The notes under the pieces are model-generated. The model did not search any database and was not told the DNA's origin. It saw only the letters and a program-made list of their open reading frames with translations. Of a stretch of DNA of 64,000 nt, positions 1 through 64,000 are shown piece by piece. Positions within the stretch are counted from its first letter, which is position 1. Every line of letters starts with the position of its first letter. Source of the DNA: Clostridium sp. (GTDB lineage Bacteria; Bacillota; Clostridia; Lachnospirales; Lachnospiraceae); contig JAMPFF010000002.1 in NCBI GenBank assembly GCA_023664605.1, positions 186,001 to 250,000 of the forward strand, written 5' to 3'. The position numbers and the translations under genes were made by a program.

Positions 1-266
1 CTTGTATTGGCGAAATTGAAGCATTCATAGCCGCGGTCGGTCAGCGGTTTGTAGTTAAAGTCGTAGAGACCGTGGGAACTGCCGAGATTGCCGACGGTTA
101 TATAGGAGTAATTATGCCCTAAAGCTGAAAATTTGATAATATCCTGATAGTTTGCTTCATCAATTTTCCGGTATGGTTTATTGAGACAATAGATAATCAA
201 TACGGCCGCGGCCGGAATCAGCAGACATTTTAAGGCGAAACGCAATACGTCGTATTTTCTTTTCAT
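1..266 (-). CDS. SGNH-like membrane-anchored protein, partial (C-terminus cut by window edge)
   Basis: This reading frame begins at an ATG on the minus strand (264-266) behind a good GGAGGAAT ribosome site and runs off the left edge, so only about 88 residues are visible. The start has a basic MKRKYD tail, one hydrophobic segment (about residues 9-27), then an extracytoplasmic part with a GNLGSSHG motif. That GSS motif resembles the nucleophile block of AlgX/DltD-like SGNH proteins that partner MBOAT acyltransferases. It lies directly downstream of the MBOAT gene (start 13 bases after that stop), the same order as the MBOAT/SGNH-like pair at 16474 and 17992. Acyl transfer to an exported glycan is inferred. 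The catalytic Asp-His block is outside the window. Confidence 0.6.
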   Translation of the reverse strand, partial: MKRKYDVLRFALKCLLIPAAAVLIIYCLNKPYRKIDEANYQDIIKFSALGHNYSYITVGNLGSSHGLYDFNYKPLTDRGYECFNFANT

Positions 267-279
267 AGTAATTCCTCCG

Positions 280-1710
280 TTAAAACTGGAAATAGATAAA
301 TTCCGTAGCAATGCCTTTCGGCGCAAACAGTGCAATGATAACTAACAGCAGAATATACACGGGCCATCTGACGAGGCATATCTGCTTGGAAAATTCCTTG
401 ATTACGTCATACTTAAGAGAAAGAATATCGTAAATGGCAAGAATCAGTACGGATAAGCCCATGCCTATCATCTGGATAAACGATAAATCCAGGCAGATTA
501 CAGCGGTTTTTAAATAGTTGAGCGGACGGGAGGCATCCCAGAACAGACGGGAAATAACCCACACGGCGTCCTCCATATTGTTTGCACGGAAAAAAATCCA
601 GGTAAAACATAATAGGATAAAAGTAACAGGAAGCTGCCAGAAATGCCTTTTATGTTTTTTGCCTTTGGGCCATATGATGGTTTCTGCAATTTGTAACAGG
701 CCGTGAAGACCGCCCCATACAATATAGGTAAGCGTACTGCCATGCCAGAAACCGCTGATTAAAAATGTAATCAGCAGATTGAAAAAGTGGCGCAGCTTCG
801 GCACTCTGTTACCGCCTAAAGGAATATAAACATAATCTCTAAACCATGAGGAAAGAGAAATATGCCAGCGGCTCCAGAATTCCTTGATGGAAAAAGAAAA
901 GTACGGACTTTTGAAATTGGTCATTAAATCGACGCCGAATAATTTGGCACAGCCGATGGCGATATCGGAATAACCGGAGAAGTCGCAGTAAATTTCAATA
1001 GCGAACATCACGGTGACGACAATGAAAGCAAGTCCTACATAAGCATGTACATTATCATATAATTGATTGACAGTGATGGCAAAGACGTCGGCAATGACTA
1101 ATTTTTTATAATACCCCCACGCCATTAATTTTAAGCCGTAAGTGACGTTTTCATAGCAGAAAGGACGTTCCTTTTTAAACTGTGGCAAAAGAGCATCCGC
1201 TCTGCCGATAGGTCCGGCCAGAAGCTGTGGAAAAAAGGAGACAAAGAGTGCGTAATAGCCAAAATGTTTTTCCGCATGTATTTTGCCATGGTAAACATCA
1301 ATCAGATAGCCCATGGACTGGAAAAAGTAAAAGGAAACGCCGGCAGGAAGAAGTATGGTCATGGTAAAAGGCTGCATTGACAGTCTTCCGGCCGAAATCA
1401 TGTCATTTATCCGGGCAATGACGGGATTTGCTGTTTTAAAAAAGATAAGAATACCGACAAGCGGTACAATGCCAAGTAAAAGATTGCGCTTTTTTTGCCT
1501 GTCAGAACGTGCTTTTTCAAACGACAGGGCGAGTAAATAGGTTAAAAGCGTTGTTAAAAAGAGTAAAATCCCATACCACAGATGCAGATTTATATAGAAA
1601 ACATAGCCGGAAAGCAATAAAAACCCCCATCTGTATTTATGCGGAACCATATAATATAAAAGAAATACTGCAATGATAAAAATACCGAAAGCTATCGAAT
1701 TAAAAAGCAT
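280..1710 (-). CDS. MBOAT family O-acyltransferase (AlgI/DltB-like)
   Basis: A 476-residue multi-spanning protein of the usual MBOAT length. It carries the AlgI-type motif SFFPQLLAGPI and, near residues 310-330, the GFWHGS segment with the conserved membrane histidine. Family members move acyl groups (usually acetyl) across the membrane onto exported polysaccharides or teichoic acids. The start ATG has an AGAGG ribosome site 6-7 bases upstream, and a clear minus-strand TATAAT (complement of 1735-1740) lies just before it without a good -35 box. It heads a minus-strand pair with the SGNH-like partner at 1-266, which would form the membrane-plus-surface acylation unit. The substrate cannot be read from the sequence. 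Confidence 0.9.
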   Translation of the reverse strand: MLFNSIAFGIFIIAVFLLYYMVPHKYRWGFLLLSGYVFYINLHLWYGILLFLTTLLTYLLALSFEKARSDRQKKRNLLLGIVPLVGILIFFKTANPVIARINDMISAGRLSMQPFTMTILLPAGVSFYFFQSMGYLIDVYHGKIHAEKHFGYYALFVSFFPQLLAGPIGRADALLPQFKKERPFCYENVTYGLKLMAWGYYKKLVIADVFAITVNQLYDNVHAYVGLAFIVVTVMFAIEIYCDFSGYSDIAIGCAKLFGVDLMTNFKSPYFSFSIKEFWSRWHISLSSWFRDYVYIPLGGNRVPKLRHFFNLLITFLISGFWHGSTLTYIVWGGLHGLLQIAETIIWPKGKKHKRHFWQLPVTFILLCFTWIFFRANNMEDAVWVISRLFWDASRPLNYLKTAVICLDLSFIQMIGMGLSVLILAIYDILSLKYDVIKEFSKQICLVRWPVYILLLVIIALFAPKGIATEFIYFQF

Positions 1711-1902
1711 AGCAAGCCTCTTTCTTTATTATGTATTATAGCCTGTACCATTAAAAGTTTACCACAAATTGGAAAGGATAGAACATAAAATATCTGCTAT
1801 TAAGAAATAATTAATAAATATACCTCTTTCATAGCCGCTTTGTGGACACGCAGGGGATAAATGTGATAAGATAATAGAAAATTATCAAGGGAACAGGCGA
1901 AA

Positions 1903-3432
1903 ATGGGTATTACCTCTTTTTATTTTTTATGTTTTTTTGCAGGTATTTTAATCATATATTACAGTATTCCAAAACGCTGGCAATGGGCTTTTTTACTGTT
2001 TTGCAGCATTGCCTATTATCTTCTTACCGATAACGGCGTTCTGATTTTATATCCACTTTTTTCGGTAGGCGTCAGTTATTTGGGCATACGGATAATGACG
2101 AAAACGGAAGATGAGAAAAGAAAAAAAACGGCGTTAGCAATAACGCTTATGATAAATCTTGGTATTTTATTTGTTTTAAAATATATTAACTTCGGTATTT
2201 ATACGGTCAACGGCATTGCCGGATTTTTCGGCGCTTCCGAGTCTGTTCTGCACAGGTTTCACTTTCCGGTTCCGCTCGGAGTTTCTTTTTATACGTTTTC
2301 TTTGCTGGGATATGTGATAGATGCCTATTATGGCATTGCCAAACCGCAGCCGAATCCAGTGAAACTTGCTTTGTATGGGATGTATTTTCCGGCGATGATT
2401 TCCGGTCCGATTTTACAATACAGGGAATGCGGGGAACAGTTTTTTACGGCGCATACCTTTGATTATCATAAAGTGACAAGGGGTATGCAGCGGATGCTGT
2501 GGGGGCTTTTTAAGAAGTTAGTCATTGCGGAGAGACTGCGTCAGCTTGTCGATACCGTATACGGGCAGTATCAGGAATATCCGGGCGCATACATCTGGAT
2601 TGCGACTATCTGCTATGCCTTTCAACTGTATACGGACTTTTCCGGCTGTATGGATATTGTTTTGGGAATGTCGGAGAGTCTGGGGCTTACGCTTCCGGAG
2701 AATTTTAAAACGCCGTTTTTTGCTAAGAGCGTGGCGGAATATTGGAGAAGATGGCACATTACGCTTGGCGTCTGGATGAAAGAGTATGTATTTTATCCGC
2801 TTTTACGTTCCCGCTTTTTTACCGGATTAAATAAGTCCTGGAAGCAGAAATTCGGAAAGAAAAGAGGAAAGCAGTACGCCACATTTGCCGGAATGTTTGT
2901 GTTATGGTTTACGGTAGGCGTATGGCATGGCGGGGAATGGAAATATGTTATCGGTTCGGGGCTTTTGCACTGGTTTTATATTGTAATGGAGGAATTATTG
3001 GAGGCTCCCTGTGCAAGACTTATGGAAAAGGCGCATATCAATACAAAAGGGAAAGTTATCGGAAGCATCCGTATGCTGAGAACATTTCTACTGGTATGTA
3101 TCGGAGATTTATTTTTCCGGGCAGATTCCGTCGGTGATGCGCTCGCTATGTTAAAAGGTGCGGTGACGGCTTGGAATCCCGACATTTTATGGAACGGTGC
3201 GCTGACACAGCTTGGCCTTGATGCGGTCGAGCTGGTAATTGCCGTTGTTTCTTTGCTGGTATTGCTTATGGTATCGTGCCTGCAGCAGAGCGGCTCGGTG
3301 CGTGATAAAATTGCAGAAAAAAAGCTGCCAGTCAGATGGTTTATCTGGTATGCGCTGTTATTTGCCGTTATTTTGTTTGGCTGTTACGGACCGGAATACA
3401 GCGCGGCAGAATTTATTTATCAGGGATTTTAA
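1903..3432 (+). CDS. MBOAT family O-acyltransferase, second copy
   Basis: This 509-residue polytopic protein is divergent from the 280-1710 gene and is also an MBOAT member. Motifs seen are YFPAMISGPI (equivalent of the AlgI SFFPQLxAGPI block), the YTDFSGCMDI segment, WRRWHITL, and GVWHGGEW with the conserved histidine. No SGNH-like partner directly follows; the next gene is a glycosyltransferase on the same strand 121 bases away. Sequence drift from the other two MBOAT proteins here (for example FPAMISGP instead of FPQLxAGP) suggests a different acceptor rather than recent duplication. Acyl transfer to a surface glycan is inferred from the family. Confidence 0.88.
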   Translation: MGITSFYFLCFFAGILIIYYSIPKRWQWAFLLFCSIAYYLLTDNGVLILYPLFSVGVSYLGIRIMTKTEDEKRKKTALAITLMINLGILFVLKYINFGIYTVNGIAGFFGASESVLHRFHFPVPLGVSFYTFSLLGYVIDAYYGIAKPQPNPVKLALYGMYFPAMISGPILQYRECGEQFFTAHTFDYHKVTRGMQRMLWGLFKKLVIAERLRQLVDTVYGQYQEYPGAYIWIATICYAFQLYTDFSGCMDIVLGMSESLGLTLPENFKTPFFAKSVAEYWRRWHITLGVWMKEYVFYPLLRSRFFTGLNKSWKQKFGKKRGKQYATFAGMFVLWFTVGVWHGGEWKYVIGSGLLHWFYIVMEELLEAPCARLMEKAHINTKGKVIGSIRMLRTFLLVCIGDLFFRADSVGDALAMLKGAVTAWNPDILWNGALTQLGLDAVELVIAVVSLLVLLMVSCLQQSGSVRDKIAEKKLPVRWFIWYALLFAVILFGCYGPEYSAAEFIYQGF

Positions 3433-3553
3433 CAAAGACCGATAAATTTGTTAGGATTCAGGGTAGAGAATACAAATATTTTATGATATGATGATAATAA
3501 CGTGGAAATAAGTTTTTACGGGTTACAAGCTAAGGGAAAGGCATGGTTATAGA

Positions 3554-4486
3554 ATGGATAAAATTGCGGTTTTGATTCCTTGTTATAATGAAGAAAAGAC
3601 GATTGCCAAAGTGGTAAGAGACGCAAAAGCGGCTTTGCCGGAGGCGGTGATTTATGTATATGATAATAATTCCAAAGACCGTACGGTGGAGTGCGCGAGG
3701 GAAGCGGGCGCGCAGATACGGTATGAATATATGCAGGGCAAGGGAAATGTTATCCGCCGTATGTTCCGTGAGATAGAAGCGGAATGTTATATCATGGTAG
3801 ACGGGGATGATACATACCCGATGGAGTATGCAAGGGAAATGGCGGATAAGGTATTGAGCCACAATGCGGATATGGTAGTGGGCGACAGGCTTTCATCAAC
3901 GTATTTTACGGAGAATAAGAGACCTTTTCATAATTTTGGAAACAGTATTGTCCGCAGCAGCATCAATAAACTGTTCCATTGCGATATTAAGGATATTATG
4001 ACGGGATACAGGGCGTTCAGTTATGGTTTTGTCAAAACATTTCCGGTGCTTTCCACAGGATTTGAGATTGAAACGGAAATGACAATACATGCGGTTTATA
4101 ACAATTTGCAGATTGAAAATGTCATTGTGGATTACAGAGACCGGCCGGAGGGAAGCGAATCGAAGCTTAATACGTTTTCCGACGGATTTAAGGTTTTGCA
4201 TACGATTGTCAAACTGTACCGGGATTATAAACCACTTGGTTTTTTCTGCTCGTTTGCGGTTATTTTGGCGGCGGCGGCGGTTGCTATGTTTATTCCGATT
4301 TTGATTTCTTATATTGAAACGGGGCTGGTGCTGCGCTTCCCGACCCTGTTTTGCTGTGGATTTATCGCATTAGCGGCGGTACAGTCATTTTTTGCCGGTT
4401 TGATTTTGTCCAATATGGCGTTAAAAAACCGGAGAGATTTTGAATACCGTTATGCGCTGGTGATGCGCAATGTAACTAAAAAATAG
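3554..4486 (+). CDS. Polyprenyl-phosphate glycosyltransferase (GT2, GtrB/DPM1-like)
   Basis: The 310-residue protein starts with a GT2 fold: VLIPCYNEE near residue 6, then VDGDDTYP (DxD-type metal site) near residue 77, and the family segment GYRAFSY. Two C-terminal hydrophobic segments (about 230-255 and 265-290) match the bactoprenol-phosphate glucosyltransferase (GtrB/CsbB) layout. Such enzymes load a sugar from a nucleotide donor onto undecaprenyl phosphate at the inner face; a GtrA flippase and GT-C enzymes then use it outside. A GtrA gene lies at 8547 and several GT-C-like proteins lie nearby, so a distributed GtrABC-type decoration system is plausible. The leader has the local motif GGAAAGGCATGG 10 bases before the ATG. 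Confidence 0.88.
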   Translation: MDKIAVLIPCYNEEKTIAKVVRDAKAALPEAVIYVYDNNSKDRTVECAREAGAQIRYEYMQGKGNVIRRMFREIEAECYIMVDGDDTYPMEYAREMADKVLSHNADMVVGDRLSSTYFTENKRPFHNFGNSIVRSSINKLFHCDIKDIMTGYRAFSYGFVKTFPVLSTGFEIETEMTIHAVYNNLQIENVIVDYRDRPEGSESKLNTFSDGFKVLHTIVKLYRDYKPLGFFCSFAVILAAAAVAMFIPILISYIETGLVLRFPTLFCCGFIALAAVQSFFAGLILSNMALKNRRDFEYRYALVMRNVTKK

Positions 4487-4491
4487 GATGA

Positions 4492-6291
4492 TTAACGAAG
4501 CTGATACACCTCATAAGCATTTCCTCCGGCGCTAAAGGTGTCGGCTAATTCGCATTTGACATTGTATGTATGCCGAAAGTACATGGTGACGGGATGCTCA
4601 CGGTAATATAGTCCTTCTTTAAAGATAAAGTAAACATTGCGGTTTTGGACGAGGTCCTCACCAAATTTCCCGATACCGTGGTTTGCCAGTTTTTTCCGGC
4701 TGTTGGGATTGCAGGCAACGCCCCAGTTGGTATAGAAGAAATTCTGGTAGGCGTCCAACGTCGTATCAAAAGGTGATTCGCAGTAGTTATCCAACGTACC
4801 GCTGTCATAAGTCCAGATATAGAAATTGTCCGGATGTTCATAGCAGTATTCCTTTAAATCTTCCCATACGGCCTGATTCACATGATAAGAGGAGTCAATA
4901 TTGGTTTTGGTGCAGTATACGGAAAGGGCAGACAGAATAATGATGCACGGCAATACAAGCGCATAAAAAACTTTCCGGTTAATCTTTATCAGGTTAAATG
5001 CGGTCAGGATGCCGCATAAAACGATGGCATCGGTGACGATAAGAGGCTGTATGATTCGTTTTGGGAACCGCCCTTCATATAAGAGATATCCCCATGCCAC
5101 CATCCTTCCGGCAAGATAAAGCAGATAGACGGCAAGCGCGATGGTATTTTTACTGTAAAGAATGCAGCAAAGCGTAAACAAAAGCAAAACGGCGGTACAT
5201 ATATTCAACGGCTGCATACCGTCCTGATATAAAAAGACGCTCAATGTGCCGACGGCAATATTTTGCAGCCTGGAGATAAGCGGCGTACGCGCATGATAAC
5301 AGTCCTTGGCAATCTGATACATATGTTCCCAGTCCTCTACGCTCATCTGATAACCGATATGGGGCGCGCCACCCCTCATATAAGCATAGGCCTCCTCGTC
5401 GATGCCAAGAGCGGACAGTTCATAGGAGCATTCATCATATTCCGGCCATGTATAAAAATCGCCGACGCGTTCCCTGTAATGATTGATTTTCATAAAATCG
5501 GACCATTCCTCTTCGGAATAGGCAATCATATGGACGCCATACAAAATCCCCATGCCAAGAAACAGGATGCCGGCAAAGGAAAACAGTTTTAGCATATAGT
5601 CGGCGTAAAAACGCTGGTTGGATAAGAGCCATTTGGAAAGCCATAAAAGACCTGCTATCGGCAGCAGCATGTACAGGACGTTCTGGCGCATACTGAAAGT
5701 AAGCCAGGCAAGAATAAATGTGGGGATGTTTCCTTTTAAAAATACGGCAGGGCTTTCATCCGATTTGGTCGTGATAAAATAAAATAACGCCGTGGCTGCA
5801 CAAAATCCAGCGGTTGTGGTATACTGCACCTCGCTGATGATATTAAAATCCACGATAAAAAATAAAACCGTAAGAATCGCCAGTGACGGCAGGATAACGG
5901 AATCGGACTGAAAATGTTTTTTTTGGAGTTGAAGCATTCTATGGTATAACAGCCAGATACAGACGATATGAACGCCGTGCTGAAAAAGGCCGTACCAGGG
6001 AATCGCGCTGTTTATCTTATAAAGGCAGCATAGAAGCCAGGAGAGCGGATACAGAAAAAATAATACATGAGCGTCCGGTTCGCCCAAATAGGCGCCGGAG
6101 AGCATACTGTACATGCCGAAATCGTCATTGATGCCGTCAACAGGTTTTATATAATATAAAAGAAAGGCGTAAAATGCGGCCAGGAAGAGAAAGAAAAGGA
6201 AAACATCCGCATGGCGGTACAAAAATCCATGTTCTTTTTCAGTGGAAAAAGACAGATGCTTTAATTGGGAACTTCGTCTGGCAAATGGCAT
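4492..6291 (-). CDS. Large polytopic membrane protein, GT-C-like
   Basis: A 599-residue protein with roughly ten or more hydrophobic segments. After the first membrane segment comes a short loop with GINDDFGMY, an acidic motif placed where GT-C glycosyltransferases carry their catalytic aspartate. The last 150 residues form a soluble domain, probably outside the cell. I do not recognise a named family with certainty. By layout it could transfer a sugar from a polyprenyl-phosphate donor, which the neighbouring GT2 enzyme at 3554 (convergent, 5 bases between the stops) could supply. The start has a GAAAGGATGG leader and ATG at 6289-6291; a promoter is listed separately. Confidence 0.6.
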   Translation of the reverse strand: MPFARRSSQLKHLSFSTEKEHGFLYRHADVFLFFLFLAAFYAFLLYYIKPVDGINDDFGMYSMLSGAYLGEPDAHVLFFLYPLSWLLCCLYKINSAIPWYGLFQHGVHIVCIWLLYHRMLQLQKKHFQSDSVILPSLAILTVLFFIVDFNIISEVQYTTTAGFCAATALFYFITTKSDESPAVFLKGNIPTFILAWLTFSMRQNVLYMLLPIAGLLWLSKWLLSNQRFYADYMLKLFSFAGILFLGMGILYGVHMIAYSEEEWSDFMKINHYRERVGDFYTWPEYDECSYELSALGIDEEAYAYMRGGAPHIGYQMSVEDWEHMYQIAKDCYHARTPLISRLQNIAVGTLSVFLYQDGMQPLNICTAVLLLFTLCCILYSKNTIALAVYLLYLAGRMVAWGYLLYEGRFPKRIIQPLIVTDAIVLCGILTAFNLIKINRKVFYALVLPCIIILSALSVYCTKTNIDSSYHVNQAVWEDLKEYCYEHPDNFYIWTYDSGTLDNYCESPFDTTLDAYQNFFYTNWGVACNPNSRKKLANHGIGKFGEDLVQNRNVYFIFKEGLYYREHPVTMYFRHTYNVKCELADTFSAGGNAYEVYQLR

Positions 6292-6336
6292 TTTTGACCA
6301 TCCTTTCTATCATTCGTACATATTTATAGTTTTATT

Positions 6337-6366
6337 ATTATATACTATAAAAGGGTGAAGTTACAA
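6337..6366 (-). promoter_or_regulatory. Sigma-A-type promoter for the 4492-6291 gene
   Basis: On the minus strand TTGTAA (complement of 6361-6366) and TATAAT (complement of 6337-6342) are 18 bases apart, upstream of the minus-strand start at 6291. Confidence 0.55.
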
Positions 6367-6498
6367 GTTTTGAATGAAATAATTGCGATTTCGGAGAGAT
6401 TATTAAGAAAAACGAAAGGTTTTTTTAATATTTAAAAGAAAAACGCCCACAGGCGGAAAAATATGGTATAGTGATGGTAATGAAAGGTGTGGTGAATC

Positions 6499-7608
6499 AT
6501 GCAGCAGAAAAAAAACGGGAAAAATTTTCATATGAATGGAAGAGCGGCCTTATTTGCCGTAATGATTGGCTTCTGTATTCTGGCAATCATAGAAATAGCA
6601 TACGGACAGGCGCAGTTAAAGGTGGAAAAGGAAAGGCTTGCCCTGGAAGAGACCAACCATCAGACATTACAGGCGTTAGAACTGGCGAAAGACGAGACGA
6701 AGACCGAACAAACCGATTCAGGAAGCGTAACGACGCCGCAGGAGAGTTCTTTTATGAATACCGTGGAAAAGACGGCAAAAGAGACGGAGCAGAAGCAGGA
6801 GGAACAGTCCGCACAGAGTGAAGAACAGACTGCGCCTGCGAATGACGGTAAAGAATATGATATGCAGATTGTTTTTATGGGAGACAGTTTGTTAGACCAT
6901 GTGCGGGAATATGACGGCATTGCCGCCCTGATAAGCGACGCCTGCAACGCCAATGTCTATAACATGTCGATGGGCGGCACGACGGCGGCTCTTGCACCCG
7001 GAGAAACGGCTGATTTCGACAAATGGGATTCCCGTTGTCTCTTAGGTGTTGTCTATGCGATTTTAGGAAAGATTGATACGTCTCTTTTCGAGCCGTATAA
7101 AGCGGGAGAAATTTTGAAAACCTGCGATTTTTCCAAGACGGATTATTTTGTAATCGAATATGGCGTCAATGATTTTCTGGCGAAGATTCCGCAGAATTAT
7201 TATTTGGAAAACGGTGAAACCAGAAATGAGGGCAGTGAACATACTTACGCGGGAGCCTTGGATACGGCTATTACACTTTTGCACGACGCATATCCGAATG
7301 CCCATTTTCTGATAATTGGACCGCATTACTGCCAGTTCTTTAATGGTGAGACATTTATGGGCGACGGTTATACCTATGATAACGGTTATGGAAAGCTGAT
7401 TGACTATACGAGAGTGTGCGGCTATGTAGCGAACCAGCATAAGGAGGACGGCGTTTTATTCTATAATGCCTTTGAGGAAAGCGGCATCGACGCATATTCG
7501 GCGGACGATTGTTTAGAGGATGGTATCCATCTGACATCGGAGGGCAGGCGCAGATATGTGGAATATGCCATCCGGTTGATTAAGTCAGATTTTTATCCGG
7601 AAGAATAA
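6499..7608 (+). CDS. Membrane-anchored SGNH/GDSL hydrolase
   Basis: A 369-residue protein with an N-terminal membrane anchor (about residues 14-33), a short coiled-coil stretch, a Glu/Gln/Thr-rich linker to about residue 120, and an extracytoplasmic SGNH domain. The GDS block (MGDSLLDH, Ser130) and the terminal Asp-x-x-His block (DGIHLTSEG) are both present, as is a YGVNDF segment equivalent to the usual GxND block. It is likely an esterase or acyltransferase acting on surface glycans, in line with the acylation genes around it. It is followed after 90 bases by an acyl carrier protein gene. Confidence 0.82.
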   Translation: MQQKKNGKNFHMNGRAALFAVMIGFCILAIIEIAYGQAQLKVEKERLALEETNHQTLQALELAKDETKTEQTDSGSVTTPQESSFMNTVEKTAKETEQKQEEQSAQSEEQTAPANDGKEYDMQIVFMGDSLLDHVREYDGIAALISDACNANVYNMSMGGTTAALAPGETADFDKWDSRCLLGVVYAILGKIDTSLFEPYKAGEILKTCDFSKTDYFVIEYGVNDFLAKIPQNYYLENGETRNEGSEHTYAGALDTAITLLHDAYPNAHFLIIGPHYCQFFNGETFMGDGYTYDNGYGKLIDYTRVCGYVANQHKEDGVLFYNAFEESGIDAYSADDCLEDGIHLTSEGRRRYVEYAIRLIKSDFYPEE

Positions 7609-7698
7609 AAGTTATTGCGGAATAGGCCGAAATCCGATACAATAGAAAAATGGATGGTTTCGCAGGATAATGGCGAGACCGGGAAGGATTACGGTAAA

Positions 7699-7941
7699 AT
7701 GAGCAGAGAAGAAGTATTTAAAAAATTGAACGAAGTATTTCAGGATGTTTTTGATGACGATACGATTACGGTGAATGATGCAACAACGGCTGACGATATT
7801 GAGGAATGGGATTCTTTGGAACATATTAACCTGATTGCAGCCGTTGAGCAGGAGTTTGGCGTAAAATTCAATATGGGACAGGTCGTATCCATGAAAAATG
7901 TAGGTGAAATGGCCGATATCATTATAAGCCATATTGGATAA
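7699..7941 (+). CDS. Acyl carrier protein
   Basis: An 80-residue protein with the EEWDSLEHI motif; Ser39 is the expected 4'-phosphopantetheine site. I chose the ATG at 7699, which has an AAGGA ribosome site about 10 bases upstream, because an upstream TTG start at 7615 would add 28 residues unlike any ACP. A free-standing ACP in a glycan locus usually carries an acyl or modified amino-acid group for transfer to a sugar. No adenylation (DltA-like) or ketosynthase gene is visible nearby, so its loader must be elsewhere. It converges with the VOC gene, leaving one base between stops. Confidence 0.88.
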   Translation: MSREEVFKKLNEVFQDVFDDDTITVNDATTADDIEEWDSLEHINLIAAVEQEFGVKFNMGQVVSMKNVGEMADIIISHIG

Positions 7942-7942
7942 T

Positions 7943-8341
7943 TCATCCTCTCAATAATTCAATCATCCCTAAAATAGGGCTTATTAAGAAAGCGACCTCC
8001 CTGCCCTGCAGCGCAGGGGCGGGAGTGGGCGTATCAACGGCGGTAAAACCGCTTGTAAGGAGCGTCTGATAGTCCTTATCAAAAGCGTTTGTTTCATAGC
8101 AGATATGATAGGGGCTGTTCTTGTATTTTTTCATCAGCCCTGATACGACAGAGTCCTCTGCTGCAGGAGAGACTAATTCAATACAATATTCGTCTTTTTG
8201 CATGAAACAAATATTGACTTTACGAATATCGTCATATATTGTGTTTTGCAGTATCCGGTAGCCTAAAGCCTCAAAGCTTTGGACTGCCTTATTTATTTTT
8301 TTTACAAGATAGCCAATATGATGCACTTTCAGTGTCGGCAT
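7943..8341 (-). CDS. VOC superfamily (glyoxalase/methylmalonyl-CoA epimerase-fold) protein
   Basis: A 132-residue single-repeat vicinal-oxygen-chelate protein. It begins with VHHIGYLV, a typical start with a metal-ligand histidine, and has CIELVSP and YHICYET, carrying later candidate ligands (Glu, His). VOC enzymes include epimerases, lyases and dioxygenases; the substrate is unknown. Position beside a free ACP suggests a role in making an acyl group, but this is inference only. The start has GGGGGAA about 9 bases upstream. Confidence 0.75.
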   Translation of the reverse strand: MPTLKVHHIGYLVKKINKAVQSFEALGYRILQNTIYDDIRKVNICFMQKDEYCIELVSPAAEDSVVSGLMKKYKNSPYHICYETNAFDKDYQTLLTSGFTAVDTPTPAPALQGREVAFLISPILGMIELLRG

Positions 8342-8546
8342 AGAATATTCCCCCGGTCTTTTACTGTTTCCCTTATTGATAAATGCTTTGATATTGTGTA
8401 TATTAAATAGAGTATAGGCTTCACGGTTGTGATACAGATATTATACAGGAATCTGCCGGTTTTGGAAATATCCTATTTTAACTGCAAAATGGGCGGTTGG
8501 AGCGCATGACGTTATCGAAGCGGGCCGTTTTATGGGGAGAATGAAG

Positions 8547-9071
8547 ATGAAAAAGCTGAAAACGCTTTATGAAAAGTATAAAGATTTTATCATGGAAGTG
8601 ATTCATTTCGGCATGGTGGGTGTTATTAATACGTTCATGGGCTGGGTGATTATCTTCATTTTATATAATATTGCGCATATGAATTATTGGTTTTCCAGCG
8701 CGATTTCCTATCTTATCGGCAGTATTTTTTCTTATCATGCCAATGCGAAAGTGACGTTCAAGGTAGAGGGCAAAGAACGTGATAAGATGCTGCCATGGCG
8801 GTTTGCCATCAATATTATCGTCTGCTATCTCGTTGCCTTTAGCGTTGCAAAGCCGCTTGTGACAAGTCTGTTATCGTCAAGGCCTAAGGATATCGTGGAG
8901 AAAATAGCGGTGATGCTGGGTATGGAATTTCAGGATATCGTGGAAAATATAGCGCTGATACTTGGCATGGGATTTTTTATCGTGATGAATTTCTTCGGAC
9001 AGAAATTATTTGTTTTCCGCAAGGTTCATAAAAAGCAACAGAATACGGACGGGGAGAGGAGCGGCGGATGA
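8547..9071 (+). CDS. GtrA family membrane protein (polyprenyl-phosphate-sugar flippase)
   Basis: About 174 residues with four hydrophobic segments, matching GtrA length and layout. The opening (IHFGMVGVINTFMGW) and the SYHANAKVTF segment are typical of GtrA. Members are thought to flip undecaprenyl-phosphate-linked sugars to the outer face. I prefer the ATG at 8547, which has GGGGAG seven bases upstream; an ATG at 8532 would add five residues. The stop overlaps the next start (ATGA), indicating translational coupling with the polytopic gene at 9068. Confidence 0.88.
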   Translation: MKKLKTLYEKYKDFIMEVIHFGMVGVINTFMGWVIIFILYNIAHMNYWFSSAISYLIGSIFSYHANAKVTFKVEGKERDKMLPWRFAINIIVCYLVAFSVAKPLVTSLLSSRPKDIVEKIAVMLGMEFQDIVENIALILGMGFFIVMNFFGQKLFVFRKVHKKQQNTDGERSGG

Positions 9072-10804
9072 AAAAAGCAGCGCGGTACTGGTTCCTCTTT
9101 CCGATAGCGGCCTTTTTACTGCTGGAGGGAGCAGTCTTTTTCTATTATGGCGAAAGAAGCTATATTGGCGTACATGACAATATGGATTTGTTTCTGGCGC
9201 AGTTTCAGATGTTAAAAAATACAAATTCTTTCTGGAAACATGGCGTGGACGTGCCGTTTTTAGGCGGTATCAGCAGGAACAACCTGCCCTCGGAACTGTC
9301 GCTTTATACGCTTTTATATATGATTTTCCCGACGTTTACGGCATATATACTGGGGCTTTTATTAAAGGCTGTCATTGCCATGGTATCTTTTAAACTGTTG
9401 GCAAAACAGTTATATCCGGATAAGTATGGGCAGTACCGTCCGCTTATCTATATGACGGGATTTGTCTATGGTATTTTAAATGTCTTTCCGGCATTCGGGT
9501 TTGCATTTGCATCCATGCCGCTGGCGGCGTATCTGCTTATCAGGATATACAAAGAACCGTCGAAGAAACTGTATCTGTTTCTATTTCTTTATCCGCTGGT
9601 ATCCTATTTCAGTTATGTCGGCATTTTTATTCTGGGCTATCTGGTGATTGCCGTCATATGGCTGTCCATAAAGGATAAAAAACCGGCGTATTCCCTGATG
9701 CTTGCCCTTGTCGTACTGGCGCTTGGTTATGTCGTGTGCGAATACCGCCTGTTCGGGCAGATGCTTCTTAGCGATGAAGTGACAATCCGTTCTACAATAG
9801 TCAATCCGTCGCTGACGCCGGCGCAGATAGGAAGCGAGATTTGGACGGTATTCAAAGAGGGGATTTTTCATGCCGACGGCGTGCATACCAAGGTTGTGCT
9901 GCCAATATGCGTCGTTTATCTGTTTGCTCATAATGTGTGGTATGTCTGTAAAGGGCGGGCAAAAGATATTTTTCATGATACTTTTAATTTTGTCATGCTC
10001 TTTATCGTATTTAACGCCGTTATCTATGGGCTGTATGACTGTGAGCCTGTCAGGTCGTTAGTGGAAATGCTGATTCCACCGTTAAAAGGATGGCAGTTTA
10101 ACAGAACGATATGGTTTAATCCGTTTTTGTGGTACAGCGCGCTTTTTTTAATATTAAAGCAACTTTATGACAAAGGTGTCATATGGATGTGGGCGGCTAA
10201 CGGTATTATCTGTATTGCCGCGCTGGTTGTTATCATGACGCCGACGAGGTATAATGACCTTTATCATACATGCTATTACCGTGCGTATGAATATTTTCAT
10301 GGAACCGAAGTGGATGAACTTGACTATGAGCAGTTTTATGCGGTAGATTTATTTGAGAGGATAAAAGAGGATTTAAACTATCAGGGGGAATGGTCGGCGG
10401 CCTATGGCTTCCATCCCGCTGTTTTGGAATATAACGGTATCGCGACGCTGGACGGGTATCTCGGATTTTATTCGCAGCAGTATAAAGAAGATTTCCGTAA
10501 AATCATTGCACCAGCGCTTGAGAGAGTGGAAGAAACCCGGATTTATTACGATACGTGGGGAGCGCGTGTTTATTTGTATTCCGGCACGGATTTAAGTATC
10601 GTGAACGCGACGAAAACGGTTTATGCCACGGACTATGATATTTATATAGACGAGGAAAGTTTTCGGAATCTGGGCGGGAAATATATCTTTTCCAGATGGG
10701 AAATTACGAATGCGGACGAGGCGGATTTACGTCTGCTGAACAGTTATCATTTGGAGGATGCCGCCTATACAATCTATGTTTACGAAAGCGGACAGTCTTC
10801 ATGA
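9068..10804 (+). CDS. Polytopic membrane protein coupled to GtrA, probable GT-C-type (YfhO/DUF6044-like)
   Basis: A 578-residue protein with about ten membrane segments followed by a soluble C-terminal domain of about 160 residues. The first loop carries GVHDNMD, an acidic motif like that of GT-C enzymes. Its start overlaps the GtrA stop, a pairing also known for GtrA with YfhO-like glycosyltransferases in Gram-positive three-component systems. I infer that it transfers the flipped sugar to an extracellular polymer. The match to the DUF6044 family is from memory and needs a profile search. Confidence 0.62.
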   Translation: MKKAARYWFLFPIAAFLLLEGAVFFYYGERSYIGVHDNMDLFLAQFQMLKNTNSFWKHGVDVPFLGGISRNNLPSELSLYTLLYMIFPTFTAYILGLLLKAVIAMVSFKLLAKQLYPDKYGQYRPLIYMTGFVYGILNVFPAFGFAFASMPLAAYLLIRIYKEPSKKLYLFLFLYPLVSYFSYVGIFILGYLVIAVIWLSIKDKKPAYSLMLALVVLALGYVVCEYRLFGQMLLSDEVTIRSTIVNPSLTPAQIGSEIWTVFKEGIFHADGVHTKVVLPICVVYLFAHNVWYVCKGRAKDIFHDTFNFVMLFIVFNAVIYGLYDCEPVRSLVEMLIPPLKGWQFNRTIWFNPFLWYSALFLILKQLYDKGVIWMWAANGIICIAALVVIMTPTRYNDLYHTCYYRAYEYFHGTEVDELDYEQFYAVDLFERIKEDLNYQGEWSAAYGFHPAVLEYNGIATLDGYLGFYSQQYKEDFRKIIAPALERVEETRIYYDTWGARVYLYSGTDLSIVNATKTVYATDYDIYIDEESFRNLGGKYIFSRWEITNADEADLRLLNSYHLEDAAYTIYVYESGQSS

Positions 10805-10837
10805 ATAGTACATTAAAGTAGAAAGAGAGAATACGAT

Positions 10838-11821
10838 ATGGCAATCAGAGTACACAATTTTGCAGGCGTGCTTGGCTGGAACGCAAGAAAGTATTTACCG
10901 AAGTTATCTACCGAGAGTTATTTGAAATTACAGTTTATCACGAGAAGAAAGCAGCAGAAAAAATATATAGAATATTTTTACGGGCAAAAAGAACCGCCGC
11001 ATCCGCTTATTGTGAATCTGGAGACGGTCAACCGCTGTAACAGTACATGCGAGTTCTGCACGGCGAATATTCATGCAGAGAAACGTCCTTATATGATGAT
11101 GCCGGATGAAATGTATTATTCCATTATCGACCAGCTTCACGACTGGAACTATAAAGGCCATCTGACGTTATACGGCAATAATGAGCCGTGGCTGGATAAA
11201 AGAATCGTGGAACTTCATAAATATGCCAGAGAGAAACTGCCGGATGCTTTTATTTTCATGTCCACGAACGGGCTGCTTTTAAATGTTGACAGGGTCAAGG
11301 CAATCGTTCCCTATGTGGACCAGTTGATTATCAATAATTATTGTCTGGATATGAAACTGCATGATAATATTCAGGTGATTTATGATTATGTCAAAGAACA
11401 TCCGCAGGAATTTAAAGACGTTGATATTTTAATCCAGATACGATATTTGAAAGAAGTGCTTACCAACCGCGCCGGAAGCGCGCCGAATAAGCAGTCCAAA
11501 GGCAAAATTATAAAAGAAACCTGCCTGATGCCATACACGGATATGTGGATTATGCCGAATGGAAAACTCGGTGTCTGCTGCTGCGATAACTTCGAGGTAA
11601 CGGATTTGGCAGACTTACATGAAGTCAGTTTAAAAGACGGCTGGAACAGTAAAAAATATCAGGAACTTCGGAACGCCGTTAAGGACGGACGGGATAAATA
11701 TCCATTCTGTAAATATTGCGATTTTATTGACGCGGGACTGCGTATGGACGCCGTGGATGATGTGTTAAAGCATCATGATAAAATGCACGGCGCAAGACAG
11801 TCGGTATTTAAGGGGAAATAA
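10838..11821 (+). CDS. Radical SAM/SPASM domain protein
   Basis: A 327-residue protein with a radical SAM cluster site at Cys67, Cys71, Cys74 (CNSTCEFC) after NLETVNR, and a C-terminal SPASM-type set of cysteines (CLMPYTDMW, GVCCCDN, CKYCD). Such enzymes bind one SAM-reducing [4Fe-4S] cluster plus one or more auxiliary clusters and modify peptides or sugars. No precursor peptide gene was seen next to it, while glycan genes surround it, so a sugar or lipid substrate is at least as likely as a peptide. The next gene, an SGNH lipoprotein, begins 33 bases later. Confidence 0.85.
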   Translation: MAIRVHNFAGVLGWNARKYLPKLSTESYLKLQFITRRKQQKKYIEYFYGQKEPPHPLIVNLETVNRCNSTCEFCTANIHAEKRPYMMMPDEMYYSIIDQLHDWNYKGHLTLYGNNEPWLDKRIVELHKYAREKLPDAFIFMSTNGLLLNVDRVKAIVPYVDQLIINNYCLDMKLHDNIQVIYDYVKEHPQEFKDVDILIQIRYLKEVLTNRAGSAPNKQSKGKIIKETCLMPYTDMWIMPNGKLGVCCCDNFEVTDLADLHEVSLKDGWNSKKYQELRNAVKDGRDKYPFCKYCDFIDAGLRMDAVDDVLKHHDKMHGARQSVFKGK

Positions 11822-11854
11822 TAAACAGATGAAAGATAGCGTGGGGTAAAAAGG

Positions 11855-12808
11855 ATGAAAGTCGGAAAAGTATTTTTAGGCGGACTGCTCGGGGTATGTA
11901 TATGGGTAAGCGGATGCGGCGCGCAGACACTTGAAACTGATAACATTGATAATGTGCAGACGTCCGAAACTGATAAATCGGGTGACGTGCAGGTTGCCGG
12001 CGCGATGCGGGAACCGGAGACGTCGCAGGACATGGAAAATGCAGAAGCATCAAAACCACAGGAAGATTTGCAGGCAGCAGATACGGGTGCGACGATGCCT
12101 CGGACGCTTTCTATTATGGGCGACAGTATTTCCACGTATGCGGAATGGATTCCGGAAGGATATGCCGTCTTTTATCCAATGAACGGAGAAGTGGCAAACG
12201 TTAATCAAACCTGGTGGAAGATGGTTATGGACGATATGGACATGACGTTGTGCGCCAATGCCTCCAGTTCCGGCAGTACCTGCGTGGGTAATTCTTTAGG
12301 AATGGACAATCCGCAGCACGGATGCAGTGATTTCAGGATAGCGGATTTGATGGGAGTGGACGGTACATATCCTGATATGATTATCGTATATATGGGAACG
12401 AACGATTTTTTGATGAGTATATCTATTGGCAGTAATGACGGAACGCAGTATGTTGAAGAAGGAGAAGTCGATAATTTCAGTGACGCCTATAGCCTGATGT
12501 TGGATAAGCTGGCGGCGAATTATCCGGGAGCGGAAGTCTTTTGCTGTAACCTGCCGCCGATTGGAGATTGGGGAAAGGAGCGGGCTTTTGATATTATGGT
12601 AAACGGCGACGGACTGACGTCGGAAGATTTCAGCGCACAGATTGAAGTGATAGCCGCAGCGAAAGGCTGTCATGTGATTGATTTGCAAAATTGCGGCATT
12701 ACCATAGATAATATGGAGCAGTATGTGTCGGATGGCGTGCATTTAAAGCCGGAGGGCATGATATTGATACGTGACGCAGTAGAAAAGGCGATTACCGGGT
12801 TTTATTAA
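11855..12808 (+). CDS. SGNH/GDSL hydrolase lipoprotein
   Basis: A 317-residue lipoprotein: signal peptide with lipobox VSGC (Cys21), an acidic Thr/Asp/Glu-rich linker to about residue 80, then an SGNH domain. Catalytic blocks are clear: MGDSIST (Ser91), GTNDF, and DGVHLKPEG with the Asp-His pair. It would act at the outer face as an esterase or acyltransferase on wall glycans. A strong intrinsic terminator starts within its final codons. Confidence 0.88.
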   Translation: MKVGKVFLGGLLGVCIWVSGCGAQTLETDNIDNVQTSETDKSGDVQVAGAMREPETSQDMENAEASKPQEDLQAADTGATMPRTLSIMGDSISTYAEWIPEGYAVFYPMNGEVANVNQTWWKMVMDDMDMTLCANASSSGSTCVGNSLGMDNPQHGCSDFRIADLMGVDGTYPDMIIVYMGTNDFLMSISIGSNDGTQYVEEGEVDNFSDAYSLMLDKLAANYPGAEVFCCNLPPIGDWGKERAFDIMVNGDGLTSEDFSAQIEVIAAAKGCHVIDLQNCGITIDNMEQYVSDGVHLKPEGMILIRDAVEKAITGFY

Positions 12809-12835
12809 TAACCGGTAACCGCCTTTTTATTTTTA
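12787..12835 (+). terminator. Intrinsic terminator after the SGNH lipoprotein
   Basis: Arms GGCGATTACCGG (12787-12798) and CCGGTAACCGCC (12812-12823) pair over 12 positions with one mismatch, followed by a run of T from 12824. It overlaps the end of the coding region and faces the convergent oxidoreductase gene. Confidence 0.8.
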
Positions 12836-12842
12836 TATCGTC

Positions 12843-14393
12843 TTAAGATTCATGGTATTCTTTTTCCGTATTGACGTTCCAGACGTTGTCCTTATTTTTA
12901 ATGCCGTTGATAATATTTTTTACCGCTTCAAAAGACGTTACCATGGAGTGGTCAATGTTATTGTAGCGGTGCTGTCCGTTACGGCCTACGCAGTAGAGAT
13001 TGTCAATGGTTTTCAAATAGTCTATTAACGTATCGATTTCCTTATAAGTGTCAAAGTAAGCGGGATATGCCTTTTTCACTCTTTCCACATGGGAATCCAT
13101 GACGTCTTTCGGATTATCAATTAGGCCCATTTTGATGATTTCATCTACCGCGAATGCCGCAAATTCTTCATCAGGCATTGTCCAGTATTTATCGCCCTCG
13201 GTCACAAAATACTCTAAACCTATCCACACCGTATGTTCTAAGTCTTTAATCATATAAGGCGACCAGTTGTTATATATCTGCAGGCGGCCAAGCTGTACGG
13301 AGCGGTCGTGTACATAAATCCAGCAGTCGGGAACGATATTGTTTATCGTCTTCATTTTCGTTTTGTTTTTCAGATTCAATTTCGGCAGCAGGATACCGAC
13401 GGTCATATAGTCACGGTAAGGCAGTCCTGCGGCAATTTCAGCGGGTTTTTGCGGTACGTCGTTCATACCCGCAATCAGGTCTTTAATCGGCATGGAGGAA
13501 ATGAAGATATCGCCCTCCACGGTAGTAGCCTCGCCGTTCGACTCATAGGTCAGGGAAGTGATATGGTTGTCCGCGTCCTTATGAAGCTTTGTTACCTTGC
13601 AGTTTTTCATAATCGTGCCGCCAAGTTTCGTAATTTCCTCCGCGGTGACCTCCCATAACTGGCCGGGGCCGAGTTTCGGATAGCTGAATTCCTCGATTAA
13701 AGAAGTCTCCACTTTCCGGTTTTTCTTTCCGGGCAGTATCTTTCCAAACATATCTTTGACAATCGCCATGATAGACAATCCCTTTGCGCGCTGTGCGCCC
13801 CAGTCGGGAGCGATTTCTTTAGGATGTCTGCCCCAGAGGTTTTCCGTATAATATTCAAAAAAGATAGAATATAACTTCCTGCCGAAGCGGTTGATATAAA
13901 AATCCTCTAAAGAGTTTTCTTTCCGTTTATGGAGCAGGGAGGCAAGGTAGCTGAAAGCCGCCTGGATGTCCGTAATAAGCCCCAGATTTGTAAAAGTTTC
14001 TAATTTTAAGGAAATCGGATAATCGAAAAATTTTTTATTATAATAAATACGGGATACCCTATGGCGGCGCAGCATAACCTTGTCCGTTTTTTCCGGGTCG
14101 GGGCCGCCGGGAGTTAAGGTCATCTGACGATTTAAAACGATGTCGTCGTAGGTAGGAGAACCCTGCAGGGGGAGCATGTGATTCCACCATTCATTGACTC
14201 TGGGTACTTTGGAGAAAAAACGGTGGCCGCCCATATCCATGCGGTTGCCCTTGTAGTTTACCGTTTTTGATATGCCGCCCATATCATTGCTTTCCTCTAA
14301 AACAATGACTTCGTATTCCTTGCTCTGCTGTAATAATTCATAAGCGGCAGTCAGCCCTGCGGGACCTGCGCCGATAATATATACTTTTTTCAT
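12843..14393 (-). CDS. NAD(P)/FAD-dependent oxidoreductase (UDP-galactopyranose mutase/amine oxidase type)
   Basis: A 516-residue flavoprotein with an N-terminal dinucleotide fold ([15 protein letters not shown], residues 5-19), [11 protein letters not shown], and the MGGHRFF segment of polysaccharide-locus flavoproteins that sit between protoporphyrinogen oxidase and UDP-galactopyranose mutase. The C-terminal part has [17 protein letters not shown], matching the flavin-binding GRxGxxxYxNxDxx block. It probably acts on a nucleotide sugar or lipid-linked sugar. It is the only gene of its strand in this stretch and converges with the SGNH lipoprotein. Confidence 0.82.
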
Positions 14394-14428
14394 AGAAGCT
14401 CCTGTTCCGGCCTGAAGAATGCCTGTTC

Positions 14429-14456
14429 TTTATATAATATCACGTTTAACCGCCAA
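14429..14456 (-). promoter_or_regulatory. Possible promoter for the flavin oxidoreductase
   Basis: Minus strand TTGGCG (complement of 14451-14456) and TATAAA (complement of 14429-14434) are 16 bases apart, just before the gene start at 14393. Confidence 0.35.
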
Positions 14457-14535
14457 TGTACAGACTGCTTTGCATAGGAAGAGTGGACATATTTTTTAAT
14501 TTGCGTTAAACTGTTACTATAGTTTTTCTGTTTTT

Positions 14536-15645
14536 ATGATGAAAAAGAAAGGTAAAAAATGGTTTATGATACAAGTAACCGGTTTGATATTCTGGCTTAT
14601 AGCGGTTCCGTTTTGCATCGGTCTGATACCGGCATATTTTTTATCGGATAAAAAAAGAAATCCGGGCATAATCCTGTTGTCCGGATACCTGCTTATGTGG
14701 GCTGTTTTTGAAGTGGTAACCATACCGGCGGTTCTTTTGATTCAATATAATAACTTCCGGTTCGTGCTGCGGTGGTTTATGGTGGCGGCGATTCTGCTTG
14801 CCGCCGCGGGCATTGTCGTATGCTATATTGGAGGCACGCAGAGAAGAAAACGTTATGAAAGGCCGCTCATTAATGAGCCTACGCCGTACAGACCGGACAT
14901 GGAAGCGAAAATAGAATGGATTATATTTTTTGCGCTGGTCGGTTTTCAGTTGTATATGGCGCTGACAAGGGCGTCCTTTGACGGAGACGACGCTTACTAT
15001 GTGGTGCAGTCGTTAATGGCGCAGCAAAACAACGCAATGTATAAAAATAATCCTTATACGGGCCGTTCCGTGCCATTAGACGCCAGACACGCACTGTCGG
15101 TCTTCCCGATGTGGATTGCCTTCGTGGCGGTAAAGGCCGATATGCATGTGACAATCGTGTCACATGTGATTATGCCGCTTGTATTGATACCTCTCAGCTA
15201 TCTTGTCTATTATGAAATCGGCAGGACGCTTTTTGCATCCCGTCGGGAGAATGTTCCGGTTTTTATGATTATCATGGGAATGTTCCAGATGTTCGGGAAT
15301 GTTTCGATATATACGAACGAAGCGTTTTTTTTGACAAGGACATGGCAGGGAAAATCCGTCGTGGGAAGCTTTGTCATACCGATGCTTTTTTTGATTGCCC
15401 TATGGCTGTTTGAGAAAGAGGAGAAAAAGGAACGAAAGACAGGGGTATGGATTATGCTTGTCTGTCTGCATATGGCGGCCGGCATATGCAGCTCCATTGC
15501 GGTGTTTCTTCTGGTATTTTTGCTGGCGGTTTTAGCGTTTTGTTATATGCTGGCGGGGCGTGATATCAAAACGGCGTTAAAATTGGGGCTGACCTGTATA
15601 CCGAGTGCGGCTTATGTTCTGCTCTATTTGATATTGACCCGGTAA
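14536..15645 (+). CDS. Polytopic membrane protein, N-terminal half of a GT-C-like protein?
   Basis: A 369-residue membrane protein with about eight or nine hydrophobic segments. A loop with SFDGDDAYYV (about residue 149) carries the acidic motif shared in style with the other large membrane proteins here. The frame stops after a hydrophobic segment, and the next frame (15684) continues in a manner expected for the second half of one long protein. It could therefore be a two-gene arrangement or a gene split by frameshift. It may belong to the DUF6077 group, from memory only. No clear ribosome site precedes the first ATG; a second Met at residue 11 is possible. Confidence 0.5.
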   Translation: MMKKKGKKWFMIQVTGLIFWLIAVPFCIGLIPAYFLSDKKRNPGIILLSGYLLMWAVFEVVTIPAVLLIQYNNFRFVLRWFMVAAILLAAAGIVVCYIGGTQRRKRYERPLINEPTPYRPDMEAKIEWIIFFALVGFQLYMALTRASFDGDDAYYVVQSLMAQQNNAMYKNNPYTGRSVPLDARHALSVFPMWIAFVAVKADMHVTIVSHVIMPLVLIPLSYLVYYEIGRTLFASRRENVPVFMIIMGMFQMFGNVSIYTNEAFFLTRTWQGKSVVGSFVIPMLFLIALWLFEKEEKKERKTGVWIMLVCLHMAAGICSSIAVFLLVFLLAVLAFCYMLAGRDIKTALKLGLTCIPSAAYVLLYLILTR

Positions 15646-15683
15646 GGCTGCCGTTATCTGATGGCAGGGAAAGGATTTTTCAT

Positions 15684-16451
15684 ATGTGGGGTATTTTTTT
15701 AGAGAGCCTGGTTATTTTTCAAAACTATGTCGGATACCATCAATATAGATTTTTATTCGTTATTTATCTGCTTTGTCTATTGTATTTATGGTTTGCGGAG
15801 AAAGAAAAAGGACGCCGTGTCATCTTCGTTTACGCGCCGACGCTTTTGCTTGTTTGTTTCTTTTGTCCGCTTTTTCGCAAGGTGTTTGTCGCCCTTTTGG
15901 ATGATGCGGAGATTTACTACCGTCTGCTCTGGCTGCTGCAGATGAGTATTGTCAGCGCATATGCTATCTTGAAACTGTGCGGGCGTTACCGGAAAATCGG
16001 GCTTATTGTAAGCTGTATCGCCATAATAGCGGGCGGAAGTTTTGTATATGGAAGCGAGCATATCACCAAGGCGCAGAATTGGTATCATCTTCCGCAGGAG
16101 GCAGTTGAGGTGGCTGAGTTAATAGACCCGGAAGAGGGGCGCGTGATGGCGCTTGTGCCGTCGGATTTGATTTACTATATCAGACAGTATACGTCCAGAG
16201 TCAATATGCCGTATGGCAGGGAGATGCTGATTGCCAGATGGGATTATTATCATGCGATGTATGAGGCGATGGAGGAAGCGGATGTGATACAGACCTCTTC
16301 TTTTGTGGAGCTGACAAGAGAACATGAATGTGATTATGTGGTTCTTAAAAAAGATAGGGAAATTGAGGAGCCGCTGACGGATTACGGATTTTTACTGTAT
16401 GCGGAAACAGAGAATTATTTGATTTATCAGGATATGGAGATAGGAAAGTAA
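15684..16451 (+). CDS. Membrane protein, possible second half of the 14536 product
   Basis: A 255-residue protein with about four hydrophobic segments and then a soluble domain of about 110 residues, a layout matching the C-terminal third of the other long GT-C-like proteins in the window. It has its own AAAGGA ribosome site 9 bases before the ATG, which favours a real separate gene. Its frame is open upstream to overlap the end of the previous gene, so a single frameshift would fuse the two into one protein of roughly 630 residues. Function is unknown; the most similar in layout are 4492 and 9068. Confidence 0.5.
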   Translation: MWGIFLESLVIFQNYVGYHQYRFLFVIYLLCLLYLWFAEKEKGRRVIFVYAPTLLLVCFFCPLFRKVFVALLDDAEIYYRLLWLLQMSIVSAYAILKLCGRYRKIGLIVSCIAIIAGGSFVYGSEHITKAQNWYHLPQEAVEVAELIDPEEGRVMALVPSDLIYYIRQYTSRVNMPYGREMLIARWDYYHAMYEAMEEADVIQTSSFVELTREHECDYVVLKKDREIEEPLTDYGFLLYAETENYLIYQDMEIGK

Positions 16452-16473
16452 GGTTGAAGGAGTAAGACTACGT

Positions 16474-17961
16474 ATGTTATTTAATTCCTATATTTTTATA
16501 TTTTTATTTTTTCCTATCTGCCTGATAGGATATTATGGCTGCATTCATCAGAAAAAAAGGGAGTTGGCGCAGCTTTTTCTGATTGCCATGTCATTTTGGT
16601 TTTACGGCTATTTTCAGATAAATTATCTTTTGATTATGATAGTCAGTATCGCCTGCAATTATTTTTTCCATTGCCGGTTATCCCGTATGACGTCGCGCAT
16701 AGCGGCCAAAAGAATGCTGGTCTTGGCGGTGGCCGTCAATCTGGGGATTTTATTTTACTTTAAATATTATGATTTTTTTGTGGAAAATATCAACGCGGTT
16801 TTCGGCACCTCTTTTTTGCTGCGGCATGTGCTTTTACCGTTGGGCATCAGCTTTTTTACATTCCAGCAGATAGGCTTTTTGGTTGATACATACAGGGGAG
16901 AGGTAAGGATGTGCAAACCGCTTCCGTACATTTTATTTGTTTCCTTTTTTCCGCAGTTGATAGCGGGACCGATTGTCAGTCAGGAACAGATGCTGCCGCA
17001 GTTTGAGGATATGGACAAAAAAGCATTTGATTGGGAAAAGTTTACGCGCGGTTTTCTTCTTTTAATCATGGGAATGTTTAAAAAGGTCATTCTTGCGGAT
17101 ACGCTTGGCGCGGGCGTGGACTATGGATATGCCAATATAGAGCTGTTAGGACGGATGGATGCGGCCCTGCTTATTATCTTTTATTCCTTACAGCTTTATT
17201 TTGATTTCAGCGGTTATTGCGATATGGCGAGAGGAATCGGCAGGATGCTTGGCATAGAGATACCCGTCAATTTTGATTCTCCTTATAAAGCGGAAAATAT
17301 CATTGATTTCTGGAAAAGATGGCATATTACATTAAACCGCTTTTTTACACGGTACGTTTATATCCCGCTTGGCGGAAACCGTAAGGGAGAGGCGAGAATG
17401 TATCTGAATTTTCTGATTGTCTTTTTTTTAAGCGGATTGTGGCACGGCGCGGGCTGGAATTTTCTCGTATGGGGAATGATGCACGGTCTTTTATACGTTG
17501 TGACAAGATGGTGGCAGGCGCATCCCGGAAAGAAAATGACAAATATGTCAAAAAATGCAATTATGACAATGCTGTCAAGAATATGCTTGTTTTTCTATGT
17601 CAGCATTGCGTGGGTGTATTTCCGGGCGGAAGATGTGGCGCAGGCAAACAGGCTTCTTGGCGTATTGTGGAAAGGAAAGATGCAGAAACTTTCCATGGCG
17701 TTTGCAGAATGTTTCCAACTGGACGAACTGTGGTATGTTTTAAAGGTGCTGCATCTGGACGCCATGGCATATAGCAGATATATTTTGATGTTTGTGATGC
17801 TGGCGGCGGGAATTTATTTTTCGATGTTTGGCAAAAATGCGGCGCAGACGGCGGACAGAGTCAGGGCAAAGGCGGTTCCTGCGGTATTTTTTGGCGCGGT
17901 TTTTGTATGGTGCATCCTTTCGCTTTCGCGAGTCAGCGCCTTTTTATATTTCAATTTTTGA
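16474..17961 (+). CDS. MBOAT family O-acyltransferase, third copy (AlgI-like)
   Basis: A 495-residue MBOAT protein with clear AlgI motifs: SFFPQLIAGPIVS (about residue 155), YFDFSGYCDMARG, WKRWHITLNRFF, YIPLGGNRKGE, and SGLWHGAGWNF with the conserved histidine. It is closer in motif to the 280-1710 gene than to the 1903 gene. An AAGGAG site lies 11 bases before the ATG. The next gene, 30 bases on, encodes an SGNH-like surface partner, forming a typical acylation pair. Confidence 0.92.
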   Translation: MLFNSYIFIFLFFPICLIGYYGCIHQKKRELAQLFLIAMSFWFYGYFQINYLLIMIVSIACNYFFHCRLSRMTSRIAAKRMLVLAVAVNLGILFYFKYYDFFVENINAVFGTSFLLRHVLLPLGISFFTFQQIGFLVDTYRGEVRMCKPLPYILFVSFFPQLIAGPIVSQEQMLPQFEDMDKKAFDWEKFTRGFLLLIMGMFKKVILADTLGAGVDYGYANIELLGRMDAALLIIFYSLQLYFDFSGYCDMARGIGRMLGIEIPVNFDSPYKAENIIDFWKRWHITLNRFFTRYVYIPLGGNRKGEARMYLNFLIVFFLSGLWHGAGWNFLVWGMMHGLLYVVTRWWQAHPGKKMTNMSKNAIMTMLSRICLFFYVSIAWVYFRAEDVAQANRLLGVLWKGKMQKLSMAFAECFQLDELWYVLKVLHLDAMAYSRYILMFVMLAAGIYFSMFGKNAAQTADRVRAKAVPAVFFGAVFVWCILSLSRVSAFLYFNF

Positions 17962-17991
17962 TAATATGCAGTTTGATGGAAAGGCATAGTC

Positions 17992-19056
17992 ATGAAAAGT
18001 ATGAATCCTTTTAAAAAATTCTTTTTGACCGGATTGGTTACTATTATATTGCTGCTTATCGGCGTGGCCGCGCTGGTGGTTTATATTGATCCGTTTTTCC
18101 ATTATCATGCGCCGCTTGCGGACTTTCCCTATCTGGTGGATAACCAACTCAGCCAGAACCCGGGCATGGCTAAGAATATGGAATATGACAGTGTCATCCT
18201 GGGTTCTTCCATGACCGTGAATTTTAATACGCATTGGTTTGAGGAACTATTGGGGCTTGATACAATTAAGTTAAACTACAGCGGCGCATATCCGAAAGAC
18301 CAGTCCAATATCATGAAGATTATCTTTGACAGTGACAATCAGGTGGACGCCGTTTTTCTCGGCGTTGACGTTATGACTTATACCGGCGGCGTAGACGAGA
18401 CAAAATACCCGATTCCCGAATATTTATATGATGATAAATACGGGAACGATATACAGTACCTGTTCAATAAAGACGTTCTGCTCAATTATATCCTGCGTCC
18501 GATGGCGGATCCGGAAAAAACAGACCTGGCAACGGTTTATGCAAGCTGGTGGACGGACGAATACTACAATAAGCAGTGGGTTATGCACAATTATGAACAG
18601 CCCGGACGTGTGGAAACGCCGACGCCTGCGGACGCCTATCTGGAAAGCGTGGAGATTAATCTGGCGGCGAATATCTGTCCTTATATTGAAAAAAATCCCG
18701 ATACGGTTTTTTATATCTTTTTCCCGCCGTACAGCATTTTGTACTGGAATGATGTGATTTGTGAAAATCATTTAGAGGCGACGATGGAGGAATACCGTTA
18801 TATTGCCGAGCGGATGCTTGCTTATGACAATGTGCGCCTTTTCTTTTTCCCGAATCAGGAATGGATTGTCACCAATCTGGATAATTATGCGGATTATACG
18901 CATTATCATCATGACATTAATTATTATATGACGGAGTGTTTTGCCAATGGAGACTGTGAGCTTACCTCAAGGGAAGAAATAGAGCAGGCGCTTGAGAAAA
19001 TGCGCCTGCTCGTTGATGATTTTGATTTTGAAGAATTATTTTCCGTAGAGTATTAA
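17992..19056 (+). CDS. SGNH-like (AlgX/DltD-type) partner of the MBOAT protein
   Basis: A 354-residue protein with a single N-terminal membrane anchor (about residues 12-34) and an extracytoplasmic domain. Motif VILGSSMT near residue 66 is the nucleophile block, and DYTHYHHDIN near residue 303 matches the D-x-x-H block of MBOAT-associated SGNH proteins (often written DxxHY..EIN). It would transfer the acyl group delivered by the MBOAT partner onto the polymer. Its stop abuts the stop of the convergent gene at 19057. Confidence 0.75.
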   Translation: MKSMNPFKKFFLTGLVTIILLLIGVAALVVYIDPFFHYHAPLADFPYLVDNQLSQNPGMAKNMEYDSVILGSSMTVNFNTHWFEELLGLDTIKLNYSGAYPKDQSNIMKIIFDSDNQVDAVFLGVDVMTYTGGVDETKYPIPEYLYDDKYGNDIQYLFNKDVLLNYILRPMADPEKTDLATVYASWWTDEYYNKQWVMHNYEQPGRVETPTPADAYLESVEINLAANICPYIEKNPDTVFYIFFPPYSILYWNDVICENHLEATMEEYRYIAERMLAYDNVRLFFFPNQEWIVTNLDNYADYTHYHHDINYYMTECFANGDCELTSREEIEQALEKMRLLVDDFDFEELFSVEY

Positions 19057-20067
19057 TTACTTGCCGTCCTGATTTTTCTGCGGCAGGATACAGTCTACAA
19101 AACGCTGCGCCAGCAGTTCTTTCCCGGCGTCGTTTAAATGAATATAGTCTGTCATATAATCCAGATAATTGTCTTCATTAACGGAACCATAGAAATTATC
19201 AATACAGGAAACGCCGCAATCGTTTGTCACATCCAGTTCTTTCTGAAAATAGTGGCTTATCGTGCCATGCCCCAAATCAATGCGGTCTCCGTTCTGGAAG
19301 TTGCCCTCTTCGTTGATGCTGTGACAGAATGTATGTGACATGACAACGATACGGATAAAAGGATAGGTTTCCTGAAACTCCGTAATTGCGCTGCGCAGTG
19401 CACCGGTATAAGCTACGATGGAATACGGGTCGTTGGGGTCGTCGCTTGGTATTTTATTAATATAATCAATCGCATCATATACGATACAGATAATATCCAC
19501 ATCATTCATATCCAGATTTTGCAGCATTTCCACGGTAGGAACAAAATCCGGGTCGTAGCTGCAATAGGCGGCAGATAAAATAGTCTCAAAGTCACGGGAA
19601 CAGATTCCTTTCGCCAAATAGGAAAGGCTTAACGCATCCATCCAGTAGCCGTCGTTGTATGATTTAAAGACAGCGCCTATTGTGGTGCCTGTAAAGGAGC
19701 CGTCATAAACGGTTGCGCCGGATTTGGCGGCAATCTGTTTTGCTATTCCGGTTTCGCCTTTGTCTAAGGAAAGAGGGTCGTTTCCAAGACAGAGGATAGT
19801 CGTGACGCCGTCGTCCTCGTGTCCTTCCAGCTTATCGGGAGCAAGCGGGATGATGCTGTCTAAAACCTCAATATCAAAATTGGCGGTCACTTCATTCGGG
19901 TCATCATCAGGCCGGACGCCCTTGTTCCATTTATAAAGTTTATAGGAGCAAATGATGACAATAATTGCAATCGCCGATATAAATATGACATGTAGATTGA
20001 TTTTGACCGGCTTTTTTGATTTGCCTTCATCAATAGAAGATGTGCTTTTTTCAGTATCCTGATTCAT
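19057..20067 (-). CDS. Membrane-anchored SGNH-like protein with altered nucleophile block
   Basis: A 336-residue protein with a short cytoplasmic tail, one membrane segment (about residues 26-45) and an SGNH-like outer domain. The C-terminal block YIHLNDAG keeps the Asp-His pair, but where GDS is expected the sequence reads LGNDPLS, so the usual serine nucleophile is not in place. Related Clostridia proteins use similar GN blocks, so the protein may be a binding protein or use another nucleophile. A GGAGGT ribosome site precedes the start. Confidence 0.65.
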   Translation of the reverse strand: MNQDTEKSTSSIDEGKSKKPVKINLHVIFISAIAIIVIICSYKLYKWNKGVRPDDDPNEVTANFDIEVLDSIIPLAPDKLEGHEDDGVTTILCLGNDPLSLDKGETGIAKQIAAKSGATVYDGSFTGTTIGAVFKSYNDGYWMDALSLSYLAKGICSRDFETILSAAYCSYDPDFVPTVEMLQNLDMNDVDIICIVYDAIDYINKIPSDDPNDPYSIVAYTGALRSAITEFQETYPFIRIVVMSHTFCHSINEEGNFQNGDRIDLGHGTISHYFQKELDVTNDCGVSCIDNFYGSVNEDNYLDYMTDYIHLNDAGKELLAQRFVDCILPQKNQDGK

Positions 20068-20177
20068 AGTTACCTCCGTTTGGACAGCTTAATAACTGTA
20101 TAGTTTGTCTTATATGCTATATTTTACTATGAACAGGAGCAAAAATCCATGTATTCACAAAATTTTAAGAATTTCGT

Positions 20178-20206
20178 AAGAAAAGGGCTGTTGCTGTAAC
20201 AGCCCC
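20178..20206 (-). terminator. Intrinsic terminator for the 20222 gene
   Basis: GGGCTGTT (20185-20192) and AACAGCCC (20198-20205) form an 8-bp hairpin with a 5-base loop; on the minus strand it is followed by a T-rich run (complement of 20178-20184). Confidence 0.75.
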
Positions 20207-20221
20207 TCCGAATCTGCCGCC

Positions 20222-20536
20222 CTAAACGAAATTGCTCACTTCGTTTTCACCTGCTAACGTGTATGTAATGATAGCGGTTTGAGGAAGCTGTGCGTGAAGC
20301 TCTTTGTACCATTTACTGTATTTATACATACGGTAAGTGGTGCTTAAGTTCTGCAACTGTGCATCATCCGCCAGCCGGGAGCTGAAAAGCTCTCTCTGCT
20401 CCCTGTTCATGGAAACATATTCCATGTAGGGCATTTTAAGCTCCGTAATGCTTTCATTACAGTTAGGGCAGGAACGCTTATGCCCATTCAGCATATGGAC
20501 ATGGCGGCAACGTTTACAATAGTGCATGTACATCAT
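20222..20536 (-). CDS. Small zinc-ribbon-like protein, unknown role
   Basis: A 104-residue protein with two CxxC pairs (CKRC at 7-10, CPNC at 23-26) that form a probable zinc ribbon, followed by an acidic-basic helical region with no known motif. Small proteins of this layout can bind nucleic acid or act as adaptors. It is transcribed alone, ends at its own terminator and lies opposite to the next gene. A GGGGAA site precedes the start. A minus-strand TTGCTT and TATAAG pair with 16-base spacing lies upstream, but is weak. Confidence 0.65.
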   Translation of the reverse strand: MMYMHYCKRCRHVHMLNGHKRSCPNCNESITELKMPYMEYVSMNREQRELFSSRLADDAQLQNLSTTYRMYKYSKWYKELHAQLPQTAIITYTLAGENEVSNFV

Positions 20537-20746
20537 GAAAAATTCCCCTTTTCTCAGTTGATAATGTTGAAATTGTAATGTTGCACTTATATTGTGTCAG
20601 TTCCGGAAAGCAAAGTCAAGCGAATTCAGGCAGAAATTGGCAAAAAAGCGGTGTTAAGTATCGCGTAATTTCTACGCGCTTGACGAATCGGAAAGGGATA
20701 GTTAATATTATTCATAAAGGATGCAGCTTAAAAAGGAGAACGTATT

Positions 20747-22288
20747 TTGGAAAAGAAAGTAAAAACTGCCGCATTGTTAAGCATAGCGCTTTTTGTCATA
20801 GTCATGCTGCCTGTGTTATATCTTTCTTTCGTCAATAGGGCAACGGGAGACGATTACGGATACAGCATATACACAAGGACGGCATGGATGGGAACGCATT
20901 CGCTGTTAGAAGTGGGAAAAGCGGCCTGCACATGTGTCAGGGAACGTTATTACAACTGGCAGGGAACGTGGTTTAGCATTTTTCTGTTTTCCTTACAGCC
21001 GGAAGTGTTTCATGACAGGGCTTATGTTATTGTGGCATTTTTGATATTGTTTTTATGGATTGGCAGTACCTTTTATCTGTTTCATCAGGTGTTGTGCAAA
21101 AATATCGGCATGGACAAATGGAGCTGCTGTCTGATTACGGTATGTTTTTTGCTTGTCAGTATAGAATTTATCCCCAGTACAAGGTCATCTATTTTCTGGT
21201 TTAACGGGTGCGCGCATTATATGGTTCCTTTCGCCATGTGCCAGATGCTGGCGGCATGGCTGTTAAAATACAGCGAAGAGTATAAGAAACGCTATCTTTG
21301 CGGAATTATCGTTTTTATGACGCTGCTTGGAGGCTCCAATTATCAGGCGGCATTGCTGGCCCTGATTGCGGCCTGTTACGTGTTGGCGGCGGTATTGTTC
21401 CTACAAAAAGATAAGCGTATTTTGGTATTGGCGGTTCCTGTTCTTCTGGAAACGGCCGGGCTGATTGTGAGCATGAAAGCGCCGGGCAATAATGTGCGGA
21501 TGGAGGAGGAAAACGCCGCGGGCGAGGTTCTTGGATTTTCTTTCGCCAAAATACTGGAAACTATCGGAAAGTCTTTTTGGTACGCCTTAAAGGACATTGC
21601 CGTTTATTGGAGGGAAAGACCGCTCATATTTGTCGGTTTGCTTTTTATTTTTGTGTGTCTGCTTTTCATTTTCTGCATGGAAAATCTTCATAACGAAAAC
21701 AGCGCTGTCCGGGTGGGTGGGGATTCTCAATTTTCTCATCCTGTATGGATTGTATTTTTGCTTTTTTGCCTGTATAGCGCGATGCAGGCTCCGGCAATTT
21801 ATGCGGGAGTGAGGGTCTCGGGCGGAGTGCCAAACACGAATTTTTCAGTATTTCTATTGACGGCGCTGGGGATTATGCTGGTGATAGCAGACAAAGCGGC
21901 AATGAAAATAAAAAGAGAGTGGGAAAAAACAGGCAAAAAGGCATTGCAGGCGATTGGGGCGGCCGGTATCCTGCTCTGTGCGGCAATCCTGTTTTGCCAT
22001 AAAGGAAATATCAAAGACAGTACATCCTATGTTTCATTTATCTATATTGTCAGTGGGCAGGCGGCGGACTATAAAGAACAAATGGATCTGCAGACAAGGC
22101 TTATGGAAGATGAAACGGTAACAGACGTTGTGCTGCCGGCAATTAATGATGTGCAGGGGCCGCTGATGCATATGCCGGTTACGGAGGATAAAAAGAACTT
22201 TACCAATGCCGTGACGGCGCAGTTTTACGGTAAAGACAGTGTGATTATGATAGACCGCCCGCTATGGATGGAACTATACGGTGAGTGA
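20747..22288 (+). CDS. Polytopic membrane protein, DUF6056-like (GT-C-like)
   Basis: A 513-residue protein with about ten to twelve hydrophobic segments. Its first loop has NRATGDDYGY and then YYNWQGTWFS, a pattern I associate with the DUF6056 family; the Asp-Asp pair sits where GT-C enzymes hold catalytic acid residues. Translation starts at TTG (20747) with AAGGAG eight bases upstream. It likely uses a polyprenyl-phosphate sugar on the outer face, but no direct evidence exists. It is the last gene of the decoration region before the + strand wall-polysaccharide locus. Confidence 0.62.
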   Translation: MEKKVKTAALLSIALFVIVMLPVLYLSFVNRATGDDYGYSIYTRTAWMGTHSLLEVGKAACTCVRERYYNWQGTWFSIFLFSLQPEVFHDRAYVIVAFLILFLWIGSTFYLFHQVLCKNIGMDKWSCCLITVCFLLVSIEFIPSTRSSIFWFNGCAHYMVPFAMCQMLAAWLLKYSEEYKKRYLCGIIVFMTLLGGSNYQAALLALIAACYVLAAVLFLQKDKRILVLAVPVLLETAGLIVSMKAPGNNVRMEEENAAGEVLGFSFAKILETIGKSFWYALKDIAVYWRERPLIFVGLLFIFVCLLFIFCMENLHNENSAVRVGGDSQFSHPVWIVFLLFCLYSAMQAPAIYAGVRVSGGVPNTNFSVFLLTALGIMLVIADKAAMKIKREWEKTGKKALQAIGAAGILLCAAILFCHKGNIKDSTSYVSFIYIVSGQAADYKEQMDLQTRLMEDETVTDVVLPAINDVQGPLMHMPVTEDKKNFTNAVTAQFYGKDSVIMIDRPLWMELYGE

Positions 22289-22343
22289 AGCCAAAGAGAA
22301 GATGGGAATAAATGGAATGATGAGAGTTTCAGGGCGGATAGCC

Positions 22344-22372
22344 TTGCTGATAAGACAAGATTATGGTATAAT
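22344..22372 (+). promoter_or_regulatory. Sigma-A-type promoter for the giant muramidase gene
   Basis: TTGCTG (22344-22349) and TATAAT (22367-22372) with a 17-base spacer, 40 bases before the start codon at 22413. It may drive the long + strand polysaccharide operon. Confidence 0.7.
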
Positions 22373-22412
22373 ATTACGCAAATGTTGAAAAGAGAAGGGT
22401 TTACATAAGGAT

Positions 22413-25400
22413 ATGAAAAAAGCAAAAAATAAAAAAACGGAAAAAATACAAAACGTCAGCGAGGATACGCTGGAATTTTTGAGTTTGGATGACGAGTTTA
22501 TCGAAGAGTACACACAAAAGGCCAAATCCGGTCACGGCCGGAGAAAAAAGCCTGTCCGTAAGCCTGCCAGGAATCTGAAAAAACGGGATGTTTATGAAGA
22601 GGACGAATGGGATGAGGATGATTATGAAACGGAAGAATTAGAAGATATAGAAGAAGTTGAAGATGAAGAGGACGAAGAAGACGACGAGGAATATTACGAA
22701 ATAGACGAGGAAGATGATGACGAAGAATATTATGAAATAGATGACGAAGACGAAGAAGATGACGAATATTATGAAATGGATGAAGACGAAGACGAGGACG
22801 ATGAAGACGAAGATGATGAGGATGGATTTTTCGCCCGTATCGGTTCTTTTATTGCCAATATGAGTTCCTTGGACCATGTGGTCGTGCTGTTTGGCTGTTT
22901 TATCCTGATGGGGGCGGTTGCAACCGGACTGATATATGCGGGAGCCAAAATGTCGTCAAAGCAGGTGGAGGCCTTTGCGGAAATCGGTTCGGAAATGGAA
23001 GGGATTGGCATTATAGGAGAGAGCGGCTTATTGGCTGTTTCCAATGCGGAATCCGCCAGATTGTCACAGATGATGAATACGCCGGAGGCGATTGAGGCGC
23101 AGGAAGCGGCAAATGCATCCATAGAGGTGATAATGAATATCAACTCTATCCAGTCGGATATCAAAATAAAATTCGTCGATAAAAGAACGAATAAACTGAT
23201 ACGCGGTATTCCATTTGAGGTGGAAGTGACTGGTGATAATGGAAAGACTTACAGTTTAAAAGATGATGATAAAGATGGTATCATTTATCAGACGGGAGTT
23301 AATGCAGGCACTTATACGATTAAGGCGGCAGCTTTAACGGGCGAGGAATACGAAAAGTATGTGATGCCGTCTCCGGGAACGATTAAAGTTACCGATACGA
23401 TTGCCTATAAAAAAGTAGACGTAGCGGATGAGATTAAGACCGAGGCGGAAGTCAATGTAGCGATAGAAGATACGGCAAAACAGGATACGGTGGTTGAGTC
23501 AACATTGACGGATACGGTAGAATGGGTGGAATCCACGAGAACGGAAATAGATTCTGACAGCAATTACGAAAAAATTGAGAAATCACAGATTCCGGATCCG
23601 GCAACGATTGGCAGGAGCGCTTCGTTTGTGAAGCTGGCGGCAGTCAATTTAGCCAGCATAAACCCTCTGACAACAGACGAAAACGGTGGTAGTACAGGTA
23701 CAGGACCCACAGACCCCGGAACTACTGCAGACCCGGATAATACAGGCGGAGATGGCAGCAATACCGGCGAGGGCGGCGGTAATACGGAAACGCCTCCAGC
23801 GACGCTGACCGACCAGGATAAGTTGGATAAACTGTCGCTTTCCATAAGCAGTTCTTCCATAATACTGGAAAAAGGCAAAAGCGAGAGCCTTTCCGTTTCC
23901 ATATCCGGAGAGTATGCAGGTTCGGCCGAGGTAGCTTCATGGACAAGTTCTGACAGCAGTATAGCGGCGGTAAGCGGAAACGGCAATTTGGCAAGCGTTA
24001 CGGCGCAGGCAGCAGGCAGCGCTGCGATTACGGCAACCGTTAGGCTGGGAGAGGCTAAAAAAGAGTTATCATGCAGCGTTACGGTTAAAGAAAACGAACC
24101 GGAGAAACCACAGGTAACGGACAGGGATAAATTAAATGCGCTGAATCCTGTTTTAAATAAAAATCCGCTTAATTTGAACAAGGGCGCAAGTGAGAAGCTT
24201 TCTGTTACTTTATCCGGAGAGTATAAGGATTTAGCCGTTATATCATGGAAAAGCGATAAGGAAGATATAGCAAAGGTAGACGGAAGCGGTAATGTTACGG
24301 CAATAAGTGGAGGAACGGCCACGGTTACGGCAACCATTTCCATAAGAAATGAGTCTACGACGATACCATGTACCGTAAATGTCACACTGACCAATAAAGA
24401 TAAAAACGAAGAGACGCTTAAGAACATGAACCCGGCGTTGAATACCAAGACGCTCACAGTCTCTAAAGGCGGAACAGCTTCGCTGACCATTTCGAGAACA
24501 GGAACGGACTCTTACAAGGTAGAGTGGAGCAGTGATGATAAATCTATCGCAAGCGTTGATGGAAATGGCCTTGTAAAAGGTGAAAAGAATGGCGATACCA
24601 AAATCAAAGCCAAGATAATAGTAGGAGAAGGCACGGACGCGGCCTCCATGGAGCTGGTCTGTGACGTTAAGGTAACGGACGTTAAATATACCGCCTTAAA
24701 GATAGAGGGCGTTTCCGCATTACAGGTAGGAAAGACCGGAACCATCAAAGGAACGACGACACCGGAGGGCGGTACGGTTGCATGGACAAGCGATAATGAA
24801 AAAGTAGTAAAAATAGACAGTAACGGCACTATGACAGGCGTGGCGGTAGGAACGGCCACCATCACCGGAACGTGCGGGGACGCCAAAAACACTTGGAAAG
24901 TTACGGTTACGAAAGATGTTTCAGGCGATACCACGACAAAGTTAAAAACGAAAGACGGCAAGCAGATTTATGTCAAAAATTCGGAAGGGAAATATGTAGA
25001 GGCAACCTATGCGGATTATTATAAAGACAAGACATTGTATCTGCGCAGAGCGGAGGCCTCCTATTCCTATACCGGATGGCAGACGATTGACGGAAGCACG
25101 TATTTTTTCGATAAACACGGCAATTATGTGACGGGAGACCAGGTCATTCAGGGTGCGAAGTATTCGTTCGGCAGCGACGGAAGGCTTTCTTCCGGTTCCG
25201 GTGTGCTTGGCATTGACGTATCCAAGTGGAACGGCTCGATTGACTGGAATGCGGTGAAAAATTCGGGTATTTCCTATGTCATTATCAGATGCGGTTATCG
25301 CGGTTCTTCCACGGGCGCATTGATTGAAGACCCCAAGTTTAAGAGCAATATCCAGGGAGCGAAAAATGCAGGATTAAAAGTCGGCGTTTATTTCTTTAGC

Positions 25401-25796
25401 CAGGCGGTCAATGAGGTGGAGGCGGTAGAGGAAGCTTCCATGGCGATTAACTTAGTGAGCGGGTATGGATTGAATTATCCGATTTTCTTGGATGTGGAAT
25501 CCAGCGGAGGACGCGGGGATCAAATAGATGCCGGCACGAGAACGGCGGTTTGTAAGGCATTTTGCAATACAATCCAAAATTCCGGATATTCGGCAGGCGT
25601 TTATGCGAATAAAACATGGTTTACCTCTTATATCAACACGGCGAGTCTGACGGGATATAAGATTTGGCTTGCCCAGTATGCGGCCTCTCCGTCTTATACG
25701 GCGACCCGCTATGATATGTGGCAGTATTCCTCCAAGGGAAAAGTTACCGGTATCAACGGTAATGTCGATATGAATATCAGTTACTTAAACTATTAA
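22413..25796 (+). CDS. Giant membrane-anchored GH25 muramidase with acidic tail and Ig-like repeats
   Basis: A 1127-residue type II membrane protein. Order: basic cytoplasmic start (1-58), an extremely acidic Asp/Glu/Tyr stretch (about 60-138), one membrane segment (about 154-177), a SpaA-like beta domain (about 249-327), a Gly/Thr linker (about 426-463), four Ig-like Big_2-type repeats (about 473-836), one glucan/choline-binding-type repeat (WQTIDGSTYFF, about 885-930), and a C-terminal GH25 lysozyme domain (930-1127). The GH25 motifs are [17 protein letters not shown] and FLDVES. It should cut peptidoglycan glycan strands at the membrane-wall space, perhaps to open space for polymer attachment or export. 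A smaller relative is at 27899. No secretion signal is cleaved; the charged tail stays inside. Confidence 0.88.
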   Translation: MKKAKNKKTEKIQNVSEDTLEFLSLDDEFIEEYTQKAKSGHGRRKKPVRKPARNLKKRDVYEEDEWDEDDYETEELEDIEEVEDEEDEEDDEEYYEIDEEDDDEEYYEIDDEDEEDDEYYEMDEDEDEDDEDEDDEDGFFARIGSFIANMSSLDHVVVLFGCFILMGAVATGLIYAGAKMSSKQVEAFAEIGSEMEGIGIIGESGLLAVSNAESARLSQMMNTPEAIEAQEAANASIEVIMNINSIQSDIKIKFVDKRTNKLIRGIPFEVEVTGDNGKTYSLKDDDKDGIIYQTGVNAGTYTIKAAALTGEEYEKYVMPSPGTIKVTDTIAYKKVDVADEIKTEAEVNVAIEDTAKQDTVVESTLTDTVEWVESTRTEIDSDSNYEKIEKSQIPDPATIGRSASFVKLAAVNLASINPLTTDENGGSTGTGPTDPGTTADPDNTGGDGSNTGEGGGNTETPPATLTDQDKLDKLSLSISSSSIILEKGKSESLSVSISGEYAGSAEVASWTSSDSSIAAVSGNGNLASVTAQAAGSAAITATVRLGEAKKELSCSVTVKENEPEKPQVTDRDKLNALNPVLNKNPLNLNKGASEKLSVTLSGEYKDLAVISWKSDKEDIAKVDGSGNVTAISGGTATVTATISIRNESTTIPCTVNVTLTNKDKNEETLKNMNPALNTKTLTVSKGGTASLTISRTGTDSYKVEWSSDDKSIASVDGNGLVKGEKNGDTKIKAKIIVGEGTDAASMELVCDVKVTDVKYTALKIEGVSALQVGKTGTIKGTTTPEGGTVAWTSDNEKVVKIDSNGTMTGVAVGTATITGTCGDAKNTWKVTVTKDVSGDTTTKLKTKDGKQIYVKNSEGKYVEATYADYYKDKTLYLRRAEASYSYTGWQTIDGSTYFFDKHGNYVTGDQVIQGAKYSFGSDGRLSSGSGVLGIDVSKWNGSIDWNAVKNSGISYVIIRCGYRGSSTGALIEDPKFKSNIQGAKNAGLKVGVYFFSQAVNEVEAVEEASMAINLVSGYGLNYPIFLDVESSGGRGDQIDAGTRTAVCKAFCNTIQNSGYSAGVYANKTWFTSYINTASLTGYKIWLAQYAASPSYTATRYDMWQYSSKGKVTGINGNVDMNISYLNY

Positions 25797-25841
25797 TTGC
25801 CGGTAAAAGAAGCTGACTTAGGAAAGGAGCATGGCATAAAG

Positions 25842-26921
25842 ATGAGAACGTATCTTGTAACAGGAGGCGCCGGATTTATCGGTTCCAATTATATTCATTA
25901 TATGTTTAAAAAGTATGGGAAAGAAATCCGGATTATCAACGTGGACGCCCTGACTTATGCGGGTAATCTGGAAAATTTAAAGGATATTGAAAATCTGGAG
26001 AATTATACTTTTATAAAGGCGGATATTTGCGATAAGGAAGCCATCAGCAAGATTTTTGCAGAGAATGATATTGACAGGGTCGTGCATTTTGCGGCGGAAA
26101 GCCATGTGGACAGAAGCATCAGAACCCCGGAAATATTCGTGCAGACAAATGTGCTTGGCACGGCGGTTATGTTAAATTGCGCCAAGGCGGCATGGGAGCT
26201 GCCGGACGGTTCCTACAAGGCGGATAAGAAGTTTTTACATGTTTCAACGGATGAGGTGTACGGTTCTTTAGAGGAAGACGGCGGATACTTTTATGAGACG
26301 ACGCCCTACGCGCCGCACAGCCCTTATTCGGCGAGTAAGGCAGGTTCCGATATGCTGGTAAAAGCCTATATGGACACCTATCATTTTCCGGCGAATATTA
26401 CGAACTGTTCCAATAATTACGGACCATATCAGTTCCCGGAAAAATTGATTCCGCTTATCATTAATAATGCGCTGCAGGGAAAGAAACTTCCCGTATACGG
26501 CGACGGTAAGAACGTCCGCGACTGGCTGTATGTGGAAGACCATGCCAAGGCAATCGATATGGTGCAGGAAAAAGGAAGATTGTTTGAAACCTACAACGTA
26601 GGCGGACATAATGAAAAGCAGAATATTGAAATCATCCATATTATTCTGGAGACATTGCAGGAGATGCTTCCCGAGGACGACCCGAGAAAGTCGCTTGTCA
26701 GTGAAGATTTGATTACTTATGTAGAAGACAGAAAAGGGCATGACAGAAGATATGCGATTGCGCCGGATAAAATCAAAAGTGAAATCGGGTGGGAGCCTGA
26801 AACGATGTTTAAAGAGGGAATCCGCCGTACCATAGAATGGTTTTTCGAGCATGAGGACTGGATGAAAAACGTGACGAGCGGCGATTATCAGAAATATTAT
26901 GCGGAATATTACCAACAGTAA
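25842..26921 (+). CDS. rfbB: dTDP-glucose 4,6-dehydratase
   Basis: A 359-residue short-chain dehydrogenase-type enzyme. It has the NAD-binding TGGAGFIGSNY near residue 7, HFAAESHVDRS, STDEVYG, and the catalytic YSASKAGSD (Tyr-x-x-x-Lys). It turns dTDP-glucose into dTDP-4-keto-6-deoxyglucose. I chose the ATG at 25842, with an AAAGGAG site 12 bases upstream, since an upstream TTG frame adds 15 unrelated residues. It precedes rfbA but is split from rfbC by a muramidase gene. Confidence 0.96.
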   Translation: MRTYLVTGGAGFIGSNYIHYMFKKYGKEIRIINVDALTYAGNLENLKDIENLENYTFIKADICDKEAISKIFAENDIDRVVHFAAESHVDRSIRTPEIFVQTNVLGTAVMLNCAKAAWELPDGSYKADKKFLHVSTDEVYGSLEEDGGYFYETTPYAPHSPYSASKAGSDMLVKAYMDTYHFPANITNCSNNYGPYQFPEKLIPLIINNALQGKKLPVYGDGKNVRDWLYVEDHAKAIDMVQEKGRLFETYNVGGHNEKQNIEIIHIILETLQEMLPEDDPRKSLVSEDLITYVEDRKGHDRRYAIAPDKIKSEIGWEPETMFKEGIRRTIEWFFEHEDWMKNVTSGDYQKYYAEYYQQ

Positions 26922-26965
26922 ATAACTGGGATAATTAGTGTGAAAAATAAATTATTTCACAGACA

Positions 26966-27042
26966 AATGCATTTATCTTGCGAGTTTGTGCCTTACGGCA
27001 GCAAACATCGCAGGTTGAGAGAAAGGTATGGTTATTAATATG
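26966..27042 (+). promoter_or_regulatory. Structured leader before rfbA (repeat copy 1)
   Basis: A long-stem hairpin: CTTGCGA (26978-26984) with TCGCAGG (27008-27014), GTTTG (26985-26989) with CAAAC (27002-27006), TGCC with GGCA, followed by GGTTGAGAGAAAGGTATGGTT. A near copy precedes glmS at 47128. The tail ends on the rfbA start. Confidence 0.6.
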
Positions 27043-27909
27043 AAAGGAATTATACTGGCGGGAGGGTCGGGAACCCGATTGTATCCGCTTACAAAAGCAA
27101 TTTCCAAGCAGATTATGCCGGTTTATGACAAACCGATGATTTACTATCCGCTTTCTATTTTGATGTTAGCCGGTATCCGGGAGATTCTGATTATTTCCAC
27201 ACCGAGGGATTTACCGACCTTTAAAGAACTGTTTGGAGACGGAGGGCAGCTTGGACTGCGGATGGAATATGCCGTGCAGGAAACGCCGAGAGGGCTTGCA
27301 GATGCTTTTATCATCGGCGCGGACTTTATTGGAAGCGACAGCGTGGCGCTTGTGCTGGGCGATAATATTTTCTATGGACAGAGCTTTTCCAAGGTATTAA
27401 AGGAAGTGGCCTCAAGGGATAAGGGAGCGACGATTTTCGGTTATTACGTCAGAGACCCCAGAGAATACGGCGTGGTAGAGTTTGATGAAAACGGGATGGC
27501 ATTGTCCATCGAGGAAAAACCGGAACATCCGAAGAGCAACTATGCAGTGCCGGGATTGTATTTTTATGATAACGACGTTGTGGAGATTGCGGCAAACGTC
27601 AAACCGTCGTCGCGGGGAGAAATAGAGATTACAAGTATCAATAATGAATATCTGCAAAGGGGAAGCCTTAGAGTGGAGAGACTGGGCAGAGGCTTTGCAT
27701 GGCTCGATACGGGAAACCATGATTCTTTGCTGGATGCTGCGGATTTTGTGGCGGCGTTTCAGAAACGGCAGGGATTATATATCTCCTGTATTGAAGAGAT
27801 TGCCTATAAACGTGGATTTATCGATAAGGAGCAGCTTTTGAAACTGGCAGAGCCGCTTCTTAAGACAAATTACGGAAAATATTTGGTAGAGGTTGCGAAT
27901 GGACTCTAA
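27040..27909 (+). CDS. rfbA: Glucose-1-phosphate thymidylyltransferase
   Basis: A 289-residue nucleotidyltransferase. It opens with [18 protein letters not shown] and [18 protein letters not shown], diagnostic of RmlA, and carries LGDNIFYG and [10 protein letters not shown]. It makes dTDP-glucose from dTTP and glucose 1-phosphate, with substrate from the phosphoglucomutase at 39058. I start at 27040; an in-frame ATG at 27028 (MVIN) is only two bases from the AAAGG site. The gene end overlaps the start of the next muramidase gene. Confidence 0.96.
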
Positions 27910-29257
27910 TAAATTACGAAAGACTTTATTTATGGTTATTATGATATTTTTCATGATAACGGTTATCGTCGCGATAACGAATTGGGAACTGATACAGGAT
28001 AAGCTTGGCCTTGGTGGGAAAACGCAGACGGCGTCGGCGGATGTGGTGACGGCGCAGGAAGAAGCGTCTGCAAGCAAGCAGTTAGGAAATGACCTGAACG
28101 CCTTTATGCAGGATGAAACATTTTTTGATGCGGAAGTGCGCTATAAGAGCATCGAAACATATTCCGGGAAAGTTGTTTCTTTCATGATGAGTTCCGTGGC
28201 AAAAGACCTGCGTATTATGATTGTTGACAGCCGCGGGGAGCTGGTAACGGGCGCGCCTTTTTCCGTAACCATTCAGGGGTTGGGAGAGTATACGGACGAA
28301 GACGAAGACGGCGTTATCTATCTTGACAAGCTGCGCGCCGGGGAATACAGCGTATCCATGAATGAAATAGAGGGCTATAAAGTACCTAATGTCGTGACGA
28401 CCATTAAGGTAAAACAGGATATTGAATACCGGGTTTTGGATGATATTGAATATTTGATGCTGACGGAGAACGATATTGACGCCTCCAAAGAGGATACGGA
28501 GGTAAAAGGCGCGGAAGATGACGCTGATGGAACGGAGAATACCGCGTTTGAAGCTTTCGGTGAAAATGTGAAAAAAGGAATTGACGTTTCCAAGTGGAAT
28601 CAGACGATAGATTGGGAAGAGGTCAAGGAAGACGGCGTGGAATTTGCGATTATCCGCTGCGGTTACCGAGGTTCGTCGAGCGGTTCTCTTGTTATCGACC
28701 CGATGTATATCGAAAATATCGAAGGTGCAATCGAAGCGGATATTCCTGTCGGCGTGTATTTCTTTACACAGGCCGTCAACGAGGTAGAGGCCGTGGAAGA
28801 GGCCAGTATGGTTATCAATCTGATTCGTGAATATGATGTGGATTATCCGGTATTTTTGGACAGTGAGAGCGCCGGAGGAAGAGGCAGGGCGGATTCGCTG
28901 GAGACGGCGGAGCGGACGAAGATTCATAAGGCATTTATGGAAACGATTGCCTCCGCGGGCTATGAAACGGGTATATACGGTTCTGCGAACTGGCTGACGA
29001 AGAAAGTGAATATGAAAGAGCTGTCGGAATACAATACATGGCTTGCGGAGTATGCGGACATCCCTACTTATGATGAGTATTATCATATGTGGCAGTATAC
29101 TTCCAAGGGAAGCATAAACGGTATTTCCACCAATGTAGACCTTAATTTATGCTATATGAATATAGATACCTCAATCGACCATTCGGCCGCTTCCGGCGGG
29201 TATACGGGAGTTGTCAACGGAGATACCGGAAATGTGCCAAACAGTAATGGAGATTAG
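27899..29257 (+). CDS. Membrane-anchored GH25 muramidase with SpaA-like domain
   Basis: About 452 residues: short cytoplasmic start, one membrane segment (about 9-28), a SpaA-like beta domain (about 95-180), an acidic linker, and a GH25 domain from about residue 221 with [17 protein letters not shown] and FLDSES. The GH25 part is strongly similar to that of the 1127-residue protein, including [19 protein letters not shown]. The ATG at 27899, with AGAGG seven bases upstream, is preferred over a TTG two codons earlier; it overlaps the end of rfbA. Sitting inside the rfb cluster, it is probably co-expressed with polysaccharide export. Confidence 0.88.
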
Positions 29258-29271
29258 AAAGGGAGGAAAAA

Positions 29272-29835
29272 ATGGGAAAGCTAACGGTAGAGACATGCGA
29301 GATAGAAGGGCTTAAGATTATTACGCCACAAGTGCGTACGGACGCCAGAGGGTATTTCATAGAAACTTATCAGTATGAGGATTTCAAGGCGATAGGCATC
29401 GACCAGGTATTCGTGCAGGATAACCAGTCCGCATCCGTCAAAGGCGTTTTGAGAGGGCTTCATTTTCAGATTAACTATCCGCAGGATAAGTTAGTCAGAG
29501 TACTGCGGGGTGAAGTATACGACGTGGCGGTAGATTTGCGTCCGGGTTCTAAAACCTATGGCAAGTGGCACGGCGTGCTGCTTTCGGAGGAAAATAAAAA
29601 GCAGTTTTTTGTGCCGAAGAATTTTGCGCATGGTTTTCTCGTTGTGTCTGATTATGCGGAGTTTGCCTATAAATGTACGGAACTTTATCATCCGAATGAT
29701 GAGGGCGGCATCCGCTGGAACGACCCTGATATCGGCGTGGAATGGCCGATTCCTGACGGAATGCAGTTAATTCAGTCGGATAAAGACACTAAATGGGGCG
29801 GTATGCAGGAGTTTACCGAGAAATATCGGAAATAA
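29272..29835 (+). CDS. rfbC: dTDP-4-dehydrorhamnose 3,5-epimerase
   Basis: A 187-residue cupin epimerase. Motifs include IETYQYEDF, LRGLHFQ (catalytic His), VAVDLRPGSKTYG, and YKCTELYHP (catalytic Tyr region). It epimerises C3 and C5 of dTDP-4-keto-6-deoxyglucose. An AGGGAGG ribosome site precedes the start. The final reductase rfbD is not in the window. Confidence 0.95.
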   Translation: MGKLTVETCEIEGLKIITPQVRTDARGYFIETYQYEDFKAIGIDQVFVQDNQSASVKGVLRGLHFQINYPQDKLVRVLRGEVYDVAVDLRPGSKTYGKWHGVLLSEENKKQFFVPKNFAHGFLVVSDYAEFAYKCTELYHPNDEGGIRWNDPDIGVEWPIPDGMQLIQSDKDTKWGGMQEFTEKYRK

Positions 29836-29856
29836 GAGCGGAGATTTCATAGGAAA

Positions 29857-30894
29857 ATGAACGCGAATGATATACAAGTACAGGAAAACAAAAAAAAGAA
29901 GTCTTTTTCTTTTCCAAAGCCCGCAGCGATTGCCATATTCTGGGGGCTTGGTTTGATTCTGGCAATTATTTTGATAACGCATCATAATCCGCTGGCGGAC
30001 CAGGTAACGGAACGCATGAAAAAGGTCAGCGGCTGCGTGCTGATTACCTTTACCTGTATCATTTTTGCTCTTTTCTATGATGGCTTGACGACGATTCCGA
30101 TAGAACTTTTTCAGAGCAGGCGACTGATTTGGAAGCTTGCGAAGAATGACTTTAAAAAGCGGTATGCCGGTTCCTATCTGGGCGTCGTATGGGCGATGGC
30201 GCAGCCTGTCGTAACAGTTGTTATGTATTGGATTGTGTTTGACAGGGTGTTCGATACCAGAAGCCAGTTAGTGGCAAGCGGCGTGGAAGTGCCGTATGTG
30301 CTGTATCTGACGGCGGGGCTTGTGCCGTGGTTTTATTTCTCGGAAGCCATTACGCAGGGAACGATGGCCTTATTGGAATATAATTATCTCGTGAAAAAGG
30401 TTGTTTTCAATATCAGTATTTTACCGATTATTAAGGTGATTGCGGCGACTTTCATTCATGTGTTTTTTGTCTGCATCCTGCTGATTGTGGCAATCGGGTA
30501 CGGGTATTATCCGACGATTTATACATTACAGTTGTTTTATTATAGTTTCTGCATGTTTCTTTTGGTGCTTGCCATGAGTTATTTTACCTGTGCGCTGGTT
30601 GTATTTATCAGGGATTTGCAGCAGATTATCAATATCGCCTTGCAGATTGGCATGTGGGCGACGCCGATTTTGTGGGATATCTCCATGTTGACGGAAGATT
30701 CCATGAAATCCCTTTTTAAATTGAACCCGATGGTTTATATCGTAAACGGCTACCGCAGCGCGATTTATGAACAGGAATGGTTTTGGGAACACTTTTATTC
30801 CTCCACCTACTTCTGGATATTTACCATCAGCCTTTTTTGTGTGGGAACGTTGATTTTCAAGAAACTGCGGGTGCATTTTGCGGACGTACTATAA
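29857..30894 (+). CDS. ABC-2 type polysaccharide exporter permease (Wzm/TagG-like)
   Basis: A 345-residue membrane protein of the Wzm/TagG class. It has a cytoplasmic Lys-rich start, two extra N-terminal hydrophobic segments (about 24-42 and 60-80), and the typical core starting at LAKNDFKKRYAGSYLGVVWAMAQP. About eight membrane segments are seen in total, versus six usual, the extra pair being N-terminal. It forms the exporter channel with the next gene, moving undecaprenyl-linked polymer across the membrane. Confidence 0.92.
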   Translation: MNANDIQVQENKKKKSFSFPKPAAIAIFWGLGLILAIILITHHNPLADQVTERMKKVSGCVLITFTCIIFALFYDGLTTIPIELFQSRRLIWKLAKNDFKKRYAGSYLGVVWAMAQPVVTVVMYWIVFDRVFDTRSQLVASGVEVPYVLYLTAGLVPWFYFSEAITQGTMALLEYNYLVKKVVFNISILPIIKVIAATFIHVFFVCILLIVAIGYGYYPTIYTLQLFYYSFCMFLLVLAMSYFTCALVVFIRDLQQIINIALQIGMWATPILWDISMLTEDSMKSLFKLNPMVYIVNGYRSAIYEQEWFWEHFYSSTYFWIFTISLFCVGTLIFKKLRVHFADVL

Positions 30895-30924
30895 TATCAT
30901 GCAGGCCATACAGGGAGATTTCAT

Positions 30925-32211
30925 ATGCAGGATAAAAAAATAGCGATTCAGGTGAAGGACCTGGAAAAAGTCTATAAATTATACGATAAGCCTTCCGACA
31001 GGGTAAAAGAGGCATTGGGATTCGGCAGAGGCAAAAGGCATACGCAGCATCATGCCTTAAAGGGAGTCAACCTGACTATCTATCAGGGGGAAACGGTGGG
31101 CATTATCGGTACGAACGGTTCCGGGAAATCCACCATATTAAAAATCATTACGGGCGTATTGAACCCCACAAAGGGTGATGTGGCCGTCAACGGGCGTATT
31201 TCCGCACTTCTGGAACTTGGCGCGGGATTTAATATGGAATATAACGGTATTGAAAATATTTATTTGAATGGCACGATGATAGGTTTTTCCGAAAAGGAAA
31301 TCAGTGAAAAGTTAAATGATATATTGGAATTTGCCGATATCGGGGAATATGTGCATCAGCCGGTAAAGACCTATTCAAGCGGTATGTTTGTAAGGCTTGC
31401 GTTTGCGGTGGCAATTAATATTGAACCGGAAATTTTAATTGTAGACGAGGCGCTTTCGGTGGGCGACGTTTTTTTTCAGGCAAAATGCTATCATAAGTTT
31501 GAAGAATTTAAACAGATGGGAAAAACAATCGTCTTTGTCAGTCATGATTTAAGCAGTATCAGTAAATACTGTGACAGGGTTGTCCTCTTAAATCAGGGCG
31601 TAAAGCTTGGCGAGGGCGCGCCGAAAGAAATGATAGACCGCTATAAGCAGGTGCTTGTCGGACAGTATACGATAGAAGAATCCGACGGGGAAAGCCTTTT
31701 AGAAGATGAACAACTGCGAAAAGCGGCGGCAAAAGGGGCGGGCGCGGCGAAAGCGGCAAATGTCAATCCGGACGTCATCGAATACGGCTCTAAAAAAGCG
31801 GTGATTGCGCAGTATTATATAACGGACGATAAGGAAGTAAAAACCGCGGCGCTTATCAAAGGAAGCCGTTTTCATATTCATATGAAAGTGGATATTATTG
31901 AGGATATTGCGGCTCCGGTCTTTGCTTTTACGATTAAAAACAGTAAAGGTACGGAAATTACCGGTACGAATACCATGTTTGAAAAGGCGTTTTTGGAATC
32001 GGTAAAGGCCGGGGAAAGCAAGGAAATCATTTTTACGCAGGATATGGACCTACAGGGCGGGGAGTATCTGCTTTCTCTTGGCGTAACGGGATACGAGGGC
32101 GACGAATTTACGGTTTACCACCGTTTGTATGATATTATGAATATAACGGTCATTTCGGATAAAGATACGGTCGGATTTTATGATATGAATTCGCAGATTC
32201 AGATTATATAG
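30925..32211 (+). CDS. Polysaccharide ABC transporter ATPase with C-terminal glycan-recognition domain (Wzt-like)
   Basis: A 428-residue ATPase. Walker A GTNGSGKST (about 62-70), ABC signature YSSGMFVRLAF (about 153), and Walker B LIVDEALSVGD. After about residue 290 there is a beta-sandwich extension of the Wzt type that in E. coli O9a recognises the capped end of the chain. The presence of this domain next to a WbdD-like gene suggests end-group-dependent export. It starts 30 bases after the permease. Confidence 0.93.
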   Translation: MQDKKIAIQVKDLEKVYKLYDKPSDRVKEALGFGRGKRHTQHHALKGVNLTIYQGETVGIIGTNGSGKSTILKIITGVLNPTKGDVAVNGRISALLELGAGFNMEYNGIENIYLNGTMIGFSEKEISEKLNDILEFADIGEYVHQPVKTYSSGMFVRLAFAVAINIEPEILIVDEALSVGDVFFQAKCYHKFEEFKQMGKTIVFVSHDLSSISKYCDRVVLLNQGVKLGEGAPKEMIDRYKQVLVGQYTIEESDGESLLEDEQLRKAAAKGAGAAKAANVNPDVIEYGSKKAVIAQYYITDDKEVKTAALIKGSRFHIHMKVDIIEDIAAPVFAFTIKNSKGTEITGTNTMFEKAFLESVKAGESKEIIFTQDMDLQGGEYLLSLGVTGYEGDEFTVYHRLYDIMNITVISDKDTVGFYDMNSQIQII

Positions 32212-32291
32212 TAATCGGCAATTTGTGCCGGAGCGTCACAAATATGCCTTGATGGAGTCTGTCGCGAAAATGTTTCGGAATGGGGATTAAA

Positions 32292-34355
32292 ATGGACAAA
32301 ACAGAACAAATAGAAGAAATAGGGAAAATAAAACTGAATCTGAAGCACTATCCGGGAGAGGATTTGTATTGTGACGGGGAGATTGAGGATGAACTTTTGG
32401 AAATAGCGAGAAATTACGCGCAGGTGGAATATCCCCGCATCATAGAGGAAAGAAAAAGCTGGGAAGTGCTGTATCATTTTTCCGCGCTGCGGGAAAATAT
32501 CGTGGAGTGGTTACCGATTGATAAAAACATGAAAGTGCTGGAGATAGGCTCCGGCTGTGGCGCGATTACAGGCGCACTGGCGAAAAAGGCAAAAGAAGTA
32601 ACCTGTATTGATTTATCAAAAAAAAGAAGCCTTATCAATGCCTACAGGCATATGGACTGTGAGAATGTGACGATTCACGTCGGCAATTTTCAGGATGTGG
32701 AACCCGATTTGGACTGTGATTATGATTATATCTGTTTAATTGGCGTTTTTGAGTACGGGCAGGCGTATATCGATTCCGAACATCCCTATGAGGATTTTCT
32801 GCATATTATCGAAAAGCATAGAAAACCGGACGGGCATATTGCTATCGCCATAGAGAATAAGCTGGGCTTAAAATATTGGGCAGGCTGCAAGGAAGACCAT
32901 TTAGGCACATGGTTCAGCGGTCTGGAAGATTATCCGGAGGGCGGCGTTGTCAGGACTTTTACAAAGGACGGATTGATACGGACAGCGAAAAAATGCGGCT
33001 TTTCGGATATTTCCATGTATTATCCGTATCCGGACTATAAATTTATGACAACGCTCTACTCGGATGCCAGGCTGCCTAAGGCGGGAGAGCTGTCCTTGAA
33101 TCTGCGTAATTTTGACAGGGAGAGATTACAGCTATTTGATGAGAAACTGGTGTTTGATACCCTTATTAAAGAAAAGCAGTTCCCGCTTTTTTCCAATTCC
33201 TATATGATGATATTGGGAAAAGAGCCTGATATCAAGTATGTGAAATATTCTAACGACAGAGTGGATGATTTTCAAATCAAAACACTGGTTACGCATAGTG
33301 ATAGGAATGGGGTAATACAAAAACAAATAGAAAAACACCCGTTATCCAAAATGGCAAAGGAACATATCGAGCAGATATACTGCGCCTATGAGAAGCTGAT
33401 GGAGCGTTTTCAGGGTGGACAGCTTTCCATAAACCGCTGCCGTCTGGTTAAAGAGCAGGAACTGTATGCGCAATTTGAGTATATAGAGGGAAGAACGCTG
33501 GAGGAACTTCTCGATGAATGTCTGGAGCGGAATGATATAGAAAAATTTCATATGTTATTTGATGAATATTTGGAAAAGATTTCCTATGGGCAGGAGGTTC
33601 CGGTTACCGACTATGACTTAATTTTCCCGAATATTATAATCTCCGGAGACGGTACATGGCATGTGATAGATTATGAATGGACATTTGCCAGACAGATGGA
33701 ACCAAAGGAGATTGCATTCCGCGCCGTTTACTGCTATCTGTTGGAAAATGAAAAAAGAAATAAATTGAATTTAGATTTAATATTAAAGAAATTAGGCATT
33801 ACCGAGATGGATGCCGAACAGTACAGGCAGCAGGAAATGAAGTTTCAAAAGTATGTAACGGGAAAAAGAATGTCGATGGCGCAGATAAGAGACGCCATCG
33901 GACAGCCTGTTTATACGCTTTCCGATATGCCCATGATGACGCCTGCCGAGAAGCAGAAAAACAGAGTGCAGATTTATGAAGATATGGGAGAAGGTTTTTC
34001 GGAGGAAAATTCATATTTTCTGGAAGATACCGAAACAGAGTGGAAAGAGTTTGAACTTATTGTGGCAGAGGGAAGAAATGCGTTACGCATTGACCCATGC
34101 AGCTACTATTGCCTTGTCTTTATCAAAGAAATCAAGTGGAACGACGAAACGGTAACGTTTAAAAATAAAAAGACAGTAACAAACGGTTTCCGCGTAGGGG
34201 AGGGCGTTTATGCGTTTGCGACAACGGACCCTAATATTACGCTGTATTTATCGGAACTGGAAAAACGGCCGGAAAATAAATTACAGGTGTCTATGCAGGT
34301 AACGAAGATGCCGGAGGAAACCATAAGTCATATGCAAAAAAGGGGATTATTCTGA
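32292..34355 (+). CDS. WbdD-like bifunctional methyltransferase-kinase (chain terminator)
   Basis: About 687 residues. The N-terminal part has a class I SAM-methyltransferase motif VLEIGSGCG (about 82-90), CIDLSKKR and a downstream acidic loop. The central part (about 350-530) has a kinase-like fold of the aminoglycoside-phosphotransferase kind: DYDLIFPN (about 441-448) for the catalytic Asp and Asn, and VIDYEW for the metal Asp. A beta-rich tail follows. This order recalls WbdD, which adds methyl and phosphate caps that fix chain length and license export by Wzt. The neighbouring Wzt carries the matching recognition domain. The start at 32292 has GGGGATT upstream; 32280 is also possible. Confidence 0.7.
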   Translation: MDKTEQIEEIGKIKLNLKHYPGEDLYCDGEIEDELLEIARNYAQVEYPRIIEERKSWEVLYHFSALRENIVEWLPIDKNMKVLEIGSGCGAITGALAKKAKEVTCIDLSKKRSLINAYRHMDCENVTIHVGNFQDVEPDLDCDYDYICLIGVFEYGQAYIDSEHPYEDFLHIIEKHRKPDGHIAIAIENKLGLKYWAGCKEDHLGTWFSGLEDYPEGGVVRTFTKDGLIRTAKKCGFSDISMYYPYPDYKFMTTLYSDARLPKAGELSLNLRNFDRERLQLFDEKLVFDTLIKEKQFPLFSNSYMMILGKEPDIKYVKYSNDRVDDFQIKTLVTHSDRNGVIQKQIEKHPLSKMAKEHIEQIYCAYEKLMERFQGGQLSINRCRLVKEQELYAQFEYIEGRTLEELLDECLERNDIEKFHMLFDEYLEKISYGQEVPVTDYDLIFPNIIISGDGTWHVIDYEWTFARQMEPKEIAFRAVYCYLLENEKRNKLNLDLILKKLGITEMDAEQYRQQEMKFQKYVTGKRMSMAQIRDAIGQPVYTLSDMPMMTPAEKQKNRVQIYEDMGEGFSEENSYFLEDTETEWKEFELIVAEGRNALRIDPCSYYCLVFIKEIKWNDETVTFKNKKTVTNGFRVGEGVYAFATTDPNITLYLSELEKRPENKLQVSMQVTKMPEETISHMQKRGLF

Positions 34356-34358
34356 TTG

Positions 34359-36743
34359 ATGGAAAAAAAGTCGGATTCCCATGACTGGGCGGCTTATTAT
34401 CAGGCGGCTTATGAGAGGGAGAAAAAAAAGAATACGGTTTTGGCGGGTAAAATAGCGGATGCCGAAGCAAAGGAAAGCGACCTTATGTTTTCTCTGGGGC
34501 GGATTCAAAACAGCGTCTTCTGGAGAATGCTGACGCCGGCAAGAAAGTGCTATCATATGCTTACCGGAGGAGGAAAACGCCGCCTATCACAAGGCAGCCG
34601 GACAAAGCGCGGCTTGTCGGGAGCGGAAGAGTCTTTTATCCGTTCGACGGAAGCTGTGAAACTGCAGGAGGCCGTGCAGGCATATGAGCAGGAAGTTTAC
34701 CGTCAGAAACATCCGTATCTGCAATGGATAAAACAGTATGAACAAAAGGAAGATACCAATACAGAATACAATAACATGCGCAATGGAAAGGCGTATCAGA
34801 TAACAGGCTGGCATCAGAGAGAGATTCCGGATACAGACCTGTGTATTGTTGCCTGTGGCAATGGTATGTTGGCTGCAAAAATAGAAGAAAAAATAAAATC
34901 ATGGTTTAATAAAAATGAAAGCTGCCTGTTTGCCTATGCGGACGAGGATTATTACTGGGAAATACCGACAAACAGAATGCATCCCTGGTATAAGCCGTGC
35001 TATTCGCCCGATACGCTTCTGGCATTCTGCTATATAGGGCATATGCTGATTACAAAACAGATGTTATATGATGAGTTTATCAGGGAAAAAGGCGGCGAAG
35101 ATGCGCTTTCCTATTCGGATTTTTACGATTTATGCCTGCGGCTGGAAGAAAAGGCCGGGGAGTGCGGAGGCAGTATTTTTCATATTGAAGAGGTTTTATT
35201 CCATAACTGTTATGAGCCGGATAAGCAGGCGGCCGCACAGATAGAAGAGGCGAGACAGGCCGGGGCGGACGTCCTGGAGAGAGCGGAAGAACAGCTTTTA
35301 AAAGAACTGGAAAACGGACGCGGTATGCTAGGTTGTGACGCCTCCTGTATGGACGTTAGAGAGGCGGCGCTTCATAGAAGAGGAATCCGGGCGCATTTGC
35401 AGATTGGCCCGATACCGGATATTTACCATGTGGCATACGAGCTGCCCGATAAGGCGGATGCAGCGGGCGACGAGCGGGAACCTATGATATCGGTTGTTAT
35501 TCCATCTAAAGACCATCCCGACGTGCTGGAAAGATGTCTCTCCTCTTTTCGGGAGAAAACGGATTATGGCAATTATGAATGGATCGTCGTGGATAACGGC
35601 AGCAGCACAGAGAATAAAAGCCGTATGGAGGCATTGCAGAAAGAGTATGGTTTTTGCTATCTCTATGAACCAATGGAGTTTAACTTCTCGGCGATGTGCA
35701 ATCTGGGCGTATCCCGGGCGAAGGGAGACTATATTCTGCTGCTGAATGATGACGTGGAGATTATTGAGAAGGACTGGCTGCGAATTATGGCAGGACAGGC
35801 GGGGCAGGCGCATACCGGGGCGGTAGGAGCCAAGTTGTGGTATGCGGACAGCGACGCCATTCAACATGCGGGCATTACCAATATGAATATCGGACCCTCC
35901 CATAAGCTGATTACGTTTCCGGATGACAGAAACTATTATTACGGTCACAATCAGGTAACGTATAATATGATTGGCGTGACCGCGGCCTGTCTGATGGTGG
36001 CGAAAAGCAAATATCAGGAAGTCGGCGGTCTGGATGAGACGATGAAAGTCGCCTATAATGATGTGGATTTTTGTTTTAAATTAATCGAGGCGGGATATTA
36101 CAACGTGCTTCGCAATGACGCTATACTATATCATTATGAATCTTTGAGCAGAGGATTGGACGAGCAGGATGATAATAAATGGGAAAGACTGCTTTGTGAA
36201 AAGGAAAATTTATATGCAAAGCATCCGGCAATGCAGGGCAGGGATGATTTTTACCATAAAAGTCTGATTGACAACGCCTCCAATTACGTGTGCAATTTTA
36301 AATTTGATTATGAAAATAACTTAAAAACGACAGAGGTTTCTGTCGAAAATGCAAGAAATCTTGCAGTGGCACAGGAAGGCGTCCTTCAGTTGACGATAGA
36401 CAGGGCTGAGAAGCAGCACAAAATCCATCGGGAGGAACCCGATATCATGTACGTTATGGGCTGGTGTTACATCCCCGGGAAAGACAATGCCAAATACGTC
36501 AAAAAGCTTGTATTACAGCAGGAAAACGGCGATTTTTATACGGCGGATATATGCCCGTGGTTCCGCAGGGATGCCGCGGCGGTTTTGTCCGGAGAAGTCA
36601 ATATTTCCCTGGCCGGATTTGTCCTGCGCGTCAAGAAAGAAAAGCTGCATTTTGGCACATGGCGAATTGGTATGCTGGCGATTGATTTAGAGACGAATCA
36701 CAGACTTTTGACATGGTCCGACAAGAAAATGACCGTAATATGA
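34359..36743 (+). CDS. Large GT2 glycosyltransferase with coiled-coil start
   Basis: A 794-residue protein. It begins with a coiled coil ending in RIQNSVFWRMLTP, a motif common to wall-glycan glycosyltransferases. Residues about 150-330 look like a worn GT2 domain that keeps YADEDYYWE and YKPCYSPDTLL but lacks the usual first nucleotide-binding strand. A full GT2 domain follows from about residue 378 (ISVVIPSKD, DNGSSTE, LLLNDDVE, NDVDFCFKL). A further 130-residue tail is of unknown type. It probably adds one or more sugars (rhamnose-type families share these motifs). The frame opens at the previous stop without a gap. Confidence 0.85.
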   Translation: MEKKSDSHDWAAYYQAAYEREKKKNTVLAGKIADAEAKESDLMFSLGRIQNSVFWRMLTPARKCYHMLTGGGKRRLSQGSRTKRGLSGAEESFIRSTEAVKLQEAVQAYEQEVYRQKHPYLQWIKQYEQKEDTNTEYNNMRNGKAYQITGWHQREIPDTDLCIVACGNGMLAAKIEEKIKSWFNKNESCLFAYADEDYYWEIPTNRMHPWYKPCYSPDTLLAFCYIGHMLITKQMLYDEFIREKGGEDALSYSDFYDLCLRLEEKAGECGGSIFHIEEVLFHNCYEPDKQAAAQIEEARQAGADVLERAEEQLLKELENGRGMLGCDASCMDVREAALHRRGIRAHLQIGPIPDIYHVAYELPDKADAAGDEREPMISVVIPSKDHPDVLERCLSSFREKTDYGNYEWIVVDNGSSTENKSRMEALQKEYGFCYLYEPMEFNFSAMCNLGVSRAKGDYILLLNDDVEIIEKDWLRIMAGQAGQAHTGAVGAKLWYADSDAIQHAGITNMNIGPSHKLITFPDDRNYYYGHNQVTYNMIGVTAACLMVAKSKYQEVGGLDETMKVAYNDVDFCFKLIEAGYYNVLRNDAILYHYESLSRGLDEQDDNKWERLLCEKENLYAKHPAMQGRDDFYHKSLIDNASNYVCNFKFDYENNLKTTEVSVENARNLAVAQEGVLQLTIDRAEKQHKIHREEPDIMYVMGWCYIPGKDNAKYVKKLVLQQENGDFYTADICPWFRRDAAAVLSGEVNISLAGFVLRVKKEKLHFGTWRIGMLAIDLETNHRLLTWSDKKMTVI

Positions 36744-36882
36744 ACAAATAAAATTGTTGCTGTTATTGAAAATGAGATAGAAACTTAAATGTAAATATAA
36801 TCGAGAAAAAATTAAAACTAAATTTAATGCACAAATTCCGCACTGCGGTTATGTTATTGCAACAGGGAGGGATAACATCGAT

Positions 36883-38877
36883 ATGGAACGAAAACAGGAT
36901 GAGGAAAACCAAGAAAAAGACACGCGTTATTATAAAGAGGCATACGAGCAGGAACGCCAAAAGAGCCGGATTCTGGCAAGCAGGCTGGCGGAGGCGGAAG
37001 GACGTGCCGCAGATACGGAACAAAAGTTAAATCGTATTAAGAACAGTATTTTCTGGAAAATGTCAAAGCCTCTGCGTTCTTTTATCCACTGGATGCAGAG
37101 AACAAAGGAACGTATCGGTTATTATGGAAGCGTCAAAGGGATTCTGCGTAAGCTGGACGCGAAACGGATAGAAAAGAGGGCAAAGGCGCAGCATGGTACG
37201 GCTTCCTTTCCGACGCCGGAAGAAGCAAAGCGTCAGCGGGAAACCGTATTTTCTAAAAAAATCAAAATCAGTATTTTAGTGCCGCTCTATAATACGCCGA
37301 AAAACTTTTTGACACAGGCGATTGACTGCGTCCTTGCCCAGACTTACGAAAACTGGGAGTTATGTCTGGCGGACGGTTCCGATAAGGAACATGGCTATGT
37401 GGAACAGATTTGCCGGGAGTATAGCGCAAAAGACTCCCGTATTTTATATCAAAGGCTGGAAAAAAACGACGGCATATCCGGAAATACCAACTGCTGTCTT
37501 GCCATGGCGACGGGAGATTATATCGGTCTTTTCGACCATGACGATATTCTGCACCCGTCTATTCTATATGAATATATGCGCGCGATTTGTGAAAAGGATG
37601 CGGATTATATCTACTGTGACGAAACCACGTTTCATGGAAACAGCATTGACAATATGATTACGCTGCATTTTAAACCGGATTTTGCGATTGATAATCTGCG
37701 GGCAAATAATTACATCTGTCATTTTAGCGTGTTTGACAAAAAGCTTTTAGACGGCATGGAACTATTCCGCTCCCGTTTTGACGGCAGCCAGGACCATGAT
37801 ATGATACTGCGATTGACAGCGAGGGCGAAAAATGTTGTGCATGTGCCGAAACTTCTATATTATTGGCGTTCCCATAAAGGAAGCACGGCCTCCGATATCA
37901 ATGCCAAAAGTTATGCGATTGAAGCTGCAAAAGGAGCGGTCGCCGACCATCTGCGAAGCCAGGGCTATGAGAATTTTGAGATTACCTCGACCAAGGCGTT
38001 TGAGACCATTTTTCGGATTCGCTATGAAATTCAGGGGAATCCTAAAATATCAATCGTTATTCCAAATAAGGACCATATAGAGGACTTGAAACGATGCGTT
38101 ACTTCTATATTAGAAAAGAGCAGTTATGATAATTATGAAATCATTATTGTGGAGAATAACAGCACAAGTGATGAAATTTTCCGCTATTATGATGAACTGC
38201 GGGGTAACTTCCGCATTCGGATGATAACGTATGAGGGAGATTTTAACTATTCCCGTATCAATAACTTGGGCGTGTCGAAAGCGGACGGAGAATATGTGAT
38301 TTTATTAAATAACGATACGCAGGTCATTACGTTAAACTGGATGGAAGAGCTTTTGATGTATGCGCAGCGACAGGACGTGGGCGCGGTTGGAGCCAAACTC
38401 TATTATGAAGACAGAACGATTCAACATGCGGGCGTGGTTATCGGTCTGGGAGCGCACCGGACGGCGGGCCATACGCATTACCGGGTCAGCAGCAATAACT
38501 TGGGATATATGGGAAGACTTTGCTATGCGCAGGACGTAACGGCGGTGACCGGAGCCTGCCTGATGATAAAAAAAGAAATTTATGATAAACTTGGCGGCCT
38601 GGATGAATCTTTTGCCGTTTCTTTAAATGATGTGGATTTTTGCCTGCGGGTCAGGGAAGCCGGATATTTGAACGTCTTTACGCCGTTTGCGGAGCTTTTC
38701 CATTACGAGTCCATATCCAGAGGGCTTGATGATAAGGGTGCGTCGGCCGAGCGTTATAACGAAGAGTCGGAAAGATTTCGTGAAAAATGGCGGAAAATGC
38801 TGGAAAAAGGCGACCCGTACTATAATCCGAATTTTTCATTAGATAGAAGCGACTTTGCTTTGAAAATTAACGGCTAG
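36883..38877 (+). CDS. Dual-domain GT2 glycosyltransferase
   Basis: A 664-residue protein with a coiled-coil start like that of the preceding gene (RIKNSIFWKMSKPLR) and two GT2 domains: first from about residue 127 (ISILVPLYNTP, LFDHDDIL), second from about residue 388 (ISIVIPNKDH, LLNNDTQV, LNDVDFCLRV). Two active sites in one chain suggest a processive or alternating polymerase for the polymer backbone. GGGAGG lies 12 bases before the ATG. The 139-base gap before it is AT-rich with no firm promoter. Confidence 0.9.
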   Translation: MERKQDEENQEKDTRYYKEAYEQERQKSRILASRLAEAEGRAADTEQKLNRIKNSIFWKMSKPLRSFIHWMQRTKERIGYYGSVKGILRKLDAKRIEKRAKAQHGTASFPTPEEAKRQRETVFSKKIKISILVPLYNTPKNFLTQAIDCVLAQTYENWELCLADGSDKEHGYVEQICREYSAKDSRILYQRLEKNDGISGNTNCCLAMATGDYIGLFDHDDILHPSILYEYMRAICEKDADYIYCDETTFHGNSIDNMITLHFKPDFAIDNLRANNYICHFSVFDKKLLDGMELFRSRFDGSQDHDMILRLTARAKNVVHVPKLLYYWRSHKGSTASDINAKSYAIEAAKGAVADHLRSQGYENFEITSTKAFETIFRIRYEIQGNPKISIVIPNKDHIEDLKRCVTSILEKSSYDNYEIIIVENNSTSDEIFRYYDELRGNFRIRMITYEGDFNYSRINNLGVSKADGEYVILLNNDTQVITLNWMEELLMYAQRQDVGAVGAKLYYEDRTIQHAGVVIGLGAHRTAGHTHYRVSSNNLGYMGRLCYAQDVTAVTGACLMIKKEIYDKLGGLDESFAVSLNDVDFCLRVREAGYLNVFTPFAELFHYESISRGLDDKGASAERYNEESERFREKWRKMLEKGDPYYNPNFSLDRSDFALKING

Positions 38878-38881
38878 TATG

Positions 38882-39000
38882 ATATAATAATCGCTAGAGA
38901 AAAACAAGCGGCGCGAAGCGGCATTTGTTTTTCTGCGATTATTAACGAGAAAGCGTTTGACGAAGTCAAACAAGCAGTGCGTAAGCACGGGCTTTCGAGT
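38882..39000 (+). ncRNA. Highly structured intergenic element (possible RNA or repeat)
   Basis: Two nested hairpin groups fill this gap. First: AATAATCGC (38886-38894) pairs with GCGATTATT (38935-38943) and AGAAAAACAA (38898-38907) with TTGTTTTTCT (38925-38934), capped by CGCGAAGCG. Second: CGAGAAAGC pairs with the later GCTTTCG and encloses GTTTGAC-GAA-GTCAAAC and GTGC-GTAA-GCAC (a GNRA-type loop), which looks like a multi-branch junction. No open frame and no T-run was seen. It could be a leader of the phosphoglucomutase gene, an RNA processing element or a genus-specific palindromic repeat. Confidence 0.5.
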
Positions 39001-39057
39001 ATAAGAGTTCAAATGATATATTAAGCATTGAAATATGAAAAATGGAGGGAAAAGCAA

Positions 39058-40779
39058 ATGGGTTACAAAGAGCAGTATGAATTTTGGCTGGAAGATTCTT
39101 ATTTTGATGAAGCGACCAAAAAGGAACTTCAGGCGATTAAGGATGATGAGAAGGAAATCGAGGAACGCTTCTACAAAGAACTGGAATTTGGAACAGGCGG
39201 CTTACGGGGCATTATCGGAGCCGGTACAAACCGCATGAATATTTATACGGTTCGGAAAGCGACACAGGGACTCGCTAACTACATTAAGAAACAGGGCGGA
39301 GAAGATAAGGGTGTGGCAATCGCTTATGATTCCAGAAGAAAATCCCCTGAATTTGCCGATGAAGCGGCGCTTTGTCTGGCGGCAAACGGCATTAAGGCAT
39401 ATGTGTTCGATTCTTTAAGACCGACGCCGGAATTATCGTTTGCACTGCGCACACTTGGCTGTATTTCCGGTATCGTTATTACGGCAAGCCACAACCCGCC
39501 GGAATATAACGGTTATAAGTGTTACTGGGAGGACGGCGCACAGGTAGCCGCGCCGAGGGATAAGGAAATCATTACGGAAGTCAACAATGTGACGGATTAC
39601 CACGCGGTAAAGACAATGGACAAGGCGGACGCCGTAAAAGCCGGCCTGTATCAGGTAATCGGACGCGAAATTGACGATAAATATATGGTGGAACTGAAAA
39701 AGCAGATTATCCATCCCGAAATTATCAAGGAAGTTGCTAAGGATATCAAAATCGTATATTCACCGTTCAACGGCACGGGCAATCTTCCTGTCAGAAGAAT
39801 TTTGGATGAAATCGGTTTTGAAAACGTCTATGTTGTACCGGAGCAGGAGATGCCCGACCCGGACTTCACGACATTGGAATATCCGAACCCCGAGGATCCG
39901 AAAGCATTTACGCTGGCTTTGGAACTGGCAAAGGAAAAAAATGCGGATATCGTGCTTGCTACAGACCCGGATGCCGACAGACTCGGTATCTACGCGCTGG
40001 ATACGAAGAGCGGCGAGTATGTTTCTTTCACGGGTAATATGTCCGGTATGCTGATTGCGGAATATATTTTGCGGGAAAGAGCGGCGACCGGAACAATGCC
40101 TGTTAATCCGGCGCTTGTTACCACTATCGTAACCACGAATATGGCGAAAGCGATTACGGATGATTATAAGGTAAAATGTATCGAAGTTTTAACCGGATTT
40201 AAGTACATAGGCGAGCAGATTAAACTGTTCGAGCAGACCGGTTCCAACAACTATGTGTTCGGTTTAGAGGAAAGCTACGGCTGTCTGGCGGGAACCCATG
40301 CAAGGGATAAGGATGCCGTTGTTGCGGTTATGTGCCTGTGTGAAATGGCGGCATGGTGTAAGAAAAACGGCAAGACCGTCTGGGATCAGATGATTGCCTT
40401 ATATGAGAAATACGGATATTTCAAAGAAAGCCAGTATTCCATCACCATGAAAGGAATCGACGGTGCAAAACAGATTGAAGAAATCATGAATAAATTAAGA
40501 AGCAATCCGCCGAAAGAATTTGGCGAACTGAAAGTAAAAGAGTTCAGAGACTACAATACCGGCAAGACTCTGAATCTGGAAACAGGCGCAGAGGGTAAAA
40601 CAGGACTGCCGCAGTCTAACGTACTCTATTTTGACTTGACAAACGACTCCTGGTGCTGTGCGCGTCCGTCCGGAACAGAGCCGAAGATTAAATTCTATAT
40701 GGGCGTAAAAGGTAACAGTTTAGATGACGCACAGGCGAAATTGGATAAACTGACGCAGGATTTAAAAGCAAAATTATAA
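39058..40779 (+). CDS. Phosphoglucomutase/phosphomannomutase family enzyme
   Basis: A 573-residue alpha-D-phosphohexomutase. The phosphoserine loop is TASHNPPEYNGYK (Ser144), the metal loop DPDADR, the sugar loop GLEESYG and the phosphate-binding RPSGTEPK. It interconverts glucose 6-phosphate and glucose 1-phosphate (possibly also mannose), supplying rfbA. I start at 39058, which has GGAGGG eight bases upstream. The size fits the long PGM2-like class of Firmicutes rather than GlmM. Confidence 0.95.
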   Translation: MGYKEQYEFWLEDSYFDEATKKELQAIKDDEKEIEERFYKELEFGTGGLRGIIGAGTNRMNIYTVRKATQGLANYIKKQGGEDKGVAIAYDSRRKSPEFADEAALCLAANGIKAYVFDSLRPTPELSFALRTLGCISGIVITASHNPPEYNGYKCYWEDGAQVAAPRDKEIITEVNNVTDYHAVKTMDKADAVKAGLYQVIGREIDDKYMVELKKQIIHPEIIKEVAKDIKIVYSPFNGTGNLPVRRILDEIGFENVYVVPEQEMPDPDFTTLEYPNPEDPKAFTLALELAKEKNADIVLATDPDADRLGIYALDTKSGEYVSFTGNMSGMLIAEYILRERAATGTMPVNPALVTTIVTTNMAKAITDDYKVKCIEVLTGFKYIGEQIKLFEQTGSNNYVFGLEESYGCLAGTHARDKDAVVAVMCLCEMAAWCKKNGKTVWDQMIALYEKYGYFKESQYSITMKGIDGAKQIEEIMNKLRSNPPKEFGELKVKEFRDYNTGKTLNLETGAEGKTGLPQSNVLYFDLTNDSWCCARPSGTEPKIKFYMGVKGNSLDDAQAKLDKLTQDLKAKL

Positions 40780-40801
40780 AAGAGTTAAAGGATTAAACAT
40801 A

Positions 40802-40835
40802 ATAGAATCGTCCTGAATTTTCAGGGCGATTCTAT
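40802..40835 (+). other. Strong hairpin between pgm and a GT2 gene
   Basis: Two 16-base arms, ATAGAATCGTCCTGAA (40802-40817) and TTCAGGGCGATTCTAT (40820-40835), pair with one G-T wobble. No T-run follows and the next gene's ribosome site (GGGGG) comes eight bases later. It may slow transcription, protect the 3' end of pgm mRNA or act as a leaky terminator. Confidence 0.55.
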
Positions 40836-40849
40836 ACTATCGGGGGAAA

Positions 40850-42271
40850 ATGAACAGACAGATTGTAAGCGTTGCCAATATCAAGAAAACAATCCGTTAC
40901 TTACAAAAAAACGGCCTTAAGCATACTTTTTATGCGGCCAGGGAACGGGTGGAAGAAGAAAAGAAAGCGGTATATGTATATCAAAAGCCGGACGGGGAAT
41001 GCCTGAAAGCGCAGAGGGCGGACTCGGAGAAGCTTCCGTATCGTATCAGTATTGTTGTGCCTGCCTATGAGACGAAAGAGGAATTTTTATTGGAACTGAT
41101 AGATTCCGTCCGGGAACAAAGTTATGAAAAATGGGAACTTATCATAGCGGACGCGGGAAAAAGCAGGCATGTGGAAGAAACCGTGCGCCGGTATCAGGAA
41201 CGGGATAAGAGGATTTGTTACCTGCGCCTGAGGGACAATAACGGCATTGCGGAAAATACGAATGCGGGCATTGAGGCCGCGTCGGGCGATTATATTGCCT
41301 TGCTCGACCATGATGACGTATTGACGCCGGATGCACTGTATGAAATGGCATCAGCAGTGGAAAATATGAAAAAAACAGGAAAAACACCTGTTATGATATA
41401 TTCGGATGAAGACAAGTTTGAAAAAAGCGTTTCACAATCCGGTGAAAAGTATCATTATATGACGCCAAACCAAAAAAGCAATTTCAACCTTGATTTAATA
41501 ATGTCCAATAATTATATCTGTCATCTGATGATGATAGAGTCAGGACTCTTAAAAATGTTAAAACTAAGAAAAGAATATGACGGAGCGCAGGATTATGACT
41601 GCATTTTACGAATCATACGCTATCTGTTGTCAAAAAAGGATGGAAAAGCATTACGGGAAAGCATTGTCCATGTGCCGAAGGTATTGTATCATTGGCGTTG
41701 TCATGAACAGTCTACGGCGGATAATACGGACAGTAAAATATATGCGTACGAAGCCGGTAAGGCGGCTTTGGAGGACTTCTGCCAAAGCCAGGGATGGACT
41801 GCAGACGTAGAACATTCCCTGCATCTGGGATTTTATCAGATAACGTATCAGCCGGATATGTTCAGCGTACGCCCGGACGTCGGTATTATAGGGGGCAGGA
41901 TTCTGGACGGACACAATAAAATAACATCTGGGATTTATGACGGGGACGGCAATCGTCTCTATCAGGGCGTCCATAAGGAGTACAGCGGCGGCGCGACACA
42001 CAGGGCGGCGCTGGTACAGGACTGTGCGGCGGTCGATATCCGCTGTATGCGCATCCGAAAAGAACTCTATCCTTTCTTTAAAGAAATAACAGGTGTTTCA
42101 TACAGAGAAACAGGAACGCAGAAGCTGGCGGATGTTTCCGCAATTTCCTGTGACGACGCAGGATATCGTAAACTGAGCATGGAGCTTGGCAAGGCGGCGG
42201 CAAGGATGGGGTATTTAACAGTTTGGAACCCACAAATCACTATAAAATTAAAGGGAGATTTAATAAAATAG
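40850..42271 (+). CDS. GT2 glycosyltransferase
   Basis: A 473-residue protein. After a helical start of about 65 residues a GT2 domain begins (ISIVVPAYET, DNNGIAENTNAG, LLDHDDVLTP), and YSDEDKFEK and YHWRCHEQST match the first domain of the dual GT2 enzyme at 36883. The C-terminal part (about 330-470) keeps fragments such as VGIIGGRILD and so may be a partial second GT2 domain without its nucleotide-binding half. The next start is one base after its stop. Confidence 0.87.
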   Translation: MNRQIVSVANIKKTIRYLQKNGLKHTFYAARERVEEEKKAVYVYQKPDGECLKAQRADSEKLPYRISIVVPAYETKEEFLLELIDSVREQSYEKWELIIADAGKSRHVEETVRRYQERDKRICYLRLRDNNGIAENTNAGIEAASGDYIALLDHDDVLTPDALYEMASAVENMKKTGKTPVMIYSDEDKFEKSVSQSGEKYHYMTPNQKSNFNLDLIMSNNYICHLMMIESGLLKMLKLRKEYDGAQDYDCILRIIRYLLSKKDGKALRESIVHVPKVLYHWRCHEQSTADNTDSKIYAYEAGKAALEDFCQSQGWTADVEHSLHLGFYQITYQPDMFSVRPDVGIIGGRILDGHNKITSGIYDGDGNRLYQGVHKEYSGGATHRAALVQDCAAVDIRCMRIRKELYPFFKEITGVSYRETGTQKLADVSAISCDDAGYRKLSMELGKAAARMGYLTVWNPQITIKLKGDLIK

Positions 42272-43246
42272 ATGAAATCTACAGTCATCATACCGAATTA
42301 TAATGGAATACGTTATCTGGAAAACTGCCTGCATTCTCTGGAAAATGAAAAAGCGCATGTTATCGTAGTGGATAACGCTTCCACGGACGGCAGTTATGAG
42401 ATGGTTGGCGAAAAGTTTCCGCTGGTAAAAACCATCCGGTTTTCAGAAAACACGGGATTTTGTAAGGCGGTAAACGCCGGAATTGCGGCGGCGGATACGG
42501 AGTACGTTATTTTCTTAAATAATGATACGGTAGTAGAGGACGGGTTTGTACAGGCATTGGAGAATGTGCTGGAGAAAGATGAAAATATTTTTTCTGCTTC
42601 CGCCAAGATGCTGTCCATGCAGGATAAAGGGAAAATAGACGACGCGGGGGATTTGTATTGCGCGCTTGGCTGGGCGTATGCCATTGGAAAAGGAAAGCCG
42701 GCGCAAAATTATCGGAAAAGCTATCCCGTCTTTGCGGCCTGCGGGGGCGCGTCTATTTATAGGAAATCCGTTATGGATATGATAGGCTGTCTGGACGAGA
42801 ACCATTTTGCCTATCTGGAGGATATTGATTTGGGATATCGGGCGCAGATTTACGGATACCGCAATGTATATGCGCCAAAAGCCCGTGTTTATCATGTGGG
42901 AAGCGCGACTTCCGGTTCCCGCTATAATCCGTTTAAGGTAAAATTGTCCGCCAGAAACAGCATTTATTTGATTTATAAAAACATGCCTTTTTTACAGATT
43001 CTGTTAAACCTGCCGTTTTTTATTGTTGGCTACAGCTTTAAGACCTTGTTTTTTGTGCGTAAGGGTCTGGAGATGACTTATATTCAGGGGTTGTGTGAGG
43101 GATTTCGCCTCAGCGCGTCGCCGGAGGGCAAAAAAGAGAAGGTGCATTTCCGTTTCCGCCGTTTGGGGGCATACATCAATATACAGTTCTCGTTATGGGC
43201 CAATATGATAAAAATGGCAAAGATGGCAAATATAGTAAGACATTGA
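42272..43246 (+). CDS. GT2 glycosyltransferase, rhamnosyltransferase-like
   Basis: A 324-residue GT2 enzyme: VIIPNYNG (about residue 5), DNASTDGS, FLNNDTVVE, CGGASIYRK and YLEDIDLGYRAQ, typical of WbbL/RgpF-like rhamnosyltransferases. A hydrophobic stretch near residues 240-265 may hold it to the membrane. dTDP-sugar genes upstream could provide its donor. The start follows the previous stop directly. Confidence 0.9.
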   Translation: MKSTVIIPNYNGIRYLENCLHSLENEKAHVIVVDNASTDGSYEMVGEKFPLVKTIRFSENTGFCKAVNAGIAAADTEYVIFLNNDTVVEDGFVQALENVLEKDENIFSASAKMLSMQDKGKIDDAGDLYCALGWAYAIGKGKPAQNYRKSYPVFAACGGASIYRKSVMDMIGCLDENHFAYLEDIDLGYRAQIYGYRNVYAPKARVYHVGSATSGSRYNPFKVKLSARNSIYLIYKNMPFLQILLNLPFFIVGYSFKTLFFVRKGLEMTYIQGLCEGFRLSASPEGKKEKVHFRFRRLGAYINIQFSLWANMIKMAKMANIVRH

Positions 43247-43272
43247 CAATTATTCCCTAAATATTGTACTAT
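43243..43272 (+). promoter_or_regulatory. Promoter for the initiating phosphoglycosyltransferase
   Basis: TTGACA (43243-43248) and TACTAT (43267-43272) with an 18-base spacer; the -35 box overlaps the end of the preceding gene. Confidence 0.6.
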
Positions 43273-43344
43273 AAAACCAGAGAGCATAGGGGAAAATAAG
43301 GATAATATTATAATTCTCGGCCCGGACGGGCATGGGGGATTAAC

Positions 43345-44754
43345 ATGATAAAAGACAATCAGAAATATTTTAACAGATTACATGTTTTGATAGATGCGCT
43401 TGTTATCATTGCCTCTTATTGGATTGCCTGGTATTTGAAGTTTGCAAGTCCTTTTTCTGACAGTGACCCGGCGGTAGGTGCATTGCAGTGGCAGACTTAT
43501 TTTGAACTGCTTTATTTAATTGTGCCTGCCTATTTGATTTTGTATTACTATTTTAATCTCTATACACCGAAACGCGCAACTGTCCATAAATATGAAGTCT
43601 TTAATATTTTTCAGGCAAATACCGTAGGAATTATCCTCTTAATGGCGGGATGGTATGCGATTAAGCAGATACACTTCTCACGTTCCATGATGGGAATGTT
43701 CTATATTATCAACATTATACTGACAACAATATGCCGTTCCGTTATCCGTTCCCTGCTGCAATATTTCAGAAAAAAAGGTTACAACTTAAAATATATTTTA
43801 CTGGTCGGTTATTCGCGGGCAACCGAGGAGTATATCAACAGAATCAATTCCAATCCGCAGTGGGGCTATGTTGTAAGGGGCATTCTGGATGACGTTGTAC
43901 CGCGGGGAACGACATATAAAGGGGTAAAAGTCATAGGGGCTATTGGCAATCTGACCTATATCCTGCCGGAAAATAAATTGGACGAGATAGCGATTACGCT
44001 TTCCCTAAACGATTATGACCGACTGGAGCATATCGTGGATTTATGCGAAAAATCGGGCGTCCATACGAAGTTTATTCCGGATTATAACAGCCTATTTCCA
44101 AGCAGGCCGTATACGGAGGACTTGATGGGGCTTGCCGTTGTCAATATCCGTTATGTGCCGCTTACCAATACTTTGAACTGGATTATGAAACGTATCGTCG
44201 ATATCGTGGTCGCCTTGGTTGGAACCGTTGTTTTTTCACCGATTATGCTGTTATCGGCAATCGCCATCAAGTGCAGCAGTAAAGGCCCCGTTATCTTTAA
44301 GCAGGAGCGGATTGGGCTGCACAATAAGCCTTTTGAAATGTATAAATTCAGAACAATGGAAGTGCAAAAACCCGATATGGAGAAAAAGGGCTGGACGGTG
44401 AAAGGCGACCCGCGCGTTACCAAAGTCGGCAGGCTGCTTCGGAAAACAAGCATGGACGAACTTCCGCAGCTTTTTAATATTTTAAAGGGCGATATGAGCA
44501 TAGTAGGGCCAAGACCGGAACGGCCGCAGTTTGTAGAGCAGTTTAAGGAGGAAATTCCGAGGTATATGGTGAAACATCAGGTCAGGCCGGGACTTACCGG
44601 ATGGGCGCAGATTAACGGCTATCGCGGCGATACTTCCATTAAGCGCAGAATTGAATATGATATTTTTTATATTGAAAACTGGACGTTGTCTTTTGACGTG
44701 AAAATTATGCTTTTAACGATATTTAAAGGATTCATAAATAAAAACGCCTATTGA
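43345..44754 (+). CDS. Undecaprenyl-phosphate glycosylphosphotransferase (initiating enzyme, WbaP/WcaJ-like)
   Basis: A 469-residue polytopic enzyme: four to five N-terminal membrane segments, a central nucleotide-binding-like domain (about 150-260), a re-entrant segment near KRIVDIVVALVG, and the catalytic C-terminal domain with FKQERIG, YKFRTM, DELPQLFNILKGDMS, VGPRPERP and PGLTGWAQING. It moves a sugar phosphate (glucose or galactose, or another hexose) onto undecaprenyl phosphate to start the polymer. It has its own promoter and is placed next to the LCP ligase, the two ends of the pathway. Confidence 0.93.
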   Translation: MIKDNQKYFNRLHVLIDALVIIASYWIAWYLKFASPFSDSDPAVGALQWQTYFELLYLIVPAYLILYYYFNLYTPKRATVHKYEVFNIFQANTVGIILLMAGWYAIKQIHFSRSMMGMFYIINIILTTICRSVIRSLLQYFRKKGYNLKYILLVGYSRATEEYINRINSNPQWGYVVRGILDDVVPRGTTYKGVKVIGAIGNLTYILPENKLDEIAITLSLNDYDRLEHIVDLCEKSGVHTKFIPDYNSLFPSRPYTEDLMGLAVVNIRYVPLTNTLNWIMKRIVDIVVALVGTVVFSPIMLLSAIAIKCSSKGPVIFKQERIGLHNKPFEMYKFRTMEVQKPDMEKKGWTVKGDPRVTKVGRLLRKTSMDELPQLFNILKGDMSIVGPRPERPQFVEQFKEEIPRYMVKHQVRPGLTGWAQINGYRGDTSIKRRIEYDIFYIENWTLSFDVKIMLLTIFKGFINKNAY

Positions 44755-44825
44755 AGCAATACTAACTGGAAAGCGAAGAAAATATTAAGAAATTCTAAAG
44801 ACTGTCTGAATATGTCACAAGAATG

Positions 44826-44853
44826 TTGCATTTCTAACAAGATGTAGTATAAT
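44826..44853 (+). promoter_or_regulatory. Promoter for the LCP gene
   Basis: TTGCAT (44826-44831) and TATAAT (44848-44853) with a 16-base spacer, about 90 bases upstream of the start, leaving a leader of about 85 bases with no clear structure. Confidence 0.65.
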
Positions 44854-44945
44854 CTTATAAGGAACTTGCGCTATTTTGTGATGAATGCAAATAGTGCAGG
44901 CCAATAAAAATAAGGACTAAAAAGGGAATCAAGGGAGTACATGAC

Positions 44946-46160
44946 ATGACAAAGAAAAGTAGAGATGCTTATGATGAAGACAGAAGACCTTCTAAAAAAT
45001 CTTCCTCATCTTCTCACAAATCATCAGGTTCAAGACATGTTGATGATGTAGAAAGGAGTAAGAAAAAGAAGTCTTCCGGCAGCAAAAAACAGAGTAAGAA
45101 AGCACAGGCAAAGAAGCAAAGAAGAAGAATCATTCTTTTTATCCTGGAAATCTTTGTTTTATTAATTATGGTTATTGTTCTGTATGTGGTAATGACAACG
45201 ACCAAAAGCGGACATTATGATATTCAGGAAGATGAAATTATTATTAATAAGGAAGTAAAAGAGACGCAGACGGCGAAGGGCGAGGATGAAGACAAATATA
45301 TGAAGATTGCGTTATTCGGCGTTGACTCCACAACCGGCGCCCTGACAAAGAATACGCGAAGCGATACGATTATGATTGCCTCCATCGACAAGAATACGGG
45401 AGAGTGTAAATTAGTTTCCGTATATCGTGATACGTATTTGAATTTGAGCAATGACGAGTATAATAAGTGTAATGGCGCTTATGCCAAAGGCGGTCCGGCA
45501 ATGGCAATCAGTATGCTGAATATGAATCTGGATTTGGATATTACGGATTTTGTTACCGTAGGATTCGCAGGACTGACAGATACAATCGATGCGTTGGGCG
45601 GCGTCTATATAGAGGTAGACAGTTCCGAAATCAGCCACTTAAATAACTACCAGTTATGTATCGCAGAGGATCTGAAACGTTCCTATACGCCGGTTACGGA
45701 TACCGGATATCAGCTTTTGAACGGTTTGCAGGCTACTGGTTACTGCCGTATCCGTTATACCGCGGGAGACGACTTTAAGCGTGCGGAACGTCAAAGAGAG
45801 GTTCTCAGCGCAGTAGCGGATCAGGCGAAGAAGAATCCTTCCCCGGCGGCGTTAGGCCAGATTGCCAACAACGTCTTCGATGAAGTGTACACTTCTTTGG
45901 ATTTGGATGAAATCGTTGCTTTATTAGGCGATATTACAAAATACAATATCGTGGAAACATCAGGATTCCCGCAGGAGGGATACAGGGAAACGGCTACGAT
46001 TGGCTCGAAAGGTTCCTGTGTCATCCCGATAAATCTGGAGGAGAATGTAAAATGGCTGCACCAGTTCCTGTTTGACGAGTATGATTACACGCCGTCTTCA
46101 ATGGTTCAGGAATGCAGCAGAAAGATTGAAGCCGATACAAGCTCCTATATCAGAAAATAA
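44946..46160 (+). CDS. LytR-CpsA-Psr (LCP) family glycopolymer ligase
   Basis: A 404-residue type II membrane protein. A long Lys/Ser-rich cytoplasmic tail (1-60), one membrane segment (about 63-85), then an LCP domain (about 115-290) with ALFGVDST, TRSDTIMIASID, VYRDTYLNL, and GYCRIRYTAGDDFKRAERQREVL, which holds the conserved Arg and Asp residues. LCP enzymes move polymers from undecaprenyl diphosphate onto peptidoglycan. In this locus it should attach the exported chain to the wall. Confidence 0.93.
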   Translation: MTKKSRDAYDEDRRPSKKSSSSSHKSSGSRHVDDVERSKKKKSSGSKKQSKKAQAKKQRRRIILFILEIFVLLIMVIVLYVVMTTTKSGHYDIQEDEIIINKEVKETQTAKGEDEDKYMKIALFGVDSTTGALTKNTRSDTIMIASIDKNTGECKLVSVYRDTYLNLSNDEYNKCNGAYAKGGPAMAISMLNMNLDLDITDFVTVGFAGLTDTIDALGGVYIEVDSSEISHLNNYQLCIAEDLKRSYTPVTDTGYQLLNGLQATGYCRIRYTAGDDFKRAERQREVLSAVADQAKKNPSPAALGQIANNVFDEVYTSLDLDEIVALLGDITKYNIVETSGFPQEGYRETATIGSKGSCVIPINLEENVKWLHQFLFDEYDYTPSSMVQECSRKIEADTSSYIRK

Positions 46161-46194
46161 GAAAGAAACGATATAAAGTTAAGGGTGAAGAATT

Positions 46195-47124
46195 TTGATA
46201 GAAAAAGTGGATGTTATCATCCCGACATATAAGCCGGATCGGACATTTTTGGAATTGATGGATAAATTAGCAAAGCAGACCGTTTCGATTCATCGGATTA
46301 TCATTATGAATACGGAACAGAAGTATTTTGACCGGCTGATTTACGGAACATCCTTTTCCAAACAATATAAAAATGTGCTGGTAAAACATCTTTCCAAAAG
46401 AGAGTTTGACCATGGCCGCACCAGAAACAGCGGCGTCAAGCTCTCGGATGCGGAAGCGTTTATCATGATGACGCAGGATGCCGTTCCGGCCGATGAATAT
46501 ATGGTAGAAGAACTGTTAGCGGGGCTTGCGCAGGAAAATGTGGCCGTATCGTATGCAAGGCAGCTGGCCGGGGATACGGCTGGCGAGGTAGAGAAGTTTA
46601 CGCGAAACTTTAACTATCCGGACGAGAAGATGATTAAAACAGAAGCGGACATTGAGAGAATCGGTATTAAAACATTTTTCTGCTCCAATGTGTGCGCTGC
46701 CTACCGCAGGGATATATTTGACGCATTAGGCGGGTTTATCAAACATACGATATTTAATGAGGATATGATTTATGCGGCCAAGGCTGTCCGCGCCGGATAT
46801 GGCATTGCCTATCAGCCGGGGGCAAAAGTTTTTCATTCCCATGATTACACGAATATGGAGCAGTTTCACAGGAATTTTGATTTGGGAGTTTCCCAGGCGG
46901 AGCATCCGGAGGTTTTTGCAGGCGTACCGTCTGAGTCGGAGGGCATTAAGCTGGTGAAGATGACAATTTCCCATCTGAAAGAAAAGAAAATGACTTCTTT
47001 AATTCCGGGCGTTATCATCAAAAGCGGCTTTAAGTATGCGGGTTATCTGTTGGGGAAAAACTATCAAAGGCTGCCGGAAAAGATAGTGGTGAAATGTTCG
47101 TCTGACAAGGACTATTGGCGTTAA
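46195..47124 (+). CDS. GT2 glycosyltransferase (rhamnosyltransferase-type)
   Basis: A 309-residue GT2 protein: VDVIIPTYKP at residue 3, REFDHGRTRN and FIMMTQDAVP typical of dTDP-rhamnosyltransferases (RfbF/RgpB style), and FFCSNVCAAYRR. Translation begins at TTG (46195) with an AAGGG site about 10 bases before. It follows the LCP gene by 34 bases and precedes glmS. Confidence 0.88.
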   Translation: MIEKVDVIIPTYKPDRTFLELMDKLAKQTVSIHRIIIMNTEQKYFDRLIYGTSFSKQYKNVLVKHLSKREFDHGRTRNSGVKLSDAEAFIMMTQDAVPADEYMVEELLAGLAQENVAVSYARQLAGDTAGEVEKFTRNFNYPDEKMIKTEADIERIGIKTFFCSNVCAAYRRDIFDALGGFIKHTIFNEDMIYAAKAVRAGYGIAYQPGAKVFHSHDYTNMEQFHRNFDLGVSQAEHPEVFAGVPSESEGIKLVKMTISHLKEKKMTSLIPGVIIKSGFKYAGYLLGKNYQRLPEKIVVKCSSDKDYWR

Positions 47125-47127
47125 GTA

Positions 47128-47201
47128 AATGTATTTGTCTTGCGAATATTGTGCCTACGGCGCAAATATCGCAGGTTGAGAGAAAGGCATGGTTATTTAT
47201 G
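47128..47201 (+). promoter_or_regulatory. Structured leader before glmS (repeat copy 2)
   Basis: A near copy of the rfbA leader (26966): TGCG/CGCA, ATATT/AATAT and GTGCC/GGCGC arms with small bulges, then GCAGGTTGAGAGAAAGGCAT. Base pairs differ from copy 1 in both arms (GTTTG/CAAAC there, ATATT/AATAT here), so the fold is kept while the bases change. No glmS ribozyme fits in this short space. Confidence 0.6.
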
Positions 47202-49025
47202 TGTGGAATTGTAGGATATATCGGAAACAGGCAGGCATCACCCATTATTCTGGACGGATTATCCAAGTTAGAATACAGGGGTTATGATTCGGCAGGCATG
47301 GCGGTTTACGATGGAGAGAAAATCAATATTAGGAAGTCGGTAGGACGCCTTAAAATATTGGAAAATTTGACGCATGGCGGCGAGAGTATGCCCGGAACGT
47401 GCGGTATCGGACATACAAGGTGGGCGACGCATGGCGCGCCGAGCGATACGAATGCGCATCCGCATTTTAACGAAGCGGAGACGATAGCTGTTGTACATAA
47501 CGGTATCATTGAGAATTACATACAGTTGCGTAAAAAGATGATGGACAGGGGCTACCATTTTGTGTCGGAAACCGATACGGAAGTTCTTGCGCATATGCTG
47601 GATTACTATTATAAGGGCAATCCGTTGGAAGCAGTGGCAAAGGTGCTTCACCGTGTAGAAGGTTCTTATGCGCTTGGTATCGTTTTTGCCGACTGCCCGG
47701 ACCAGATTTTTGCGGCAAGAAAAGACAGTCCGTTAATTGTAGGACAAAATGAGGACGGCTGCTTTATGGCTTCTGATGTGCCTGCGATTTTAAAGTATAC
47801 GAGAAAAGTATATTATGTGGATAATCATGAAGTGGTGCGTCTGCGTACCGACCATATGCACTTTTATACGGTGGACGAGGAAGAGATTCAAAAGGAACCC
47901 GTTACTATCGAATGGGATGCGAATGCGGCCGAAAAGGCGGGCTATGAGCATTTCATGTTAAAAGAGATGTACGAACAGCCAAAGACAGTTTCTGACACAT
48001 TGACTCCCAGAGTCAAAGGAAACGACGTTGTTATAGAAGAATTGAATATGACGGATGCGGAATTGGCGCAGATTAAGAAGATTCATATTGTAGCCTGCGG
48101 TTCCGCTTATCATGCGGGAATGACCGGCAAATATGTACTGGAGGGGCTGGCCCGGATTCCGGTGGAAGTGGATTTGGCCTCGGAGTTCCGCTACCGTGAC
48201 CCCATTCTGGAAGAGGGGGCTATGGTGGTCGTTATCAGCCAGTCGGGAGAGACAGCCGATACGCTTGCCGCTCTGCGGGAGGCGAAGAAAAAGGGATTCA
48301 AGGTACTCGGTATCGTCAATGTGGTGGGAAGTTCCATCGCAAGAGAGGCCGATAATGTCATGTATACATGGGCAGGACCGGAGATTGCGGTCGCGACGAC
48401 CAAGGCGTACAGCGCGCAGTTAATCGCCCTGTATCTTTTGGCAATGAAGCTTGGAAAAGCGAGAGGAAAGATTGGGGAAGCGGAATTTGCTTCATTGCTT
48501 GCCGATTTGAAGAGACTGCCCGACCAGATTGAACTTCTGCTGAATAATAAACTCAAGATTCAGAAGTTTGCCAACCGTTATATCGGGGCAAAGGATGTAT
48601 TTTTTATCGGACGCGGCATCGATTATGCGATTTCATTAGAAGGTTCTTTAAAATTAAAGGAGATTTCCTATATTCATTCCGAGGCGTATGCGGCGGGTGA
48701 ATTAAAACACGGAACCATTTCCTTAATAGAAGAGGGAACGCTGGTAGCGGCCGTTTCCACACAGCCCGACTTATATGCCAAGACAATCAGCAATATGGTG
48801 GAGGTAAAGGCAAGAGGCGCATTTGTGCTGGCGGTGACATGCGAAGGCAATAAGGAAATAGAAAAAGCGGCCGATTATGTCATCTATATTCCGGAAACAA
48901 ATCCATATTTTGCCAATTCGCTTGCGATTATTCCTTTGCAGTTATTCGGCTACTATGTTGCCGTAGGAAAAGGCTGCGATGTGGATAAACCGCGAAATCT
49001 GGCAAAATCGGTTACTGTTGAATAA
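47199..49025 (+). CDS. glmS: Glutamine--fructose-6-phosphate aminotransferase (isomerizing)
   Basis: A 608-residue enzyme: N-terminal glutaminase with nucleophile Cys2 (MCGIVGYIG), RGYDSAG and GHTRWATHG; then two SIS domains with CGSAYHAG, SQSGETADT and the C-terminal LAKSVTVE. It makes glucosamine 6-phosphate for peptidoglycan and amino-sugar glycans. The start at 47199 is required to place Cys2; an upstream extension is not real. It ends the polysaccharide locus. Confidence 0.97.
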   Translation: MCGIVGYIGNRQASPIILDGLSKLEYRGYDSAGMAVYDGEKINIRKSVGRLKILENLTHGGESMPGTCGIGHTRWATHGAPSDTNAHPHFNEAETIAVVHNGIIENYIQLRKKMMDRGYHFVSETDTEVLAHMLDYYYKGNPLEAVAKVLHRVEGSYALGIVFADCPDQIFAARKDSPLIVGQNEDGCFMASDVPAILKYTRKVYYVDNHEVVRLRTDHMHFYTVDEEEIQKEPVTIEWDANAAEKAGYEHFMLKEMYEQPKTVSDTLTPRVKGNDVVIEELNMTDAELAQIKKIHIVACGSAYHAGMTGKYVLEGLARIPVEVDLASEFRYRDPILEEGAMVVVISQSGETADTLAALREAKKKGFKVLGIVNVVGSSIAREADNVMYTWAGPEIAVATTKAYSAQLIALYLLAMKLGKARGKIGEAEFASLLADLKRLPDQIELLLNNKLKIQKFANRYIGAKDVFFIGRGIDYAISLEGSLKLKEISYIHSEAYAAGELKHGTISLIEEGTLVAAVSTQPDLYAKTISNMVEVKARGAFVLAVTCEGNKEIEKAADYVIYIPETNPYFANSLAIIPLQLFGYYVAVGKGCDVDKPRNLAKSVTVE

Positions 49026-49114
49026 AAACACAAAAAAGAAAAAATTTCATCACACTTTGTACACATTTGACAGCTATACTGTGTTCATAGTCAAGGATGA
49101 AAGGGGTCTTTAAT

Positions 49115-50680
49115 ATGTATGACAATCATTTTCCAAACGACAATCATTCCGATAAGGAGAATGAAACACCAAACACAGCGTTAAACACAACCGGAGGAAG
49201 ATTCAGTTCACAGACTTCACAAACCGCTTACGGAAGCACCAATTCCGATAACCATTATTACGCAAATACGGGTAATGCAGATAGAAATTACGGATACGGC
49301 GCCGGGGCTTATCAGAATGCAAGTCGTGAACAGACGGCCGGAAGCTATCAATACGGCAATACCTATCCGAATGATTACGGACAGATAAAACCGGAGAAGA
49401 AGAAAAAGGAAAAAAAGGGCGCGGGAAGCTATTTCAAAAAAGCGCTTGTCAGCGTTTCATTAGGATTATTCTTCGGCCTTTGCGCAGGTATCGGCCTGTA
49501 TGCCGTAGAATCCTCTACGGGAATGTTAGAGCGTAACGCCGCGTCTAATACGCCTGCCGTGCAGATGACCGAAGAGATAAAAGAAGAGACGGATGAAGTA
49601 AAAGAAGCTGCTTCCGGTGCGGTCGAGACGATTCAGGAGTCCGCTTCGGATTCGGAGATTGAAAAGACACAGACCGTATACGCCGTCGTATCGGATGTAT
49701 CGGATGTGGTTTCCGCCGTAATGCCGGCGGTTGTATCCATCAATAATACTTATACGGAAACAATGTCCTATTTCGGACAGTCCATGAGCAGCGAGGCGGA
49801 AGCGAGCGGTTCCGGTATTATTGTCGGGGAGAACGACACGGAGCTTTTAATCGTCACCAACTATCATGTGATTGCGGATGCCAATAAGCTGACGGTTCAG
49901 TTTGTAGAGGGCAGTGAAGCCGAAGCCTCCGTAAAAGGCACGGATGCCGATATGGATCTTGCGGTTATCGCAGTACCGCTAAATGGTGTTTCCGGTACGA
50001 CATTGAATCAGATAGCGATTGCAACCTTAGGGGATTCCAACGATTTGAAAGTCGGCGAACCGGCAATCGCCATCGGTAATTCCCTTGGATACGGACAGTC
50101 CGTTACCACAGGCGTTATCAGTGCATTAAACAGGGATATGGAACTTTCGGATGGCAGCACAGGAACCTTTATTCAGACGGATGCGGCAATCAACCCCGGT
50201 AACTCCGGCGGCGCGCTTTTGAATATCAAAGGGGAAGTAATCGGTATCAATTCCAATAAAATCGGCGGCAGCGTTGTCGAGGGCATGGGTTATGCGATTC
50301 CGATTTCCGCGGCAAGCCCTATCATAGCGGATTTGATGTTACGGGAGACCAAGAATAAAGTATCGGAAGAGGAAAGAGGATTTTTGGGAATTTCCGGTAT
50401 CAGCGTTACGGCGGAGGTATCATCCACATACGGTATGCCGGAGGGCGTATATATCGCACAGGTATATGAGGGTACGGCGGCAGCGGCAGCCGGACTGCAA
50501 AAAGGCGATATCATCAATTCCTTTGACGGCGTCAAGATTACTTCCATGGATGAACTGCAGAAACTCCTGGAATATTACGCTAAAGGCGATACGGTGGATT
50601 TAACGGTTATGACAATCGCAGACGGCGGTTACCGCAGCAAGACGGTGAGCATTACGTTAGGAAATAAAGTAGAACAATAA
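49115..50680 (+). CDS. HtrA/DegP-like serine protease with PDZ domain
   Basis: A 521-residue membrane-anchored protease. A cytoplasmic Asn/Tyr/Gly-rich tail (about 1-100) ends in a Lys-rich stretch; a membrane segment follows (about 112-132), then an S1C protease domain with His251 (TNYHVIAD), Asp281 (DMDLAVI) and Ser364 (NPGNSGGA), and one PDZ domain (about 410-510, LQKGDIINSFDGVKI). It degrades or refolds damaged proteins at the outer face of the membrane. I start at 49115 with an AAAGGGG site nine bases upstream; an ATG at 49097 has none. Confidence 0.94.
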   Translation: MYDNHFPNDNHSDKENETPNTALNTTGGRFSSQTSQTAYGSTNSDNHYYANTGNADRNYGYGAGAYQNASREQTAGSYQYGNTYPNDYGQIKPEKKKKEKKGAGSYFKKALVSVSLGLFFGLCAGIGLYAVESSTGMLERNAASNTPAVQMTEEIKEETDEVKEAASGAVETIQESASDSEIEKTQTVYAVVSDVSDVVSAVMPAVVSINNTYTETMSYFGQSMSSEAEASGSGIIVGENDTELLIVTNYHVIADANKLTVQFVEGSEAEASVKGTDADMDLAVIAVPLNGVSGTTLNQIAIATLGDSNDLKVGEPAIAIGNSLGYGQSVTTGVISALNRDMELSDGSTGTFIQTDAAINPGNSGGALLNIKGEVIGINSNKIGGSVVEGMGYAIPISAASPIIADLMLRETKNKVSEEERGFLGISGISVTAEVSSTYGMPEGVYIAQVYEGTAAAAAGLQKGDIINSFDGVKITSMDELQKLLEYYAKGDTVDLTVMTIADGGYRSKTVSITLGNKVEQ

Positions 50681-50721
50681 CAAGCGTTTGGGTATCTCAA
50701 AATCATATAAAATGAAATAAA

Positions 50722-50774
50722 AGTTCCGCAAAGTTATGGAAAGACAGAATTTTCATGGCCTTGCGGAATTTTAA
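50722..50774 (+). terminator. Terminator after the HtrA gene
   Basis: TTCCGCAA (50724-50731) pairs with TTGCGGAA (50761-50768); inside, ATGGAAA pairs with TTTTCAT. The hairpin is followed by TTTT. Confidence 0.7.
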
Positions 50775-50844
50775 TATCGTCTGTTTGACATGCCTGTATC
50801 CGGATAAATTCGGCATAGACAAATATAGCAGACTATCAAGTTAG

Positions 50845-50873
50845 TTGCATATTGATGCAAATACAGATATAAT
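50845..50873 (+). promoter_or_regulatory. Promoter for the ClpX-type gene
   Basis: TTGCAT (50845-50850) and TATAAT (50868-50873) with a 17-base spacer, about 50 bases before the start codon. Confidence 0.7.
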
Positions 50874-50921
50874 AAAGGATAGGTTATATACGAAAAGGGG
50901 TACTGAACAGGAAAGGTATGG

Positions 50922-52505
50922 ATGATGGATATGAATGACGACGAAAGAATCGATAATGATAAAAAAGATGAAGCTTCATGGGATTTCAGGGAACTGGATG
51001 ACGTTGATGCGCAGAAAGAGGAATTGCTAAACGGCGGACATGAAAATAAAAAGCCGGATAATGAGAAGACTGACAATAATAAGTCGGATGAGTACGAGCA
51101 AGTCTGCTTTATATGCAGACGACCGGAGAGTAAGGCGGGCAAAATGTTTAAGCTGCCCAACCATATCTGCGTCTGCAACGATTGTATGCATAAAACAATG
51201 GATACGGTCAGCCAGTTCGATTATCAGGGAATGCTGAATCATCCGGGAACACAGGGCGGCAATATGACCGACTTTAATAACGGCAAGGGATTTCCGAACA
51301 TCAGTTTTGTCAATCTGGCGGATTTGCAGGGAGATGGAGGCATTCCCAATAAACAGAAACTCAAGAAAAAGAAAAGCGCGAAAGAAAGCGTACCCGTTAT
51401 TGACATTAAAAATATTATGCCGCCGCATAAAATCAAGGCAAAGCTGGATGATTACGTAGTCGGTCAGGAACAGGCCAAAAAGGTAATCTCCGTGGCTGTT
51501 TATAACCATTATAAAAGAGTCGCTACAGGCACGATGGATGAAATCGAGATTGAAAAATCCAATATGCTGATGATAGGACCTACCGGCTGCGGAAAAACAT
51601 ATCTGGTAAAAACCCTGGCAAGGCTTTTGGATGTGCCGCTTGCGATAGCGGATGCCACCTCCTTGACGGAAGCCGGATATATCGGCGACGATATCGAGAG
51701 CGTCGTTTCCAAGCTGCTTGCCGCTGCCGATAATGATGTGGAGCGGGCGGAACAGGGTATTATTTTTATTGATGAAATTGATAAGATTGCCAAGAAGAAA
51801 AACACCAATTCCAGGGATGTGAGCGGGGAGTCCGTGCAGCAGGGGATGTTAAAGCTGTTGGAGGGTGCGGAAGTGGAAGTGCCGGTAGGCGCTAATTCCA
51901 AAAACGCCATGGTTCCGCTTGCGACGGTGAATACGAGGAATATTCTTTTTATCTGCGGCGGCGCGTTCCCGGATTTGGACGATATCATTAAACAGCGGTT
52001 AAATAAGAAGACATCCATTGGTTATAATGCGGAACTTCGTGACAAGTACGATAAAGAGAAAAATATATTAAGCCGGGTAACGGTTGAGGACATTAAAAAA
52101 TTCGGCATGATTCCGGAATTTATCGGACGTCTGCCTATCATTTTCACGCTGGAGGGACTCAGTAAGGAAATGATGGTTAAAATTTTAAGCGAACCCCGCA
52201 ATGCTATTTTAAAGCAATATCAAAAGCTGTTGGCATTGGATGAAGTAAAACTGGAGTTTGACGAGGGCGCACTGGAGGCGATTGCCGAAAAAGCGTTGGA
52301 AAAAGATACCGGGGCAAGGGCGCTTCGCGCTATTATTGAGGAATTTATGTTAGATATTATGTATGAAATTCCCAAGGATGACAACATTGGCAGAGTTACG
52401 ATTACAAGAGAGTATATCGAGGGAAACGGAGGACCTGTTATCGATATCAGAAGCAATCATCTGGAGAATCCGGACAATCTGCGTGTCATAAAAGAGGAGG
52501 CATAA
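50922..52505 (+). CDS. ClpX-type AAA+ ATPase with acidic N-terminal extension
   Basis: A 527-residue protein, about 100 longer than usual ClpX. An acidic tail (1-60) precedes the C4 zinc domain (CFICRRPESK...CVCNDC, about 65-92), then a Lys-rich linker and the AAA+ core: LDDYVVGQEQAKK, Walker A GPTGCGKTY (about 215), pore loop GYIGDD, Walker B IIFIDEIDK and IPEFIGRLP. The loop where ClpX has IGF for docking to ClpP reads IGY (366-368). No clpP is adjacent. It may be a ClpX paralog acting alone as an unfoldase or with a variant ClpP. It is likely co-transcribed with the next protease gene. Confidence 0.88.
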   Translation: MMDMNDDERIDNDKKDEASWDFRELDDVDAQKEELLNGGHENKKPDNEKTDNNKSDEYEQVCFICRRPESKAGKMFKLPNHICVCNDCMHKTMDTVSQFDYQGMLNHPGTQGGNMTDFNNGKGFPNISFVNLADLQGDGGIPNKQKLKKKKSAKESVPVIDIKNIMPPHKIKAKLDDYVVGQEQAKKVISVAVYNHYKRVATGTMDEIEIEKSNMLMIGPTGCGKTYLVKTLARLLDVPLAIADATSLTEAGYIGDDIESVVSKLLAAADNDVERAEQGIIFIDEIDKIAKKKNTNSRDVSGESVQQGMLKLLEGAEVEVPVGANSKNAMVPLATVNTRNILFICGGAFPDLDDIIKQRLNKKTSIGYNAELRDKYDKEKNILSRVTVEDIKKFGMIPEFIGRLPIIFTLEGLSKEMMVKILSEPRNAILKQYQKLLALDEVKLEFDEGALEAIAEKALEKDTGARALRAIIEEFMLDIMYEIPKDDNIGRVTITREYIEGNGGPVIDIRSNHLENPDNLRVIKEEA

Positions 52506-52559
52506 GGAGAAAAGCCGCATATCATATAATAAGCAAGAGAGTGAAAGTGCAGATATGAT

Positions 52560-54245
52560 ATGACATGTAAAGAGAGAATCCTTTCAAATGATTATGCGGA
52601 TATTATTATAGATTATGTGCTGCCGGATGACAGATTGGCGCAGCAGGAGGTTGACTACTGCTTTCAACCGCTGGATGATGAGTTTGGTTTCGCCTATGTG
52701 AGGAGGCAGGATATACCGCCGCTGTCCGTAGGAGTATATAATTACGCTTCTATACCCAACCTGTATGGACTGATGCAGACTTTTCAGACGGAAAACCTGG
52801 CGGAGATGGGAAATCTCCGGGTACAGGGGCCGCCGCTTGAGTTACAGGGAAGAGGCGTTATTATCGGATTTGTAGATACGGGCATCCGTTATCAGCTCGA
52901 TGTTTTCAGGGATGAAAACGGGAACAGCAGAGTTCTTTCTATCTGGGATCAGACGATACAGACCGGAGAACCGCCGGAGGGATTTTATTACGGAACGGAG
53001 TATACAAGAGAAGAAATTAACCGCGCACTTGCAAGCGGGGAACCCCTTAGTGCGGTACCGACTACTGATGAGAACGGACACGGAACGGCGATGGCATCGG
53101 CCGCTGCCGGAAGTATTTTGAATCAGGGATTGACATTTTGGGGCGCTGCGCCGCAAGCGGATATTGCGGTGGTGAAATTAAAAGGCGCAAAGGAATATCT
53201 GCGGGAATATTATTTGATAGACGATAAAGCCGTTGCCTATCAGGAAAACGATATCATGGAGGCGGTAAGATATCTGGAAAGCATGGCGATTGTGTTTCAG
53301 AGGCCGGTAGTGATAGTTCTGGGTATCGGCAGCAATATGGGCGATCATTCCGGGAACTCGCCGCTTGCTTCTTATATTGATAAAGTGGCCTCCAAAAGGA
53401 GCCGGGCGGTTGTGGTCTGCGGCGGAAATGAGGGCGATAAGGAGCATCATTACAGTGCGTCGATGCCGGAGCAGATTGAAATGCGCGTAACGGAGAATAC
53501 CAAGGGCTTTTGTATGGAGTTATGGGGTAACCGGATAGATATTTACAGCGTTGTGCTGCGTACGCCGGGCGGCGAGATGACTTCTACCATTGATTTTAGA
53601 AACGGGCCGGATAATACTTATGCTTTTTTATTTGACAGGACCAGGATATATACGGGACTTTCCCTTGTGGAGAAACGTTCCGGGAACGAACTTATTTTTT
53701 TCCGTTTTGAAAATCCGACGCCGGGGATATGGAGTATCATGGTGCGCCCGTCGGAACAGGAGAGAGTTCGTGGATCCGGGAATTTCCATATCTGGCTGCC
53801 GATTACGGATTTTATTGACGGAGGGGTGTCCTTTTTGGAGCCAAGTCCGGATGTGACGCTGACGGAGCCATCCAACGCGGAGCATGTGATTACGGTGTCT
53901 ACTTATAACGGTATGACCGGGAGTTGGTTTTCCGAGTCGGGGAGAGGGTTTAGCGCGAATGACATGATAAAACCGGATTTGGCGGCGCCGGGCGTACAGA
54001 TTCCGACAATTTTGGGGAACCGTACGGGGTCCAGCATGGCGGCTGCGCTTTCCGCCGGCTGCGTTGCACAGTTTATGGAATGGGCGATTGTGGATGGATA
54101 TGCGCCATATGGGGAAAGCCGGGCGGTCAAGAGCCATTTTATCAGGGGCGCAGTAAGAGACAGCAACATCACGTATCCCGATAGAAGATGGGGGTATGGA
54201 AAGTTAAATGTGATTGGAACATTTGAGACGCTGGCGAGGACATAA
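52560..54245 (+). CDS. S8 subtilisin-like peptidase (Clostridia CspABC-like)
   Basis: A 561-residue subtilisin-like protein. The triad is seen as Asp106 (GFVDTGI), His174 (ENGHGTAMA) and Ser492 (GSSMAAALSAG); the usual GTSMAAP is changed to GSSMAAA. A long insertion (about 300-430) between His and Ser forms a beta-rich domain, as in Csp-type and related Clostridia proteases. No signal peptide or membrane segment is visible, so it is probably cytoplasmic or released otherwise. The ribosome site is weak. It starts 54 bases after the ClpX-type gene. Confidence 0.88.
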   Translation: MTCKERILSNDYADIIIDYVLPDDRLAQQEVDYCFQPLDDEFGFAYVRRQDIPPLSVGVYNYASIPNLYGLMQTFQTENLAEMGNLRVQGPPLELQGRGVIIGFVDTGIRYQLDVFRDENGNSRVLSIWDQTIQTGEPPEGFYYGTEYTREEINRALASGEPLSAVPTTDENGHGTAMASAAAGSILNQGLTFWGAAPQADIAVVKLKGAKEYLREYYLIDDKAVAYQENDIMEAVRYLESMAIVFQRPVVIVLGIGSNMGDHSGNSPLASYIDKVASKRSRAVVVCGGNEGDKEHHYSASMPEQIEMRVTENTKGFCMELWGNRIDIYSVVLRTPGGEMTSTIDFRNGPDNTYAFLFDRTRIYTGLSLVEKRSGNELIFFRFENPTPGIWSIMVRPSEQERVRGSGNFHIWLPITDFIDGGVSFLEPSPDVTLTEPSNAEHVITVSTYNGMTGSWFSESGRGFSANDMIKPDLAAPGVQIPTILGNRTGSSMAAALSAGCVAQFMEWAIVDGYAPYGESRAVKSHFIRGAVRDSNITYPDRRWGYGKLNVIGTFETLART

Positions 54246-54282
54246 CGGCCTCTAAACCTCAAAATTTCCTATTTTATGTCGA

Positions 54283-54312
54283 ATTTTGCCGTTTTTGATG
54301 CACATTTTGCGT
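54283..54312 (+). promoter_or_regulatory. Direct repeat, candidate LytTR regulator site
   Basis: ATTTTGCCG (54283-54291) and ATTTTGCGT (54304-54312) share ATTTTGC and start 21 bases apart, two helical turns. The second copy ends seven bases before the -35 box. LytTR regulators bind two short direct repeats at this spacing, so self-regulation by the response regulator is plausible. Confidence 0.5.
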
Positions 54313-54318
54313 ATTTTC

Positions 54319-54347
54319 TTGTTATCCACATATTTTTATTGTATAAT
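54319..54347 (+). promoter_or_regulatory. Promoter for the agr-type regulator and kinase
   Basis: TTGTTA (54319-54324) and TATAAT (54342-54347) with a 17-base spacer, 60 bases before the response regulator start. Confidence 0.7.
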
Positions 54348-54406
54348 ATTTTATGGATTATTATGCACTACTAAGATAAGGTGATAAGGAAAGGTATGGT
54401 AGAAAA

Positions 54407-55183
54407 ATGTATGATGTAGCAATTTGTGATGATGAAATGGAAAGCAGGAAAATTTTAAAAAGGGATATTTGTGAAAATGAGAAGTATAAGGGCTTGCTGC
54501 GTATCCACGAATATGATTCGGGAGAAGCGTTGTTAAAAGCTATGCAGGAAATCAGTTTCTCTATTATTTTTATGGATATTCAGATGGATGATATGGACGG
54601 TGAGCAGACGGCGGAAGAAATCAGAAAGCTGGATGACAGCGTGGTCCTTGTCTTTTGTACGGGATATGCGGAACCGACCATACATAGCATTGAGGTACAG
54701 CCCTATCGTTTTATCAAGAAAAATATGACGGATGGGGAGAGGAAAAAATATATAGAAGATTCCCTGGAAAGAATGGCGGCGGTAGCTCAGATACCGGTTA
54801 TCCCGGCTAAAGTGGATAAAACGAGAATTATGCTGCGGCCGGATGATATTATTTATATAGAAAAATATAAGAAATTTTTGAAAGTGCATCTTTCTCCGGC
54901 GGCTCAAAAGCGGTATCAAATATTGACGGAAGAGGAAAGCGATGTCAGGATTTATGAGAGACTGGGCAACCTGTATGCTTCCTTAAAGTCATATGGATTT
55001 GGGTACCCGCATAATAGCTATATTATTAATTTTCAGTATCTTACATCCTGTACGTCTGAAGAACTGCAAATGGAAGGGTTTTTGGATATTGTTTTTAAAA
55101 TTTCCCGCGGTAAGTCGGTTGAGTTTAATGATGCAAAACGGATGTTTTTAGGGTCCAAGTATTCCAACAGGATGAAAAAATGA
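54407..55183 (+). CDS. LytTR-family response regulator (AgrA-like)
   Basis: A 258-residue regulator. A receiver domain (1-125) has Asp8/Asp9 and phosphoacceptor Asp57 (FMDIQM), and a LytTR DNA-binding domain spans about 138-250 (IIYIEKYKKFL, YASLKSYGFGYPHNSYIIN). It answers the kinase encoded next. Its stop overlaps the kinase start (ATGA). An out-of-frame ATG precedes the start by 11 bases in the local motif GGAAAGGTATGG. Confidence 0.92.
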   Translation: MYDVAICDDEMESRKILKRDICENEKYKGLLRIHEYDSGEALLKAMQEISFSIIFMDIQMDDMDGEQTAEEIRKLDDSVVLVFCTGYAEPTIHSIEVQPYRFIKKNMTDGERKKYIEDSLERMAAVAQIPVIPAKVDKTRIMLRPDDIIYIEKYKKFLKVHLSPAAQKRYQILTEEESDVRIYERLGNLYASLKSYGFGYPHNSYIINFQYLTSCTSEELQMEGFLDIVFKISRGKSVEFNDAKRMFLGSKYSNRMKK

Positions 55184-56490
55184 ATTATATGATTTCTTTT
55201 TTGATTAATGTACTTTTATGTATATTAGAAGTATATATGCTGGAGATTTTTTTCGGGGCGATGTTTACAAGGCGCGTCGGCGAAAAAAGATTCCTCCTGT
55301 ATTGCGGCGGCGCCATATGCATTATGATAGCGGTTAATCTTTTAAAAAATCCAATGCTAAATTTTGTGGCGCTTCCGGTTTTATTTTTTGTGTTCGCCAA
55401 GCTGGCGTTTGAGATTGCCGGAACTAAAGCGTTTGTCTATGTAGTCATTTACTATATCATATTTGCCGGCGAAAGAGAAATGGCATTCGAGATGCTGTAT
55501 CGGTTTTTGCTTGCAACGTTTCCCCGTCTGGAAGGGATATTACCGTTTGCCAACGCCATGTTCTTTTATGTAGGGGAATATCTGTTGTCGTTTCTCTTTC
55601 TTTTATATTTAAGAAAGTATCTGCGGGAGATTACCGTCAGGGAAGAGAACAATTTTGAATGGTATCTGCTGGTTATGCCGGTTTCTTCCGTTCTGATTTT
55701 ATTCAGCTTTGTCTATATGGATTTTCCTAACGAGAAAATATTACAGATCATGGTATGCGGCGGCGCATTTCTTCTCTATTTTTCCAATGCGGTGATATTC
55801 ATTATTCTGGCGCATTTCACGCAGGTTATGAACAGGGTGAAAATAGCGGAAATGGCTTTATTAAAGCGGGATATGGAGAAAGAGAATTTTGAAAATACGG
55901 AAAAAACGAACGAAGTGTACAGAAGATACATGCATGATATTCATAAATACTTTTATCAGTTCAGGAGCCTGGCGCTGACAGGGGAAGCCGAAGCCATTGT
56001 AGAGATTATCGACGGATGGGAAACAAATCTCAAAAAGGAAAAAGAAAATAAGAGATATATCGACAGCCCGGTAATGAATTCCCTGTTATCCGGATGTTAC
56101 GAGAGGGCGAAAGAAAAACGGATAGAAATCGATATTTTTGTAGAAGATGCGCTGGACGTAAGTTTTATACAGGATGCGGATAAGATATCCATGTTCGGCA
56201 ATCTGCTGGATAATGCAATAGAGGCCGCTGACGAATGTAAAGAGGGAGAGCGGAAGATCAATATCGAAATGTATATGGGAAATAAATATATGCTTGTGTT
56301 TAAAATAGAGAATACATGGAAGCAAGAGATACAGATGGAGGGCGACAGACTGCTTAGTACGAAGAAAGATTCCAAAAATCATGGGCTGGGGCTTAAGATT
56401 GCCCGGGAACTGGCGCAAAAATATAACGGAAGCCTGGAATGGGAAATGCAGGAGGAATGGTTTGTCACTATGCTGATGATAGCGCGCTGA
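55180..56490 (+). CDS. GHKL sensor histidine kinase (AgrC-like)
   Basis: A 436-residue kinase: six membrane segments (about 1-205) as in AgrC, then a dimerisation helix with HDIHKY (His252 the likely phosphorylation site), and an ATP-binding domain with NLLDNAIEAADE (N box) and HGLGLKIA (G box). It is the likely receptor for the cyclic peptide made from the small gene at 56592. Confidence 0.92.
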   Translation: MNYMISFLINVLLCILEVYMLEIFFGAMFTRRVGEKRFLLYCGGAICIMIAVNLLKNPMLNFVALPVLFFVFAKLAFEIAGTKAFVYVVIYYIIFAGEREMAFEMLYRFLLATFPRLEGILPFANAMFFYVGEYLLSFLFLLYLRKYLREITVREENNFEWYLLVMPVSSVLILFSFVYMDFPNEKILQIMVCGGAFLLYFSNAVIFIILAHFTQVMNRVKIAEMALLKRDMEKENFENTEKTNEVYRRYMHDIHKYFYQFRSLALTGEAEAIVEIIDGWETNLKKEKENKRYIDSPVMNSLLSGCYERAKEKRIEIDIFVEDALDVSFIQDADKISMFGNLLDNAIEAADECKEGERKINIEMYMGNKYMLVFKIENTWKQEIQMEGDRLLSTKKDSKNHGLGLKIARELAQKYNGSLEWEMQEEWFVTMLMIAR

Positions 56491-56496
56491 ATGCGG

Positions 56497-56555
56497 ATTT
56501 TGCCCTTTTTACCGTATAAATTTGGCATATATGAGAATGGCGCGTCATTTTGTGG
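56497..56555 (+). promoter_or_regulatory. ATTTTGC-like boxes upstream of agrD
   Basis: ATTTTGCCC (56497-56505), AATTTGGCA (56519-56527, 22 bases downstream) and ATTTTGTGG (56547-56555) lie before the precursor gene, echoing the pair at 54283. A TAGTAT (56556-56561) could serve as -10 box; no good -35 is present, which suits an activated promoter. Confidence 0.42.
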
Positions 56556-56591
56556 TAGTATGGAAGCAAATCAAACAAAGGAGGAATGGAT

Positions 56592-56756
56592 ATGAATAAC
56601 AATACATCACATGCGCCCCAGACAAAAGGCGGCTTGATGAAACTGATGAATACCTGCGCATTTGCCTTAATGGTCGGTTCTGTTAATAGTGCCTGCGCAT
56701 GGATTCATCATCAGCCCGTAGTACCGGAAGACGCTAAGAAGTTCAGGAAATTCTAA
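56592..56756 (+). CDS. AgrD-like cyclic autoinducer peptide precursor
   Basis: A 54-residue peptide. It has a charged and amphipathic start, GGLMKLMN, a hydrophobic middle, then VNSACAWIHHQPVVPED and a basic tail ending KKFRKF. Cys35 with the next few residues (AWIH or AWIHH) should form the thiolactone or lactone ring, and the Pro/acidic segment after it is the usual AgrD C-terminal recognition part. GGAGG stands 8 bases before the ATG. Its stop overlaps the AgrB start by one base (TAATG), tying translation to its processing enzyme. Confidence 0.85.
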   Translation: MNNNTSHAPQTKGGLMKLMNTCAFALMVGSVNSACAWIHHQPVVPEDAKKFRKF

Positions 56757-57328
56757 TGTTAGCGAGAATATCCGAAAGGATTGTCAACCGGCAGATTATA
56801 AAAGGCATTTTACAAGACGAGGAGCGCGCAGTTTACCAATATGCTTATGAATTGTTGTTAAATCAGGTTATCAATATTTTTCTGGCAGTTCTGATAGCAG
56901 TGGCATTTGGCGCTCCACTGCCTGTTTTGTTGTTTCTGGTAAGTTACATTCCGCTGCGTTCTTTTTGCGGCGGGTATCATGCCGACACGAATTTCGGCTG
57001 TACAGTTGTTTCCGCCATTTTGATATGCTGTGTATGCTGGATATATCAAAACAGCGGGAATGTTTTTTTCTTTGCATATTACCCGTTTATTTATCTCATT
57101 TCAGGGTATCTCGTCATAAGATATGCACCCGTTCCGGATAAAAATAAGCCGCTTGATGAGGCAGAGACCGTGCGGTATCGGCAGAGAAGCCGTGTCATCT
57201 GGCTATTGGAAGCCATGATAGGAGTTATTCTTTATCTGCTTCATAATCGATATGGCATTGTCCTTGCCGTGAGTCATTTGTTCCTATCGGTTATGCTGGC
57301 GGCGGGGAAAGTGAAGAATCGAAGATAA
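56756..57328 (+). CDS. AgrB-like accessory gene regulator protease
   Basis: A 190-residue membrane protease. It has the AgrB block LRSFCGGYHADTNFGC, in which His75 and Cys82 are the expected catalytic pair (His77 and Cys84 in S. aureus). About four to six hydrophobic segments follow. It cuts the AgrD C-terminal part and helps close the ring. Confidence 0.93.
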   Translation: MLARISERIVNRQIIKGILQDEERAVYQYAYELLLNQVINIFLAVLIAVAFGAPLPVLLFLVSYIPLRSFCGGYHADTNFGCTVVSAILICCVCWIYQNSGNVFFFAYYPFIYLISGYLVIRYAPVPDKNKPLDEAETVRYRQRSRVIWLLEAMIGVILYLLHNRYGIVLAVSHLFLSVMLAAGKVKNRR

Positions 57329-57368
57329 AAGCCAAAATCGCCCTTTTTAGTGTATGATTTTGGCTTTT
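57327..57368 (+). terminator. Terminator after agrB
   Basis: AAAAGCCAAAATC (57327-57339) and GATTTTGGCTTTT (57356-57368) form a perfect 13-bp stem ending in a T-rich tail. Its A/T-rich arms may let it work in both directions. Confidence 0.75.
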
Positions 57369-57446
57369 ATATTGTTGTTTTTGTCAAAATATGTAAAATA
57401 GAACCAAATATTATTGAGATAGCAGCTCTTAAGAGGAAAAATAAGA

Positions 57447-59222
57447 ATGGGTTTTAGTTTACGAAAAAAGTCAAAAGCATTTTGTATGATTTTTGCCATC
57501 ATTGCTCTTAGTATAACTTCTTCTTTTCATGTGAATGCACAAGCGGTTAATGAAGTTTCAGATATCGTATTCCTGTTAGATTGCAGCCAGTCCATGAGAG
57601 ATATTGATGAAAATTATATGGCGCCTGATTTTATCAAAGAATTGGCTTACGTTCTGCCAAGCCATTATCGCTTGGGACTTGTTGGCTATAATAAAGAAAT
57701 TTGTATCAGCGTATCACTGGAAAGTGAGACAAAAGAGATAGAAGAATCATTAGAAACGGTAGTTTATAAGGATTATGGCAATGCAGGCGCCGGAATGGCA
57801 GAAGCTGTTTCTCTTTTTCAGGATGATGGGAATGAGAAAAGAATCATTCTTTTATCGGATGGAGAAAATGTGATGGATTCAGAGGAAAATACGGACGAAT
57901 CCGCGGCGCTTTTCCGGGAGGCAGTAAGAGAGGCGAAAGAAAAAAATATTGTCATTGATGTTATCAATTTGGGGAAACGGGTAGAAGAAGGAGAGAATGT
58001 GTATCAGGCCGCAGATGATACGGGCGGCGTTATTTATGATATGGAAAATGGAGAATCTCTTAGAGAGTTTATAGAGGAATACTTATTTCAACAGATGGAT
58101 ATTGCGAATCTTCCGGTTGGAAAATTGAGCGGCGGCAGTGGGGAATTATCTGTAAAATTACCTGATTGTATGATGCGGGAAGCTAAAATTATTTTATCAG
58201 GAAAGCAGCAAAATGAAAATATGACATTGAATTGTGAAGCTGACAGAATGCAAGTGTGGAAAGGAAAAAATTATACAGTAATCGAGCTTCTTCACCCTCT
58301 TTCGGAGGAGGTAAAAATACAAATGTCATCCGAAGCGGGCATGGACGTCAACGCATATCTGACGGCGGAATATGATTTTTCCATGACAACGGAAAATACC
58401 TACATCCCGAAAACGCAGACAGCCCGGTTCGGTATAGGGATATGTAATCAGGATGGTAAAAATCTTTTAGATGGACATATGAAAGATGGGAATTTTACAG
58501 TTTATCTGGATGGTGAAGAACAGGAGTACAGCCTATCCGACGGGAAAGCGTATGTCAGTCAGGCGTTGGAACAGGATGCGGTCGTTACGATAGACGTAAG
58601 TTTTGATAAGCTGTACGGAAATTACTATGGCGTAAGCGAGGTAAAAGAAGCGGTTACCATACCGGAAATGATAGTAGAAATAGAGGAAGAAAAGGAAGAG
58701 GCGATTGACTGGTTTTTCTGGGCGGTCATTCTGATTTTTGCGGTTTCTTTGATTATCATATTTTGCATTGCAGGAAAGAAAAGAGGAGGCGCAAATGACA
58801 GGAAAAAGGTCATAGATGAAAGCAGGATGCTTCCGGATGAAAAAGGAATGCGCGGAAATGATTTCTGCGGAAAACTGGTTGTCTATGTTATCCATAACCG
58901 CGAGGGAATCGATTATCCGCCGGAGAGCATTAACTTATTTGCAAGATGTAACAGGGAAATGATAACGCTGGAGTGGATTTTGGATGTCTGTAATCTGCCG
59001 CTGCAATTAAAGGGAGCGGATAAAATCATCATAAGGCCGGGGGATGATAGAAGCATTATCATCAAAAACGCCGGGAAAGCGTCGGCGGTTAAAAACAGGG
59101 AATTTCTGATAAAAGGACATTCCTACCATCTGTATTATCAGGAGAAAGTGACTTTTATTTTTGATGAAGAGGACACGGAAATAGAAGTTCATTATAAAGA
59201 CTTAAAACCAAGCGAAAGATAG
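57447..59222 (+). CDS. von Willebrand factor A domain membrane protein
   Basis: A 591-residue protein. A signal peptide (1-33, ending VNAQA) is followed by an extracytoplasmic vWA domain (about 38-210) with the metal site DCSQS (Asp45, Ser47, Ser49) and LLSDGEN. A further outer region (about 220-415), one membrane segment (about 422-444) and a cytoplasmic beta-rich domain of about 140 residues complete it. The topology puts a ligand-binding domain outside and a sensor or docking domain inside. It starts the locus with sheath-like and tube-like proteins and may anchor or dock that apparatus. Ribosome site AGAGG is 12 bases upstream. Confidence 0.82.
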   Translation: MGFSLRKKSKAFCMIFAIIALSITSSFHVNAQAVNEVSDIVFLLDCSQSMRDIDENYMAPDFIKELAYVLPSHYRLGLVGYNKEICISVSLESETKEIEESLETVVYKDYGNAGAGMAEAVSLFQDDGNEKRIILLSDGENVMDSEENTDESAALFREAVREAKEKNIVIDVINLGKRVEEGENVYQAADDTGGVIYDMENGESLREFIEEYLFQQMDIANLPVGKLSGGSGELSVKLPDCMMREAKIILSGKQQNENMTLNCEADRMQVWKGKNYTVIELLHPLSEEVKIQMSSEAGMDVNAYLTAEYDFSMTTENTYIPKTQTARFGIGICNQDGKNLLDGHMKDGNFTVYLDGEEQEYSLSDGKAYVSQALEQDAVVTIDVSFDKLYGNYYGVSEVKEAVTIPEMIVEIEEEKEEAIDWFFWAVILIFAVSLIIIFCIAGKKRGGANDRKKVIDESRMLPDEKGMRGNDFCGKLVVYVIHNREGIDYPPESINLFARCNREMITLEWILDVCNLPLQLKGADKIIIRPGDDRSIIIKNAGKASAVKNREFLIKGHSYHLYYQEKVTFIFDEEDTEIEVHYKDLKPSER

Positions 59223-59233
59223 GGAGGTAAAGC

Positions 59234-61414
59234 ATGAGTATTATCAAGCAGACAAACAGAACCATGTTGTTTGAAGAAATCAATCCGGAAAAGATGGATT
59301 TACTGACATTGGTAGGCGATGTAAGAGGGATTGACAGTTTGAGCGACGAAAAAATCAAAGAAATGAACGAGGAACTTTTAGTAAGAAGCTTTGACGAGTT
59401 TATTACAAAATTTGACCCGGTGGTATATTCCTTTTTCAATGCCAATAACCAGAAAATTATGTATGTCCTGAAAAAGCCTGAGACAATCCCGGAGGATATG
59501 CTGACGCCGATTCATCTGAATCAGCAGAATGATTTTCTAAAGATGCTGATGTCTTTGGTAGAGGCAAAACGCTCACAGAGCATTATCAATGTCGATTTTC
59601 AATTTGATAAGCTGACGGATATGATTTCGCCCAAAAAGGTTATGGAGGATATTAAACAGAATCGTAAAGAACTGCAGTATACCTATAAAACCTATGCGGA
59701 ACTTGAGGACGGTGACCCGCACAAACTGGATTTGGCGGATAAGCTCAATGTTATGTTTGAGGAAGCAAGCGTCAATTACAATAATGTTTTGGCGATGCTG
59801 CCACTTGCCATCGAGGACATTAAGACCAGGCTGCTTCTCGGCGAGGCGGAGGAAAAGGCGGATAATACGCCGTTAGCGCTCGGCGTTTTAAGCATGGATG
59901 AAAAAGGGGAATTAAAGGTATTGGAAGCGCCCAAGCAGGAGACGGCGGAATTAATGGTGGTGGATGACAATATCAATACCGGACTGATTGCAGCGTTGGA
60001 AGATGATTATGAAGCATTGAACGAACAGAGCAGCGATTATGTAAAGGCGTTGGTGACAAGAACATACTGCCCGTTGGCGTCTACCATGGTAAGCAATATT
60101 GACGTTCGGCAGGAGGTAAGTAATTACAATTCCTATCTGGAATTTTATAAAACGGCGAAAGATGATTTTATCAAGGTGGTAAAGCCGTTAATTGAGAAAA
60201 TATTGGGCGTATGGGCATTTTTCGAGCAGTATCCGGCCAATTTGAAAGGGATGCGGCCATCTTTATTTATCACAAATATCTCTAACGATATGCTGGTAAA
60301 AAGCAGCAATCTGCCGCGGTTGGTAGCATTCTTAAATACGGTAAATGCGAAAAATGACTTTGACAATACCATTTGGTATGGAATTGTGCCGTCCGTATCT
60401 TTAGACCAAAATTCCAATGTGAAGCTGACCAGAGAGCGCTTTAAGGGAAATGAAACGACAGAAAAGACAGGTGTGAACAGCGTGGAGGCGTTGGTGAGAC
60501 TCCTGGATGTGCTAAAAGATTATTCCGTTCAATGCTTTTTCAGTTACGAAACGGGAGATAAGACCACGTTCAACTATATGGCAACAGAGGGAATCTCAAA
60601 GTTTGAAGAACGCTGCAGTTCCCTGACGGGAAAAGCCTACAGCGAGTATGCCATTCCCTGTATTCCGAACTTTACGATTATACCGAAAGAAAAGTCAGGC
60701 GTTATCCTGGACAAGCGTATGTTAGTCAATGAGAATGATATGGCGGAGTTGTCCAAGGAAAAAGAGGATATCATGAAGCTTTGGATAGATGGAGTTTATG
60801 TGGGAGCTTCTTACATAGCGGCAGGCCTTGTGGCGGCGTATCAATGTCCGGAGTATTTAAAAGATAAATTCAAGAAAAACGTGGATGAAGAACTTCCGGG
60901 CGTCAGATTTGATATTGAAGCAGGCGACCACCCGCTCAGGGTTCATACGGTAATGGCAAAAGAGATTACCGGCTTTACCAATTCTATTAAGAATGAGATT
61001 AACAGACGCAGCTTTGGCTTTGTATTTTCTTCGGAAAACGCGATGCTCGGCTTGGAAAACGTCCATAACATCATGGTTTATAAAGCCAGAAACCTGATGA
61101 GCGACGGTAAAACCTATGAGCCAATATACAAGACGCAGGTCACAAGCTACATCATACGAGTTCTGCGCCATGCAACCGGCGATTACAAGCAGGAAAATAT
61201 TGTACAGTTTTTTTCTAACAATCCGGCAAGCCAGAAGAGCCTCTGGCTGGAGAAGAAAGGATGCGTCAATGCCATACTGGGCGCAGGTGATGATGTAGAA
61301 TATGAGATTGACGAAGCGAATGGATACTGCACGTTAAATATTACATTTAACGGTAATGTCAAGAATCTGGAAGTTGAAATTAACCGTTTCAATTCTAATA
61401 ACAGAGCCATTTAA
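59234..61414 (+). CDS. Sheath-like protein of a contractile (type VI/tailocin-like) system, TssC-like
   Basis: A 726-residue soluble protein with no signal or membrane segment, behind a very strong AGGGAGG site, as for a highly made structural protein. The last 100 residues (TSYIIRVLRHATGDY, IVQFFSNNP, then two beta strands) recall the C-terminal domain of TssC/tail sheath proteins, where a CRFAHY-type helix is followed by a beta pair. INRRSFGFVFSSENAML before it resembles the sheath core. Immediately downstream are two Hcp-like tube proteins, the normal sheath-tube order. The N-terminal half (about 1-250) is not recognised and may be a fused TssB-like or added domain. The assignment needs structure comparison. 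Confidence 0.55.
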   Translation: MSIIKQTNRTMLFEEINPEKMDLLTLVGDVRGIDSLSDEKIKEMNEELLVRSFDEFITKFDPVVYSFFNANNQKIMYVLKKPETIPEDMLTPIHLNQQNDFLKMLMSLVEAKRSQSIINVDFQFDKLTDMISPKKVMEDIKQNRKELQYTYKTYAELEDGDPHKLDLADKLNVMFEEASVNYNNVLAMLPLAIEDIKTRLLLGEAEEKADNTPLALGVLSMDEKGELKVLEAPKQETAELMVVDDNINTGLIAALEDDYEALNEQSSDYVKALVTRTYCPLASTMVSNIDVRQEVSNYNSYLEFYKTAKDDFIKVVKPLIEKILGVWAFFEQYPANLKGMRPSLFITNISNDMLVKSSNLPRLVAFLNTVNAKNDFDNTIWYGIVPSVSLDQNSNVKLTRERFKGNETTEKTGVNSVEALVRLLDVLKDYSVQCFFSYETGDKTTFNYMATEGISKFEERCSSLTGKAYSEYAIPCIPNFTIIPKEKSGVILDKRMLVNENDMAELSKEKEDIMKLWIDGVYVGASYIAAGLVAAYQCPEYLKDKFKKNVDEELPGVRFDIEAGDHPLRVHTVMAKEITGFTNSIKNEINRRSFGFVFSSENAMLGLENVHNIMVYKARNLMSDGKTYEPIYKTQVTSYIIRVLRHATGDYKQENIVQFFSNNPASQKSLWLEKKGCVNAILGAGDDVEYEIDEANGYCTLNITFNGNVKNLEVEINRFNSNNRAI

Positions 61415-61434
61415 AAAGAAAAGGAGGAAGAAAA

Positions 61435-61866
61435 ATGGGATTCAGATTACAAGTATCAGGAGGGGCAGACCAGATTGCTCTGGACGAAAAGAGCATTAAA
61501 AACGTTGTCTTCGGTTCGGAATCGGCAGTTGATTCCAATGCAAGAGCGACAGATTTCGGCGTTTCCATGAAAATATGGGGGAAGATGCTCTATAAGCTGG
61601 GAGGCGACGGAAACGACGGTACGCTTGGGCTTTCCAAGTGGTCGGTAGTGCCGTCAGAAAAAGCGGACTGCTACCGGAATGCGGTAGTAGAGGTTATTTC
61701 CGCAGGACAGGTGGTTCGTAAATATGAAGTGCCGAATGCGTTTGTCATGGAATATACGGAAGAAATGGATGACGAAACGGGTGTCGGAACTTTTTATCTG
61801 CATGTGAAACAGAAAAAAGACGAGAATGACAAAGTAAAAATTGAGGGCGGATACGCCGGAGAGTAG
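61435..61866 (+). CDS. Hcp/tail-tube-like protein, copy 1
   Basis: A 143-residue beta-rich protein. The pattern DSNARATDFGVSM, WSVVPSEKADCYR, RKYEVPNAFVMEY and GVGTFYLHVKQ matches the strand order of Bacteroidetes-type Hcp/TssD (where the equivalents are GRPSS, W, and ENAYCVQYKE). A strong AAGGAGG site suggests high expression. It could form the inner tube ring within the 726-residue sheath. In databases such proteins may be labelled membrane-associated protease, a name not supported by any motif here. Confidence 0.6.
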   Translation: MGFRLQVSGGADQIALDEKSIKNVVFGSESAVDSNARATDFGVSMKIWGKMLYKLGGDGNDGTLGLSKWSVVPSEKADCYRNAVVEVISAGQVVRKYEVPNAFVMEYTEEMDDETGVGTFYLHVKQKKDENDKVKIEGGYAGE

Positions 61867-61880
61867 AAAGGAGAATAGAA

Positions 61881-62306
61881 ATGGCATTTGTTGTAAAAGT
61901 GGAAGGCGCTGACGCCTTTGAAATATCAAAAGAATGTGTAAAAAGCGTAAAAATGACGACCGATATCCCGCAGGATTCCAATGCAAGGACAAAGGATGTG
62001 GGAGCGTCGATGGTAATTACGGGAAAGATACTGACGGCGGTGGGCGGCGACCCGTTTGACAGTACCAGAAAGATGGCGCTGTGGTCGGTAGTTCCTGCAG
62101 AGAGAGCGGACTGCTACAGAAAAGTAACGGTGGAGTACATAGCCGCGGGCATTATGGAAAGAAAATATTGTTTTCCGAATGCTTTTGTAGTTGATTATAG
62201 AGAAGATTACGGCGATGAGGCAGGAATCGGCACATTCACGCTGATTATCAAGCAAAAAAAGGATAAATTCAATGCAATATCGGTTGAAGGCGGCTACTCT
62301 GCATAA
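61881..62306 (+). CDS. Hcp/tail-tube-like protein, copy 2 (paralog)
   Basis: A 141-residue protein clearly homologous along its full length to the previous gene (shared DSNAR, GKxL, GGD, WSVVP, ADCYR, PNAFV, GTF and KQKKD blocks). It has its own AAAGGAG site. Two tube proteins suggest a mixed tube, a tube plus an initiator or terminator ring, or an effector-carrying version. A hairpin follows the gene. Confidence 0.6.
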
Positions 62307-62334
62307 TAACCAGCGTAGGAAGCTGTTTAAGAAA

Positions 62335-62367
62335 AAGAGCGTATCAACTAGCGTTGTATACGCTCTT
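62335..62367 (+). other. Hairpin after the tube genes
   Basis: AAGAGCGTATCAAC (62335-62348) and GTTGTATACGCTCTT (62353-62367) pair with a single bulge and a four-base loop. Only a short T-run is next to it. It could be a partial terminator or an mRNA stabiliser that keeps sheath and tube mRNA high relative to the later genes. Confidence 0.6.
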
Positions 62368-62386
62368 TCAGAAAAGGGAAGAGAGC

Positions 62387-62800
62387 ATGGATTATTATAA
62401 GGTACTGGGAGTGTCGGAGCAGGCGGAAGATGAGCAGATTAAGCAGGCTTATCGGAAACTTGCCAAGAAATTTCATCCGGATTTAAATCCGAACAATCCG
62501 GAAGCGGAAGAAAAGTTTAAAAATATCGTAGAGGCATATGAGACATTAGGAGATGCCGACAAGAGAAAAGCATATGACTTAAAGAGAAAGAAAACCGGGG
62601 CGGACAGAAGCAGGAAAAGCACGGATTCTGCAAAGACGCCGGATAGAAATATGGCTGATTTTACGAAAGATATGGAGAAATATTTCGGGTTTTCGTTTAC
62701 CGGAGAACAGAACGGGAAACAGAAAACAGGCGCAGATGCTCACAAGAAAAATCCGTTGGATGTGACGGAGATGTTTGAGGCATTTATGAAGATAAAGTAA
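62387..62800 (+). CDS. J-domain (DnaJ-like) protein
   Basis: A 137-residue protein: an N-terminal J domain (1-68) with YYKVLGV, the HPD loop (KFHPDLNP) and [11 protein letters not shown], then a basic linker and a short helix-rich tail with no zinc or C-terminal DnaJ domain. It would bring Hsp70 (DnaK) to a particular client, here likely the sheath or tube assembly. ATG at 62387 follows AAGGGA; an upstream start is not needed. Confidence 0.9.
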
Positions 62801-62816
62801 AAACAGAGGAGTACCA

Positions 62817-63359
62817 ATGAACCAAAAAACCACACTAGACACAGCAATTATTATATCCTGCATTACAGGCGTTATTCTATCATGCGTTTATCTTGATAAT
62901 CCTGTGCAGAAGTATATTAGTATCGGTATCCTTGCTACGGTGGGTATCCAGTTCGTTCTTCTGGCAATTATGGATGCGGCGGGCATAAAACAGTCGAAGC
63001 ATCTTCCGGTCAGGAGAAAAGAAATCTCGGAAATTCTGCTGCTGGGGGAGGAAAACAATATTACCGCCGTATGGGATATTTACGGGAAGAGTTCCATTGT
63101 ATTTGGGAAAGAAGCAAAAGAGAACCAGATAGATATCAACCTGAAAAATACGGACTATGCAGGCACGGTAGACGGGGAACATGCCGTTATGAATTACAGC
63201 AACGGGAGCTGGTACATAGAAGATTTGGAAAGTGAAAACGGAACCAGAATACAACGGGGCGGAGAGGGCGAAAAATACCGCGTGTCTTCCAGAGAACCAT
63301 GCAAAGTAGAGAAGAACGATATTATTTATCTTGGGCTTGCCCCGATTAAGATACGATAG
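62817..63359 (+). CDS. Membrane-anchored FHA domain protein
   Basis: A 180-residue protein with two N-terminal membrane segments (about 8-26 and 35-55) and a cytoplasmic FHA domain (about 95-180): IVFGKE, DGEHAVM, YIEDLESENGT. The SxxH block is replaced by DGEH, but the SENGT block is kept. FHA domains bind phospho-threonine peptides. In type VI systems, FHA proteins link a Thr kinase to assembly. GAGGAG precedes the start. Confidence 0.85.
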   Translation: MNQKTTLDTAIIISCITGVILSCVYLDNPVQKYISIGILATVGIQFVLLAIMDAAGIKQSKHLPVRRKEISEILLLGEENNITAVWDIYGKSSIVFGKEAKENQIDINLKNTDYAGTVDGEHAVMNYSNGSWYIEDLESENGTRIQRGGEGEKYRVSSREPCKVEKNDIIYLGLAPIKIR

Positions 63360-63380
63360 AAGGGAATAGGGTTAATAGAC

Positions 63381-63875
63381 ATGAGCAATTTAATCAGATG
63401 CCAGAACGGACATATGTTTTCAAGCAGGAGATATGGAACGATATGTCCGTACTGTAATATTGAAACAGCGACGAAAGAGAAAAAAGAGACGGGGCAGACA
63501 GAGATTGAAGTGGAAGAAGCCTTGTTTTTGCAGGAAGAACATCCGGTATGCGGCTGGATTGTCTGCATTTCGGGAGCCAGAAAGGGCAAAGACTATAAGA
63601 TTATGGCAGGCAAGAACTTTGTCGGCAGGGCGGACGATATGGATATCCAGATTTTGGGAGACAATAAGATTTCCAGAAGAAACCACTGCGTCATTGTCTA
63701 TGATGAAAAACAGAGTAAGACTGTCATTTTACCGGGAGACAGTAACGGCATCGTATATTTGAATGAAGAAGCCGTCTATGTGCCGACGCAGCTTATGGAA
63801 TTTGATGTTATAGAGATGGGTGAGAGCAAATTTCTTTTTATTCCGTTTTGCGGTGAGCATTTTAAGTGGGAATAG
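63381..63875 (+). CDS. Zinc-ribbon plus FHA domain protein
   Basis: A 164-residue cytoplasmic protein. A zinc-ribbon-like start has Cys7, His11, Cys22 and Cys25 (CQNGH, CPYC). An FHA domain covers about 58-160 with FVGRADDMD (conserved GR), SRRNH (SxxH) and SNGIVYLN, matching a phospho-threonine-binding fold better than the previous protein. It likely works with a Ser/Thr kinase not in the window. Confidence 0.88.
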   Translation: MSNLIRCQNGHMFSSRRYGTICPYCNIETATKEKKETGQTEIEVEEALFLQEEHPVCGWIVCISGARKGKDYKIMAGKNFVGRADDMDIQILGDNKISRRNHCVIVYDEKQSKTVILPGDSNGIVYLNEEAVYVPTQLMEFDVIEMGESKFLFIPFCGEHFKWE

Positions 63876-63886
63876 GAGGAAACGGC

Positions 63887-64000
63887 ATGAGGTTGGAAGA
63901 GATTGCGTTAATGATGCTCTATCTGCTGATTGTGATATTGATTGCGGTGCGTTTTTTTAAAAAGGAAAAAGGAAGGGTCATACGCCGGTTTCGGGTGGGA
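63887..64000 (+). CDS. Membrane protein start, partial (cut by window edge)
   Basis: Thirty-eight codons are visible after AGGAGG and an ATG at 63887: a short acidic start, one hydrophobic segment (about residues 6-22), then a basic cytoplasmic stretch (FFKKEKGR). The frame is open at the edge. It belongs to the same operon; its nature cannot be read from this part. A membrane-linked phosphatase or kinase would fit the FHA neighbours but this is a guess. Confidence 0.6.
   Translation, partial: MRLEEIALMMLYLLIVILIAVRFFKKEKGRVIRRFRVG

Follow-up and report, generated by a model that had tools for sequence, protein, structure and literature searches.

Gene content and organization of the locus

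The window, here the whole 64,000-nucleotide stretch of DNA that was analysed, corresponds to positions 186001-250000 of contig C22 of its genome. Seven genes, from the gene for a vWA membrane protein through the second of two FHA genes, are located on it in one orientation and are separated by intergenic gaps of 11-80 bp (Table 1), which confirms the operon outlined in a preliminary description of this DNA. The operon extends past the window, from the vWA gene (C22:243447) to C22:270046, with no gap larger than 81 bp. Many other Bacillota possess comparable sets of genes; cultured carriers include Pelosinus fermentans JBW45, Roseburia inulinivorans DSM 16841 and a Lacrimispora. Of 80 related loci, 73 include 2 kb or more of sequence downstream of the sheath gene, and both Hcp-like genes were present in all 73. 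The gene order was seen again in Lachnospiraceae, Negativicutes and others, so the association of these genes goes beyond chance.

Table 1. Genes of the locus and its upstream agr module. Adding 186000 to positions past 64000 gives the position on contig C22; numbers after family names are Pfam values.
Feature	Position	Strand	Length	Remarks
Response regulator, LytTR DNA-binding domain, agr-type	54407..55183	+		Response_reg 1.2e-14, LytTR 4.5e-6
GHKL-type sensor histidine kinase (AgrC-like)	55180..56490	+		HATPase_c_5 1.9e-24
AgrD-like signal-peptide precursor	56586..56756	+	56 aa	small ORF adjoining AgrB
AgrB peptide-processing protein	56756..57328	+		AgrB 9.5e-41
vWA membrane protein	57447..59222	+	591 aa	VWA 3e-15; hydropathy
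Single-chain sheath-like protein	59234..61414	+	726 aa	AF2 model, VIA-align, Foldseek
Hcp-like tube protein 1	61435..61866	+	143 aa	48% identical to Hcp-like protein 2
Hcp-like tube protein 2	61881..62306	+	141 aa	TssD 0.064, below cut-off
J-domain co-chaperone	62387..62800	+		DnaJ 1.4e-27
FHA protein 1	62817..63359	+		FHA 1.1e-8
FHA protein 2	63381..63875	+		FHA 6.6e-8
PP2C phosphatase a	63866..64717	+		window edge at 64000
PP2C b	64714-66789
Candidate TssF-like protein o412	66837-68075
o236	68072-68764
Hsp70/actin-like ATPase	68761-71379		872 aa
DUF4280-lysozyme protein	71392-72990			paired with LRR protein
LRR protein	72987-74048			repeats by eye
o279	74060-74899
VgrG-like protein	74912-76516
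DcrB-like o201	77259-77864
VgrG-like protein (further copy)	79132-80532
DUF4280 protein	80539-82107			paired with lipoprotein-like gene
Lipoprotein-like protein	82100-84046

Sheath-like and tube proteins

The 726-aa protein had been described as having a sheath-like C-terminus, with structure prediction as the suggested check. Its AF2 model (pLDDT 58, pTM 0.61) was indeed sheath-like: rows 1-28 of the VIA-align search all represented contractile tails, CIS or T6SS, PVC, AFP and pyocin sheaths were among the structural matches, and the top Foldseek match was VipA/VipB (E 0.016; none at 0.001). The limitation to the C-terminus did not hold, since the matches span the whole chain, with phage and eCIS sheaths aligning over about residues 2 to 706 and TssC/VipB chains starting near residues 289-317 and running to about 707. 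The model thus resembles the one-chain sheath fold of eCIS and contractile phage tails, and the locus contains one sheath gene rather than the pair that encodes a TssB-TssC sheath. At the sequence level the protein had no credible family match in Pfam (alignment members included), NCBIfam or PHROGs, its PDB sequence profile yielded chance-level rows only, and Phage_sheath_1 (PF04984) had no match in its own genome. Compared with nearer relatives from its family the sheath is 57-72% identical; its identity with G068 is 31%.

The two Hcp-like tube paralogues were recognizable as such by profile comparison. Hcp-like protein 1 alone had no Pfam match, while its family profile (A14) matched Hcp1 in the PDB (6bdc) with an E-value of 0.0056. 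In the family of Hcp-like protein 2, 18 of 37 members matched TssD (PF17642) at E<=0.1 (best 0.0011); this was the closest Hcp family and the one matched by most members, and it corrects the earlier assignment. These weak but consistent similarities suggest the Hcp tube protein of T6SS i-iii, and main-clade loci have two such genes each.

Spikes, tips and candidate baseplate proteins

Inspection of the downstream region, as proposed in the preliminary description, revealed both VgrG-like and PAAR-like genes. The VgrG-like proteins matched Phage_GPD above the cut-off (5e-10 and 1e-9), and the spike profile matched VgrG in the PDB (1.6e-16) as well as Pvc8 and Afp8; a vgr_GE match was below the NCBIfam cut-off. 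DUF4280 was detected in two operon proteins just under (1.3e-5) and below (0.006) the cut-off, and above it in relatives (1.8e-7 and 1.9e-6). Judged from these sequence similarities, the operon appears to encode the VgrG spike and the PAAR or PAAR-like tip of T6SS i-iii. Both families carry fused toxin or enzyme domains, including one phage-tail-lysozyme domain fused to DUF4280 and a VgrG-RHS fusion in one relative. Next to the varied effectors lie genes with a putative role in immunity, and export signals are present in some.

Baseplate genes were also sought downstream. With moderate confidence we interpret o412, which is 25-37% identical between genera, as a TssF/gp6-like wedge protein, and o236 and o279 are probably its TssG/TssK-like partners. 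None of the three had a credible family match in Pfam, which was run on alignment members too, NCBIfam or PHROGs, with o236 scanned once per library as a single sequence, and their PDB sequence profiles yielded chance-level rows only. A Foldseek search of the PDB with the o412 model returned no baseplate proteins among the 50 rows listed, which excludes no family. TssE/gp25 was not found in this genome.

Hsp70/actin-like ATPase and J-domain protein

No AAA+ family was matched among the operon proteins scanned, and the operon instead encodes an 872-aa protein in which the columns invariant among 21 sequences include D234/G236/T240, DCGGGT(435-440)/D442 and GQS(665-667). We take these to be phosphate and adenosine motifs, which would place the protein in the Hsp70/actin ATPase superfamily. 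Its top PDB matches were Hsp70 proteins (E 0.022), the MamK actin-like model matched below the cut-off (0.0017), and identities between genera were 30-50%.

The J-domain protein is present in the operon as described, with an HPD motif read by eye; its open reading frame begins at 62354 and the ATG at 62387, chosen by inspection, is the likelier start. It does not qualify as a general component. The J gene was detected in 48 of the 56 loci with at least 9 kb of downstream sequence; none was detected in the loci of Lachnoanaerobaculum, in a single locus from family f33 or in the distant clade. The J-protein and the ATPase were therefore dropped as an obligate pair and are regarded as an optional one.

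Signalling and agr genes

Hydropathy analysis of the vWA protein indicated an N-terminal hydrophobic segment, the vWA domain, one transmembrane segment (423-441) and a C-terminal tail. It is a putative contact sensor or anchor, and its gene was detected in 50 of the 66 loci that include at least 2.5 kb of sequence before the sheath gene. TM-like segments are found in vWA, FHA and PP2C proteins of the operon; FHA protein 1 has two N-terminal ones, and FHA protein 2 has none and carries an N-terminal CPYC motif identified by eye. Contrary to the initial view of the vWA receptor as an unusual part, such proteins are not foreign to T6SSs, in which vWA, FHA and PP2C modules are known from PpkA, PppA and Fha1. 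The gene set here resembles the threonine-phosphorylation control that these three exert in the P. aeruginosa H1-T6SS, but differs in that no kinase was matched in this operon; in two carriers a Ser/Thr kinase is encoded close to the sheath gene.

An agr module is located upstream, with AgrB ending 118 bp before the vWA gene. The AgrD-like ORF had no Pfam match, and phmmer identified homologues in six related loci with the common pattern C....HQP..P. The module was present in 17 of 52 loci, which weakens agr control as a general trait.

Host envelope and distribution

The host looks monoderm, in line with the single membrane assumed from the outset, and its draft genome has no Omp85 match; such matches were obtained in 5 of 13 carriers tested. 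Detection in the 56 loci (o412 in 26, o236 in 18 and the ATPase in 19) was limited by the length of the fetched sequences, and co-occurrence was therefore assessed in whole genomes, where the sheath, ATPase and o236 occur together even when apart on the chromosome. Trees built from 29 sequences of the sheath and 26 of the ATPase (26 rows in common) agreed on two main clades, with deep placements unsure due to long branches and long-branch joins flagged by the program for the ATPase. The gene order in the distant clade, sheath-Hcp-VgrG-o412-o236-ATPase, resembles tssBCDEFGH.

A candidate contractile injection system

The sheath-like model and the downstream spike and PAAR-like genes support the original suggestion of a type VI-like contractile injection locus in a Gram-positive bacterium. 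We consider it likely that the genes encode a cell-anchored system that is T6SS-like in its working and forms a Bacillota lineage of its own. One sheath protein would polymerise round a tube of the two Hcp-like paralogues, tipped by VgrG-like spikes and DUF4280 effectors and standing on a baseplate that includes the o412 wedge and probably o236 and o279. Upon contact, contraction of the sheath would push the tube out through the membrane and wall of the producer itself and into a neighbouring cell, which would receive effectors that act on peptidoglycan or are nucleases; the gene adjoining each effector would protect the producer. The vWA protein, the membrane FHA protein and the two PP2C phosphatases may constitute a membrane-bound phospho-switch for docking or firing, joined in this locus by agr quorum sensing. 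In place of the AAA+ ClpV, sheath or spike would be handled by the Hsp70/actin-like ATPase, together with the J-protein in loci that have one; recycling of spent sheath is a possibility that we rate at somewhat less than even, the other candidates being assembly or effector loading.

Rather unlikely, in our view, is an eCIS or tailocin, that is, particles assembled in the cytoplasm, released by lysis and acting at a distance. The single-chain sheath and the spike resemble proteins of PVC, AFP and pyocins, Pvc8 and Afp8 among them, and the two tube paralogues are comparable to the tube set of eCIS. Yet no tape measure, tail fibre, AAA+ ATPase (Cis15) or phage lysis cassette was recognized by Pfam in 30 operon and downstream proteins, a set without the LRR protein, the one exception being the phage-tail-lysozyme domain fused to DUF4280; diverged forms could escape such a scan. 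The TM-like segments of the signalling proteins and the toxin or enzyme fusions of VgrG and DUF4280 also argue against free particles, as does the lack of sheath relatives in a tblastn search of 50,697 phage records and among 15 pattern stretches from a viral contig scan.

Firing inside the producer under stress, leading to death or development as in the cytoplasmic CIS of Streptomyces, is very unlikely here. The host is Gram-positive, the published Streptomyces CIS provides a Gram-positive precedent, and the phosphatase and FHA genes could sense stress; however, the varied effectors and their putative immunity neighbours suggest rivals as targets, and carriers with Omp85 have the system too. 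Similarly unlikely is a decayed or repurposed non-contractile module, for example a scaffold loading DUF4280/VgrG polymorphic toxins that are exported otherwise. The missing TssE/gp25, two core proteins lacking a family assignment and a stop within the sheath match of one relative would fit such decay, but the frames read here are open, the sheath, ATPase and o412 are conserved between genera, and joint retention of sheath, ATPase and o236 does not depend on proximity. Contamination with a Gram-negative T6SS, or an assembly artefact, is refuted in practice, for although the host assembly is a draft of 78 contigs with 4.1% contamination, the locus sits inside a 352-kb contig, in records labelled Lachnospiraceae the sheath reaches 95% identity and has similar surroundings, and the system is also found in three Bacillota genomes that consist of a single contig.

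Comparison with known systems

A cell-anchored system of this kind would share with T6SS i-iii the Hcp-like tube, the VgrG-like spike, PAAR-like effectors accompanied by probable immunity genes, the candidate TssF-like wedge and, in a relative, the VgrG-RHS fusion. It differs in the one-chain sheath, the type of ATPase, the two Hcp genes per main-clade locus and the monoderm bacteria among its hosts. The VipB model (PF05943) matched none of 13 carriers and the IcmF-related model (PF06761) none of 12, both with positive E. coli controls, and the TssF model matched none of the 12-13 tested; standard models thus miss the system, and IcmF/TssM of the TssJLM complex was not recognized in the 12 carriers. 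With eCIS and contractile phage tails it shares the sheath type and spike similarity, but it has membrane signalling genes and no recognized tape measure, fibre or AAA+ ATPase. Whether it is a separate, cell-anchored Bacillota class beside T6SS i-iv and eCIS is evenly balanced in our judgement. In such a class a one-chain sheath would surround an Hcp tube, made of two Hcps in the main clade, and an ATPase of the Hsp70/actin type, in many cases together with a J-protein, would take the place of ClpV; the machine would work across one membrane in Clostridia and across two in Negativicutes, and agr quorum sensing would switch it on in some gut Lachnospiraceae.

T6SSs are regarded as a Gram-negative weapon. 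If the system works, contact-dependent injection would join the known means of warfare among Lachnospiraceae of the gut and Selenomonads of the rumen, and it would become apparent how a contractile syringe gets across a thick wall from within. The ATPase would represent a new way of handling sheath or spike. The gene list can be used for deletion and imaging in cultured anaerobes.

The haloarchaeal T6SS (PMC11566945) is described as a CIS with the classical components Cis2 and Cis11-13; it is similar in its single membrane, toxin-immunity pairs and candidate membrane anchor, whereas the sheath, wedge, o236 and o279 here escape standard family models. The pairing of DUF4280 (PAAR_H2) with Phage_GPD in Firmicutes (PMC5349215 and PMC8651086) involves the same tip and spike families and the same phylum, and both papers speculated that Gram-positives have a phage-like system for translocation. 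PMC8651086 reported that conserved eCIS or T6SS genes were not found beside these pairs, while here a candidate apparatus shares the operon with DUF4280 and Phage_GPD. The locus supplies a candidate machine for the DUF4280 genes of Gram-positives. VgrG was also matched in seven plasmid records, two of them from Paenibacillus.

Gene content of the operon

The locus is real and conserved. Within the 3.59 Mb draft genome of the host, where the window occupies C22:186001-250000 and the sequence of contig C22 was examined until 50 kb beyond the end of the window, all intergenic gaps in the operon are 81 bp or less. Every gene of the preliminary description (for a vWA protein, a 726-residue protein, two Hcp-like proteins, a J-protein and two FHA proteins) was found in the sequence, and the downstream check that it proposed for spike and PAAR-like genes yielded two VgrG-like and two DUF4280 proteins in the same operon. 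The second PP2C-like protein has, as judged by eye, a long charged, coiled-coil-like tail.

Features of the host operon, in gene order, and of related loci
Feature	Coordinates	Remark
agr-type module	window 54407-57328	LytTR regulator, GHKL kinase, AgrD-like peptide, AgrB
Operon	C22:243447 to C22:270046	vWA gene to operon end
vWA membrane protein	starts C22:243447	gene 1
726-aa sheath-like protein	window 59234-61414	gene 2
Two Hcp-like proteins		genes 3-4
J-protein		gene 5
FHA protein		gene 6; TM-like segments
FHA protein		gene 7; soluble
Two PP2C-like proteins		genes 8-9; one TM-like segment each
o412		TssF-like wedge candidate
o236		
ATPase		872 aa, Hsp70/actin-like
DUF4280 + phage-tail-lysozyme protein		
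LRR protein		N-terminal hydrophobic segment; repeats by eye
o279		
VgrG-like protein		first
Small proteins		include DcrB-like o201, immunity-like o197
VgrG-like protein		second
DUF4280 protein		second
Lipoprotein-like gene		operon end
Run past last DUF4280 gene	C22:268100-275816	
Bac_thur_toxin-family gene	C22:276079-276717	window coordinate 90079-90717, outside window
G488 o236; sheath gene	C15:354670; C15:162862	
G397 994-aa protein	L131:9596-12577	
f33 Ser/Thr kinases	L139:1310-2296; L142:874-1902	
VgrG-RHS protein	L027:4683-12008	
Third Hcp-like protein	L144:1434-2156	

Distribution and relation to type VI secretion

The sheath protein is up to 95% identical in records labelled Lachnospiraceae, on which basis the host is assigned to this family, and is present in 10 of 150 genomes of the host's family (host counted). 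Species genomes yielded 404 pattern stretches when scanned, of which 377 contained a relative; the best 80 of these came from Lachnospiraceae, Selenomonadaceae, Pelosinus, Oscillospiraceae and others. No relatives of the sheath were found in phage or plasmid records using tblastn, or in viral contigs using the pattern-based scan. The sheath profile matched 13 of 398 Bacillota genomes (host counted), the o236 profile the identical 13, and the ATPase profile those 13 plus one weak partial match (24 bits). Since o236 and the sheath gene lie far apart in one genome, G488, linkage alone does not explain their shared occurrence.

There is a high likelihood that the locus encodes a contractile injection system, and its mode of action is probably that of a T6SS. 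To this extent the earlier type VI-like reading holds, whereas membership in T6SS subtypes i-iii does not, as judged by the sheath and membrane-complex tests. VipB and TssF were detected in none of 13 carriers of the sheath and IcmF in none of 12, while gp25 occurred in 2 of 12, never on the sheath's contig. The ATPase, with nucleotide-site residues invariant among 21 sequences, is encoded at the position where T6SS loci often carry clpV.

Of 13 carriers, 5 have an Omp85 match and 8 have none, indicating that one core serves both monoderm and diderm cells; the host is among the 8, in agreement with the single membrane previously assumed. The haloarchaeal T6SS is reported in PMC11566945 to sit on the cytoplasmic membrane, outside which no complex was observed, so that one membrane can suffice.

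Firmicutes Phage_GPD homologues beside PAAR_H2 lack conserved eCIS/T6SS genes nearby, and an unknown phage-like system was speculated to lie behind these pairs (PMC8651086, in excerpt), a possibility also raised in PMC5349215. The excerpted screen of PMC12210884 was based on classical CIS genes, and PMC3482391 lists firmicutes among T6SS holders, with no such locus described in its passages. The titles and abstracts searched contained no description of such a machine; bioRxiv preprints and most subscription papers were outside this scope, and an earlier report is possible.

Proposed minimal machine and putative regulation

The distant clade (G068, G397 and G529), in which the G068 sheath is 31% identical to that of the host, retains the sheath, one Hcp, VgrG, a protein at the o412 position, o236, the ATPase and o279. 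We take these seven parts as the minimal machine and the regulators as a main-clade addition. DUF4280-AHH nuclease genes adjoin the core genes in G068 and G397. The gene that follows is an Imm11 gene (3e-8) in G068, whereas in G397 it matches the o197 profile. The 994-aa protein before the DUF4280 gene in G397 matches Hsp70 weakly (E 0.0046, below the cut-off), and more actin/Hsp70-like starts were seen by eye near the ATPase in G529 (L134-L135); these extra ATPases may have a role in effector handling.

A complete agr-type quorum-sensing module ends 118 bp upstream of the vWA gene. Among the 52 related loci for which 5 kb or more of upstream sequence was available, 17 have an upstream AgrB gene in the same orientation. 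Two genomes of family f33 have Ser/Thr kinase genes upstream of the sheath, and the stretches retrieved from them showed no vWA gene.

Effectors and putative immunity

The DUF4280-lysozyme gene shares 4 bp with the LRR gene, and the overlap between the second DUF4280 gene and the lipoprotein-like gene is 8 bp. From the overlaps and export signals, we read these as two putative effector-immunity pairs; exported protectors would fit wall-acting effectors. No PDB match of the o201 profile was significant. The best, to DcrB (E 0.085) and, at 0.11, to a DUF1795 protein, are only suggestive of the fold used by T6SS effector chaperones.

Past the last DUF4280 gene, successive genes have N-terminal hydrophobic segments, mostly without family match and two with segments similar by eye, possibly representing stacked immunity genes. 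A gene some 6 kb past the operon's final gene encodes a 212-aa protein with a Cyt-type Bac_thur_toxin match (PF01338, E 2.8e-74), which may be cargo or unrelated.

Plasmid p-YT9A of Paenibacillus polymyxa (L114) contains VgrG-like, DUF4280, VgrG-like, GH-E nuclease and ankyrin genes close together, an apparent mobile effector module; tblastn with the sheath matched none of the plasmid records. One relative encodes a VgrG-like protein of 2442 aa that carries fused RHS repeats, like T6SS RHS effectors. An Omp85-containing carrier has, adjacent to its ATPase gene, a gene for a third Hcp-like protein; at 241 aa it is longer and may be an Hcp bearing an extension.
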